Shown here: piece by piece, positions 1-41,818 of the stretch
How positions within the stretch are numbered: the first letter of the stretch is position 1
Layout of the letters: each line of letters begins with the position of its first letter
NCBI GenBank assembly: GCA_944325825.1
Contig: CALVBP010000015.1
Location: 1 to 41,818 of the forward strand
Origin: Candidatus Gastranaerophilales bacterium
GTDB taxonomy: Bacteria; Cyanobacteriota; Vampirovibrionia; Gastranaerophilales; Gastranaerophilaceae
Direction of reading: 5' to 3'
DNA: 41,818 bases
Program-made: the position numbers and the translations under genes
The notes under the pieces: generated by a model
Told to the model about the DNA's origin: nothing
The model's database searches: none
Seen by the model: only the letters and a program-made list of their open reading frames with translations

Positions 1-89
1 TCCCTTAATACCTCTTACGGCACTTTTTACCAAAATCTTTAATCTTTTTTACTAAATCGTTACATTTCGTTACAAATTAAAAGACATAA

Positions 90-119
90 AAAAATCCGGT
101 TTTTTAAAACCGGATTTTT
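90..119 (-). terminator. Rho-independent terminator of the 143-895 gene
   Basis: A hairpin pairs 90-103 with 106-119; its core is ATCCGG/CCGGAT extended by A-T pairs. On the minus strand the stem is followed by a run of T (complement of the A-run at 88-94), and it lies about 25 bases after the stop codon of the minus-strand gene. The A/T arms could also let it work on the plus strand. Confidence 0.75.
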
Positions 120-142
120 GATTATTATAACTAAAATTATTA

Positions 143-895
143 TTAACCGAGACCGAATGTCGGGGCGGAATCTTTGATACCTTCCGAACAAGCTTGTTTG
201 ATAGATTCGAGTCTTGCCCTTGCATCTGCCAGTTGAGCTTCGCAGCTTTCTCTTTCGAGATCCATTTCTGTTTCTTGCATTTCGAGAGGTGCGAGTGCTG
301 CATCTTGTTCTTCTTCCAGTGCTGCTTCTTGAGCTTGCAGCCAGATTGAAATATTGCTCTGATACTGCTGGCTCATTTGTTGAGACATCATTTGAGCTTG
401 CTGCTGCATCATTTGACCTTGTCTCATTGCATACAGGAATGCGTTTACTTGATCTTCTGTATATTCATTAACGAATTTACCATCTTTATCTTTGAAGGTT
501 CCGCCTGTTGTCATGTAGTCATTCATCATACCATTGATTTGGTCTTGACTGAATGCTGGAATCTGTTTGTCTCCAAGCTGAATACCTTGTCCGTTATTAA
601 GTAAGGCGCTGCCTATAAAATTCATAACAAATCCATTCATACCCGTGAAGTTCATCGGGTTGAATGAATTAACACCTAAACCATACATATTTTGGAATGC
701 AACAGTAGCTTGAGATTGCATCATTTTAGCTTGTGCTTGCAATGCAGTCTGCCTGCTGGCATACATTTTTTGGACACGAGAAATGTTCTTAGTGATCCGC
801 TCTTTACTATTGGATGCTCTAAGCTGACGTAAGGTTAATTTGTTTATCTTACGCTGCAATCTTAATTTTTCGTGTAGTAATAATAAGAATGCCAT
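143..895 (-). CDS. Met/Gln-rich helical protein of unknown function
   Basis: A 250-residue protein I do not recognise. The N-terminal 40 residues are basic (KLRLQRKINKLTLRQLR). A middle section is rich in Met, Phe, Asn and Gly (about residues 60-120), followed by a stretch of repeated QMM/QQ (about 155-180) and a highly acidic, coiled-coil-like tail (about 185-235) ending in FGLG. There is no signal peptide or clear membrane helix. The ATG at 895 follows an AAGGA ribosome binding site by nine bases, and a strong terminator follows the stop. The overall plan, an assembly-prone middle plus a helical acidic tail, would suit a structural or exported protein, but that is inference only. It resembles the protein at 30168-30599 in its acidic helical C-terminus. 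Confidence 0.75.
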   Translation of the reverse strand: MAFLLLLHEKLRLQRKINKLTLRQLRASNSKERITKNISRVQKMYASRQTALQAQAKMMQSQATVAFQNMYGLGVNSFNPMNFTGMNGFVMNFIGSALLNNGQGIQLGDKQIPAFSQDQINGMMNDYMTTGGTFKDKDGKFVNEYTEDQVNAFLYAMRQGQMMQQQAQMMSQQMSQQYQSNISIWLQAQEAALEEEQDAALAPLEMQETEMDLERESCEAQLADARARLESIKQACSEGIKDSAPTFGLG

Positions 896-1090
896 TGCTC
901 AGTCCTTATACTTTTTATACTCTTATATATATTAAGTATATTATTTACAGTAAATTGCAGGTTTTATAAGATTTTGTTACAAAACTTTACAAATTAATAT
1001 AAATAAAAAGTATATGCTTTAATCATAATTAATTATTTTGGGCATAAATAGATTTGATAAATTTTACAATAAATTATAAAATATTTACAA

Positions 1091-2080
1091 ATGAAATGTA
1101 AAAAATTAACAAACGAACAAATAATTATTTCTTTAGACAGATTGACAAGGTTTAAAAAAACTCGAGATAAATATTTAAGAGTTTATACTGATATTATACT
1201 CTCAAGCCTTTATGAACCCGTAATAAGAAAGAATGATATTTTAAAAATGGGATATGATAAGATTACAGAGATTGTATCCGATATTTTTAATTATACACTT
1301 GGGGTTCCTGATGATTATGAAATTAACAAAAAACTGGAAGAGTACGAAAACAGTATTTTTATTAACGATAGTAAAACTAAGCTTTTATTAAAAAACAGAA
1401 TAAATTATAAAGCAGCTTTAGACATTCTGCCTCAAGATATTCCGATAAATTTAAGATGGCTAAAATCGTTACAAAATGATACAAATTTAAGACAAATCAG
1501 AGAGATTAATTTATTAAAATTCCCGGTAGAAAAAGTCATTTTGGTTGAAGGGATAACGGAAGAAATTTTATTACCCGCATTTGCAAGGTTTCTGGAACAT
1601 GATTTCTATGCAAAAGGCATACAGGTTATAGCAGCCGGTGGAAAAAACCAGGTTGTGAAAATGTATTATAAATTAGCAGAAGAACTAAAAATTCCGATAT
1701 TTGTGCTTCTGGACAAGGATGCGGAAGAAAATATCAGACAAATTGAACCAAAATTACGTAATGGCGATAAAATTCATTTAGTTTCCTGCGGCGAGTTTGA
1801 AGACTTGCTGTCAAAATCGTTAATAGTAAAGACAGTTAATTCACATTTTAGAAATTTTTTAAGTATAACAGAAGCGGATTTATTATCAAATATACCCACG
1901 GCAAGAATTCTGGAAGAGTTATTTAAGACTAAAGGTCTGCATGAGTTTAAGAAAGCTGAATTCGCAAAATTAGTTAGAGAGAATATAAACTCAATCAGTG
2001 ATATTTCAAATGAGATATCAGCAATCATAAATGAAATAGCGGGAGAAAACAAAACTCTTGACACTAAAATATGTTCCTGA
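1091..2080 (+). CDS. Stand-alone OLD-type TOPRIM domain protein
   Basis: A 329-residue protein. Residues 148-240 look like a TOPRIM fold of the OLD nuclease kind: VILVEGITEE gives the metal-binding Glu (E153, with E157), AAGG follows at about 181-184, then LLDKDAEE supplies the Asp pair (D208, D210), and GEFEDLL (about 234-240) matches the later acidic element. The first 145 residues are helical and charged and do not contain the Walker A/B or signature motifs of the ABC ATPase that OLD proteins normally carry. TOPRIM domains cut or join nucleic acid using divalent metal; the substrate here is unknown. The ATG has no obvious Shine-Dalgarno sequence, and a TATAAA lies only ten bases upstream. 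The gene ends 65 bases before tRNA-Lys. Alternatives are a primase-like or RNase M5-like TOPRIM, but the motif spacing suits OLD better. Confidence 0.65.
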   Translation: MKCKKLTNEQIIISLDRLTRFKKTRDKYLRVYTDIILSSLYEPVIRKNDILKMGYDKITEIVSDIFNYTLGVPDDYEINKKLEEYENSIFINDSKTKLLLKNRINYKAALDILPQDIPINLRWLKSLQNDTNLRQIREINLLKFPVEKVILVEGITEEILLPAFARFLEHDFYAKGIQVIAAGGKNQVVKMYYKLAEELKIPIFVLLDKDAEENIRQIEPKLRNGDKIHLVSCGEFEDLLSKSLIVKTVNSHFRNFLSITEADLLSNIPTARILEELFKTKGLHEFKKAEFAKLVRENINSISDISNEISAIINEIAGENKTLDTKICS

Positions 2081-2145
2081 TAACATATTTTTTGTGGTCG
2101 AAAGACTGAAATAGCCGAAGTATTTGCGGTAAATTGAATAAATAT

Positions 2146-2218
2146 GCGCTTGTAGCTCAGCAGGTAGAGCACTCCCCTTTTAAGGGATAGGTCGCGCGTT
2201 CGAATCGCGCCAAGCGCA
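2146..2218 (+). tRNA. tRNA-Lys (anticodon UUU)
   Basis: A 73-nt cloverleaf can be drawn: acceptor GCGCTTG/CAAGCGC, D stem GCTC/GAGC, anticodon stem CTCCC/GGGAT (first pair open) around loop CTTTTAA, variable AGGTC, T stem GCGCG/CGCGC around TTCGAAT, discriminator A. The anticodon TTT at 2179-2181 reads Lys codons AAA/AAG. CCA is not encoded. This tRNA is a classical carrier of mnm5(s2)U34, which is relevant to the MnmC2-like gene at 7112. Confidence 0.96.
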
Positions 2219-2282
2219 TATTTTTATGTCTGAAACTATAAATTGCTTCCGGTTTCCAAGCACATTAATTTTTTCTTTGTAA

Positions 2283-2288
2283 TATAAT
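2283..2288 (+). promoter_or_regulatory. Candidate -10 box of dxr
   Basis: A consensus TATAAT ends six bases before the dxr ATG, so transcription would start at or beside the start codon. No convincing -35 box is present at the normal distance, and no Shine-Dalgarno sequence precedes the ATG. The call rests on the -10 match alone. Confidence 0.35.
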
Positions 2289-2294
2289 ACTCCT

Positions 2295-3413
2295 ATGAAG
2301 AGAAAAATAAGCATACTAGGTTCGACAGGCTCTATAGGAAGACAGGCTCTTGAGGTTATTGAAAAACTTTCAGATAGCTTTGAAATAATTGCTCTTACTG
2401 CAGGGAATAATACTGCACTTTTAAATGAACAAATCCGTAAATTTAAGCCTAAATATGCATTTGCAAACAATATTAATGAAATAGAGGGTGCAAAACCTGC
2501 ATTGCTGGATGAAATTTGTGCAAATAAAGAAAATGACATAATATTAGTAGCTGTATCAGGTAAAGTTGGGTTAAAACCCACTATAACAGCTATTAATAAT
2601 GGTATTGATATAGCTCTGGCTAACAAAGAAACCCTTGTTATGGCCGGGGATATAGTGATGCCGCTTGCAAAGAAAAATAATGTTAATATAATTCCGGTAG
2701 ACAGTGAACATTGCGCAATTCATCAGTGTATTAAAGATATTTCTCAGGTGGATAAATTAATAATAACAGCTTCCGGCGGACCATTTTTGCACAAAAGTAT
2801 TGATGATATGAAAAATGCTACTGTTGAAGAGACTCTTCATCACCCGAGATGGAACATGGGCAAAAAAATTACGGTAGATAGTGCAACCCTTATGAACAAA
2901 GGTTTAGAAGTGATTGAAGCTCATCATTTGTTTAATATGAGTTATGATAAAATACAGGTCGTTGTTCATCCTCAAAGTATTGTACATTCGGCAATTGAAT
3001 ATATAGATGGAAGTGTAATCGCACAGCTCGGACTTCCGAGCATGCATATACCAATACAGTATGCAATTACGTATCCGGAACGTTTTGAAGGAATAAAATC
3101 AAAAACCTTTAGCTTCTCGGAAATAGCAAGACTCGATTTTGAAGAACCTGATTGGGAAAAATTCAAAGCTTTAAAAATTGCTTACTCTTGCGGCCGATAT
3201 GGCGGGTCTTTGCCTATCTGTATGAATGCTGCTAATGAAGAAGCTGTTTTTGCGTTCTTGCAAGGGAAAATTAAATTATTTGATATAATTGACACTGTAG
3301 TAAAAATGCTTGATGAGCATACTCCTGTCTATAACCTGACACTGGATGAAATTTTTGAAATTGACAAAGAAGTTAGAATGAAAACGAGAGAATCTTTTTT
3401 ACAGTATAAGTAG
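2295..3413 (+). CDS. dxr: 1-deoxy-D-xylulose-5-phosphate reductoisomerase
   Basis: DXR converts DXP to 2-C-methyl-D-erythritol 4-phosphate with NADPH, the committed step of the MEP isoprenoid pathway. The 372-residue protein starts with the NADPH-binding GSTGSIGRQ, has ALANKETLVMAG, and contains the metal/substrate loop PVDSEHCAIHQ, then ITASGGPF and HHPRWNMGKKITVDSATLMNKGLE, and the downstream NAANEEAV. It is slightly shorter than the usual 380-400 residues but has all the motifs I can check. The ATG has almost no leader. The YbaK-like gene follows after two bases, so the two are probably co-transcribed. The usual partner rseP is not next to it. Confidence 0.96.
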   Translation: MKRKISILGSTGSIGRQALEVIEKLSDSFEIIALTAGNNTALLNEQIRKFKPKYAFANNINEIEGAKPALLDEICANKENDIILVAVSGKVGLKPTITAINNGIDIALANKETLVMAGDIVMPLAKKNNVNIIPVDSEHCAIHQCIKDISQVDKLIITASGGPFLHKSIDDMKNATVEETLHHPRWNMGKKITVDSATLMNKGLEVIEAHHLFNMSYDKIQVVVHPQSIVHSAIEYIDGSVIAQLGLPSMHIPIQYAITYPERFEGIKSKTFSFSEIARLDFEEPDWEKFKALKIAYSCGRYGGSLPICMNAANEEAVFAFLQGKIKLFDIIDTVVKMLDEHTPVYNLTLDEIFEIDKEVRMKTRESFLQYK

Positions 3414-3415
3414 TT

Positions 3416-3877
3416 ATGAGTATTGAAAAAGTAAAAAAATATTTTAATAAGTATAATATGGAAGATAAGGTTCTGGAATTTAAGGTTTCCAGTGCAACTG
3501 TTGAATTGGCAGCACAAGCTCTAAATGTTGAACCGGCAAGAATAGCTAAAACACTTTCTTTTAAACAGGGTGATGACTGTGTGCTAATAGTTTGTGCCGG
3601 TGATGTTCGTATTGATAATAAAAAATATAAATCTTATTTCCATACAAAAGCTCGTATGCTTTCTCCTGAAGAAGTTTTTGAAGCTACAGGACATATGATA
3701 GGAGGGGTCTGTCCCTTTGGAATTGATGATAGTATTAAAGTTTACACAGATATCTCCTTAAAACGTTTTAACACAGTTTTCCCGGCATGTGGAAGCAGTA
3801 ACTCCGCTATTGAACTAAACTGTGATGAGTTGTTTAAATATTCGTCAAGTCTGGGCTGGGTTGATGTATGCAGTTAG
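3416..3877 (+). CDS. YbaK/EbsC-family aminoacyl-tRNA deacylase
   Basis: This 153-residue single-domain protein matches the YbaK/EbsC/ProX fold that hydrolyses mischarged tRNAs in trans, most often Ala- or Cys-tRNA(Pro). Visible family features are SSATVELAAQALNVEPARIAKTLSF near the N-terminus (residues 25-49), DVRIDNKKYK with the conserved lysine, the MLSPEEVFEATGHMIGGVCPFG block (about 82-103), and a late SSNSAIELNCDEL. The ATG lies two bases after the dxr stop with no clear Shine-Dalgarno sequence, so translation is probably coupled. The 3' end overlaps the convergent bioF by 4 bases. Which misacylated tRNA it edits cannot be told from the sequence. Confidence 0.88.
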   Translation: MSIEKVKKYFNKYNMEDKVLEFKVSSATVELAAQALNVEPARIAKTLSFKQGDDCVLIVCAGDVRIDNKKYKSYFHTKARMLSPEEVFEATGHMIGGVCPFGIDDSIKVYTDISLKRFNTVFPACGSSNSAIELNCDELFKYSSSLGWVDVCS

Positions 3878-5007
3878 GATTTTACGATTTCAAGTATTTT
3901 TTCAAAGTCTTCAATCCTTGAATCAGCAGTCAATGATATCCTTAGCCTGGAAGTTCCTTCTGGTACAGTCGGAGGTCTTATTGCCGGTATATAATAACCT
4001 TGTGATTTTAGGTTTTCAGAAACATTAAGCGTTTTTTCATTATTCCCTATTATAATCGGTATAATTTGAGATTCTGAAACCGTCTCAAATCCATTTAGGT
4101 TTATAAGTTTATGAGCTTTTTGTGTAACATTTTCAAGAATATCTTTTTGTGATTTTAAATACTCAATTTTCTCTGTAAGAAGCCAGTTTGTCCAGGCAAT
4201 GTTAATAGGGGGAATAGATGTGGAAAAGATAAATGACCTTGCTTTATTTATTAAATAATCAATAATATCAGCAGTAGATACGCAAAATGCACCGAAGGAG
4301 CCGACGGCTTTGCCAAAAGTAGCAGTTATTATATCAATATCTTTACCGCAGCCGATTCCAGATAGAGTTTTCCCGCAAGCACAAAAAGCATGTGCTTCAT
4401 CCACCATCAACAGACAATTATATTTATTTTTTAATTCAATCAGCTTATCTAGATTAGCAATATCACCATCCATACTGAATACAGATTCTGTTACAATTAG
4501 TGCTTTATTATAATTACTGCGTTTTGTTTGAAGAATTTTCTCGAGTTGATTGTAATCAAAATGTTTGAACCTGATAAATTCTCCCTCTGCAAGTCTCATA
4601 CCATCAATTATACTTGCATGATTCAATTTATCAGAAAATACAACATCTCCTTTATTTATAAGGGCAGAAATAACACCCAGATTGCATTGATATCCCGTAT
4701 TAAATATCAAAGCCTTATCTTTGTTAAATATTCCGGCTAAAGTTGATTCTAGCTCTTTGAATTCAATTGAAGTTCCGCTTAATAACCTTGCTGAAGCTGA
4801 AGAAAAAAGCTTGTTGCTGCCGGTTTTATAAAAGTCCTTTAAAAGTTCGGTTTTAGTACTTATACCTAAATAGTCATTTGATGCGAAATTTATGTATTCC
4901 TTTCCATCAATAATTACTTTACAATCTCTTTTATATTCAATATCCGGAATTTGTCTGAATTGTCCGTTTTCTTTTAATGTTATTAAATCTTCTTCAAGGC
5001 TTCTCAA
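3874..5007 (-). CDS. bioF: 8-amino-7-oxononanoate synthase (alpha-oxoamine synthase)
   Basis: A PLP enzyme joining pimeloyl-thioester and L-alanine in biotin synthesis. The 377-residue protein shows the family landmarks: FASNDYLGI near the start, SARLLSGTS, SDKLNHASIIDGMRLA, the PLP-stacking MVDEAHAFCACG and the Schiff-base lysine in ATFGKAVGSFGAF. The TFGKAxGSFGAF form favours BioF over threonine-linked Kbl, but other alpha-oxoamine synthases remain possible. The start is TTG at 5007: GGAG sits five bases upstream and the N-terminus aligns with family members. It begins three bases beyond the ctpA stop, so the two form an operon. No other biotin gene is in the window. Confidence 0.88.
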   Translation of the reverse strand: MRSLEEDLITLKENGQFRQIPDIEYKRDCKVIIDGKEYINFASNDYLGISTKTELLKDFYKTGSNKLFSSASARLLSGTSIEFKELESTLAGIFNKDKALIFNTGYQCNLGVISALINKGDVVFSDKLNHASIIDGMRLAEGEFIRFKHFDYNQLEKILQTKRSNYNKALIVTESVFSMDGDIANLDKLIELKNKYNCLLMVDEAHAFCACGKTLSGIGCGKDIDIITATFGKAVGSFGAFCVSTADIIDYLINKARSFIFSTSIPPINIAWTNWLLTEKIEYLKSQKDILENVTQKAHKLINLNGFETVSESQIIPIIIGNNEKTLNVSENLKSQGYYIPAIRPPTVPEGTSRLRISLTADSRIEDFEKILEIVKS

Positions 5008-5009
5008 AG

Positions 5010-6242
5010 TTACTCCATTTCCTTTAATATGGCTTTTGCTTTTTCAAGCTGAATATCATTTTTATTGCTATTCAGGTTAAAATCGAACTCATTTCCTACT
5101 TCAACATCAGGTTTTATTCCAAGCTTATTTATATCAGTACCGTTTGGAGTTAAATATCTTGCGATAGTTACATTTAGTCCTGTCCTGTTCGGCAACGGTA
5201 CAACTTTTTGTACCAGACCTTTCCCAAAGGTTTTTCTTCCGACAAGAGTTGCTTTATGATAATCTTTTAAAGCTCCGGATAGAATTTCGCTTGCGCTTGC
5301 GCTCGCTCCATTCACAAGAACTACGAGAGGCTTTGTCAGAATTGGCTGTACAGTATTTGCCTGAATAGATTTTTTGTATCCATTACGGTATATAATTTCT
5401 ACAATTTCACCCTGAGGTATAAACATATTTGCTATAAATACAGCATTATCAAGTAACCCGCCGGTATTGCCTCTTAAGTCTATAATCATTGAATCAGTAT
5501 TTTTTGTGTTTTCAAGAGCCTCGACAAATTCACTGGGAGTTGTTCCCCCCATAAAGCTTACTATTTGAATATAGCCGATATGGTTATCAATAACGGAGCT
5601 TTTAACATTTTTAATCTTGATTTCTTTTCGTTTTATTTTTTTTGTAACTTTTTTACCGTTTCTTATTAATGTGAGTTCAACAACGCTGTTTTCCGGCCCC
5701 CTGACAAGAGCTGCCACATCAGAAATATTCATTCCGTTTGTATCTTTTCCATCCACAGCAGAGATGATATCTCCTTGCTTAATTTGAGCAAAATCCGCAG
5801 GAGTTGAAGGGATAACATTAAAAACTTCAATTTTGCCTGAATTTGAATATATATTTACTCCGATTCCAAAAATTTTTGAAGTTATTGAGGTCGTGAGATC
5901 CTCATAATCCTTTTTATTCATAAATCGTGTATATGGCTCATTCAAACTGGCTATCATTGTGTCTATAGCAACTTTAGCATCATCATCTGTTTTGAGTTTA
6001 CCATTGTATCTGGTCTTCCAACGATACCAATCCTGATGATTTAATGTTGGCTCATAATATTCTCTATATAAAACTTTCCAGGTTTTATCAAAAAGTTTTT
6101 GCGGTTGAACTTCTTCATTATTATAAATAGCCTGGTCCGAAAAAAAAGTGTTAGCTTTGGTAAAGGCTGTCATAAAGACTTTATTAAAAATTACCAAAAT
6201 TAATACTAACAATAACGGTATTATTAAGTGCTTCGTCTTCAT
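5010..6242 (-). CDS. ctpA: S41 C-terminal processing peptidase (CtpA/Prc type)
   Basis: A membrane-anchored or periplasmic serine protease that trims proteins from the C-terminus. The N-terminus MKTKHLIIPLLLVLILVIF is a membrane segment or signal peptide. A PDZ domain follows (about residues 115-195; SKIFGIGVNIYS to PENSVVELTLIR), then the S41 domain with DLRGNTGGLLD, the nucleophile region VNGASASASEIL and the catalytic-lysine region GRKTFGKGLVQ. I chose the ATG at 6242 (410 aa). A TTG 18 bases upstream extends the frame but has no ribosome binding site. The gene runs directly into bioF. In oxygenic cyanobacteria CtpA matures the D1 protein; that substrate is not expected here, so a general envelope role is more likely. 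Confidence 0.9.
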   Translation of the reverse strand: MKTKHLIIPLLLVLILVIFNKVFMTAFTKANTFFSDQAIYNNEEVQPQKLFDKTWKVLYREYYEPTLNHQDWYRWKTRYNGKLKTDDDAKVAIDTMIASLNEPYTRFMNKKDYEDLTTSITSKIFGIGVNIYSNSGKIEVFNVIPSTPADFAQIKQGDIISAVDGKDTNGMNISDVAALVRGPENSVVELTLIRNGKKVTKKIKRKEIKIKNVKSSVIDNHIGYIQIVSFMGGTTPSEFVEALENTKNTDSMIIDLRGNTGGLLDNAVFIANMFIPQGEIVEIIYRNGYKKSIQANTVQPILTKPLVVLVNGASASASEILSGALKDYHKATLVGRKTFGKGLVQKVVPLPNRTGLNVTIARYLTPNGTDINKLGIKPDVEVGNEFDFNLNSNKNDIQLEKAKAILKEME

Positions 6243-6320
6243 AAGATTATTTAACACCAATAAAGATTACTAATCAATATACAATTAAGACTACAGCATG
6301 CCTATTATAATAACCTTATA

Positions 6321-6989
6321 CTATTGATTTTCATATCCCGGTGAGGTAAGCGGCAGATTTTTATACCCTTCGTTTGCATATACAGTTTTCTTAATATATT
6401 TGTTTGTATAATTTCCCTTTTCTAGTAATTGCTTTAGTACATTTTCTCTTGTTACGAGGGCTGAATCAGTATCATTAGATTCGGGATATTTTCTTAAAAT
6501 ATCACACCATACTGTCGCTTCCATTGTCCATGCATATGTCTCTTCGCTCAATGAATTGTATTCATCCTGATGCAAAGCTTCATGGGATAGGAGTGCGGCA
6601 AGAGCCCCCGGCGGAGCTTCTTTATGTTTAGGATTTATATATATATATAGTTTCCCTTTTTTCTTCCAGCCAACTGCGTCATAACTTGCATACGCCGGGT
6701 TTAGCTCAGAGAGGTCTTTGAATTCAATTTTTACAGGCTCCTGAGTTAGATTGTATCCCAGTATAGCCTTTCTTGAGAATTCTCCCGTTGTACCTTCCAG
6801 CATATCTAACGCTACATGGAATATTTGTTCATTTGAAACCCTTTTATATTCATCTGCTAAGCTGTCAATATATTCTTGAGAATATTTTTGCGGTAACTTT
6901 ACTCCAATCGGAACAGGTTCTAATTTTGCTGCTAAAACCTGTGGTATCGCTAGTATTAGGGCAATTATTAATAATGTAAACTTTTTCAT
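6321..6989 (-). CDS. Secreted putative zinc peptidase with HEALH motif
   Basis: A 222-residue protein with a clear signal peptide: MKKF followed by a hydrophobic stretch ending at VLAA, with predicted cleavage near residue 20. Around residue 135 it has LLSHEALHQDEYNSLSEE, which contains HExxH (HEALH), the usual zinc site of metallopeptidases; one of the glutamates of the SEE group could be a third ligand. The rest (residues 20-120 and the C-terminal 60) matches no family I can name. It lies 78 bases upstream of ctpA on the same strand, so both may act outside the cytoplasmic membrane. The ATG at 6989 follows AGGGAT. Peptidase activity is inferred from the motif only. Confidence 0.7.
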   Translation of the reverse strand: MKKFTLLIIALILAIPQVLAAKLEPVPIGVKLPQKYSQEYIDSLADEYKRVSNEQIFHVALDMLEGTTGEFSRKAILGYNLTQEPVKIEFKDLSELNPAYASYDAVGWKKKGKLYIYINPKHKEAPPGALAALLSHEALHQDEYNSLSEETYAWTMEATVWCDILRKYPESNDTDSALVTRENVLKQLLEKGNYTNKYIKKTVYANEGYKNLPLTSPGYENQ

Positions 6990-7076
6990 AAGCTATCCCT
7001 CAAATCTCTATACTTTATATTATATACGTCACTGCATGAGAAAGTCAAAATTCAATTTGTAATATATAAAAACAAT

Positions 7077-7105
7077 TTGCGTCATACTAAAAACCTTGAT
7101 ATAAT
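7077..7105 (+). promoter_or_regulatory. Promoter of the 7112-9782 gene pair, candidate leaderless
   Basis: TTGCGT (7077-7082), a 17-base spacer, and an extended -10 TGATATAAT (7097-7105). The -10 ends six bases before the ATG at 7112, which would place the transcript start on the start codon. No Shine-Dalgarno sequence is present between them. Confidence 0.5.
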
Positions 7106-7111
7106 TGAATT

Positions 7112-8539
7112 ATGAGGGATTATGAGTTTTATTATACCCAAGATGGCTCAATAGGGCTGTATTCATATGAAGACCATGATGTCTACCATTCAAAATTCGG
7201 AGCCCTGACAGAGGCCTGGGAAAAGTTTGTTATGCCTTCCGGTATAGAAAAGAAGCTCAATACGGTTGATAACATCAGAGTATTAGATGTATGTTACGGA
7301 ATCGGATATAATACAAAAGCTTTAATCAGTTATGTAATTAATACTGATGAAAAACTTTTAAAAAAAGAAAAAAATTTTAAATTAAAAATAAAAAATATTA
7401 TAAAAAAATATTTTCCCATATTGATTAATATCGTTTCGATAGATGACAATAATATGAATATTAAAGATGAGAGGTTATCAAACCCTAACGAAACGAGATA
7501 TAGTAAGATTTATGTAGATTGTTTGGAAATAGATAAAACTCTTGTAAAAATTTCACCATTACTAAAAACGATTATAACTCCCCAGGAAATTTATACTAAA
7601 ATTGTTCCGAAAATTTTTGACTGCTTTAGCTTATACTGGAAGATTAAAAAATTTATAGGTAAATGTTTTAAATTTCTGGCTCCAAAAAATAAAAAAGAAA
7701 TAAGAGAACTTTTAGATTTAAGGTTTAATAATGATTATGATGAAATTGAGAACGAATATAGAATCAATTCATTGACTAATTACATAATAATAGATTCATT
7801 AATAAATCATTATAAGAATAATTATTTTGATGATGACCTAAAAAAAATTGTAAAGGACAGAAAGTTTCGTAAATATTTTGCACCTTATTTGATAAAATAT
7901 GCTAAATTTAAGCAAGATTTTAGGTATAATTTTATAGCCAGATTTAATTTAGCCTCCTTCTTACATAATATATATTATGACCATTTATCGAAACGGTATA
8001 ATAAGATTAAATCTAAGGACATTGAAGGACTGTTTAAGCTTAATTTCTTTATAAACGATGCAAGAAAGTCTATTCTAGAGTTAAATGGCGAATATGACTA
8101 CATATACCTGGATGCTTTTACGTTTACAAAAGCACCTCAATTGTGGTCTGTAGAATTTATTGCAGAATTATACCGTCATCTTTCGCCGACAGGACTAATT
8201 ATGACTTATTCTAATTCTGCACTTGTACGAAATACCTTTATAGAAAACAATTTCTATGTAGGAAAAATATGCGATAAGAAAACCGGTAAATTTATAGGCA
8301 CAGTTGCCTCTAAAGAAAAATCAATGATTGAATTTCCTCTGTCAAACTACGAACTCGGTTTGTGTTCAACGAAAGCAGGAATCCCATATCATGATGAAAC
8401 TTTAAGTAGCACCAAAGAGGCTATATTAAAAAGACGAGAGATAGAATTTAAAACAAGTGATTTAATGTCCTCTTCAAAATATTTGAAATACAGAAGAGAT
8501 AAGCTGCTGGAAGGATTAGACGATGAAGAACAGATATGA
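7112..8539 (+). CDS. MnmC2-like (DUF752) SAM-dependent tRNA methyltransferase
   Basis: A 475-residue protein of the family that methylates nm5U to mnm5U at tRNA position 34. Family signs: YHSKFGALTEAWEKFV near residue 26; the SAM loop VLDVCYGIGYNTKAL (about 58-72); VDCLEID (about 136-142); FFINDARKSILEL and YIYLDAFTFTKAPQLWS (about 310-350); TYSNSALVRNTF; and a C-terminal GIPYHDETLSS..EAILKRRE. Stand-alone members are commonly near 300 residues; here about 160 extra, Lys/Asn-rich residues lie between the SAM loop and the DAR motif. One small part of the extra sequence (residues 122-130) is encoded by a repeat also found in the next gene. The 3' end overlaps that gene by 17 bases in another frame. 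The promoter is candidate leaderless. Confidence 0.8.
   Translation: MRDYEFYYTQDGSIGLYSYEDHDVYHSKFGALTEAWEKFVMPSGIEKKLNTVDNIRVLDVCYGIGYNTKALISYVINTDEKLLKKEKNFKLKIKNIIKKYFPILINIVSIDDNNMNIKDERLSNPNETRYSKIYVDCLEIDKTLVKISPLLKTIITPQEIYTKIVPKIFDCFSLYWKIKKFIGKCFKFLAPKNKKEIRELLDLRFNNDYDEIENEYRINSLTNYIIIDSLINHYKNNYFDDDLKKIVKDRKFRKYFAPYLIKYAKFKQDFRYNFIARFNLASFLHNIYYDHLSKRYNKIKSKDIEGLFKLNFFINDARKSILELNGEYDYIYLDAFTFTKAPQLWSVEFIAELYRHLSPTGLIMTYSNSALVRNTFIENNFYVGKICDKKTGKFIGTVASKEKSMIEFPLSNYELGLCSTKAGIPYHDETLSSTKEAILKRREIEFKTSDLMSSSKYLKYRRDKLLEGLDDEEQI
7429..7500 (+). repeat. In-frame palindromic repeat, copy 1
   Basis: The 3' arm (7475-7500) matches 8955-8980 at 25 of 26 bases (only 7488 differs from 8968) and encodes LSNPNETRY. 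The 5' arm contains TCGTTTCGATAG (7431-7442), the exact reverse complement of CTATCGAAACGA in copy 2 and one base off its own 3' arm, so copy 1 forms an interrupted inverted repeat. It sits where family members normally have a short link between the SAM loop and the EID motif. Confidence 0.7.
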
Positions 8540-9782
8540 TTTAATAATCGCAGGTGGAGGTACGGCAGGTGTTAGCTGCGCTTATATTGCCGCAAAGTTA
8601 GGCCTTGAAGTTTTAATAATAGAAAAAAATTCTTATTTAGGCGGAACAATAACATCTTCTCTTGTTGTTCCGGCAATGAAAACATCTGATAATGCCATTA
8701 ATACCGATTTTTTTAATGAGTTATATAAAAATTTAGAGCAAATAAATGGTGCTATAACCTACTGTGACGGTAATAAAGGTTGGTTTAATCCGGAATTAAC
8801 AAAAATTGCTCTTGATAAAATGATGACAGAGGCAGGGGTAGAGGTTCTATTTGAATCTTTTATTAATAATATTTATACAAATAACACAAAAGTGTTATCA
8901 ATATCTATCGATACGATAAGTAGTCATAACAATTTGTTGTATAACAACATAATATTATCAAACCCTATCGAAACGAGATACTTAATAGATGCGACAGGTG
9001 ATGCAAAAATTTGTCAAAAATTAAATTGTGAATTTTTAAATAATAATTCTGAAACTCAGCCGACAAGTTTAAGATTTATAATGTCCGGAGTTAATGTTGA
9101 AGAATTTTCTTCTTGGATTATGGAGCTTGATAAAGATAGAGATGTTACGACATCATGCAAAATTGACGGTAATACATACTGTTCTACGGCATATACCTGG
9201 GATAGTACAAAATGGGCGCTAAAGCCTATTGTTGAGCAAGCTATATCGGACAATGTTGTCGAGGCTGCTGATTTGAACTATTTTCAGCTATTTTCAGTCG
9301 CCGGAACTCAAGACTCCATTGCGTTTAATGCTCCCAGATTATTGGCGAACGATGGCTATATTCTAGCCAGGGAGCGAGTTTTGAGATTATCCCGATTTTG
9401 TAACAAATATTTAAAAGGCTTCGAAAAAGCCTATATATCTTCAATAGCAAACTCAATCGGGGTAAGGGTTTCGAACAGAGTTAAAGGAAAGTATGTTTAT
9501 AAAATAGAAGACCTGTTAACTTCAAAAGTATTTGATAATCCGGTAGTTATATCAAACTATCCTGTTGACATTCACTCAAAAGAAAAAGATTCTTCTACTT
9601 TGCAGAAAGTTTACAAAGAATATCAACTCCCATTGGAATCCTTACAGGCTGAAGGTTTTGATAATCTATATGTTATTGGTAGATGTATTTCAGCTGACTT
9701 TAAATCACAAGCTGCCTTAAGGATTATACCATCATGTTTTTCGATGGGAGAAGGGTTAGCTAAATATTTAGCTAAAAAATAA
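8523..9782 (+). CDS. FAD-dependent oxidoreductase (PF12831-like)
   Basis: A 419-residue flavoprotein. The N-terminus YDLIIAGGGTAGVSCAYIAAKLG is the Rossmann dinucleotide-binding GxGxxG motif, followed by LIIEKNSYLGGTITSS; VLFESFINNIY and LIDATGDAKI are the usual second FAD-contact segments; the C-terminus VIGRCISADFKSQAALRIIPSCFSMGEG is typical of the FAD_oxidored family. The substrate is unknown. The ATG at 8523 has AAGGA eight bases upstream and lies inside the methyltransferase gene, so the two are translationally coupled. This order (methyltransferase, then FAD enzyme) is that of the two domains of E. coli MnmC, but the FAD fold looks like a different family from the DAO-type oxidase of MnmC. 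Residues 145-153 (LSNPIETRY) come from the shared repeat. Confidence 0.85.
   Translation: MKNRYDLIIAGGGTAGVSCAYIAAKLGLEVLIIEKNSYLGGTITSSLVVPAMKTSDNAINTDFFNELYKNLEQINGAITYCDGNKGWFNPELTKIALDKMMTEAGVEVLFESFINNIYTNNTKVLSISIDTISSHNNLLYNNIILSNPIETRYLIDATGDAKICQKLNCEFLNNNSETQPTSLRFIMSGVNVEEFSSWIMELDKDRDVTTSCKIDGNTYCSTAYTWDSTKWALKPIVEQAISDNVVEAADLNYFQLFSVAGTQDSIAFNAPRLLANDGYILARERVLRLSRFCNKYLKGFEKAYISSIANSIGVRVSNRVKGKYVYKIEDLLTSKVFDNPVVISNYPVDIHSKEKDSSTLQKVYKEYQLPLESLQAEGFDNLYVIGRCISADFKSQAALRIIPSCFSMGEGLAKYLAKK
8895..8980 (+). repeat. In-frame palindromic repeat, copy 2
   Basis: The 3' arm at 8955-8980 is the 25/26 match to copy 1, read in the same frame as LSNPIETRY. The 5' side is degraded: it has CTATCGATACGA near 8900, one base from the arm sequence but in direct orientation, and a short palindrome GTTGTATAACAAC. 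In the protein it widens the loop just before the LIDATGD motif, a surface loop in this family. Confidence 0.65.
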
Positions 9783-9799
9783 TGTACGAACTCGCATTT

Positions 9800-10684
9800 T
9801 TATCCTTCAAAGTTGTTGGTTATTGTATGGATATATTCTAATATTTGACTGAAATAAAGAAGATTAGAATCTCCGTTCAGGATAATATCAGCTTCTTCTC
9901 TAGCCGGTTTTACATATTTTTCTCCGGCAACAAGGATATAATCCCAATGCTTTTTAGCGTTTTCTAAATCTTGATTTCTTTCAGTGTAGGCTCTTGTCAT
10001 AAAGCGGTCTCTTCTGATATCCAGATCCGTTTCAACATAAACTTTAATATCAAATATATCTTTTAAATCCTTATACATAGAAGCCATACCTTCAACAATT
10101 ACAACTTTATTTGAAGGTACAAATTTGGAGTGAGGTATAGATACTCCTGTTCCGTTTGGAAGATATTCCGGTGAATAAACATCTTCTCCTTGAGAGATTT
10201 TATTTAAGTCCTCTCTAAGTATATCTAATTGAAAGCTCTCAGGAGAATCCACATCATAGCCATTATCTCTGAGAGCATCAAAACTTCCGTAAACTTTAAT
10301 TAATTCTGAAATATCGTTAAAATAATTATCGGTTGTCAGAATTGTTACAGGCATACTAAAACGCTTTATAACATTTGAAATTTCTTTGCAGATAGTTGAT
10401 TTGCCTGATGCAGATTCTCCTGTAATCCCAATCATAATTCTTTTTGAGGGATTGGAAATTAACCTTCTTGAAAATTTTTGTATGAAATCATATTTTACAT
10501 CTATAAATATAGGTTCTTCTACTTTACTATCATAGGCTAGAACTTGTTTAAATTTTGATTGAAGGTAAAACGCAAGTAATTCACGTCCTGTTTTCTGGGT
10601 AAAATCAGGCTTCAAAATTTTATCTGTAGCATTGAGTTCTTTTTCTATTAAATGGTAGATACCATTTTTTTCATCTTCAAACAT
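9800..10684 (-). CDS. Uridine kinase/phosphoribulokinase-family P-loop kinase
   Basis: A 294-residue protein. After an 80-residue N-terminal extension of unknown role comes IMIGITGESASGKST (Walker A, residues 89-96), LTTDNYFNDISEL (the DxxY/F acceptor-binding loop of uridine kinases), FDALRDNGYDVDSPESFQ, VVIVEGMASMY (Walker B-like) and a lid-type segment RRDRFMTRAYTERNQD. This fits the PRK/URK superfamily, with uridine/cytidine phosphorylation as the most likely reaction. The extension and the unusual lid make the substrate uncertain. The ATG follows GGAAGT by eight bases. It is the last gene of a long minus-strand run and ends tail-to-tail, 17 bases from the FAD gene; I see no terminator there. 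Confidence 0.75.
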   Translation of the reverse strand: MFEDEKNGIYHLIEKELNATDKILKPDFTQKTGRELLAFYLQSKFKQVLAYDSKVEEPIFIDVKYDFIQKFSRRLISNPSKRIMIGITGESASGKSTICKEISNVIKRFSMPVTILTTDNYFNDISELIKVYGSFDALRDNGYDVDSPESFQLDILREDLNKISQGEDVYSPEYLPNGTGVSIPHSKFVPSNKVVIVEGMASMYKDLKDIFDIKVYVETDLDIRRDRFMTRAYTERNQDLENAKKHWDYILVAGEKYVKPAREEADIILNGDSNLLYFSQILEYIHTITNNFEG

Positions 10685-10742
10685 ATTTTACTTCCGATAT
10701 TGTTTTATTATAACCGTAAAATATTAAAGGTAAAGTATCTAT

Positions 10743-12338
10743 TTATGATTCAAAGAGTTCGCTAATTTTGTCTGCAATATCTCTCGGATCAATTTCTTGT
10801 GTAACTTTATTAATATCCTGAGCTGTTTGGTAGAGCTTTGCAGCTTCTACTTTATCTCCGACAATAGAGGTAGCCCTTGCTAGATTAAAATACGCTAAGG
10901 CATAGCTGGGGTTTGATTCTACGGCTTTTCGGAAAAGTTCTATAGCCTTGTTAACTCGGCCTAAATCATCAAGATATATTACTCCCAGGTTATTATACGC
11001 AATATCATAATTAGGGTTATATTTTATAGCCAGTTCATATGACTTCATAGCTTCTTCCGTGTCATTTTTCCCCCAGTATAAAAAGCCCAGATTACAATGT
11101 ATTTTGGGATTATGCGGTTGTAATTCCAGGGCTTGTCTGTATACAGCCAATGCATTATTATAATCTTCCTTGTCGTAGAAAGCACTTCCTAGATTTACAT
11201 ATATATCAATATCTTCCGGTGTCAATACATAAGCTGTCTGGTATGCAGAAATTGCAGCATCAGGATCTGCTTTATTTTCTTGATAAACAAACCCCATTGT
11301 CTGGGCAATGACGCTTGTCCAGCTCCTATTGGGATTTAATGTTATCGCTGTCTGGTAATTAGAAATGGCTAAGTCAAATTCTCCTTTAATATAATAAATA
11401 TTAGCAAGATTTGAATATAAATCCGGAATATTTGGTGCCATAGAAATTAATTTGTTATATATTTCAATAGCTTGGTTGTAATCACCCTGTTCTTCATAAG
11501 CTCTGCACAGATGTCTATATGCTGCAATATTAAAAGAGTCTAACCATATTGCCATTTTATATTCGGTTATTGCATCCTCAAAATATCCGGTAGAAAGATA
11601 GATGTCGCCTAAAACGCAATAAAGAGGTGCAAACCCGGGTGCATTATCAGTCGCCTTTTTATAAAGCTCTATGGCTTTAGCGTAGTCCTTTACTTGAATT
11701 ATATAAAATCCTTTTATAAAAAGCGGTAAGAACCTTAAATATGCGATTGATTTAAAAATATTTTTTATTGCCTGCTTATCAAACGGTATAAGTAAAAAAG
11801 CAAGAATTCTTTCCATTAAAGCTTTTAGTTTAATCCCAGTATCTTTAAATGACGATGCATCATACAATTTATAGAGAAGGTAGTGAGCACTTGAAGAACC
11901 TATCCTTGAACACTGTATAGCTGCAGTTGCTGCATCGACTGCATCCGTAAAATGAGCTTTTTTAACAAATGTTTCCGCCAGCATATAATAAGCATCATAA
12001 TAATCGTTTTTCTTTTCAAGAGCCATAGTGAGGTAATTTATAGCTTTATCCAAATCACCTTTATGATAAAAAGCCACCCCTATTTTATAATAAATTTCAT
12101 AAGAATCTATGAGAGATTCCAGCGCTAGCTGGTATTCTGTTATAGCCTCATCAATGTACTGTCCGGCATTATAAATATCAAGATGCCATTTCATATACAA
12201 ATCACCTAATCTTACATGCAAAGCCGGATTTGTAGGGTCTTTTTGCAAATCCAGACGACATCTTTCAATCAAGTCATACATTTTATTCTTTTTTCTTGTT
12301 GTTGTTTTTGTATTATTTTCATCAATAAGCTTTTTCAT
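10743..12338 (-). CDS. Large tetratricopeptide repeat protein
   Basis: A 531-residue protein made almost entirely of TPR units, for example YYKIGVAFYHKGDLDKAINY, LYCVLGDIYLSTGYFEDAIT, LYSNLANIYYIKGEFDLAIS and IYVNLGSAFYDKEDYNNALA, about a dozen 34-residue units. The basic N-terminus (KTTTRKKNK) precedes the first repeat. A hydrophobic break lies near residues 180-215 (ILAFLLIPF, FLPLFIKGFYII); it may be a buried helix pair or a membrane contact. There is no signal peptide, so a cytoplasmic scaffold is likely. The ATG is two bases past the stop of the PilZ-like gene, with AGGA upstream. Partners are unknown. Confidence 0.88.
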   Translation of the reverse strand: MKKLIDENNTKTTTRKKNKMYDLIERCRLDLQKDPTNPALHVRLGDLYMKWHLDIYNAGQYIDEAITEYQLALESLIDSYEIYYKIGVAFYHKGDLDKAINYLTMALEKKNDYYDAYYMLAETFVKKAHFTDAVDAATAAIQCSRIGSSSAHYLLYKLYDASSFKDTGIKLKALMERILAFLLIPFDKQAIKNIFKSIAYLRFLPLFIKGFYIIQVKDYAKAIELYKKATDNAPGFAPLYCVLGDIYLSTGYFEDAITEYKMAIWLDSFNIAAYRHLCRAYEEQGDYNQAIEIYNKLISMAPNIPDLYSNLANIYYIKGEFDLAISNYQTAITLNPNRSWTSVIAQTMGFVYQENKADPDAAISAYQTAYVLTPEDIDIYVNLGSAFYDKEDYNNALAVYRQALELQPHNPKIHCNLGFLYWGKNDTEEAMKSYELAIKYNPNYDIAYNNLGVIYLDDLGRVNKAIELFRKAVESNPSYALAYFNLARATSIVGDKVEAAKLYQTAQDINKVTQEIDPRDIADKISELFES

Positions 12339-12340
12339 TA

Positions 12341-12949
12341 TTAATCCTGCTCGGTTGTGCTGCTATACATATACATATAATATAACAAAGTTTGAATGTC
12401 GTCCTCTGTTAGATTTAAATATCTTATTGTATATTCATTATCAAATACAGGGTCAACTTCGGATACCATTGCTCTAAACTTTATTATACCATAATCTTTA
12501 GGTAAATTTAAACTGCAATCGACAAATTCATCGACATTAAAATTTTCATCAGAATAGAACTTAAGATACTCCGTCGATATTTTAAAAGTTTTTAGTTTAA
12601 CAACGCCTGAATCCCTTATCACATCAATAGGTTCAATTGCATCAACAACTGGAATTTCCGACCCCGGAGTTAGTTTCATTGCATTAGGATCCATTTCAAT
12701 GGAAAATGCTTCTTCAAGAGGAGATGTTATTATCATCGCATTGAAATCTATTGTCCCTAATTTAGAAAAAGCTTTTGCTGTTACTTCATGACCTACCTGA
12801 AGGTATTCCACATATCTCATAAAATACTGGGGAAGATTTAGCACCAAACGGTCTTCAAAAACTTCTTCAACGGTACATGTCATTTCTACCATATAAGAAC
12901 TTTTTTGAAAAAATAATGTAAGCTTCTGCCCTTTCTTAATTAAATCCAT
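12341..12949 (-). CDS. PilZ/YcgR-like protein, c-di-GMP motif not visible
   Basis: A 202-residue protein with the layout of YcgR-type receptors. An N-terminal beta domain (residues 1-95: KGQKLTLFF, CTVEEVFEDRLVLNLPQYF, VGHEVTAKAF) is followed by a PilZ-sized domain (about 100-200) ending in DNEYTIRYLNLTEDDIQTLLYYMY, which resembles the closing helix of PilZ domains. The arginine motif RxxxR and the D/NxSxxG motif that bind c-di-GMP are not visible; KLKTFKISTEYLKFYSDENF stands in their place. It may have lost nucleotide binding or only share the fold. It lies 35 bases after the AsmA-like gene and is coupled to the TPR gene. Confidence 0.5.
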   Translation of the reverse strand: MDLIKKGQKLTLFFQKSSYMVEMTCTVEEVFEDRLVLNLPQYFMRYVEYLQVGHEVTAKAFSKLGTIDFNAMIITSPLEEAFSIEMDPNAMKLTPGSEIPVVDAIEPIDVIRDSGVVKLKTFKISTEYLKFYSDENFNVDEFVDCSLNLPKDYGIIKFRAMVSEVDPVFDNEYTIRYLNLTEDDIQTLLYYMYMYSSTTEQD

Positions 12950-12984
12950 ACTAAAATTATAAATAAAGCGACTTAAAAAGACAA

Positions 12985-15900
12985 CTAGTAAGGGAGTTCT
13001 TCAACAAATGCCGGAACTTTTACATCTGTCATTGGTACCTCTTTTTGTTTTAGGGATTTTTGAGTATAAGATATCCAGTTAAATGAAAGTACCGAGCTAG
13101 GTTTATTTATATTCCCGTTAATTATGGAGCGAAATTCTTTTGTATACTTAGCCGTAAGTTGCGGTAATTTCTCAAAATCTTCCGGAAGTATATTATATTT
13201 ATTATCTTCTCCGGTTAACATAACCATCAATTTATTAAACGAAAAATCTCCGAAGGCTCCCAACCCTTCTATAATCTCATCAGAAAGCCGGCCCAGTACG
13301 ATTAATCTTGCATAATCATTAATAGGATTATATTCTCCTTTTATAAATAATGCCATAAGCGGACCTTGAGATTGCAGCATCTTTATATTTGCCAATCCGT
13401 TAACAAGCTGTACGTCTCCTCTGAGATATTTGAACAACCCTGTATCTTTAAGAGTTATAGCCTTAGTAACAACACTTAGAGATGTCCTCAGCATACTGTC
13501 TGCAACAACATTTTGCGCATATAAAAGATGTTCTAACTGTCCAAGGGTAGACATTCTGCCATTACGTACTACAAATTTTATGTCGCCGTTTAAGGATTGC
13601 TTAGAGGTAAGTTCTCCTTTTAGGGCTGTATCAAAATCCATTGTCCCGCTTATTGTATCTTCTCTTGCAGATATAATATCAAATATAGGAGATGCGCTTA
13701 CTCCCCTCGCCATTATATTTGATATAAAATGTTCATCCTTCATGTTGTATTCAAGTGAACCTGCTAATTTCCCGTTAAAAATTTCTGAGGATATATTAGA
13801 AAGTATCAAATTATCATCTTTTACTTTAATATCGGATGAAAAAGCAGTTAGATATAAAGGTGAGTCATATATATTTGCCTGAATTTTTTCCGAATAAAAT
13901 TTCCCGTTCTGAATATTCAGAGGATAAAGTCTTACCATTGGATTATCTTTATACATTAAAAGTGTATCTGTATTTAGATATTTTGACTTAATATTAAGAT
14001 TTTTTATAACTATTGCATCGGATATATCCGTAGAAGCAGTTGCATCAAGTCTCATAGATGAATCTGCTAATTTCACCTGCGGAGCATTTATAATCACATT
14101 ATTTTTATTAAAATCAAGCGTGCAATTAGATATTCCGAGCTGCAGCATCTGGTTAAATAAGTTTTGTACTGACAATTGCCCTATAATATCCGGTTTCAAA
14201 GGATTACCGTTAAAAAATAAGTCCCCTCTAATCTGTGCAATAGTATCATAGATATTTAAATTTAGAACCTGAGGTAAAAACACTCTTATATTTTTCATCA
14301 CAGGGTTTGTTAAATTATCAATATTGCCTGTAATTATAACCTTTTTCTGACCCTTTAAATTTGATTTTAAGTCATCAGACAGCTTGCCGTTATATGATAC
14401 TATGCTTAAATCTTCTAATTTAATACTATCTTTTTCAATTTTTGATACTAAATTAATCAATGCCGGCTCATCAAAAACCGATGCTTTTTCCAGCTGAATC
14501 TGGGCATTTAGATTTTGTACATCTTTATTTCCGTTAATGACCAGTTTGAACGGATATCTTGATGAATATTGTTTTAAGCGCTTTAAGTCTTTTGAATTTA
14601 TAAATCCGTTAACTCTTGCAATAAACGATATATTGCCGTTACTATAGTTAGTAATTTCACTTTTTGCCGTTAATTTTGAATTCGGTAGAAAAATATTTGT
14701 TTCAGGGATACTGATATTATCTCTTTCAATATTTAACCTCAGTGAAGGTATTTTTATCTGTTCAGTTTCAGGTGTACGACACAGGATATTAGTTATATAA
14801 GCGGAATTACTTTTATTGGTATCAATTTTAAGTGTCTCGAATTCAAATTCACATCCATTATTAGCCATTTTAAAATTCTCAATTTGTAAATTTTCCTGAT
14901 GTGATATATTCTCAAGAGTTCCACTTATATTTGCCACTAAAGAAGCAATACCGTTTTTTATACCGAAAGATGCCGGACACAAATATTTTAACTCGACTTT
15001 ATTCATTAAAAGCTCAATATTTATAGATTTTTCAATACTACCTTTTGCCATAATGGGAGCGTTATTTACGTATCCTACAGCATTTACAATATTTATGATA
15101 TTATTTGAAAAATCTATATCAGCATTTATTCTTTCTACATTTAAACCGCTAGCTTTTATAGCTGCATTTGATATTTTCATAAACCCGTTAGATTTTATTT
15201 TATTAAGGTCACCCTTTAAGGTAAAATTAGCATTTAAAGATCCGTCTATTGACTTAATCCCTTTAAACTTTGAAAAATCAGCCAATAATTTTAATTTCTG
15301 ATAAAGATCGTTCAATTTAATCTCATCTGTTTTAACTTTAATATCAAGAACAGGTTTTTTAGAGTTATTAACCATACCTTCAATATATACTTTTTTATTA
15401 GAGGATGTGTATATATTAGACAGTATGCTCGCCTTATCTCCCCAAAGGGTTAGATATACAAAGCTCTTGGGATTCTTTTTTGCTTTATCAAGTACTGATA
15501 TGTTATCAATATTTATGAATCCGGAGCCCTGGATTTCATTATTTGAATTTTTATAAACTCTTAAATCCGCAATAATATCAGCATAGAAGTCCAATTCTTT
15601 CATCTGGCTTAAAAATTCTTCAGGATGGAGTTTTTTATTAAATTCCGGAATATCTATTTTGGGAAGAAAAGCTATATCATAACTAAGATACTTTTTATCA
15701 TTAATACTTAATGAGCCAATCGTATTAAGTTTAAAATTCTTATAATTTGGAACTCTTTCCGTACTGAGTGATTGACCTTCAAGGATGTATTTATCATTCA
15801 TATTTTTATTTAAATATGAAATATTATACGATTTTAGCTGTACATTGGGTGTTTCTTTTATATCTTTATTTTTTAAGTTATTTACAAGTTCCGGCAAATA

Positions 15901-16251
15901 TTTATCATCTGAATGAACTCTTATTATTAACTTATTTGCGTAAATTTTGTTAATTGTAAGGTTTTTCTTATTTAAGAGAGAAATCCATGAAATATAGAAT
16001 TTTACATTATCAAATTGACCGAACTTTTGCCCGTCTTTATACATCATATGCATAATAGGAGCTTTTATTTTAATAAACGGTCCGACTCTTAATATCAGTT
16101 TCTCAATATGAATATCGATACCCAAATCTTTAGCGACTTGTTTTTCAATTGTCGGAATTAATCTGGATGCATTAATCGGAATAAAACATACAGCAACGAG
16201 TGCCGCAATTACAGCTAATATAATTATTATAATCTTTCCATACTTTTTCAT
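12985..16251 (-). CDS. AsmA-like envelope protein
   Basis: A 1088-residue protein with one N-terminal membrane helix ([24 protein letters not shown]) followed by [24 protein letters not shown], the standard opening of AsmA-family proteins, and a very long beta-rich body. The C-terminal 200 residues ([58 protein letters not shown]) match the AsmA-like C-terminal region. Members such as TamB, YhdP and AsmA form hydrophobic grooves bridging the inner and outer membrane and move phospholipid. This therefore suggests a diderm envelope. The ATG overlaps the stop of the ABC ATPase gene by four bases (ATGA), implying coupled expression. Confidence 0.85.
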
Positions 16252-17282
16252 AATATTCTTTCACCATTGTCTTTATTAAAGAAAAACATGTTATTTACTG
16301 ACAGTTTTAGCTCTACTGTGTCTTTAAAACTGTACTCTAGCGGAAATTTTGCAGAACATTTGCAATTATTTAAAGTGAAATATACATTCCTTTCCCCTCC
16401 GCACATTTCAATAATTTCAGCTTTTACAGGTATTAAAGTATCTCCTGCGGTCATTTTTTCGGTTCTAATACCTATTATGATCTCATTTACACCTAATAAG
16501 TTTTCACAATAAAATTCTTTATCTTCAATTAAGAATTTGCCATTGTTGACGGATACATTAATAAAATTCATTTGACCTATAAATCCGGCAACAAACTTAT
16601 TTGTAGGATTATTATATATTTCTTCCGGAGATGCCACCTGTTGTATAACACCTTTATCAAGTACTACAATTCTATCGCCCATAGTAAGAGCTTCTGTCTG
16701 GTCATGGGTTACATATATAAAAGTTGTTTCCAGATTTTTATGCAAACGTTTAATTTCCGCACGCATATGTACCCTTAGATTAGCATCTAAATTTGATAGC
16801 GGCTCATCCATTAGAAAGACCTTGGGATTTCTAACTATAGCACGTCCTAATGCCACACGCTGTCTTTGTCCGCCGGATAATTGTTTTGGCTTTCTATCGA
16901 GTAAATCTTCCAGATTTAAAGATTTTGCGGCGGAATGTACTTTTTCATCAATAGTTTTTTTATCGAATTTGCGCATTTTAAGTCCAAACGCCATATTTTC
17001 ATATACATTCATATGCGGATATAATGCGTAGCTCTGAAAAACAAAAGCAATATCTCTGTCTTTAGGGTGAGTATTATTAATTAACTTATCATCAATATAA
17101 ATTTCCCCGGAAGTAACGTCTTCCAAGCCTGATATAAGTCTTAAGATTGTTGATTTTCCGCAGCCGGAAGAACCTACTAGAACAATAAACTCTCTATCTT
17201 TTATTTCAAGATTAATTCCGTTTATTACATTCTTTTTACCATCGTAACTCTTTACAAGATTCTTTAAAACAACTTTACTCAT
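16248..17282 (-). CDS. MalK/UgpC/MsmX-type ABC transporter ATPase
   Basis: A 344-residue ATPase: Walker [11 protein letters not shown] (about residues 36-45), Q-loop [24 protein letters not shown], signature [14 protein letters not shown], Walker [13 protein letters not shown], switch [15 protein letters not shown], and a C-terminal TOBE/OB region from about 235 ([21 protein letters not shown]) typical of carbohydrate and polyol importers. No permease or binding-protein gene is nearby. It may energise several transporters, as MsmX does, or serve a different partner; the four-base overlap with the AsmA-like gene is notable. It starts with ATG after GAGGAT, eight bases beyond the kinase-like gene. 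Confidence 0.9.
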
Positions 17283-17289
17283 AAATCCT

Positions 17290-18387
17290 CTATTTTTTAT
17301 CTACAGGAAGAATTATATTAAAGCTTGTATTTTTAAGGATTTTAGACTCAACCCATATATATCCGTCAAGTGCTTGTATTATATTTTTAACACTTGATAG
17401 AACAATTGCTCTTAAAACATTCTTTCTGTTTGAAGTTTCAAGAATTTTATAAGGATCGAACATTGAATCCAGGTCATTTTCTGAAAGCAAAAGTGCGCTG
17501 CTTGAAACCGATAACTGAATATATTCCCTCTCTGGAAGATTAACCGATTTTATATATTCTGAATCCGGAGTTAAAATATTAATTCCAACTTCACCCATTT
17601 CAACGGCTTTTAGAATAACTTCTAATATATCTTGGATAATAGTTTTGACCATATTTTCATCAGAAATAACAGTTGTCTTTACTCCATCTTCAACATTCAC
17701 TTTCCAGCGGATATCTTTTCCTTTATATAACTGTTCATTGAATCTAATCACGGCATTTATTAAGTTTGCTATGTCAAAAGTTTTATATTCAGGTACAGGC
17801 AGATAAGATTCTGTTTGCGAAAGCTCAATAAGCTTAGTAACAAAATACATTAATTCAGAAGAATTCTTCTTTATAATCCTGATATATTTTTCCTGTTGCT
17901 CTGATATTTTCCCTCCCAGACCATCCGCCATAGCCTGTGAAAACCCTACTATAGATTGCAGCGGAGATTTAAAATCATTTGCGAGTTTTATTAAAAAGTT
18001 ATTTTTATTTCGATTAATCTCTGTACAATCTTCTATTTCCCGTACTTCCTCAGAAATCTCCTCTGCCGGGATAGAATCTCTAAAATCAAGCACATATCCT
18101 TCTTCAATCTCTTTCGACGTCATATCAAAATACATTTCTTTATCTGTGAGTTTGGTAATTACCGGTTTATTGAGAATTATAGAACTAGATATTAAATTAA
18201 GTGCATTTTCTATAAAATCCTTAATATTTGAAGTCAAAAGATGCATCTTTGATGTTTCGAATATTTCGGCAGCTTTATCATTAACCCAAAGGATTTTCCC
18301 ATCTCTATTACAGAATACAACAGCATCAGGCAGCGCTTTCTCTACATCGATTGAACTTGTTCTGAATAATATTTTCTTTATATCCAT
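17290..18387 (-). CDS. PAS-histidine kinase-like protein lacking catalytic residues
   Basis: A 365-residue protein. Residues 12-105 form a PAS-like domain ([30 protein letters not shown]). Residues 128-195 align with a HisKA dimerisation domain, but the SHELRTPL consensus reads ANDFKSPL, so the phospho-acceptor His is Asn (N137). The C-terminal part is recognisable as an HATPase domain (MFDPYKILE in the place of lFepF, and [21 protein letters not shown] at the end) but lacks the N-box asparagine and the DxGxG and GxGxG motifs. It should therefore not autophosphorylate. I start it at the ATG at 18387, which has AAGGA; an upstream in-frame ATG at 18432 has no ribosome binding site. No response regulator is adjacent. 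Confidence 0.75.
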
Positions 18388-18510
18388 TTTTTTATTCCTT
18401 ACCAATATTTGCTTGTATTTTATCACAGACATATCATAATTAAAAAAAAATTAACTTTATTAAGTTTTGTAATTTTTTATATTAAAATTTATATGTAAGG
18501 AATAGATATT

Positions 18511-19530
18511 ATGAAATACAAAGATTATTATGAAACACTTGGTGTTAAACGAACGGCAACAGAAGCTGAAATCAAATCCGCATATAGAAAGCTTGCACGT
18601 AAATATCACCCGGATGTAAATAAAACAAAAGAAGCTGAAGAAAAGTTTAAAGATATTAATGAAGCTTACGAGGTACTTTCTGATAAACAGAAACGGAGCC
18701 GCTATGACAGCCTTGGCTCTAATTGGCAGGGAGGAGCAGATTATACACCTCCGCCGGGATTTGAAAATTTTAGCTTTAACTTTAATCAAGGCGGCGCACA
18801 GAGCTTTAATTTTGGCGGCAATAACGGAGGGTTCTCGGATTTCTTCGCTTCTTTATTTGGAGATATGATGGGCGCCGGCTCAACAAGAGGGTTTAACGGC
18901 TTTGATTTTACGCAGGGTCCGCAGACCTCTGCAAGAAGAAGTTCTTCACAAAAGCCTTCTGAAAATCTTGATATAACTAAGAATTTAAATGTTACAGCAA
19001 GAGAGCTATTTGAGGGAAAACCTATTTCAGTAACATATAGTCAAATGGATAAATGCGGCTATTGTAACGGTGGCGGGTATTGTTCTCATTGCGGAGGAAC
19101 AGGAATACTATCAACTCCGAAGACGGTTAAAGTAAGGCTACCTAAAGGCGTTCAGGAAGGTAAAAAAGTCCGTCTCAAAGGTGAAGGTAAGACTGATGCA
19201 TACGGTAATCAGGGGGATTTGTACTTTATTGTACATTTTAAAGACCCGGAATATGATATTGACGGAACTACATTAACAAAAGAAGTCGATATAACGCCTC
19301 CTGAAGCGGTTTTAGGCTGTAATAAAGAAATTGAGACTTTGCATGGGAAAATTAATATAAAAATACCCGCAGGTGTTTCAAGCGGACAATCCTTAAGGTT
19401 GAAAAACCTGGGTTTGCCGGCAGCAACAGGTTATGGTGATTTAAACGCAAAAATTAAAATTATTGTCCCTAAAAATTATTCTAAAGAAATAATTGATTTA
19501 TATAAAGAAATACTAAAAAAGACCTCATAA
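18511..19530 (+). CDS. DnaJ-family co-chaperone with a single zinc site
   Basis: A 339-residue Hsp40. J domain in residues 1-68 with the HPD triad at 33-35 (YHPDVNK); a Gly/Phe-rich linker (70-135); then the two substrate-binding beta domains ([19 protein letters not shown], and [26 protein letters not shown]). Between them lies one pair of CxxC motifs (C182-C185, C191-C194), so it can bind one zinc rather than the two of classical DnaJ. It is intermediate between DnaJ and CbpA. It presumably recruits a DnaK through the J domain; no dnaK or grpE is in the window. AAGGA precedes the ATG, and an intrinsic terminator overlaps the stop codon. Confidence 0.88.
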
Positions 19531-19548
19531 TGCGAGGTCTTTTTTTTT
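19515..19548 (+). terminator. Rho-independent terminator of the dnaJ-like gene
   Basis: GACCTC (19521-19526) pairs with GAGGTC (19534-19539) around a seven-base loop that contains the stop codon, with A-T pairs extending the stem and a run of nine T on the 3' side. Confidence 0.85.
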
Positions 19549-19636
19549 ATTTGCCATCTCTAAATATAATTCAGAATTAATATAAGCAAATTCTTTCGAT
19601 GTATTCATAAGATTTTATTTACGTAAATTAATAGAC

Positions 19637-19665
19637 TTGACATCAGAACAAAATATTACGAGAAT
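19637..19665 (+). promoter_or_regulatory. Candidate promoter of the gcv operon
   Basis: TTGACA at 19637-19642 matches the -35 consensus exactly; 17 bases later GAGAAT (19660-19665) is a four-of-six -10 box. A strong GGGGGAGAG ribosome binding site follows before the ATG at 19694. I see no glycine riboswitch in 19549-19693. Confidence 0.45.
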
Positions 19666-19693
19666 TAAAAAAGAATAGACGATAGGGGGAGAG

Positions 19694-20797
19694 ATGACAA
19701 AACAGACTTTCTTGCATGATAAGCACGTTAAACTGGGCGCTAAAATGGTAGATTTTGCAGGCTGGCATATGCCCGTTCAGTATTCTTCTATTATAGAAGA
19801 ACATAAGACAGTAAGAACAGCTGTTGGAATATTTGACGTATCTCATATGGGAGAAGTTATTGTCTCTGGAGAAGACTCGCTGCCCTTTTTAAACAAGATT
19901 GTACCCCAGGATATATCAAAATTAATAGATAAGAAAGCCGTCTATTGTCAATTAACAAATAAAAACGGCGGAATTATTGATGATTTAATAATATATAAAT
20001 TAGAAGATAAAAAATACTTAATTATAGCAAATGCATCAAGAATAGATGAAGATTTAAATTGGATGGTACGAAATAAAGTCGGATTTGATGTTTCTATTGT
20101 TAATGAATCCCACAATTATTCGTTATTAGCAGTTCAGGGGCCAAAAACAAAAGAATTAATACAATCTCTGGGGGTTAATGAATTACCGGGATTTTTCCAT
20201 ATCAAAAGAAGCGAGTTATTTAATATAAATGTATGGATTTCAAGAACCGGCTATACGGGTGAAGATGGAGTGGAAATTCTTGTAAGAAACGAGTTCTCAG
20301 AGTATTTGTGGGACAAGCTTATTGAAACAGGGCATCAATATGGCATAAAACCTATCGGGTTAGGTGCAAGAGATACTCTAAGACTTGAAGCTGCCTTACA
20401 CTTATACGGGAATGACTTGGATGAAGAAACAACCCCGGTAGAAGCGGGTCTGTCATGGTCTATACCCAAAGATAAACAAGATGATTATAATGGTAAAGAA
20501 ACAATATTAAACCAACTCCAAAATGGCGGCAGAAAAAAACTTATCGGGCTAAAAATGCTTGATAGAAATATTGCTCGTCATGGCTATGATATATATTATA
20601 ATAACGAGAAAATAGGTGTTGTAACGAGCGGAGGAGTTTCCCCGATAAGAGGAGATAATATTGCTCTTGCATATATAAAACCTCTTGACAATTTGGCTGT
20701 AGGCTCTACAATTCAAATATTAATAAGAGATAAACTACATAATGCCGAAATTGTAAAAAAACCTTTTGTAGAAAAACGTAATAAAGAAAATAAATAA
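19694..20797 (+). CDS. gcvT: Aminomethyltransferase (glycine cleavage T protein)
   Basis: GcvT takes the aminomethyl group from lipoyl-GcvH, releases ammonia and forms 5,10-methylene-tetrahydrofolate. The 367-residue protein is of full length and has the family blocks: MVDFAGWHMPVQYSSIIEEH, VGIFDVSHMGEV with the catalytic-region aspartate, NKNGGIIDDLIIYK, LLAVQGPKT, SRTGYTGEDGVEI, GLGARDTLRLEA, EAGLSW, and a C-terminal VTSGGVSPIRGDNIALAYI. It is first in an operon with gcvH 14 bases downstream (AGGAGA before the next start). Confidence 0.96.
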   Translation: MTKQTFLHDKHVKLGAKMVDFAGWHMPVQYSSIIEEHKTVRTAVGIFDVSHMGEVIVSGEDSLPFLNKIVPQDISKLIDKKAVYCQLTNKNGGIIDDLIIYKLEDKKYLIIANASRIDEDLNWMVRNKVGFDVSIVNESHNYSLLAVQGPKTKELIQSLGVNELPGFFHIKRSELFNINVWISRTGYTGEDGVEILVRNEFSEYLWDKLIETGHQYGIKPIGLGARDTLRLEAALHLYGNDLDEETTPVEAGLSWSIPKDKQDDYNGKETILNQLQNGGRKKLIGLKMLDRNIARHGYDIYYNNEKIGVVTSGGVSPIRGDNIALAYIKPLDNLAVGSTIQILIRDKLHNAEIVKKPFVEKRNKENK

Positions 20798-20811
20798 CAG
20801 GAGAATGCCAG

Positions 20812-21186
20812 ATGAATGAAAATGCTTTATGCACCAAGACACATGAATACGTGCTTGAACAAGGCAAACAATACGAAGTCGGTATAACCGATTATGCAAT
20901 TGAACAACTGGGAGATATTGTCTTTATAGAACTTCCTGAAGTCGGTTCAGAATTCGTTAAGAACGAAGCTTTTGCCACTATTGAATCCGTAAAAGCTGCT
21001 TCAGAAATCTATATGCCTATATCAGGTAAAATTGTTGAAATAAATGAACAACTCGTGAACAGTCCTGAACTTTTAAATGATGAAACATTTGAAGATAAGT
21101 GGCTCGTCAAAATTGAATCTTCTGCCGATCAGGTAGAATTTGCAGACCTATTAGATTACTCAGATTATAAAGAAGAAATTGAATAA
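20812..21186 (+). CDS. gcvH: Glycine cleavage H protein
   Basis: The 124-residue lipoyl carrier that shuttles the aminomethyl group between the P, T and L proteins. The lipoylation lysine is K61 in FATIESVKAASEIYMP. The N-terminal TKTHEYV, GITDYAIEQLGDIVFIELPEVG and the later EDKWLVKIE are typical. Its stop codon overlaps the gcvPA start by one base (TAATG), so translation of the two is coupled. The source of the lipoyl group is not visible in this window. Confidence 0.96.
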   Translation: MNENALCTKTHEYVLEQGKQYEVGITDYAIEQLGDIVFIELPEVGSEFVKNEAFATIESVKAASEIYMPISGKIVEINEQLVNSPELLNDETFEDKWLVKIESSADQVEFADLLDYSDYKEEIE

Positions 21187-22424
21187 TGAAAAATTTTATT
21201 GCACATACAGACACTATAAGACAAGAAATGCTTAATGAAATTTCCTGTGCAGATATTGATGACTTATTTAAACAAATACCTGTAAAATTTAAAGACTTTG
21301 TTATAGGGAATCCTTTAAGCGAAATGGAAGCTCAAAAGCAGGTAAAATCTCTTGCCAGAAAAAATGGAACAGAATATGCCTGTTTTATCGGGGGCGGTGT
21401 ATACAACAAATTTATTCCGGCTTGCGTCAACTATGTAGCACAAAGATTTGAATTTTTGACTGCATATACTCCTTATCAACCGGAAGTCTCGCAGGGAACA
21501 TTACAAGTAATCTATGAATATCAGACGATGATATCTCGTATAACAGGAATGGACATCGCTAATGCTTCTATGTATGATGCAGGTACTGCTTGTGCGGAAG
21601 CAGTTTTAATGGCTCATAGAATTGCCCGGGGCAAAAAGAATAAAGTTATTGTATCAACAAGACTGAATCCTGAGTATAAAGAAGTTGTAAAGACATACTG
21701 TTGGGCCCAGAATATAGAAATAGTTTGGCTGGATAAAATACCTGAAAACTGTGAAGAGTATTGTTGTGTATTAATTCAGAATCCTGATTATTACGGAGAA
21801 ATATGCGAAATTAAGAAAACAGATACTATACTTATCGTTTGTGCGGACTTAGCATCACTGTCTATTTTAAAACCTCCGTATGAAGCCGATATCGTAGTAG
21901 GAGATATTCAGCCTCTCGGCATTTCTATGGAATTCGGCGGACCTCATGCGGGATATCTGGCTTGCAAAGAAGCATATATGAGACAAATGCCGGGCAGGCT
22001 GGTTGGACAAACCTTTGATAAAGACGGAAATGTCGCATATACACTTACAATACAAACAAGAGAACAACATATTAAAAGGGAAAAAGCCACAAGTAATATA
22101 TGTTCTAATCAATCATTGATAGCTCTTTCAGCAACCCTTTATCTAAGTCTTGTTGGAGAGAAAGGTTTCAGGCAAGCAAGCCTTCTTTCAGCAAATAATG
22201 CTCACAAACTATCAAAAGAATTAGAAAAGAAGGGGATAAAAACCTTAAATACTAATTTCTTTAATGAGTTTGTTATTCAAGTTGACAATGCTGATAACTT
22301 CTTACTAAAGTTAAAGAAAAATAATATTCTTGGCGGTATTAAGATTGATAATACTAAGGTATTGGTTTGCACAACCGAAATGAATACTGATGAAGAAATT
22401 CAAGATTATGTAAATGCTATTTAG
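21186..22424 (+). CDS. gcvPA: Glycine dehydrogenase (decarboxylating) subunit 1
   Basis: A 412-residue homologue of the N-terminal half of the P protein, as found in organisms with a two-subunit GcvP. Recognisable blocks are FIGGGVYNKFIPACVNYVAQR, FLTAYTPYQPEVSQGTLQVIYEYQTMI, NASMYDAGTACAEAVLMA, QPLGISMEFGGPHAGYLACKEAYMRQMPGRLVG and YTLTIQTREQHIKREKATSNICSNQ. It lacks the PLP-binding lysine domain, which belongs to subunit 2 (gcvPB). That gene is not adjacent, which is unusual; the next gene is a transporter with its own promoter. The complete complex needs gcvPB and lpd from elsewhere. Confidence 0.94.
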   Translation: MKNFIAHTDTIRQEMLNEISCADIDDLFKQIPVKFKDFVIGNPLSEMEAQKQVKSLARKNGTEYACFIGGGVYNKFIPACVNYVAQRFEFLTAYTPYQPEVSQGTLQVIYEYQTMISRITGMDIANASMYDAGTACAEAVLMAHRIARGKKNKVIVSTRLNPEYKEVVKTYCWAQNIEIVWLDKIPENCEEYCCVLIQNPDYYGEICEIKKTDTILIVCADLASLSILKPPYEADIVVGDIQPLGISMEFGGPHAGYLACKEAYMRQMPGRLVGQTFDKDGNVAYTLTIQTREQHIKREKATSNICSNQSLIALSATLYLSLVGEKGFRQASLLSANNAHKLSKELEKKGIKTLNTNFFNEFVIQVDNADNFLLKLKKNNILGGIKIDNTKVLVCTTEMNTDEEIQDYVNAI

Positions 22425-22428
22425 TTTC

Positions 22429-22437
22429 TGGTATAAT
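22429..22437 (+). promoter_or_regulatory. Extended -10 promoter of the nucleoside transporter gene
   Basis: TGGTATAAT is a perfect extended -10 (TGnTATAAT) just after the gcvPA stop, with no matching -35. Transcription would start near 22444, leaving a 20-base leader containing AAAGGAG before the ATG at 22465. Confidence 0.6.
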
Positions 22438-22464
22438 TATTAAACACAATATAAAGGAGTTCGG

Positions 22465-23733
22465 ATGGAAAGATTAGTTGGTTTAATAGGTATAGCAGTG
22501 ATTTTTGGGATAGCCTATGCAATGTCAAATAATAAAAAAGCAATTAACTATAAGACAATAGGAATGGGCTTTTTACTTCAAATTTTACTCGCACTTTTCA
22601 TCTTTAAAGTTCCTTTTGGCAGAAGCATGTTTATGTTTATAGGTGAATTTATCAGAAAAATTCTTGAATTTGCATACGAAGGCGGTTTTTTTGTCTTTGG
22701 GGCATTAATCAATAATGACAAAATCACAGAACTCTTTGGGAAAAGCAACACTATTTTTGCGGTTCAGTTAATTTGTTCAAATATATTTATGATGGTTCTG
22801 GTTAATATTTTGTACTATTACGGAATTATGCAGCGAATTGTAGCAGCTCTTGGCAAAGCAATGAATAAATTTATGCACGTATCAGGGGCAGAGGCTCTCT
22901 CCAATGTCGCAAGTGCATTTGTGGGACAAATCGTTGCTCAAATTATGATTAAACCGTATTTAGAAAAGCTGACACGTTCTGAGCTGCTTGCTTCAATGGC
23001 TGGAAGCATGGCATGTATTTCGGGTGCAATAATGCCTATTTATATAAGTATGGGCATACCTGCTACATATTTATTAGCCTCTTCTGTTATGGCTGCTCCG
23101 GGAGCGCTGATTTTAACTAAAATAGTATATCCTGAAACAGGAGAACCGGAAACAAGAGATAATATAAGAATTTCTAAAAGAAAAACTTTTACAAATGTTT
23201 TTGAAGCCATTTCTAATGGGGCATCAGAAGGCATGAAAGTTGCAATTAATGTAACAGCTATGATTTTAGCTCTAGTTGCGCTGGTTGCATTTATCGACTG
23301 GATTTTAAAGCTCTCCGGCATATTTTTATATAACTATATACCGGGTTTTTCACATATGGGATTTTTACCTCACTTATCATTAAAATTTATTCTGGGCAAA
23401 ATATTTGCAATATTTGCAATAGTTTTAGGCGTTCCATTACATGATGCATCAGCAGTAGGTGCACTAATGGGAACAAAACTCGTGCTCAATGAAATGGTTG
23501 CGTATGTTCAGCTATCTCATATATCAAGCGTAATTGATCCTAAAAGCTTTATGATTGCCAGTTTTGCATTATGCAGTTTTGGTAACTTCGGTTCCATTGC
23601 AATACAAATTGGCGGTATTGGCGAACTGGCTCCTAATCAGAAAAAGAATTTAGCGAGATTAGGTTTAAGGGCTCTTATTTGCGGAACATTGAGTTGTTAT
23701 TTATCAGCCGCAATTGTAGGGGTGCTATTATAA
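22465..23733 (+). CDS. Concentrative nucleoside transporter (CNT/NupC family)
   Basis: A 422-residue polytopic membrane protein that imports nucleosides with H+ or Na+. Family landmarks are GFLLQILLALFIFKVPFGR, the re-entrant-loop region FVGQIVAQIMIKPYLEKLTRSELLASMAGSMACISGAIMPIYISMG, SSVMAAPGALILTKIVYPE, AISNGASEGMKVAINVTAMILALVALVAFID and ASFALCSFGNFGSIAIQIGGIGELAPNQK. About ten hydrophobic segments are visible. Specificity cannot be read from the sequence. It has its own promoter and AAAGGAG; its 3' end overlaps a convergent small gene by six bases. With the uridine kinase-like protein at 9800 it could make up a nucleoside salvage route (inference). Confidence 0.95.
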   Translation: MERLVGLIGIAVIFGIAYAMSNNKKAINYKTIGMGFLLQILLALFIFKVPFGRSMFMFIGEFIRKILEFAYEGGFFVFGALINNDKITELFGKSNTIFAVQLICSNIFMMVLVNILYYYGIMQRIVAALGKAMNKFMHVSGAEALSNVASAFVGQIVAQIMIKPYLEKLTRSELLASMAGSMACISGAIMPIYISMGIPATYLLASSVMAAPGALILTKIVYPETGEPETRDNIRISKRKTFTNVFEAISNGASEGMKVAINVTAMILALVALVAFIDWILKLSGIFLYNYIPGFSHMGFLPHLSLKFILGKIFAIFAIVLGVPLHDASAVGALMGTKLVLNEMVAYVQLSHISSVIDPKSFMIASFALCSFGNFGSIAIQIGGIGELAPNQKKNLARLGLRALICGTLSCYLSAAIVGVLL

Positions 23734-23994
23734 ACAACCGAGTTCTTCTTCAATAATCGTATTAATATCTTTCAGGTTTTTTACTCTGTCAAGAGCAATT
23801 GAAAGCATATTTATATAATTATTTCGCTCTTCACTCAAATGCCTTTTTTTCTCTTCTGGTAAATTATAATATTGAGAACTTACCTCTCTGTCTAAGCATG
23901 ATTCTTTTGTTAATTTTATAATGCTTTCAAGCAAAAATAATTCATCAAATGTAGTTTGAAAACATGACAATATTTTCTTATGGTCCTTTTCCAT
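23728..23994 (-). CDS. Small helical protein of unknown function
   Basis: An 88-residue, mostly helical, charged protein with two cysteines near the ends (SCF, GCL) and no membrane segment. The core YYNLPEEKKRHLSEERNNYINMLSIALDRVKNL reads like one conserved helical hairpin. The ATG at 23994 has a near-perfect AGGAGG eight bases upstream, the best ribosome binding site in the region, which supports a real gene. It converges on the nucleoside transporter with a six-base overlap. I recognise no family. Confidence 0.75.
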   Translation of the reverse strand: MEKDHKKILSCFQTTFDELFLLESIIKLTKESCLDREVSSQYYNLPEEKKRHLSEERNNYINMLSIALDRVKNLKDINTIIEEELGCL

Positions 23995-24096
23995 AGCAGC
24001 CTCCTGATTTTATAGTATTACTATTTTCTTAATTCCTATAATAATAGTATACCAAGACCATAAAAAATAAATTTAATGTATTTTCCAATTACAAAA

Positions 24097-25188
24097 TTAT
24101 TTACATGTTATAAAAGCATTCAAATACTGAATCAACTCATTAAAACTTACATTATTAGGAGTTTTAAGCCTTTTTATAAGATATTCATCAATTGTTGAAA
24201 GAATTTCAAGAAAAGTAGATTCCGATAAGTTATTATCAAGATAATCTTCATAAATATTCAATAAATATGCAAAAGTATCTTCTCCGCCATGCATTTTTAC
24301 CTGGATTAAAGCTTTTCGTATGTTTTCATTATTAATATTAACATTTAATAAATCCCTGTAATTACAAGCTGAATGTATAATTTTAGAAATTAAAATATCC
24401 TCCGGGATATATTGAAGCATAGTTTCAAAATAATTTACAAAATTCTCGTATAATTTATTTTCATCAAAATGCTCAAGACTAAATTTTGTAATAAAATAAT
24501 CACGTAAAAAAATCTCAAAATCCGATTTGTTGGGAAAAATCTTTAATAAGTTTTTCCATTCATCAACTATTCCGATATTTTTTAAATAATCTCTTATTAA
24601 TGCAAATTGGTCTAATTTGTGAGAATCCTGTTTTAAAGCATAATAGACATCTCTTTGTATTTCCGGCTCGACAACTGCCGTTATTACATAAACACGTTGG
24701 AGCATTTTAAAGATATTTGCAGCCAGTAATTTTTCTTCTTTAATTTTCACCCAATAATTATGAAGAAGCTGAAACATTTTCGACTCTTTTTCTTTTCCGG
24801 AAAGCCTTTCCCCATTTATTATTTTGTCATACAACTCCTGATTACGTCCGGATAGTCTTAATTTACTTCTGTTTCCATTTAAAAGATACTTTGAGCGTAT
24901 AGTTTTTATGGCCCGATCATTTCTTTCAGATGTTTTTTTATAGCATTCGCATATTGCATGCAATAGCAAGGATAAGGAAACTATACGATTGAGTCCATCG
25001 ACAATGGCATATTGATCAAGAGTTAGCGGAGAGTAGTAAATTATTCCGAGCTGAATTTTTTGTGTGAATTGCTCATCAACATTTAACAAATCAAGAATAT
25101 TTACCAGATTATTATTAAATCCGGCATATTCTATATCACAGATATCTCTTGTATTATGTAAAAAATCAAGTAAATTAACTATTTCCAT
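24097..25188 (-). CDS. DUF262 (GmrSD N-terminal)-like protein with altered DGQQR
   Basis: A 363-residue protein that resembles DUF262 in order and spacing: a strand ending LGIIYY, then QYAIVDGLNRIVSLSLLLHAI (residues 59-79) in place of the usual DGQQRLTTL helix, KLRLSGRNQELYDKIINGE, and MLQRVYVITAVVEPEIQRDVYYALKQDSHKLDQFALIRDYL in place of the iFe.lN..G..L...DLIkn segment. DUF262 proteins, such as the GmrS half of GmrSD and BrxU, use DGQQR for nucleotide hydrolysis in phage restriction. Here D64, G65 and R68 remain but QQ is LN, and the upstream RPYxW motif and the DUF1524 HNH nuclease domain are absent. I start it at the ATG at 25188, one base after the upstream stop; a longer frame to 25245 would overlap that gene by 56 bases. 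Confidence 0.55.
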   Translation of the reverse strand: MEIVNLLDFLHNTRDICDIEYAGFNNNLVNILDLLNVDEQFTQKIQLGIIYYSPLTLDQYAIVDGLNRIVSLSLLLHAICECYKKTSERNDRAIKTIRSKYLLNGNRSKLRLSGRNQELYDKIINGERLSGKEKESKMFQLLHNYWVKIKEEKLLAANIFKMLQRVYVITAVVEPEIQRDVYYALKQDSHKLDQFALIRDYLKNIGIVDEWKNLLKIFPNKSDFEIFLRDYFITKFSLEHFDENKLYENFVNYFETMLQYIPEDILISKIIHSACNYRDLLNVNINNENIRKALIQVKMHGGEDTFAYLLNIYEDYLDNNLSESTFLEILSTIDEYLIKRLKTPNNVSFNELIQYLNAFITCK

Positions 25189-25189
25189 A

Positions 25190-25834
25190 TTACTCAGTAA
25201 GAACAAATCCGCCGGAAGGGACATTTTTAAGCTTGTCACCTTCAATCTTAGCTCTTAAGTTTTTAATATATTTATAAACATAATCTCTTGGCAAGTCTAA
25301 GAGTTCTGCCAAATCTTTAGCAAATACTGTTTTACCAATGTTATTCAAAAAGTACTCAAATACAAGCTGTTCTCTATCCGTTAAAGACTTTTTTAACACT
25401 ATATTTATATCCGAATGCACGGAAGAATACTCTTCTACTTTATCAAGTAATGACTCTTTTCCAAATGATTTTGGGGCATTTTCACTAAGAGTTTTACCTA
25501 CAAAATCACGAAGCGCATCTTCTTTCTTGTTATATATTTGATTTGATTTAACAGTAATGTTTTCTTGTAAATCTTTTTTAGTTATAGAAAATGGAGTATG
25601 TGAAATTTGGCGTTCTCTTTTAAAAGCTCTTTCTGCAATAGCAGAGAAACTATCACTAATCTCCGTATTTGTATTAGATGAAGTACCCTTTGACATTACA
25701 ATGTCAACGACATCATTAGTAGGTTTACTCTCCTCAACAGTTTTCCCTAATCTTGCTGCAAACTCTTCAAGCGTAATTTTTTCCAAAGAACTTCTCCACT
25801 GTCTTATCTCTTCCTTTGTCAAATAATTAGGCAT
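25190..25834 (-). CDS. Protein with C-terminal winged-helix DNA-binding domain
   Basis: A 214-residue protein. The last 75 residues (LTDREQLVFEYFLNNIGKTVFAKDLAELLDLPRDYVYKYIKNLRAKIEGDKLKNVPSGGFVLTE) follow the OmpR-type winged-helix pattern: a helix after LTxRE, a recognition helix in PRDYVYKYIKNLRAKIE, and a closing beta wing SGGFVL. The first 140 residues are Ser/Thr/Lys-rich with LTKEEIRQWRSSLEKITLEEFAARLGKTVEES at the start; they hold no receiver or catalytic motif that I can see. The ATG at 25834 lies eight bases after GGAG (the preceding TTG is not needed). It ends one base before the DUF262-like start, so the pair is an operon; it may regulate it or guide it to DNA. Confidence 0.7.
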   Translation of the reverse strand: MPNYLTKEEIRQWRSSLEKITLEEFAARLGKTVEESKPTNDVVDIVMSKGTSSNTNTEISDSFSAIAERAFKRERQISHTPFSITKKDLQENITVKSNQIYNKKEDALRDFVGKTLSENAPKSFGKESLLDKVEEYSSVHSDINIVLKKSLTDREQLVFEYFLNNIGKTVFAKDLAELLDLPRDYVYKYIKNLRAKIEGDKLKNVPSGGFVLTE

Positions 25835-25968
25835 CAAATATCTCCTATATTAACCTATGATAGTCTAACTTAATTCCCCTATTGGATTCTTTTATTATAA
25901 TATAATTTATCATAAAATACTTAAAATTTATCAAAATATTTCATGATGTAAAGATTTCTTTTCAAAGC

Positions 25969-26577
25969 TTAATAATCCTGTACAATTCTTCCCGGCAGAT
26001 GATTTTGTTGAATAGTATATAGCAGAGACTCTGCACTGTTTTTATTCTTAAAAATACCTACCTGAAGCGTATAGTTATTTGAACCGATACATTTAACAAT
26101 TGGATTTAATCCCGTTCCTGTCTCAATAATTATATCCTTGGCAACTTTAGCCTGTTCAGCTGAAGTATATGTTCCTATAAAGACTTTATAGATAGGCTCC
26201 GCTTGCGGTGTAGCAAGAGCTTCCGCAACAGAATCCACAGGTTCGGGATTTGAATTTACTGTTGATTCAGCAGCAGGTGTGGGTTTCTTGTCAGAATTTT
26301 CCGCTTTTTTCATTAAATCAGAAAAGTTCCGCCCTTGATCCTCATCTTGTATCATAGCAAGCCTGTTGTCAACATTATTTTTAGCTTCTTCTTCAAGCTC
26401 AATATCAGACTCTTGTTGATAATCTCCGATTGAAACATCAACAGACGGGGTGAATGATTTAATTAAAAAGGTAAATATAAGAAGCATTCCGAAAAATGAT
26501 ACAATGAAAAGCTTTAATAACCCATAATCCTTTTCATTAGTTTGTTTCATATATTTTTTATAACCGCTCTTAGCCAT
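25969..26577 (-). CDS. Membrane-anchored SPOR-domain protein
   Basis: A 202-residue protein with a short cytoplasmic basic N-terminus, one membrane helix (LLKLFIVSFFGMLLIFTFLI, about residues 20-39), a long low-complexity Glu/Asn/Pro linker (40-125) and a C-terminal SPOR domain (128-202: YKVFIGTYTSAEQAKVAKDII, YTLQVGIFKNKNSAESLLYTI). SPOR domains bind septal peptidoglycan lacking stem peptides, as in FtsN and DedD, so a role in division or envelope remodelling is likely. GGAG lies nine bases before the ATG, and the start is two bases after the DUF366 stop, in the same operon. Confidence 0.88.
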   Translation of the reverse strand: MAKSGYKKYMKQTNEKDYGLLKLFIVSFFGMLLIFTFLIKSFTPSVDVSIGDYQQESDIELEEEAKNNVDNRLAMIQDEDQGRNFSDLMKKAENSDKKPTPAAESTVNSNPEPVDSVAEALATPQAEPIYKVFIGTYTSAEQAKVAKDIIIETGTGLNPIVKCIGSNNYTLQVGIFKNKNSAESLLYTIQQNHLPGRIVQDY

Positions 26578-26579
26578 AC

Positions 26580-27134
26580 TTATACTCCACGCACCTTTGT
26601 TCCTGATAGAACTATATCCTCTAACTCTTCCGAATATCGTTTCATAACTTCAAGAGCAAACTCTTTAATATCTTCAATTCCCAATTCACTTTTTAAACCG
26701 CATGCTTTAACTGGTGTTCCTTCAGAAATAATATTTAAACCTGTATGAATTAAAACGGATGTTACAGATTTTGTTGCAATAGATACGGAGAGCTTACCTC
26801 CGTTGATTATTAAATCATCACCCTTTCTTACGACAAAGATACCTCTTTCTTCAAGCAGCTCCTTTATTATAGTTATGAGCAATCTTTGTCTTAAAACACC
26901 TTCAGTCAAATTCGGACCGAACTGCTCTGATATAAAACTAAGCATAGATTTGCTATAAATAGGCTCATTATTAATAACATCTTCCAAATCAACCATTTCA
27001 CTTAAGTCAACTTTGCACTCGCCGATAAAAGCTACAATTGAATCTCCTTGAATATTAAAATTCTTATAAATCCAATGCGGTGAAAGCTGTGAACCTATAT
27101 ATTTAATCTCTTCTTCTATAAATTTAGTTTTCAT
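26580..27134 (-). CDS. DUF366 family protein
   Basis: A 184-residue protein of the DUF366 family, biochemical role unknown. Recognised from LSPHWIYKNFNIQGDSIVAFIGECKVDLSEMVDLED, SKSMLSFISEQFGPNL, RQRLLI, VRKGDDLIINGGKLSVSIATKSVTSVLIHTGLNI and TPVKACGL. The conserved RxGDDL and KLSVSIAT strings suggest an enzyme rather than a structural protein (inference). I use the ATG at 27134, just after a GGGGAA sequence; a TTG nine bases upstream is possible. It overlaps the end of queC by 11 bases, so the two are co-translated, which hints at a link with deazapurine or tRNA metabolism. Confidence 0.8.
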   Translation of the reverse strand: MKTKFIEEEIKYIGSQLSPHWIYKNFNIQGDSIVAFIGECKVDLSEMVDLEDVINNEPIYSKSMLSFISEQFGPNLTEGVLRQRLLITIIKELLEERGIFVVRKGDDLIINGGKLSVSIATKSVTSVLIHTGLNIISEGTPVKACGLKSELGIEDIKEFALEVMKRYSEELEDIVLSGTKVRGV

Positions 27135-27801
27135 TTTCCCCAAATAATATATTAATATAATTATAACAGTTGTTATTTTTAAGCGCTTTTATTAAATGCT
27201 GACAAGACTCGCATTTGCCGCAATGTATACTCCCCGAATTATAACAACTTCTTACATAATCTAAAGGAATATTATCCCTCACTGCAATTTTAACTATATC
27301 ATCCTTGCTATAATTAATCAAGGGGGCTATAACTTTGGGGTGAACCAGAGTTGAAGTCTTAAAAACTTCTGTTACAGAAGCTCTGAACGCTTCCGTATTA
27401 TCAGAAAAAGTCTCCCCCTCGTCTTTATTAGCTCCATATAATATAAATTCATATCCGAATGAGTCACAAAAAGCTGCTGCAATATTCAGAAAAAGTGCAT
27501 TTCTGTTCGGAACCCATACTTGAGCCGCACTTTCTTTTGTATTTAAATCTCTTTCCGGAACCTCACCACGTACCAGAGCCGTATTTGTTATATCTTTTAA
27601 CCAATCAAGGTTAATAACTTTATGTTCTACATTATAGTAATCTGCCGCTTTATGAGCGCATTCAATTTCAGCTTGAGCCGTTTTCTGCCCATAATTAAAA
27701 GTCAGTGCAAGCTCAACATCATAATTAGTATGTTTTTTAGAATATCCCAGTGTGACAAGAGAATCCAATCCGCCTGATAATAATATTATTGATTTACTCA
27801 T
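27124..27801 (-). CDS. queC: 7-cyano-7-deazaguanine (preQ0) synthase
   Basis: QueC converts 7-carboxy-7-deazaguanine to preQ0 with ATP and ammonia, on the way to queuosine in tRNA. The 225-residue protein has the PP-loop ILLSGGLDSLVTLGY at the N-terminus, FNYGQKTAQAEIECAHKAADYY, WVPNRNALFLNIAAAFCDSFGYEFILYGANKDEG and a C-terminal zinc site with CYNSGSIHCGKCESCQH (four cysteines). I choose the ATG at 27801, which overlaps the HEAT gene by eight bases and has GAGG upstream; a longer frame to 27819 would overlap more. queD, queE and queF are not in the window. Confidence 0.95.
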   Translation of the reverse strand: MSKSIILLSGGLDSLVTLGYSKKHTNYDVELALTFNYGQKTAQAEIECAHKAADYYNVEHKVINLDWLKDITNTALVRGEVPERDLNTKESAAQVWVPNRNALFLNIAAAFCDSFGYEFILYGANKDEGETFSDNTEAFRASVTEVFKTSTLVHPKVIAPLINYSKDDIVKIAVRDNIPLDYVRSCYNSGSIHCGKCESCQHLIKALKNNNCYNYINILFGENEN

Positions 27802-28729
27802 CAGCTGCCTCATACTCATTAATTAATTCTAATGCTTCATCTTTAAGAGAGTCAGGATAATCTCCGTTTACAACTTCATTCAGAATTTCTTTACCATTAA
27901 TATTATATAAAGCTATTAATGCATTTTTTCGGACATCTTCATCTTCATCTAAAAGAGAGGGTTTTATTAAATCATATGATTCTTCATCCTCACTATTCAT
28001 AATAGCTTCAATCGCATTAATTCTTACTATAGGAGAAGAATCCATCAGTGATATTTTTAAAGCTTTTATAACCTTTTTATTATTTATATTTAGCTTTCCC
28101 AAAGCTTCGACAATTTTTTCTTTTAAAAACGTAAATTTATCCAAAAATGCTTGCTTTGATTCTAAAATTGATATCAAAGGATCAATTGCTGATGTGTCCC
28201 CAAGCATACCAAGTGCTGTTGTTGCTGTTTCTTTTAGGTATACAGATTTTTCTTCTTCATCTTTTAGAACATTTATAAGAGGCTCTACAGCATATTGGTC
28301 TCCAATTCTGCCTAAAGCATCTGCACAAGCCAGACGAATTTTATAATTCTCATTTTTATTATTCAAACAATATAACAAAACACCCAAAGCTGAGTTATCT
28401 TTGTAATTTGATATGGCTTTTGCGCACATAACCCTTAAGTTTATTATTGCATCATTTTCAATATTGTCAGCAGTCCGTTTATTAACTAACATATCCAGCA
28501 ATATATTCATTGTCGAAACAGACTTATAATCATTTGAAAAGCTAATTACATTAATTAATATATCCGGGTCAGAAATATTTTGTAAGCAATAATTATAAAT
28601 TTCTACCAGCTCCTTAGCATCATAAAACTCTTCTAAACCGGCAATATTTTTGACAACTAAAGGCGATGAAGCACTGCCGACTCCGCATTTTTCAAGTATT
28701 GACTTGTAATCAAGAACCCTATTGCTCAC
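27794..28729 (-). CDS. HEAT-repeat protein (PBS-lyase-type repeats)
   Basis: A 311-residue protein built of HEAT-like repeats: ALGVLLYCLNNKNENYKIRLACADALGRIGDQYAVEPLINVLKDEEEKSVYLKETATTALGMLGDTSAIDPLISIL and DSSPIVRINAIEAIMNSEDEESYDLIKPSLLDEDEDVRKNALIALYNI. The acidic C-terminus ends YEAADE. This repeat type takes its name from phycobilisome lyases but is widespread as a protein-binding scaffold, and no phycobilisome gene is seen here. The start codon is GTG at 28729 without a visible Shine-Dalgarno sequence. It leads the operon HEAT-queC-DUF366-SPOR. Confidence 0.88.
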   Translation of the reverse strand: MSNRVLDYKSILEKCGVGSASSPLVVKNIAGLEEFYDAKELVEIYNYCLQNISDPDILINVISFSNDYKSVSTMNILLDMLVNKRTADNIENDAIINLRVMCAKAISNYKDNSALGVLLYCLNNKNENYKIRLACADALGRIGDQYAVEPLINVLKDEEEKSVYLKETATTALGMLGDTSAIDPLISILESKQAFLDKFTFLKEKIVEALGKLNINNKKVIKALKISLMDSSPIVRINAIEAIMNSEDEESYDLIKPSLLDEDEDVRKNALIALYNINGKEILNEVVNGDYPDSLKDEALELINEYEAADE

Positions 28730-28763
28730 ACAAAAAAGATACTATAAAAGTCTTATTTTAGCA

Positions 28764-28772
28764 ATTATAACA
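28764..28772 (-). promoter_or_regulatory. Extended -10 promoter of the HEAT-queC operon
   Basis: On the minus strand TGTTATAAT is a perfect extended -10 (TGnTATAAT), placing a transcript start near 28757 and a leader of about 28 bases. No consensus -35 is present. A second weaker TATAGT lies nearer the GTG. I see no preQ1 riboswitch in the upstream region 28730-28895. Confidence 0.45.
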
Positions 28773-28895
28773 GGCTTTTTAACCCCAATTTATTAAATAA
28801 TAGTTAATATTTCTTAACATATTTAAATAAAAAAAGCAATTTTTAAAAATACATAAACTTTATATATATAAGCAGATTATTTAAAGGAGCATATA

Positions 28896-29099
28896 ATGAA
28901 AGAAGAAGAATTAAATGCTAAAATGTCCGTAATTTCAGATCCTATTAAAAATGTTTATAAAATTAATTCCAGAAAAGATATTGAAGAAATCCAACGTATC
29001 TGCAGAATTTTTAATATTTCTGAACAGCAAGGAAATAAACACAAAATGCTTTCTATTAAAAATCTTGCTACATTCAGACTTGTATTAAGTAATAATTAA
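28896..29099 (+). CDS. Small protein of unknown function
   Basis: A 67-residue soluble protein, mostly helical and basic, without recognised motifs (SRKDIEEIQRICRIFNISEQQGNKHKML). AAAGGAG sits ahead of the ATG at a good distance, and an intrinsic terminator follows the stop, which together support a real, separately transcribed gene. Two cysteines are not arranged as a metal site, as only one lies in the helical part. It is divergent from the HEAT operon. Confidence 0.7.
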   Translation: MKEEELNAKMSVISDPIKNVYKINSRKDIEEIQRICRIFNISEQQGNKHKMLSIKNLATFRLVLSNN

Positions 29100-29108
29100 T
29101 AAATAACG

Positions 29109-29134
29109 AAAAGAGCCTCTATTGAGGGTCTTTT
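29109..29134. terminator. Bidirectional terminator between convergent genes
   Basis: AAAAGAGCCTC (29109-29119) pairs with GAGGGTCTTTT (29124-29134) with one mismatch around a TATT loop. T-runs follow on the plus strand and, by complement, on the minus strand. It serves the 28896 gene; on the minus strand it overlaps the stop codon of the 29119 gene. Confidence 0.65.
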
Positions 29135-30030
29135 GTTTGATATAACTTAGGTTCCACATACTTGTCTATTAAGACATGTTCAACGAAATTATCAATCGGT
29201 TTAATGGCGCATCCAACAGCAATAAAACCTCCAAGAGTCTTTATAAATTTGCCTTTCAGGTTTTTTCCTCTCTGAAATTTGCTTAAAGCCGATTTTACCG
29301 CAACATTTGGAGTCTGCCCTTTTTTAATGTACTTAAGATACTGCAAATATAATTTAGTAGATTCCATATTCTCGGAAGGATTTATTAAGTCCTTTCTTTT
29401 TTGTATTAAATCTTTTATAGTTTTTTCTGCATACTCTTCAACATTATCCTCTTTATGCAGTTTTAGGCTTTTCTTAATTTTTCTAAATCCATTTTTAAAT
29501 ATATTCCCTGAATGTTTATTGTAATCCAGGTTACTGTGCACAATATTCAAAAATTCCTTAACACATTCATTATCTTTATTTTCGAAAGCATGCATTTTCC
29601 CGTTTGCAATGAAAGTTAATGCAATGTTAGAAACTTTTTCTTGATTATTTATACTGATTTTATCTTTTCCTAATCGGCCAAGACCTGATACAATATTTTG
29701 TCCGATTTTAATGGCCACGACAGGTAATATTAAACTTGCTACTCCCTGAAAAATTGCTTGTTTTAAAAATCGCCTAGAATCAGGGCTATACTCAGTTTTA
29801 TCATTTTTATATTTATCATACACATCTGCTCCAATATACAAAAATACTGGTGCCCAAAACAACGTAGCAGCATCACCTATTAGAGGCCTTAAACCTTCTC
29901 CGATCTCGCTTGTATAAGCAGTTCCTCTTAGAGGCCATCTCATTAAGGGGTCTTTATAATTTCCATCCGGATTGGTTGATTTATTATCAGCCCTATATCT
30001 GGCATTATTTGTGTTAACAGGTAATATCAC
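29119..30030 (-). CDS. Putative membrane-associated protein, unknown function
   Basis: A 303-residue protein I cannot place. A polar N-terminus (residues 1-45, NPDGNYKDPLMRWPLRGTAYTSEIG) is followed by two hydrophobic stretches (about 55-70, DAATLFWAPVFLYIGADVY; about 92-112, FQGVASLILPVVAIKIGQNIV). A long Lys-rich helical part (140-265) and a weak hydrophobic stretch (TLGGFIAVGCAI, about 268-280) complete it. There is no signal peptide. The start is GTG at 30030 with GGAGG seven bases upstream. Its unusual N-terminal pattern suggests a lineage-specific protein. It is divergent from the 30168 gene, with 137 bases between them. Confidence 0.7.
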   Translation of the reverse strand: MILPVNTNNARYRADNKSTNPDGNYKDPLMRWPLRGTAYTSEIGEGLRPLIGDAATLFWAPVFLYIGADVYDKYKNDKTEYSPDSRRFLKQAIFQGVASLILPVVAIKIGQNIVSGLGRLGKDKISINNQEKVSNIALTFIANGKMHAFENKDNECVKEFLNIVHSNLDYNKHSGNIFKNGFRKIKKSLKLHKEDNVEEYAEKTIKDLIQKRKDLINPSENMESTKLYLQYLKYIKKGQTPNVAVKSALSKFQRGKNLKGKFIKTLGGFIAVGCAIKPIDNFVEHVLIDKYVEPKLYQTKDPQ

Positions 30031-30112
30031 CTATACCTCCATTTTCGACTAGCGATTACATTTTATAATAAACCTATGTTAAGAATTGTAACAAAACAAG
30101 CAAGAGGTGAAA

Positions 30113-30141
30113 TTGAATATTTTTTAAATACTTTATATATA
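30113..30141 (+). promoter_or_regulatory. Promoter of the 30168 gene
   Basis: TTGAAT (30113-30118), exactly 17 bases, then TATATA (30136-30141), followed after about 25 bases by the ATG at 30168 with AAAGGT upstream. Spacing and both boxes are close to consensus. Confidence 0.55.
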
Positions 30142-30167
30142 CGTAAGATAAAAAAAGGTATAAGAAA

Positions 30168-30599
30168 ATGGCAAACACAGCAGCTTTATTAGGAAATTTA
30201 TTAGCAACTAACGCTGATATCAATTACTATACTCAGCAGTCAATTTATTGGAATGCTAAATATGAAGCTAACAGCGCTAAGTTGGAAGAACAAGTTAAAT
30301 ATGAAGAAAAATGGCAGGGTGCATTTGATTCTGCTATTGATAATACAAAATCATTAACAGCAGGCGGAGTAACAGTTGCCGAAGGCAATAAAAATGAAAT
30401 GGTAGCGGATGCTTACGCTCACGCTAAGGTAGCAAAATATGATGAAGAACTTTCACTAGAACTTGCTGACCTTGATATTGAATATGATACGATGAAAAGT
30501 ATGTATGATACTATGTTAGAGCAATTGAGAGCTCAACAAGAAGGCGAAAAGACTGCAACTTCTACAGCAGCTCAAGATACAGGCTTATTACAACAATAA
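30168..30599 (+). CDS. Small Ala/Glu-rich coiled-coil protein, unknown function
   Basis: A 143-residue protein. The N-terminus MANTAALLGNLLATNADINYYTQQSIYWNAKYEANSAKLEEQ is helical and amphipathic with several aromatics. The middle has a short glycine-containing turn (SLTAGGVTVAEGNK). The C-terminus (95-130, KYDEELSLELADLDIEYDTMKSMYDTMLEQLRAQQEGEK) is an acidic coiled coil, followed by a low-complexity Thr/Ala/Gln tail. No signal peptide, membrane helix or cysteine. It resembles small filament or secretion-apparatus subunits in length and composition, but that is inference. It has its own promoter and is similar in style to the protein at 143-895. Confidence 0.75.
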   Translation: MANTAALLGNLLATNADINYYTQQSIYWNAKYEANSAKLEEQVKYEEKWQGAFDSAIDNTKSLTAGGVTVAEGNKNEMVADAYAHAKVAKYDEELSLELADLDIEYDTMKSMYDTMLEQLRAQQEGEKTATSTAAQDTGLLQQ

Positions 30600-30623
30600 G
30601 GTTTAAATCGGAGGTAATATTCT

Positions 30624-31445
30624 TTATTCATAAACCTTTGAAGCATTGTACATCAAAGATGCAATGGTCATCGGACCAACACCGCCGGGTACAGGTGATA
30701 TATATCCGGCAGAACTTGACACTAAATCAAAATCAACATCCCCCGTAAGTCGGCCGTTTGAGTCTTTAAATATTCCAACGTCGACAATAACAGAATTTTT
30801 CTTATCCATCTTACATCTTACAATTTTATTTCCAACCGCAGATATTACGATATCAGCGGTTTTTATTTTGCTCTCAAGATTTTTTGTATATGAATGGCAA
30901 ACAGTTACCGTCGCATTCCTTTTCAACAGCATTTGTGCCATCGGCTTGCCTACAATATTTGAGCGGCCAATAACTACGGCATCAGCGCCTTCAATAGGTA
31001 TTTTATATTCATCAAGAAGCATAATAATTCCTTGTGGAGTTGCAGGGTAAAAATAGGGTTCTAAGCCTATAGCCAGACGTCCTACATTCTCAGGGGTAAA
31101 GCCATCAACATCTTTCTTAGGTGAAATTGCTGTTACTACTTTATTCTTATCTATATGCACAGGAAGCGGCAGTTGAACCAGAATACCTGTAATATCTGAA
31201 TCCTCGTTATATTCCTTAATTTTATTTAACAATATTTCTTCTGATATACTATCAGGCAGGTTTATTATAGTTGATTTAATTCCTACCTTTTGTGCCGCAA
31301 TCTGTTTATTTTTAACATAAATTTTGCTTGCCGGGTCATCTCCGATGAGAATAACAACTAAATGAGGCAGTTTAGGTAATGTAGAAACTTTATCACGAAC
31401 TAGTTCTAATACTTTTATTGATACAGATTTCCCGTCCAAAATCAT
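30624..31445 (-). CDS. folD: Methylene-THF dehydrogenase/methenyl-THF cyclohydrolase
   Basis: FolD interconverts 5,10-methylene-, methenyl- and 10-formyl-tetrahydrofolate with NADP. The 273-residue protein has LVVILIGDDPASKIYVKNKQIAAQKVGI with the catalytic lysine and tyrosine, GILVQLPLPVHIDKNKV, SPKKDVDGFTPENVGRLAIG, the Rossmann segment DAVVIGRSNIVGKPMAQMLLKRNATVTVCHS, and VPGGVGPMTIASLMYNA near the end. Its ATG overlaps the CooC-like gene by four bases (ATGA). It connects to the glycine cleavage system in this window, which yields methylene-THF. Confidence 0.96.
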   Translation of the reverse strand: MILDGKSVSIKVLELVRDKVSTLPKLPHLVVILIGDDPASKIYVKNKQIAAQKVGIKSTIINLPDSISEEILLNKIKEYNEDSDITGILVQLPLPVHIDKNKVVTAISPKKDVDGFTPENVGRLAIGLEPYFYPATPQGIIMLLDEYKIPIEGADAVVIGRSNIVGKPMAQMLLKRNATVTVCHSYTKNLESKIKTADIVISAVGNKIVRCKMDKKNSVIVDVGIFKDSNGRLTGDVDFDLVSSSAGYISPVPGGVGPMTIASLMYNASKVYE

Positions 31446-32197
31446 CTGTCATTCTCCTGTGGTAGATTCAATCGGAAATACAAATGGCTGACAGCATCTT
31501 GAACAATCTTTGAATCTCTGCTTATAGACCCATTAGCCAACTCAGAATCATAAGGAATAGATCCTAATATTTCCATATCAGATTCATTTATCAAGTTATA
31601 GACCTGACTCATGTCTTTATTTTCCGCCTTATTAATAATAATACCCAGCTGGCCTCCGGCAGCATATTTAGCTGAATATTCATCAATACGTTTAGCCAGA
31701 TTAATTGATTCTATTAACGGATTAGCAATAATCAGAGTTAAATCAATATCTGTGTCTACTAACTGATTAAGATATTTTAAATCAAATTCACAATCAAATA
31801 TAACAAAGTCGTATCTTTCAAGCAATCGTTGCAATGCGACATTAATTTGTCCTGTCACAGGGCATCTGCAATCTTTTGAACCAACGAGCCAGGAAACAAT
31901 TATGTCAACGTTATCATCGATAGAAACAATGATATCTTCCATTGCCCATTCAATATATTCCTGTTTTGTCATATGTTGCGGAATACCTGTTCTGTACTCG
32001 TGCTTCCCGCTTCTTATACCGTAAATAGTATTTCTTATATCTAAACCAAAGGTATGACCTAACTCCCCTGTTAAATCATTATCGAAGAGTAATACTGATT
32101 TTTCGGGGAAATGAGCTTTAATAACATTTAATAAAGCTTTTGTAATTGTTGTTTTCCCGCTTCCGCTTTTACCTGTTACAGCTATTTTTATAGTCAA
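31442..32197 (-). CDS. CooC/MinD-family ATPase with CxC metal site
   Basis: A 251-residue deviant Walker-A ATPase: AVTGKSGSGKTTITKAL with the signature lysine (K10), FDND at the switch, and FVIFDCEFDLKYLNQLV as Walker B. Between them lies KDCRCPVTGQINVALQRLL; the CxC (C110, C112) is at the place of the metal-binding Cys-x-Cys of CooC, the nickel-insertion ATPase of CO dehydrogenase. The later TLIIANPLIESINLAKRI and IIINKAENK also fit. The start is TTG at 32197 with GAGGT six bases upstream. It overlaps folD by four bases. No CO dehydrogenase or other nickel enzyme is in the window, so its client is unknown. An alternative is another Mrp/MinD-type iron-sulfur or metal carrier. Confidence 0.75.
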   Translation of the reverse strand: MTIKIAVTGKSGSGKTTITKALLNVIKAHFPEKSVLLFDNDLTGELGHTFGLDIRNTIYGIRSGKHEYRTGIPQHMTKQEYIEWAMEDIIVSIDDNVDIIVSWLVGSKDCRCPVTGQINVALQRLLERYDFVIFDCEFDLKYLNQLVDTDIDLTLIIANPLIESINLAKRIDEYSAKYAAGGQLGIIINKAENKDMSQVYNLINESDMEILGSIPYDSELANGSISRDSKIVQDAVSHLYFRLNLPQENDR

Positions 32198-32320
32198 AAT
32201 AATACCTCTTTTTGTTTATTTTACCATAAACCTGATATTTACACCATTTTACATAAAATGGTGTATTATTTTTATATTTTAATACTCAATATCGGGGCTA
32301 ATGCCGCCCCGAACCCCGCA

Positions 32321-32366
32321 CCAACATTCTTTCTTTTTTTTGCGAAACAAAAAGAAAGAATGTTGG
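32321..32366. repeat. Perfect 18-bp inverted repeat, left inner arm
   Basis: CCAACATTCTTTCTTTTT (32321-32338) is the exact reverse complement of 32349-32366, with a ten-base loop. It is purine/pyrimidine-biased and resembles in sequence and position the right inner repeat at 32579-32624, making the element roughly symmetrical. Confidence 0.85.
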
Positions 32367-32480
32367 ACAAGAAAGAAAAACTACGCACTGCTGCATTTTT
32401 CTGCCGAAAAATGTCAGTATTTCTTTCTTCCCTCAGACTCTCACAAAACAGGGGTGGGCGTAGCTTATACCTGCGAGCGT

Positions 32481-32549
32481 GCGGCAAAGCCGCAATAGTG
32501 AGCTTGATAGATTGTGCGAAGCACAACCCTTATGATGCCCGTAGGGCAT
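32481..32549. repeat. Three consecutive small triloop hairpins
   Basis: GCGGC-aaa-GCCGC (32481-32493), TTGTGC-gaa-GCACAA (32512-32526) and a third hairpin ATGCCC...GGGCAT (32535-32549, loop GTA). All have stems of 5-6 base pairs and loops of three bases, spaced 8-18 bases apart. They lie at the centre of the element. Confidence 0.75.
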
Positions 32550-32578
32550 TAAAACGTTGCGGGTTTCTCTTTCTTTGT

Positions 32579-32624
32579 GTGTATTTCTTTCTCTTTTCAT
32601 CGCAAAAAAGAGAAAGAAATACAC
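32579..32624. repeat. Perfect 19-bp inverted repeat, right inner arm
   Basis: GTGTATTTCTTTCTCTTTT (32579-32597) pairs exactly with 32606-32624 around an eight-base loop. It would act as a strong hairpin in RNA from either strand but has no T-run typical of terminators immediately after it. Confidence 0.85.
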
Positions 32625-32670
32625 AAGATTAAAAATATATTTATACACCATTTTATGTAAATTTTTGCAT

Positions 32671-32701
32671 AAAAAGGCGCTGGATTTAATCCAGCGCCTT
32701 T
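32671..32701 (-). terminator. Rho-independent terminator of the rpoB-rpoC1-rpoC2 operon
   Basis: GGCGCTGGATT (32676-32686) pairs with AATCCAGCGCC (32688-32698). On the minus strand the GC-rich stem is followed by T5 (complement of 32671-32675), 15 bases past the rpoC2 stop codon. It is the strongest terminator in the window. Confidence 0.9.
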
Positions 32702-32716
32702 GATACTTTCTCTTAA

Positions 32717-35700
32717 TTATTCCTTATCTGCTTTTTCATCGCTTACAAGGAGTTCCGGTGCACCAAACATACCTTCAATTTCTTCTAATATTGCAGAAGG
32801 TTTCCTTGCCTGGTTTCTTTGAGCAGCTCTCTTTTGAGCCTCTCTATCACGCTCCTCACTTGCAAATGAAAGGTGATGGAATCCCGTACCTGCTGGTATA
32901 AGGCGACCAATAATAACGTTTTCTTTCAAACCTCTTAACAGGTCTTTCTTACCTTCTACCGCAGCCTCTGTAAGTATTCTTGTAGTTTCTTGGAACGATG
33001 CTGCTGAAATAAAGCTTTCTGTATTCAAAGAAGCCTTTGTAATACCTAAAAGAATATGTTCACAAGTTGCTTCATTTCCGCCGTGTTCTTTAACAGCATT
33101 ATTTTCGTTCTCAAAAGCTTGAACTTCAATAAGTTCGCCAGGAAGTAAATTCGTATCACCGGGATCAACAACACGAACTTTCTTGGTCATCTGACGTACA
33201 ATAATTTCAATATGCTTATCAGCAATTTCAACCCCTTGTGAGCGGTATACACGTTGTACTTCATCAACTAAATACTGTTGTGCTTCCTCAGGACCGCATA
33301 ATCTGATTACATCATGCGGGTTAAGCGGACCGCTTGTTAAAGGCTGACCTTTTTTAATTTTTTGCTTATTTTGAACAACTATACTTGCATCAATAGCAAA
33401 CTTAATCTCGGTTCTTGTACCTTCATCAGATACTAAGAAGAGTCTTGGAACATCATCTTCTATTACAATTTCAGCTGTTCCGTCATACTCTGCTAATATA
33501 GCACAGTCTTTCGGTTTCCTTGCTTCAAGAAGTTCTTCAACTCTCGGAAGACCTTGTACGATATCACCTGTTTTCTCTCTTTCAAATACAAGAGTTGCAA
33601 GCATATCACCTCTTAATACCAGAGAACCTTCTTCAACCTGTAACATAGTACCCGGACTAATCAAGTACGGACGACCGTTTCTAATTGTTACAGATTTTGG
33701 TGTTACATCTACTATCATTCCTGATACAGGAGTAGTTTCACCAGAAGATGCAACTTCTGAATCAAGTTTAATAAAATCGCCTTTTTTAACAGACGGCTTA
33801 GATTTCGTATTTATAACCGTTTCATAATTAGAACAATTAATCAGCAATCTTCTTGATTCAGAAACATCACCTTTAATTGAAGCGACACCATCATTTAATG
33901 CTAATACTTCAGTCTTAGCAACAGGTGTTTTAGGTTCTATTACCTGTCCGTTTTCAACAAGTAAAGCTGTTTGTAATGAACTGTTAAGTTTTGAATTACC
34001 TTCTAATTCACGGCGAACAATCAAAGTCTCAAGAACTACTATCTTAAGTTCACCTTTATTATCAAGCTCAACAAGACCTTTTAAGTGTGACAGGTAACCT
34101 TGCATTTGAAGTACCAAACTTGTTCTTGTTAAAGTTGCACCATCAAGATTTCTAACCCTTGCACCATCTTTATATTGCAATTGAGTTACAGGAACTATAT
34201 TAATCAGTTCATCTGTTGTATTAAATGCAATAGAAACATCTTTTTGCTCAATATGCATAGGTTGTACAGGTCTTACAAGAATTTGAATAGGCTTGTCTTC
34301 AAGAGATTCTTCATCCAAAGATAATGTTGTATCAATTTCTTCGTCTAAATCATCAATATCTAAGTCATCAAAATCCATTTCCATTATAGTAACTATTGAA
34401 GTTTCTTTCGCTTTAATGCCCTTAGCAATAGTTGTACCGGCTTCAACGACAGCACCTTCTTCAACCTTTAGTTCAGAAACATTTGATAATGTATGAACTT
34501 CACCAGGTCTAATTGTTACTTCATGAATAACTTCATTAAATTCTTTAAATTCTACTACACCGTCAATATGGCAGTATACGTCTTTTACGACCTCCGTACC
34601 TGCGGTAACGAAAGTTCCGTTTTCTACCATCTTAAGATTTGAGTCTTTATTAATTTGATGAACTTCTTCCGGTACAAATACGATTGTGCCTGGTTTTGTT
34701 ACAATCTGATTGTCATCAACTTCAACATCGACATATCTTATTTCACCTGATGATGTAACAGCACACTCATCATCGACGAGCTCGGCAATAATCATACCAT
34801 TTTCTACTGTTGTATCTACAGGAGCTTTGACAATATATTTTTCACCGGTTTTCTTAACTGTCCATAATTGTTCTTTCTTAGTTTGTTCAAATACAGCATT
34901 TGAAGGCATAAGAGATGCAATTACAATAGTTATTTCTTTACCGTGAACAATTTTATTAATTTTATTTTTACCGGATTTAACAACCTCAACTTCAAGGTCC
35001 TCAGCATATCTAACTTCACCGCCGTGTTCAGAAATCATCAGCGTTTCAGCCAATTTATCTCCTGATTTAACTTTCTGTTCGTCAGCTACAAGAACTTTTG
35101 AACCGCCTGGCAGGTTATAAACATCTCCGCCAATAATCCAAACAATACCGTTCTTGTTTGCCGTTCTTGAAATATTACCTTGTCTGTCTTTCTTTTCATC
35201 AGCGACAAAATCTTCAAAAAGAACTTCACCGGACATATCAGAGTTAATATCCTTGGTAGCTTTTTCGGTCAAACGGCCGGAATCATTTGCAGAAGGTTTA
35301 AATTCTGCAAGTTTATAATCTTTTTCAATTTTTTGTCCGTTTTCAAAGAAGATAGTTGCACCTGCAGGAATATGATATTTTTCTTTTTTCTTGCCGCTTG
35401 ATACTTCAATATCAGCTTCATAAATTGAAACTTTAACAATATCACCGTGACGTGTTCTTAACTCTCTTGTTTTAATATCAGAAGAAACCGTTCCTGCTGC
35501 ATTTGCGTGTATTTCTCTTGTTGCTTCTTTAACTCCGACAGCACCACCTGTGTGGAATGTTCTCATCGTAAGCTGAGTACCAGGTTCACCGATTGACTGA
35601 GCTGCAATAATACCAATTGCTTCACCAACATCAACAAGTTTTTGAGTTGTAAGAGCCCAACCGTAACATTTTTGGCAAACACCGTATTCAAGTCCGCAAG

Positions 35701-36622
35701 TTAAGCCTGAACGAACTTTTAATTCTTGCAGATTCAAATGTGCAATCTTCTTAATATCTTTTCTGTCCATTGTAGTATTTTTAGCTACTAACAATGTTTT
35801 ACCGTCTTCATCATAAATATCCTGAGCAACTGTTCTTCCTAATAATCTGTCAATAAGCGGAACGATTACGTTGTCACCATCGCAAATAGACTTCATATTA
35901 ATGCATTTATCAGTACCGCAGTCTGTATCTCTGATAATAACATCTTGAGCTACATCAACAAGACGTCTTGTCAAATATCCTGAGTCAGCAGTTTTAAGAG
36001 CTGTATCTACAAGACCTTTACGAGCACCGTATGAAGAAATGATGTATTCTGTTACAGAAAGACCTTCTTTGAAGTTTGAAGTAATAGGCATGTCAACAAT
36101 TTGACCTTGTGCGTCAGCCATCAAACCTCTCATACCAACCAACTGTGATACCTGTGACAAGTTACCTCTCGCTCCGGAGAATGCCATCATATAAACAGGA
36201 TTTAATTTGTCAAAGTTTTCAACGACCTGTTCTGTAAGTTTTGCAGTTGTTTCAGACCAGGTATCGATAACTTTTGTATATCTTTCAACTTCAGTGATTT
36301 CACCTTTAAGGTATCTGTTAGTTGATTTTTCAATTTCTGCTTCCGCTTCCTTAAGAAGTTCTTTTTTGGACTCAGGAACTGTAAGGTCAGCAATAGAAAT
36401 TGTTACACCTGATTTAGTTGCATATTTATACCCGAGGTTTTTCAAAGTATCTGCAAGTTCTGCAGTCTTTGCACCGCCAAACTCAAGATATATCTGTGCA
36501 AGAAGCTTATTCAAACCTTTTTTGTCCATTTGTTTATTAATGAACTCGGGTGTATGAGTTTTTGCATGTGTATAAGTGTTTTCCATCTTTATATATTCCT
36601 CAATTTCTTTTTCTCTATTCAT
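32717..36622 (-). CDS. rpoC2: RNA polymerase beta' subunit, C-terminal part (RpoC2)
   Basis: The 1301-residue downstream half of beta'. It begins where cyanobacterial RpoC2 begins ([15 protein letters not shown], then [33 protein letters not shown]). It holds [17 protein letters not shown] (about 141-157), the zinc cysteines C235, C309, C316 and C319, the bridge helix/trigger loop region [25 protein letters not shown] (about 337-360), and a C-terminal region resuming at [19 protein letters not shown] (1019). About 650 residues are inserted between. The ATG at 36622 is three bases after the rpoC1 stop; another in-frame ATG at 36586 has GAGG 11 bases upstream, so the exact start is uncertain. 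The C-terminus ends Glu/Lys-rich (SDEKADKE). Both parts are needed for an active enzyme. Confidence 0.96.
33569..35515 (-). other. SI3-like insertion domain inside RpoC2
   Basis: Residues about 370-1018 interrupt beta' after the trigger loop, at the position of lineage-specific insertion SI3. It consists of repeated beta-hairpin modules of the sandwich-barrel hybrid type (for example [56 protein letters not shown]), with an acidic stretch [15 protein letters not shown] near residue 750. The length is close to the roughly 650 residues of cyanobacterial SI3 and far beyond the 190 or so of E. coli. Boundaries are by eye. Confidence 0.75.
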
Positions 36623-36625
36623 TAA

Positions 36626-38335
36626 TTAGGCTAGCGCTTTTCTAACAGCTTCATTGAATATGATTCTACCCACTGTAGTTTCTATTCTCTTACCTTTTTC
36701 ATCTCGCACTACAATTTTATCGTGAAGCGTTATAACTTTAGCTTCCAATGCGGCAATCGCATCTTCAAAGCTATAGAAATAGCCTTTCACTTCTTGTTCA
36801 GGGTCTTTCAATATCGTTAAATAGTAGAGACCGAGAACCATATCTTGTGAGTGAGTAATGATAGGTTTGCCGTTAGCCGGTGCAAGAATATTGTTAGTAG
36901 CTAACATAAGCATTCTTGCTTCAGTTTGAGCCTCAATTGAAAGTGGAACGTGAACAGCCATTTGGTCACCGTCAAAGTCAGCGTTGAATGCCGTACATAC
37001 CAGAGGGTGAAGTTGAATAGCTCTGCCTTCAACCAGCTTAGGTTCAAATGCCTGAATACCTAATCTGTGCAGGGTCGGAGCACGGTTCAATAATACAGGA
37101 TGTCCATCAATAATCTCTTCTAAGATATCCCAAACTTTAGCATCCGAGCGTTCAATCATTTTCTTAGCAGATTTAATGTTTTGAACATATCCTCTTTCAA
37201 TAAGTTTATTAACAACGAATGGTTTGAATAATTCAATTGCCATTTCTTTTGGTAAACCGCACTGGTTAAGTTTCAATGACGGACCTACAACAATAACAGA
37301 ACGACCTGAGTAATCAACACGCTTACCTAATAAGTTTTGACGGAAACGTCCTTGTTTACCTTCAATAATATTAGATAAAGATTTTAATGCTCTGTTATTA
37401 GGTCCAACAACAGTTCTTCCTCTTCTCCCGTTATCAATAAGAGCATCAACAGCTTCCTGAAGCATACGTTTTTCGTTTCTTACAATAATCTCAGGAGCTC
37501 CCATTTCCAGAAGTCTCTGCAGACGATTATTTCTGTTAATAACCCTTCTGTATAAGTCGTTCAAATCAGATGTTGCAAATCTGCCGCCGTCTAATTGAAC
37601 CATCGGTCTTAAATCAGGCGGTGTTACAGGTAGAACATCCATAATCATCCAGGTAGGATCTGTCTCAGAAGAGATTAATGAATCAAGAAGTCTTAACCTC
37701 TTAATTAATTTACCTTTTCTTTGTACAGATGTTACATGCCCGGCCAATTCAGAGCGGATTTCCTCAGCAAGATCTTTTACATTTATTTCACTTAACAGTT
37801 TCTTAATAGCTTCTGCACCAATGCCGACTTCAAGCTTTGATTCTTCATTTTCCATCATAAAGTCTTCGTACTCTTCTTCACTCAGAAGCTGGAGCTTTTT
37901 GAACGGACTATCGGCAGGATCTATTACAACATAGTTATTGAAATATATAACCTGTTCTAAATCCTTCAGTGTCATATCAAGAAGCAAACCAAGATAAGAA
38001 GGAATACCTTTTAAGAACCAGATATGAGAAACAGGAGCTGCAAGAGCAATGTGTCCCATTCTGTGACGTCTTACTTTAGAATCAGTAACCTCAACGCCGC
38101 ATCTTTCGCAGATAATACCTTTATGTCTTACTCTTTTATATTTACCGCAATAGCATTCCCAATCCTTTGTAGGACCAAAAATTCTTTCGCAGAACAAACC
38201 GTCTCTTTCCGGTTTTAAAGTTCTATAATTAATTGTTTCAGGTTTTGTAACCTCACCGTATGACCACTTCAAAATTCTTTCGGGTGAAGCGATGCTGATA
38301 CGTATATAATCAAAATAATCAATACTTGTAGACAA
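36626..38335 (-). CDS. rpoC1: RNA polymerase beta' subunit, N-terminal part (RpoC1, gamma)
   Basis: The 569-residue upstream half of beta'. It opens with [40 protein letters not shown], has the zinc-binding cysteines C61, C63, C76 and C79, the lid/rudder region, [16 protein letters not shown], and the catalytic metal loop [12 protein letters not shown] with D453, D455 and D457. It ends [18 protein letters not shown], the cyanobacterial RpoC1 end-point. It is somewhat shorter than the typical 620 or so residues of cyanobacterial RpoC1. The start is TTG at 38335 with a strong AAGGAG eight to nine bases upstream, an unusual start for a core gene. Confidence 0.97.
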
Positions 38336-38347
38336 TTTTAATTCTCC

Positions 38348-41300
38348 TTATATTTCACCTAGTGTTGTAGAAGTTTCAAAGAAGTTTATATTTAACAACT
38401 CTGAATCAATATCTGATAAAGTTCTTTTTGGAGCTGATTTTCTTAAATCGTCCATATCACTCATCAAATCAACTTCAACACCATTTTTCTTCGCAACTGT
38501 AATATCAAGTCCGATACTTTGCAATTCTCTGACAAGTACCTTAAATGATTCCGGAATACCAGGTCTAGGGATATTATCACCCTTAACGATAGCTTCATAA
38601 GCTCTGTTTCTTCCGTTAACATCGTCTGACTTAATAGTTAACATTTCTTGAAGAGTATAAGCCGCACCATATGCTTCAAGTGCCCATACTTCCATTTCTC
38701 CGAATCTTTGTCCGCCAAACTGTGCTTTACCACCTAAAGGCTGTTGTGTAACAAGTGAGTAAGGTCCGGTTGAACGAGCATGAATTTTATCGTCAACCAG
38801 GTGGACAAGTTTCAGGATATAAGATAATCCGACTGCAATAGGTTCATCAAACGGTTCACCTGTTCTACCGTCAATTAGGTAGACTTTACCGTCATCTCTA
38901 ACCCAATCACAACCTGATTCTTTAATACCTCTTATGAGTTCTGCTTTTGTAGCAATTTCAGACTGATTATCACCATATCTTTCATCAAAAGCAGGTGCTT
39001 CATAGTGTTCTTTCGTAAGATATGCAGCCAAACCTAACAAGCATTCGTAAGTTTGACCAACGTTCATACGGGAAGGAACACCAAGAGGGTTCAATACTAT
39101 ATCAACAGGAGTTCCGTCAGGAAGGAACGGCATATCTTCTTTAGGAAGAATTCTTGAAACAATACCCTTGTTACCGTGACGTCCTGAAAGTTTGTCACCT
39201 ACTGATACTTTACGTTTTTGAGCTATATAAACTCTGATTACAGTATTAGCTCCAGGAGGAAGTTCATCACCTTTTTCTCTGTCGAATACTTTAACATCAA
39301 GTACTCTGCCGCCTTCACCGTGAGGAACTCTCAATGAGTTATCTTTCACATCTCTTGCTTTTTCAGCAAAGATTGCTCTCAAGAGTTTTTCTTCCGGCGG
39401 ATGTTCAGATTCTCCTTTCGGTGTAACTTTACCTACCAAGATATCATCAGCATAAACTCTTGCACCGATACGAACGATACCTCTTTCATCCAAATGTCTT
39501 AAAGCTTCTTCTGAAACATTAGGGATTTCTCTGGTAATTTCTTCCGGACCGAGTTTAGTCTGCCTTGCATCTATTTCTAATTTTTCAATGTGAACTGATG
39601 TAAAGATATCATCATGTACACATCTTTCAGATAACAGGATAGCATCTTCGAAGTTATATCCTTCCCAAGGCATATAAGCTACTAAAATATTTTTACCAAT
39701 TGAAAGTTCACCGCAGCTTGTCGATGCACCATCAGCAATTACATCTCCTGCTTTAACCTTATCACCTTCGTTAACAATTGGTTTCTGGTTAATACAAGTA
39801 TCCTGGTTAGAACGAACATACTTCATCAAAGTATGAAGGTGTTTATTACCATTTATATCTCTTATAACAATTTCTTCACCGACTACTCTTTCAACAACGC
39901 CGTCAACCTTAGCGCAAACAACCATACCGGAGTCTTTTGCCACTCTTCTTTCCATCCCAGTACCTACGACAGGTCTTTCGGTAATCAGAAGCGGTACTGA
40001 TTGACGCTGCATGTTTGAACCCATCAATGCTCGGTTAGCATCATCGTGCTCAATAAACGGAATCATTGATGTTGCAACAGATATAATCTGAATCGGGCAA
40101 ACACCGACATAGTCAACTTTTGAAGATTCGCACATTGTAAACTCTGATCTATAACGAACAGGGACTTGTGCAGCTTTAAATGTACCATCCGGATTCAATT
40201 GAACGTCAGCCGGAGCACAACGATAATTTTCATCTTCATCCGCTGTCATATAAACAACTTCGTCAGTAACCTTGCCGTCTTTAACAACGAAGAACGGTGA
40301 TTCAATAAATCCATAATCATTAACTCTTGCGTGAGTTGCTAATGAACCAATCAAACCTGCATTCGGGCCTTCCGGTGTTTCAATAGGACAAATACGTCCA
40401 TAGTGAGAAGGATGAATATCACGGACAGCAAAACCTGCCCTTTCTCTTTGTAAACCACCAGGTCCTAATGCTGAAATACGTCTTTTGTGAGTTAATTCAG
40501 CAAGCGGGTTAATCTGGTCCATGAATTGTGACAACTGAGAACTTCCAAAGAACTCTTTCAATGAAGCCACAAGAGGTTTTGTATTTAATAAATTCAATGG
40601 AGTTAATGTTTCAGAATCCTGAAGAGTCATTCTTTCTTTAACGATTCTTTCAATTCTTGAAAGACCAACTCTAAACTGGTTTTGAAGAAGTTCACCAACA
40701 GAACGGATTCTTCTGTTTCCTAAGTGGTCTATATCATCCAATGAACCTTCATCATAAGTTAAGTTAATTAAGTATTCTATTGAAGCTACAATATCCTGAA
40801 CAGTAAGAGTTCTTGTACTGTTAGGTATATTTAAGTTCAATTTTTTATTTAATTTATAACGTCCTACACGACCGATATCATATTTTTTATCATCAAAGAA
40901 TCTTGACTCAAGAATCTGACGTCCGCCTTGAGCAGAAGCCGGATCCCCCGGTCTTAATTTTTTATATAAATCAATTAATGCATCATCTGTAGTTTCTGTT
41001 GTATCTTTATCCAATGTTTTCTTTAAGAATTCAAAATGAGTAAACAAAGATTCCATTTCAGAAACAGTTATACCCATAGCTTTTAACAAGGTAGTAGCAA
41101 GGATTTTTCTGTTTTTATCAATCTTAACGTAAATAATATCGTTAGAATCTGTTTCTATTTTTAACCATGCTCCTCGGTTAGGAATCATTGTTGCATTGTA
41201 AAGTCTCTTACCGGTTGGAGAGATTTCTCTTTTGAAATAAACCCCCGGAGAACGAACGATTTGAGATACAATAACACGTTCCGCACCGTTAACAATAAAT

Positions 41301-41662
41301 GTACCTTTGTCGGTCATTGTAGGTATGTCACCAATGTATACTTCTTGTTCTTTAATTTCACCGCTGTCACGGTTAACGAGCCTTACCATTACACGAAGCT
41401 GCTTTGCATAAGTTGCATCGTGGATTCTGGCTTCTTCAACAGTATATTTTGCGTTATCAAACGTATAATTCGGCAAGAAATGGAGTTCTAATCTTCCTGT
41501 ATAATCTTTAACAGGGGAAAATGCAAGAAGCTCTTCTTTCAAACCTTCTTTTAAAAACCATTCAAATGATTTTTTTTGCACGTCAATTAAATCCGGTAAA
41601 TCATCCAAACGAGTATTAGGGATACCCATTGGAGTTACTCTTTTTGCATATTTTGTCGACAT
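38348..41662 (-). CDS. rpoB: RNA polymerase beta subunit
   Basis: A 1104-residue beta subunit, of typical length for short bacterial forms. N-terminal [31 protein letters not shown], the rifampicin-binding region [37 protein letters not shown] (no resistance substitution at the usual Asp, His or Ser positions), [23 protein letters not shown], and the C-terminal [47 protein letters not shown] and [24 protein letters not shown]. The ATG at 41662 has GAGGTGA six bases upstream. rpoC1 follows after 12 bases. Nothing before it in the window shows the usual rplJL neighbours, but the window ends 156 bases upstream. Confidence 0.98.
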
Positions 41663-41770
41663 TAATTCACCTCATCTATTCTAATGATGTACGTACTATA
41701 TAAAAATTAGTTAATTATTCTACTTTATTTCGGACATAATTATCCCATGTACATGTTCTCATGTTCTACT

Positions 41771-41798
41771 ATCGTACAACATCAAAATAGCGAGTCAA
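41771..41798 (-). promoter_or_regulatory. Candidate promoter of rpoB
   Basis: On the minus strand TTGACT (complement of 41793-41798) is followed by 16 bases and TACGAT (41771-41776). This gives a leader of about 100 bases with a short palindrome CATGTACATG. A -35 five of six and a -10 four of six support it moderately; an rplL-proximal promoter outside the window is also possible. Confidence 0.4.
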
Positions 41799-41818
41799 GT
41801 TAACAAGGGTATAACTTA

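Follow-up and report, generated by a model that had tools for sequence, protein, structure and literature searches.

In most bacteria, the task of pairing sister dif sites falls to the FtsK translocase. Rickettsia palindromic elements are palindromic DNA carried in frame within the loops of protein genes. Predicted dif sites are non-coding in 93.92% of cases, and prediction yielded no dif for any of the Cyanobacteria tested (PMC3025954). Archaeal dif/Xer systems are independent of FtsK, and recombination at the plasmid sites cer and psi uses accessory proteins (PMC5357621). The matS site is a 13-bp sequence with 23 copies over 800 kb (PMC3330122).

We analyzed a locus of a Candidatus Gastranaerophilales bacterium (contig CALVBP010000015.1, assembly GCA_944325825.1); the window, meaning the whole stretch of DNA analyzed, spans 41,818 nt. 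The locus shares with XerCD/dif systems a 28-bp dif of two 11-bp arms around a 6-bp centre, a place near the skew switch, a pair of Xer recombinases and, in a relative from another family, use by a microvirus for integration. It differs in that dif lies within a protein gene, palindromic sites flank it, and no FtsK was found. The features are as follows.

7112..8539, plus strand: gene a, an MnmC2-like SAM methyltransferase of 475 aa, which holds dif and palindromic sites 1-3.
7346..7504 (bounds approximate), plus strand: family-specific loop inserted in gene a, which holds sites 1 and 2 and is absent from orthologues of the order's other families.
7418..7452, no strand: palindromic site 1, core 7429-7441 (TATCGTTTCGATA), score 31.0, conserved in the genus.
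7475..7509, no strand: palindromic site 2, core 7486-7498, containing the first copy of a 26-bp repeat, score 22.7, conserved in the genus.
7958..7985, plus strand: dif, inside gene a, from the dif-consensus scan.
7958-7968: XerD-type arm of dif, TTCTTACATAA, named by resemblance.
7969-7974: centre of dif, TATATA.
7975-7985: XerC-type arm of dif, TTATGACCATT, named by resemblance.
7975..8009, no strand: palindromic site 3, made of the XerC arm of dif and the adjoining core 7986-7998, score 20.1, from the dif-flank alignment.
8523..9782, plus strand: gene b, a FAD-dependent oxidoreductase of 419 aa, which holds sites 4 and 5.
8895..8929, no strand: palindromic site 4, core 8906-8918, score 32.7, model E 2.4e-6.
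8955..8989, no strand: palindromic site 5, core 8966-8978, containing the second copy of the 26-bp repeat, score 18.4, conserved in the genus.

Gene a matches Pfam PF05430 (1.6e-19) and NCBIfam MnmC2 (4.1e-23, under the NCBIfam cut-off), and gene b matches Pfam PF12831 (3.1e-70). Homologues of gene a are found throughout the order, and homologues of both genes are present in most of the genus. The palindrome-bearing insert of gene a and the longer loop of gene b have no counterpart, or a much shorter one, outside the family, the comparison for gene b being with family f7 only.

The dif site emerged from a scan with the general bacterial dif consensus and recurs in nearly all genus relatives. 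Across an alignment of 44 loci, the XerD arm and centre are nearly invariant and the XerC arm is variable. Of 52 family genomes sampled, 48 have the exact dif core, mostly as a single copy; none of 94 genomes sampled from other families of the class has it. The order's other families carry a dif-like site at the same gene a codon, encoding HNIYY. Gene-strand-separated GC skew switches at or close to the locus on long contigs of three genera (G061 at 804 kb, G108 at 413 kb and G068 at 136 kb, each placed within tens of kb since contigs were sampled in 20-kb pieces). Two contigs of the source genus, none of whose genomes is closed, show the same trend with more noise. The case for a canonical XerCD dif is strong, and the distribution is that of one site per chromosome at the terminus, with extra variant copies in a few family genomes. 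These extra dif-like copies lie outside gene a, have TCT or TTT in the centre, and occur at G061:C8:282143 and G072:C8:78923, on G062:C15 and G095:C3, and in G106 and G111. Our literature search turned up no earlier description of dif in this lineage; the site now gives a dif for a sister lineage of photosynthetic cyanobacteria.

Around this dif lie five copies of a 35-bp motif with two-fold symmetry (consensus TTATYRNNANMTATCGWWWCGATAKNTNNYRATAA), all within the adjacent genes a and b. The initial annotation had caught pieces of them. Positions 7475-7500 and 8955-8980 are, as it claimed, identical at 25 of 26 bases and share one codon phase, in which they encode LSNP(N/I)ETRY, and TCGTTTCGATAG at 7431-7442 is indeed the exact reverse complement of CTATCGAAACGA within the second copy. 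Both copies lie in loops, again as described, and those loops are much shorter outside the family. What it took as arms within spans of 70-90 bp do not form one hairpin and are parts of five separate symmetric sites, and the dif site that the palindromes encircle had escaped it. With up to 3 mismatches allowed, the 26-bp sequence matches nowhere else in the window (0 hits in 100 shuffles) or in the 1.85-Mb genome. Repeat finding returned further related stretches at 7428-7455, 7972-8000 and 8895-8920.

Aligned proteins and DNA from genus relatives contain the same set of sites in both genes, site 3 often being weaker. We detected no covariation beyond independence between the two arms of a site. 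A symmetric protein-binding site therefore fits better than an RNA stem, and an RNA hairpin was rejected for this reason. Sites 1, 2, 4 and 5 share a codon phase, and site 3 is in a different one. The shared phase of the four is probably forced by stop codons in the other frames, because the consensus has a stop at its right end in one of them and reads TAG in the remaining one when K = G.

Codon usage within the sites points to constraint on the DNA. One core codon is ACG, TCG or GCG in 95 of 97 sites, against a background of 7.2% of Ser/Thr/Ala codons ending in CG in 19 other genes of the window, and another is ATC in 71 of 72 isoleucine codons, against 11.6%; the sites were initially chosen by partial core match, which introduces some bias toward these bases, and conservation at fixed places in the two genes is independent of that choice. 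We rejected a protein-level motif: the encoded residues vary, the CG dinucleotides and rare codons stay constant, and the third site is read in another phase. A DNA function shapes codons and protein loops family-wide, with dif and its satellites both placed inside protein genes. A DnaA box has C at position 6. The TTATC arms of the palindromes have A or G there, and a DnaA-box reading was rejected.

Genome-wide occurrence was assessed by pattern and model searches. The sequence model matched 32 of 38 genus genomes, nearly always at this locus and seldom elsewhere; one of the 32, G010, is without gene a and gave a marginal match only (E 0.044). Exact cores (TATCGWWWCGATA) likewise occur almost exclusively here, and control matches are few. 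Beyond the genus, members of the family (Candidatus Gastranaerophilales) also have the sites in this gene pair, and distant orthologues lack them. The exception to this confinement is G017, which has 19 further dispersed exact cores, mostly TATCGAWTCGATA, far above chance. These extra cores (loci L172-L183) lie mostly within genes and in several codon phases. Clustering of them near the terminus was considered and rejected, as only one or two of the twelve loci map to relatives' terminus contigs.

The palindromes are tied to dif both by position and by sequence. With a matrix for other genera, palindromes were found at all 31 true family dif loci checked, mostly on both sides, a few loci having a palindrome on one side only within the stretch examined. 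Two ectopic dif-like copies (L319 and L331) have none. A scan of family loci returned 118 sites versus 1 control hit, with about 19 of these genomes outside the matrix training. Most sites fall between about -0.36 and -0.6 kb or between +0.55 and +2.2 kb from dif, with extremes at -0.7 and +2.7 kb, and they usually come two together. Genes a and b are 1-2 kb apart in several genera, and there the sites remain with dif and gene b, with extra sites in between.

Each palindrome is two inverted XerC-side dif half-sites, the 11-bp arm plus TATCG, separated by a 3-bp centre. This identity follows from where the half-site score peaks in families that have no palindromes. When a half-site matrix trained on genus palindromes only was applied to those families, the XerC arm of dif (for example TTATCGGTCTATATCG) outscored every other position of the locus in 10 of 16 genomes, although the 16 are related and the ten top ranks are not independent trials. 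Under the same scoring, most of the 16 give the XerD arm a rank in the hundreds to thousands. The half-site match of dif is weaker in f6, f7 and some f2, f3 and f4 genomes. As to the order of events, we infer that dif in gene a is old and that the palindromes were gained within this family.

We then considered the machinery that could act on such sites. Two strong XerC/XerD-type tyrosine recombinases are encoded in G000 (loci L288 and L296) and the relatives examined, scoring just below the XerC and XerD equivalog cut-offs and above the general Xer subfamily cut-off. Searches of draft genomes, many of them 99% complete, detected no FtsK gamma domain in any of 79 from the order and no FtsK ATPase in any of 18 from the family, with control genomes positive. 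Activation by FtsK gamma accordingly has no visible counterpart here.

Putting these observations together, we lean, by a modest step beyond even confidence, toward palindromes that serve as accessory sites: inverted XerC half-sites that flank a terminus dif inside a methyltransferase gene, in a lineage with no detectable FtsK. The binding protein and the function are inferred. The presumed binder of the palindromes is XerC or a partner recognizing the XerC side of dif. Binding could mark the terminus, raise the local concentration of recombinase or help sister dif sites to pair, and such pairing or marking would happen where no FtsK is present. More tentatively, and at somewhat below even confidence, we propose an FtsK-free chromosomal Xer system in which arrays of inverted XerC half-sites in coding loops, flanking a coding-embedded dif, pair or mark sister termini. 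Such a system would point to chromosome dimer resolution without the FtsK pump. No dif accessory array of this kind turned up in the literature searched. The analogy would be with plasmid cer and psi, where protein-binding sequences beside the XerCD core control recombination without FtsK through ArgR, PepA and ArcA (PMC5357621). The sites here differ in being chromosomal, on both sides, 0.36-2.7 kb away and of another sequence.

Several observations weaken this Xer-accessory reading. The spacing is loose, at about 0.36-2.7 kb, unlike the tight accessory regions of cer and psi. The arms of the palindrome are oriented with TTAT outwards, unlike those of a recombination core. In f6, f7 and part of the f3/f4 genomes, dif matches the half-site weakly, and the 19 dispersed cores of G017 fall outside the scope of the reading. 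Moreover, the palindromes are not a simple replacement for FtsK, because the order's other families lack FtsK gamma and lack palindromes as well.

The main rival, to which we give clearly less credence, holds that a terminus-organizing protein, like MatP on matS or like ZapT, binds the palindromes and tethers or condenses the dif region outside Xer recombination. The position at the terminus fits, as do sites on both sides of dif at loose and variable distances; the symmetry of the arms, with no covariation, points to a DNA-binding protein acting as a dimer, and G017 has the core alone at 19 other places. Like matS, these are short symmetric sites in the terminus region. They depart from matS in being 35 bp long, of another sequence and within about 3 kb around dif, and restriction to one locus of that size counts against an organizer. 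By itself, a terminus organizer also fails to account for the identity of the half-site with the XerC side of dif where families lack palindromes, and no candidate protein came to light, short of a systematic search.

Operators of a transcription regulator for genes a and b are an improbable alternative. The sites do look like symmetric operators within one two-gene unit, but they sit deep in coding regions, about 300 to 1,850 bp past the start codon, and in the several genera where the two genes lie 1-2 kb apart they keep with dif and gene b and appear in the space between. Ter-like replication fork barriers would suit the terminus position and are slightly less probable again, known fork traps being polar and these sites symmetric.

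Least probable of all, and largely refuted, is the mobile palindromic element of Rickettsia type that the initial annotation proposed to have inserted in frame: the same two genes hold the sites family-wide by vertical inheritance, in 37 of the 38 genus genomes searched the motif is missing or occurs almost exclusively at the locus, the sites are separate 35-bp units and not one long hairpin, and one of them forms part of dif. What stands of that proposal is a single palindromic DNA motif, carried in frame within loops of two unrelated proteins, constrained as DNA and missing from distant orthologues; in this the locus resembles Rickettsia palindromic elements. What falls is mobility. Rickettsia elements have many dispersed copies at species-variable positions, and here orthologous positions are kept across genera, with G017 the sole genome whose dispersed cores favor such an element. 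The two findings named in advance as telling against it, orthologues with the same segment and a lack of further copies, are largely what we observe, at the level of the family and not of more distant taxa.

Phages bring further evidence on the dif site. In G055, which belongs to a different family within the order, about 4.6 kb lying between two dif copies interrupts gene a at the dif place, and the insert encodes the replication initiator, DNA pilot protein and major capsid protein of a microvirus. The G055 microvirus occupies positions 1604-6160 of locus L339 (G055:C27:5500-13500). This insertion, in a relative from another family, is strong evidence that dif undergoes recombination in nature. 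A second microvirus integration is probably present in G104 (L355, G104:C8:12500-18500), where a microvirus-type capsid gene stands next to a gene a that is cut at the dif position (residue 282). The 5.4-kb viral contig L357 (IMGVR_UViG_2974617054_000001), which has microvirus-like genes, carries the XerD arm and centre of the family's dif at about 1173-1193, likely a phage attachment site. Viral carriage of the palindromes was considered and set aside; the matches are single ones on three unrelated phage contigs. One strong match (score 29) is at 10119 of phage contig L360 (IMGVR_UViG_3300031993_000650).

Follow-up and report, generated by a model that had tools for sequence, protein, structure and literature searches.

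The closest described relatives of the locus analysed here are restriction proteins in which a DUF262 domain senses DNA and binds nucleotide. According to Machnicka et al., a DGQQR motif is present in nearly 100% of GmrS sequences, together with a QR and an FxxxN motif (PMC4619093). In SspE, D96 and R100 of DGQQR contact docked GTP and an R100A substitution abolishes hydrolysis, while sensing of the phosphorothioate mark falls to Y30 and Q31 (PMC9646914); alignment with SspE places the latter two residues in the QR motif. An R87A change in DndI removes ATPase activity and Y25A removes the response to the mark; the presence of the N-terminal domain makes the remaining protein bind DNA less tightly (PMC11662687). 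The N-terminal domains of both proteins are described as using NTP hydrolysis to tune how tightly the attached C-terminal domain binds DNA (PMC9646914, PMC11662687). Some known systems employ DUF262 proteins lacking DUF1524, of which a review gives Menshen and Dazbog as examples (PMC10952713).

The window, a stretch of 41,818 nucleotides, is contig 15 of a genome of 1.85 Mb that is 95% complete and whose relatives are mostly Candidatus Gastranaerophilales, Melainabacteria or uncultured genomes, several of them from rumen or gut samples. It holds a real, conserved and vertically inherited gene pair that joins an OmpR-type regulator to a restriction-derived DUF262 protein without nuclease and without DNA-mark sensor. 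A literature search of open-licence papers found no earlier report of a winged-helix/DUF262 pair. The features are as follows.

24097..25188, minus strand: DUF262/GmrS-derived protein of 363 aa lacking an HNH nuclease domain (coordinates include the stop codon)
24583..25188, minus strand: N-terminal ParB/Srx-like DUF262 domain, residues 1–202, QR motif lost (PF03235 match at 47–202 plus motif alignment)
24985..24999, minus strand: DGLNR, residues 64–68, equivalent of the nucleotide-binding DGQQR (ortholog comparison)
24100..24582, minus strand: helical middle domain, residues 203–363, the sole part retained in C-terminal-only relatives from seven other genera
25190..25834, minus strand: winged-helix regulator, 214 aa, ATG to stop (N-terminal block 1–47, variable linker, C-terminal winged helix)
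25193..25387, minus strand: OmpR/PhoB-type winged helix, residues 150–214 (Trans_reg_C; pLDDT 87–94; PhoP DNA-binding domain at Z 10.0)
25932..25952, minus strand: conserved DNA element TTTACRTYRYGAAAYATTTTG 5′ of the winged-helix gene, a proposed operator or promoter element

A single base separates the winged-helix stop codon from the ATG of the DUF262 gene. An alternative TTG start of the latter at 25245 would overlap the winged-helix gene; the orthologs start at the ATG. Spacing between the two genes is −1 to +5 bases in 58/58 named loci holding both, and given this constancy the arrangement is far from chance. The initial annotation, made from the letters alone, had already recorded both reading frames, the one-base gap, the DGLNR and the missing HNH domain, all of which hold. 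Our leading reading, tentative and held at slightly less than even confidence, is that a restriction-family protein devoid of nuclease and sensor has been exapted to serve a winged-helix transcription factor specific to the Gastranaerophilales as its dedicated accessory subunit.

An AlphaFold2 model of the DUF262 protein, computed from 58 sequences (the window protein and those of related loci), reached a pLDDT of 90.4 and a pTM of 0.81 and is predicted to place a ParB/Srx-like domain ahead of a set of helices, the order that defines the DUF262 fold. A Foldseek search with this model returned DndI alone at E ≤ 0.001 (9.4e-8 and 1.7e-7 for two chains; prob 1.00). In structure comparison, DndI scored Z 17.4 over model residues 1–363 and SspE Z 13.4–14.6, with the best unrelated chain at Z 7.8 and BrxU aligning over residues 185–362 at Z 5.3. 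The superposition rmsd is high, 7.3 for DndI and about 17 for SspE, which means that the domains are positioned differently. The DndI match stops at residue 435 of about 596; judged by the model, the whole DUF262 chain corresponds to the NTPase and helical portions of DndI and SspE. The initial annotation had read DUF262 from the order of segments, and comparison with solved structures upheld a true DUF262 fold without nuclease, with DndI and SspE as its closest solved folds and BrxU as a partial match. Sequence profiles are less generous. GmrSD_N (PF03235) matches residues 47–202 with E 9.8e-6 and 26.3 bits, under the curated cut-off of 33.2; among the four paired relatives scanned from other genera, L173 passes (35.9), L174 equals the cut-off as printed (33.2), L172 falls below it (24.2) and L171 has no match. 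GmrSD_C/HNH (PF07510, DUF1524) matched neither the protein, which ends at residue 363, nor its scanned neighbours, and a sequence search of solved structures with both family profiles gave nothing at E ≤ 0.001.

On sequence comparison, the clearest loss is that of the QR motif, the seat of the mark-sensing residues in SspE and DndI. It is absent from all paired proteins aligned and present in L084, L086, L087, L185 and L189; the upstream motif that the initial annotation had found missing, under the name RPYxW, is this QR-type IPxxQRxYxW. At the nucleotide site, the D, G and fifth-position R of DGQQR are retained (DGxxR) in 59/60 orthologs, with both Q positions variable and DGQQR itself never found. 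Residues important for hydrolysis are thus largely kept, whereas those that sense modified DNA are lost, and the pocket may still bind nucleotide. The lone ortholog without DGxxR, a genus member (L161, the same as L007), carries GGLSG, and the paired protein of genus g46 carries EGIQK; these two losses mean that nucleotide binding may be dispensable. At the FxxxN motif, the window protein reads YYALK, with K for N, while most orthologs retain the N (Y..LN). Its deviation from all three motifs (DGQQR, QR and FxxxN), together with its PF03235 score below cut-off, counts against the accessory-subunit reading. A changed or absent NTPase, which the initial annotation had put forward as the main change, is too strong a description of a site that keeps D, G and R in nearly every ortholog; its word "repurposed" fits the evidence.

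The AlphaFold2 model of the winged-helix protein is confident only at residues 150–214 (pLDDT 87–94), the first 140 residues consisting of a short helical block and a low-confidence linker. Its Trans_reg_C match (E 5.8e-5, 23.5 bits) lies under the cut-off of 26.2, and the effector domains of PhoP, DrrB and CovR superpose at Z 9.6–10.0. ScpB and biotin-ligase winged helices score about equally, so the fold alone is not decisive, and it is the sub-threshold Pfam match that points to OmpR. Taken together, the domain has the character of an OmpR/PhoB-type winged-helix effector, in agreement with the initial annotation; the Pfam scan of the protein gave no match to a receiver domain. The Ser/Thr-rich front described in the same annotation holds as a modest enrichment (20% S/T in residues 1–140, 8% in 141–214), but the label masks an N-terminal block, about 47 residues long, that is conserved. 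This block (residues 1–47; 25694–25834, minus strand; YLTKEEIRQWRSSLEKITLEEFAARLGK...) is about as conserved family-wide as the winged helix itself, co-occurs with it across the order, belongs to no Pfam family above cut-off, and could have an invariant binding partner. Nowhere in the winged-helix protein did a segment show conservation restricted to loci with the DUF262 partner, and this too counts against a dedicated partnership.

Within the genus the pair is single-copy and nearly universal. The DUF262-like gene occurs in 61/65 genomes and the winged-helix gene in 59/65; among the 42 good genomes (≥90% complete, ≤5% contaminated), 41 have each gene and one (G006) is without both. Across a phylum sample of 386 genomes, the DUF262-like profile finds 67, of which 12 belong to the genus, a further 31 to the family, another 3 to the order and 21 to other parts of the phylum. 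The 31 comprise seven genomes with a full-length gene of the paired type (four in g31, one each in g35, g44 and g46), 23 from seven genera with C-terminal-only matches (one of which, G343, also has a 592-aa protein), and one (G129) with a canonical 584-aa DUF262-HNH protein; the C-terminal-only class was assigned by inspecting the sequences for 12/23 and by match range and frame length for the others. All 19 paired-type genes in the phylum sample adjoin a winged-helix gene. Of the C-terminal-only genes, 17/23 lie on a different contig from the winged-helix gene, and four of the other six (L180, L182, L184 and L187) show none in the surrounding 5 kb or so. For the winged-helix gene, the count is 172/386 phylum-sample genomes and 48/57 close relatives, all within the order; the gene was not found in other orders of the class among the genomes listed. 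The relationship is therefore asymmetric: many genera have the winged-helix gene but no partner, among them g37, the sister of g44, where the DUF262 gene is absent, and the paired form was never seen without the winged-helix gene. The initial annotation had asked whether the pair is kept together in related genomes, and it is. The same annotation would have taken universality in the order, among purely housekeeping neighbours, as a sign against its proposal; this came true by half, the winged-helix gene being nearly order-wide and the neighbours housekeeping.

These distributions bear on two other explanations. The pair may merely be co-transcribed, with the DUF262-derived protein performing a housekeeping role of its own through the helical domain it has in common with the C-terminal-only relatives. 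We consider this unlikely, yet a serious contender: those relatives, in seven genera, keep the helical domain only and not near a winged-helix gene, and the mirror-tree analysis described below finds no special link, but adjacency in 19/19 cases over five genera with different flanks, and the narrow spacing in every named locus, speak against it. A toxin–antitoxin-like pair, in which the winged-helix protein would neutralise and autoregulate a DUF262-derived toxin, appears quite improbable. The two-gene unit with the regulator first, the near-overlapping frames and the conserved upstream element would suit such a system; the missing nuclease domain, the wide occurrence of the winged-helix gene without partner, and a single copy that is not patchy within the genus would not. 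A hidden DUF262 gene replacing the partner elsewhere in the order was also considered and rejected. At ten loci of other families, sequence inspection showed the genes downstream of the winged-helix gene to resemble rsmI, truB or sugar epimerase/dehydratase genes and not DUF262; within the same family, other genera also carry unrelated genes there, as judged by profile search and inspection of some.

Relatives of the window protein form a series of intact DUF262-only, degenerate paired and C-terminal-only forms. The DUF262-only proteins of sister families (377–426 aa) have intact QR, DGQQR and FxSLNSTG motifs, and the three that were scanned pass the Pfam cut-off. The C-terminal-only proteins (185–240 aa; L176–L184, L186, L187 and L190; seven genera) consist of the helical middle domain without the NTPase domain; they align to profile positions from about 175–211 to 346–364, and neither of the two that were scanned had a Pfam match above cut-off. 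They resemble L084 at E values down to 1e-44, and several share a tail ending in a TIN-type motif. At the C-terminal-only locus of g41 (L178), two further genes are 67% and 65% identical to counterparts at the L084 locus, which belongs to another family; this indicates that both loci descend from one ancestral locus and that the N-terminal domain was deleted in g41. In a protein tree of 30 rows, with long branches and three canonical outgroup sequences, the paired proteins are united in a single clade (98/99), intact DUF262-only proteins fall with the canonical ones, and the C-terminal-only proteins take a position in between, partly unresolved. The branching of the paired proteins agrees broadly with the winged-helix tree, in which the paired genera occupy one 29-row part of the family and the distribution requires three changes, readable as one gain and two losses.

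Both genes are under purifying selection. By the Nei–Gojobori method, applied to 55 and 53 sequences after truncated and distant loci were dropped and with most pairs excluded as saturated, dN/dS has a median of 0.046 for the DUF262 gene (seven usable close pairs, range 0.016–0.329) and of 0.168 for the winged-helix gene (18 close pairs). It is very improbable that the DUF262 gene is a decaying restriction relic heading for loss and riding 3′ of a core regulator. Its intermediate place in a series running from intact through C-terminal-only to absent would agree with decay, as would the missing partner in g37, but five of the seven close pairs lie at 0.016–0.061 (the others at 0.184 and 0.329), the gene is full-length in 57/61 genus genomes (one of them with an internal TAG; the other four genes are partial or split), and 33 columns are invariant over 58 aligned sequences. 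A mirror-tree analysis over the 28/52 loci with all seven genes present gave a partial correlation between the DUF262 and winged-helix proteins of 0.23, with 19/500 permutations as high; those of the DUF262 protein with SPOR and QueC were 0.41 and 0.44. The analysis thus carries no signal of special co-evolution, and this counts against the accessory-subunit reading. So does a contrast within one species pair, L126 and L127, whose DUF262 genes barely differ (dS 0.07) while their winged-helix genes do (dS 0.73): the alleles may have been exchanged separately, which suggests recombination between species inside the pair.

The 21-base element 5′ of the winged-helix gene has at most one mismatch in 49/54 genus loci and two or three in the other five, while composition shuffles of the comparison never fell below four. 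It recurs with zero or one mismatch in 5/5 paired loci of other genera. At 20 unpaired loci of the same family, it shows zero or one mismatch in eight, two in five and three in two, and is absent (5–9 mismatches) in five. Its presence before unpaired winged-helix genes of other genera counts against the accessory-subunit reading. A genome search found one exact match and eight others with three mismatches, compared with five for a reversed control pattern, and on these grounds no regulon is indicated. It is a reasonable guess that the winged-helix protein autoregulates through this element, the alternative being a plain conserved promoter. The leader between element and start codon (about 25835–25920) is strongly conserved in the genus; an Rfam scan of the window returned tRNA only and left the leader without a match.

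The surroundings are those of housekeeping genes. In 20 genus loci, the order is HEAT–QueC–DUF366–SPOR–winged helix–DUF262, then a small gene at 23728 and a nucleoside transporter downstream, with a minority broken by contig ends or rearrangements; in g31, g35, g44 and g46 the flanking genes differ and the pair stays together. The small gene (23728–23994, minus strand) encodes an 88-aa protein that sits beside the pair in most genus loci at 31–76% identity and whose only Pfam match, to a coiled coil, stays below threshold. Farther on, the window contains folD and a split rpoC with rpoB, the RNA polymerase β′ subunit occupying two adjacent frames of 1301 and 569 aa (32717–38335, minus strand). 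Such a split β′ is the cyanobacterial arrangement.

That the pair is still an active defence or modified-DNA-sensing module, with the winged helix recognising DNA, is very unlikely. PADLOC profile PDLC02693 does match the DUF262 protein (E 4.1e-20), and DUF262 proteins without DUF1524 do serve in the Menshen and Dazbog systems named in the review cited above (PMC10952713). Against this stand the lost QR motif, the housekeeping context, vertical and near-universal inheritance in the genus, and the fact that no nuclease, helicase or OLD partner was seen near the pair. The scanned neighbourhood held no defence gene, although the HEAT protein does match a PADLOC HEAT profile; no relatives were found in viral contigs or phage records, and plasmids gave two weak matches only. 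A location in a defence island, which the initial annotation had wanted checked, was rejected on context, vertical inheritance and absence from viral contigs and phage records; the neighbours of the pair are instead QueC, DUF366, SPOR, HEAT, a nucleoside transporter, folD and rpoB/rpoC.

Returning to the accessory-subunit reading, the observations that speak for it are the fold, the pairing and its asymmetry, near-universality, inheritance, selection, the motifs, the upstream element and the source lineage. On this reading, both proteins would arise from a single transcription unit through near-overlapping translation. The winged-helix protein would bind DNA, plausibly including its own promoter, and the DUF262-fold protein would bind the winged-helix protein and alter the affinity of the latter for DNA and hence, presumably, transcription. 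This effect would perhaps depend on nucleotide at the surviving D-G-x-x-R site. By analogy, it would be the tuning of DNA affinity by the N-terminal domain of SspE and DndI, here exerted in trans. A further proposal, possible but improbable in our estimate, is that a restriction sensor became an intrinsic transcription switch, the DUF262 nucleotide switch gating a separate winged-helix factor in trans, and that sister lineages record both the state before (intact DUF262-only proteins) and an alternative state after (NTPase domain deleted, helical domain kept).

Compared with GmrSD-type enzymes (GmrS = DUF262/PF03235; PADLOC Orf5, HEC-06), the window protein has the same segment order, the same position of DGxxR and a helical region after DUF262. 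It differs in having no GmrD/HNH part and no QR motif and in a DGQQR degenerate at both Q; moreover, its gene is vertically inherited in a housekeeping setting, while GmrSD is a mobile defence gene. DndI (PDB 9JFL) and SspE (PDB 6JIV/7DRS) are the closest solved folds over the whole model and share the D and R of DGQQR, yet the window protein is without their C-terminal HNH nickase, and the motif that carries the phosphorothioate-sensing Y30/Q31 of SspE and Y25 of DndI is gone. The DUF262-only proteins of sister families (L084/L085, L086, L087) likewise combine DUF262 with a helical domain, without HNH and in a chromosomal housekeeping context, but unlike the window protein they retain IPxxQRxYxW (or IPxFQRxFxW), DGQQR and FxSLNSTG, and no winged-helix gene lies next to theirs. 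The C-terminal-only proteins from other genera of the same family have a homologous helical domain, miss the NTPase domain and do not stand beside a winged-helix gene. The regulator, for its part, has the winged-helix fold of OmpR/PhoB-type effector domains (Z up to 10.0), from which it differs by a lineage-specific N-terminal block, a variable linker and no receiver domain found. If the accessory-subunit reading is true, the path of an anti-phage family to a permanent part of the cell can be traced through intact, degenerate and domain-deleted stages, all in one order. GmrSD-type proteins have a helical domain described as a linker; its conservation on its own means that it must do something. 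And since defence-finding profiles match such genes (PADLOC E 4e-20), counts of defence genes can wrongly include housekeeping genes that are nearly universal.
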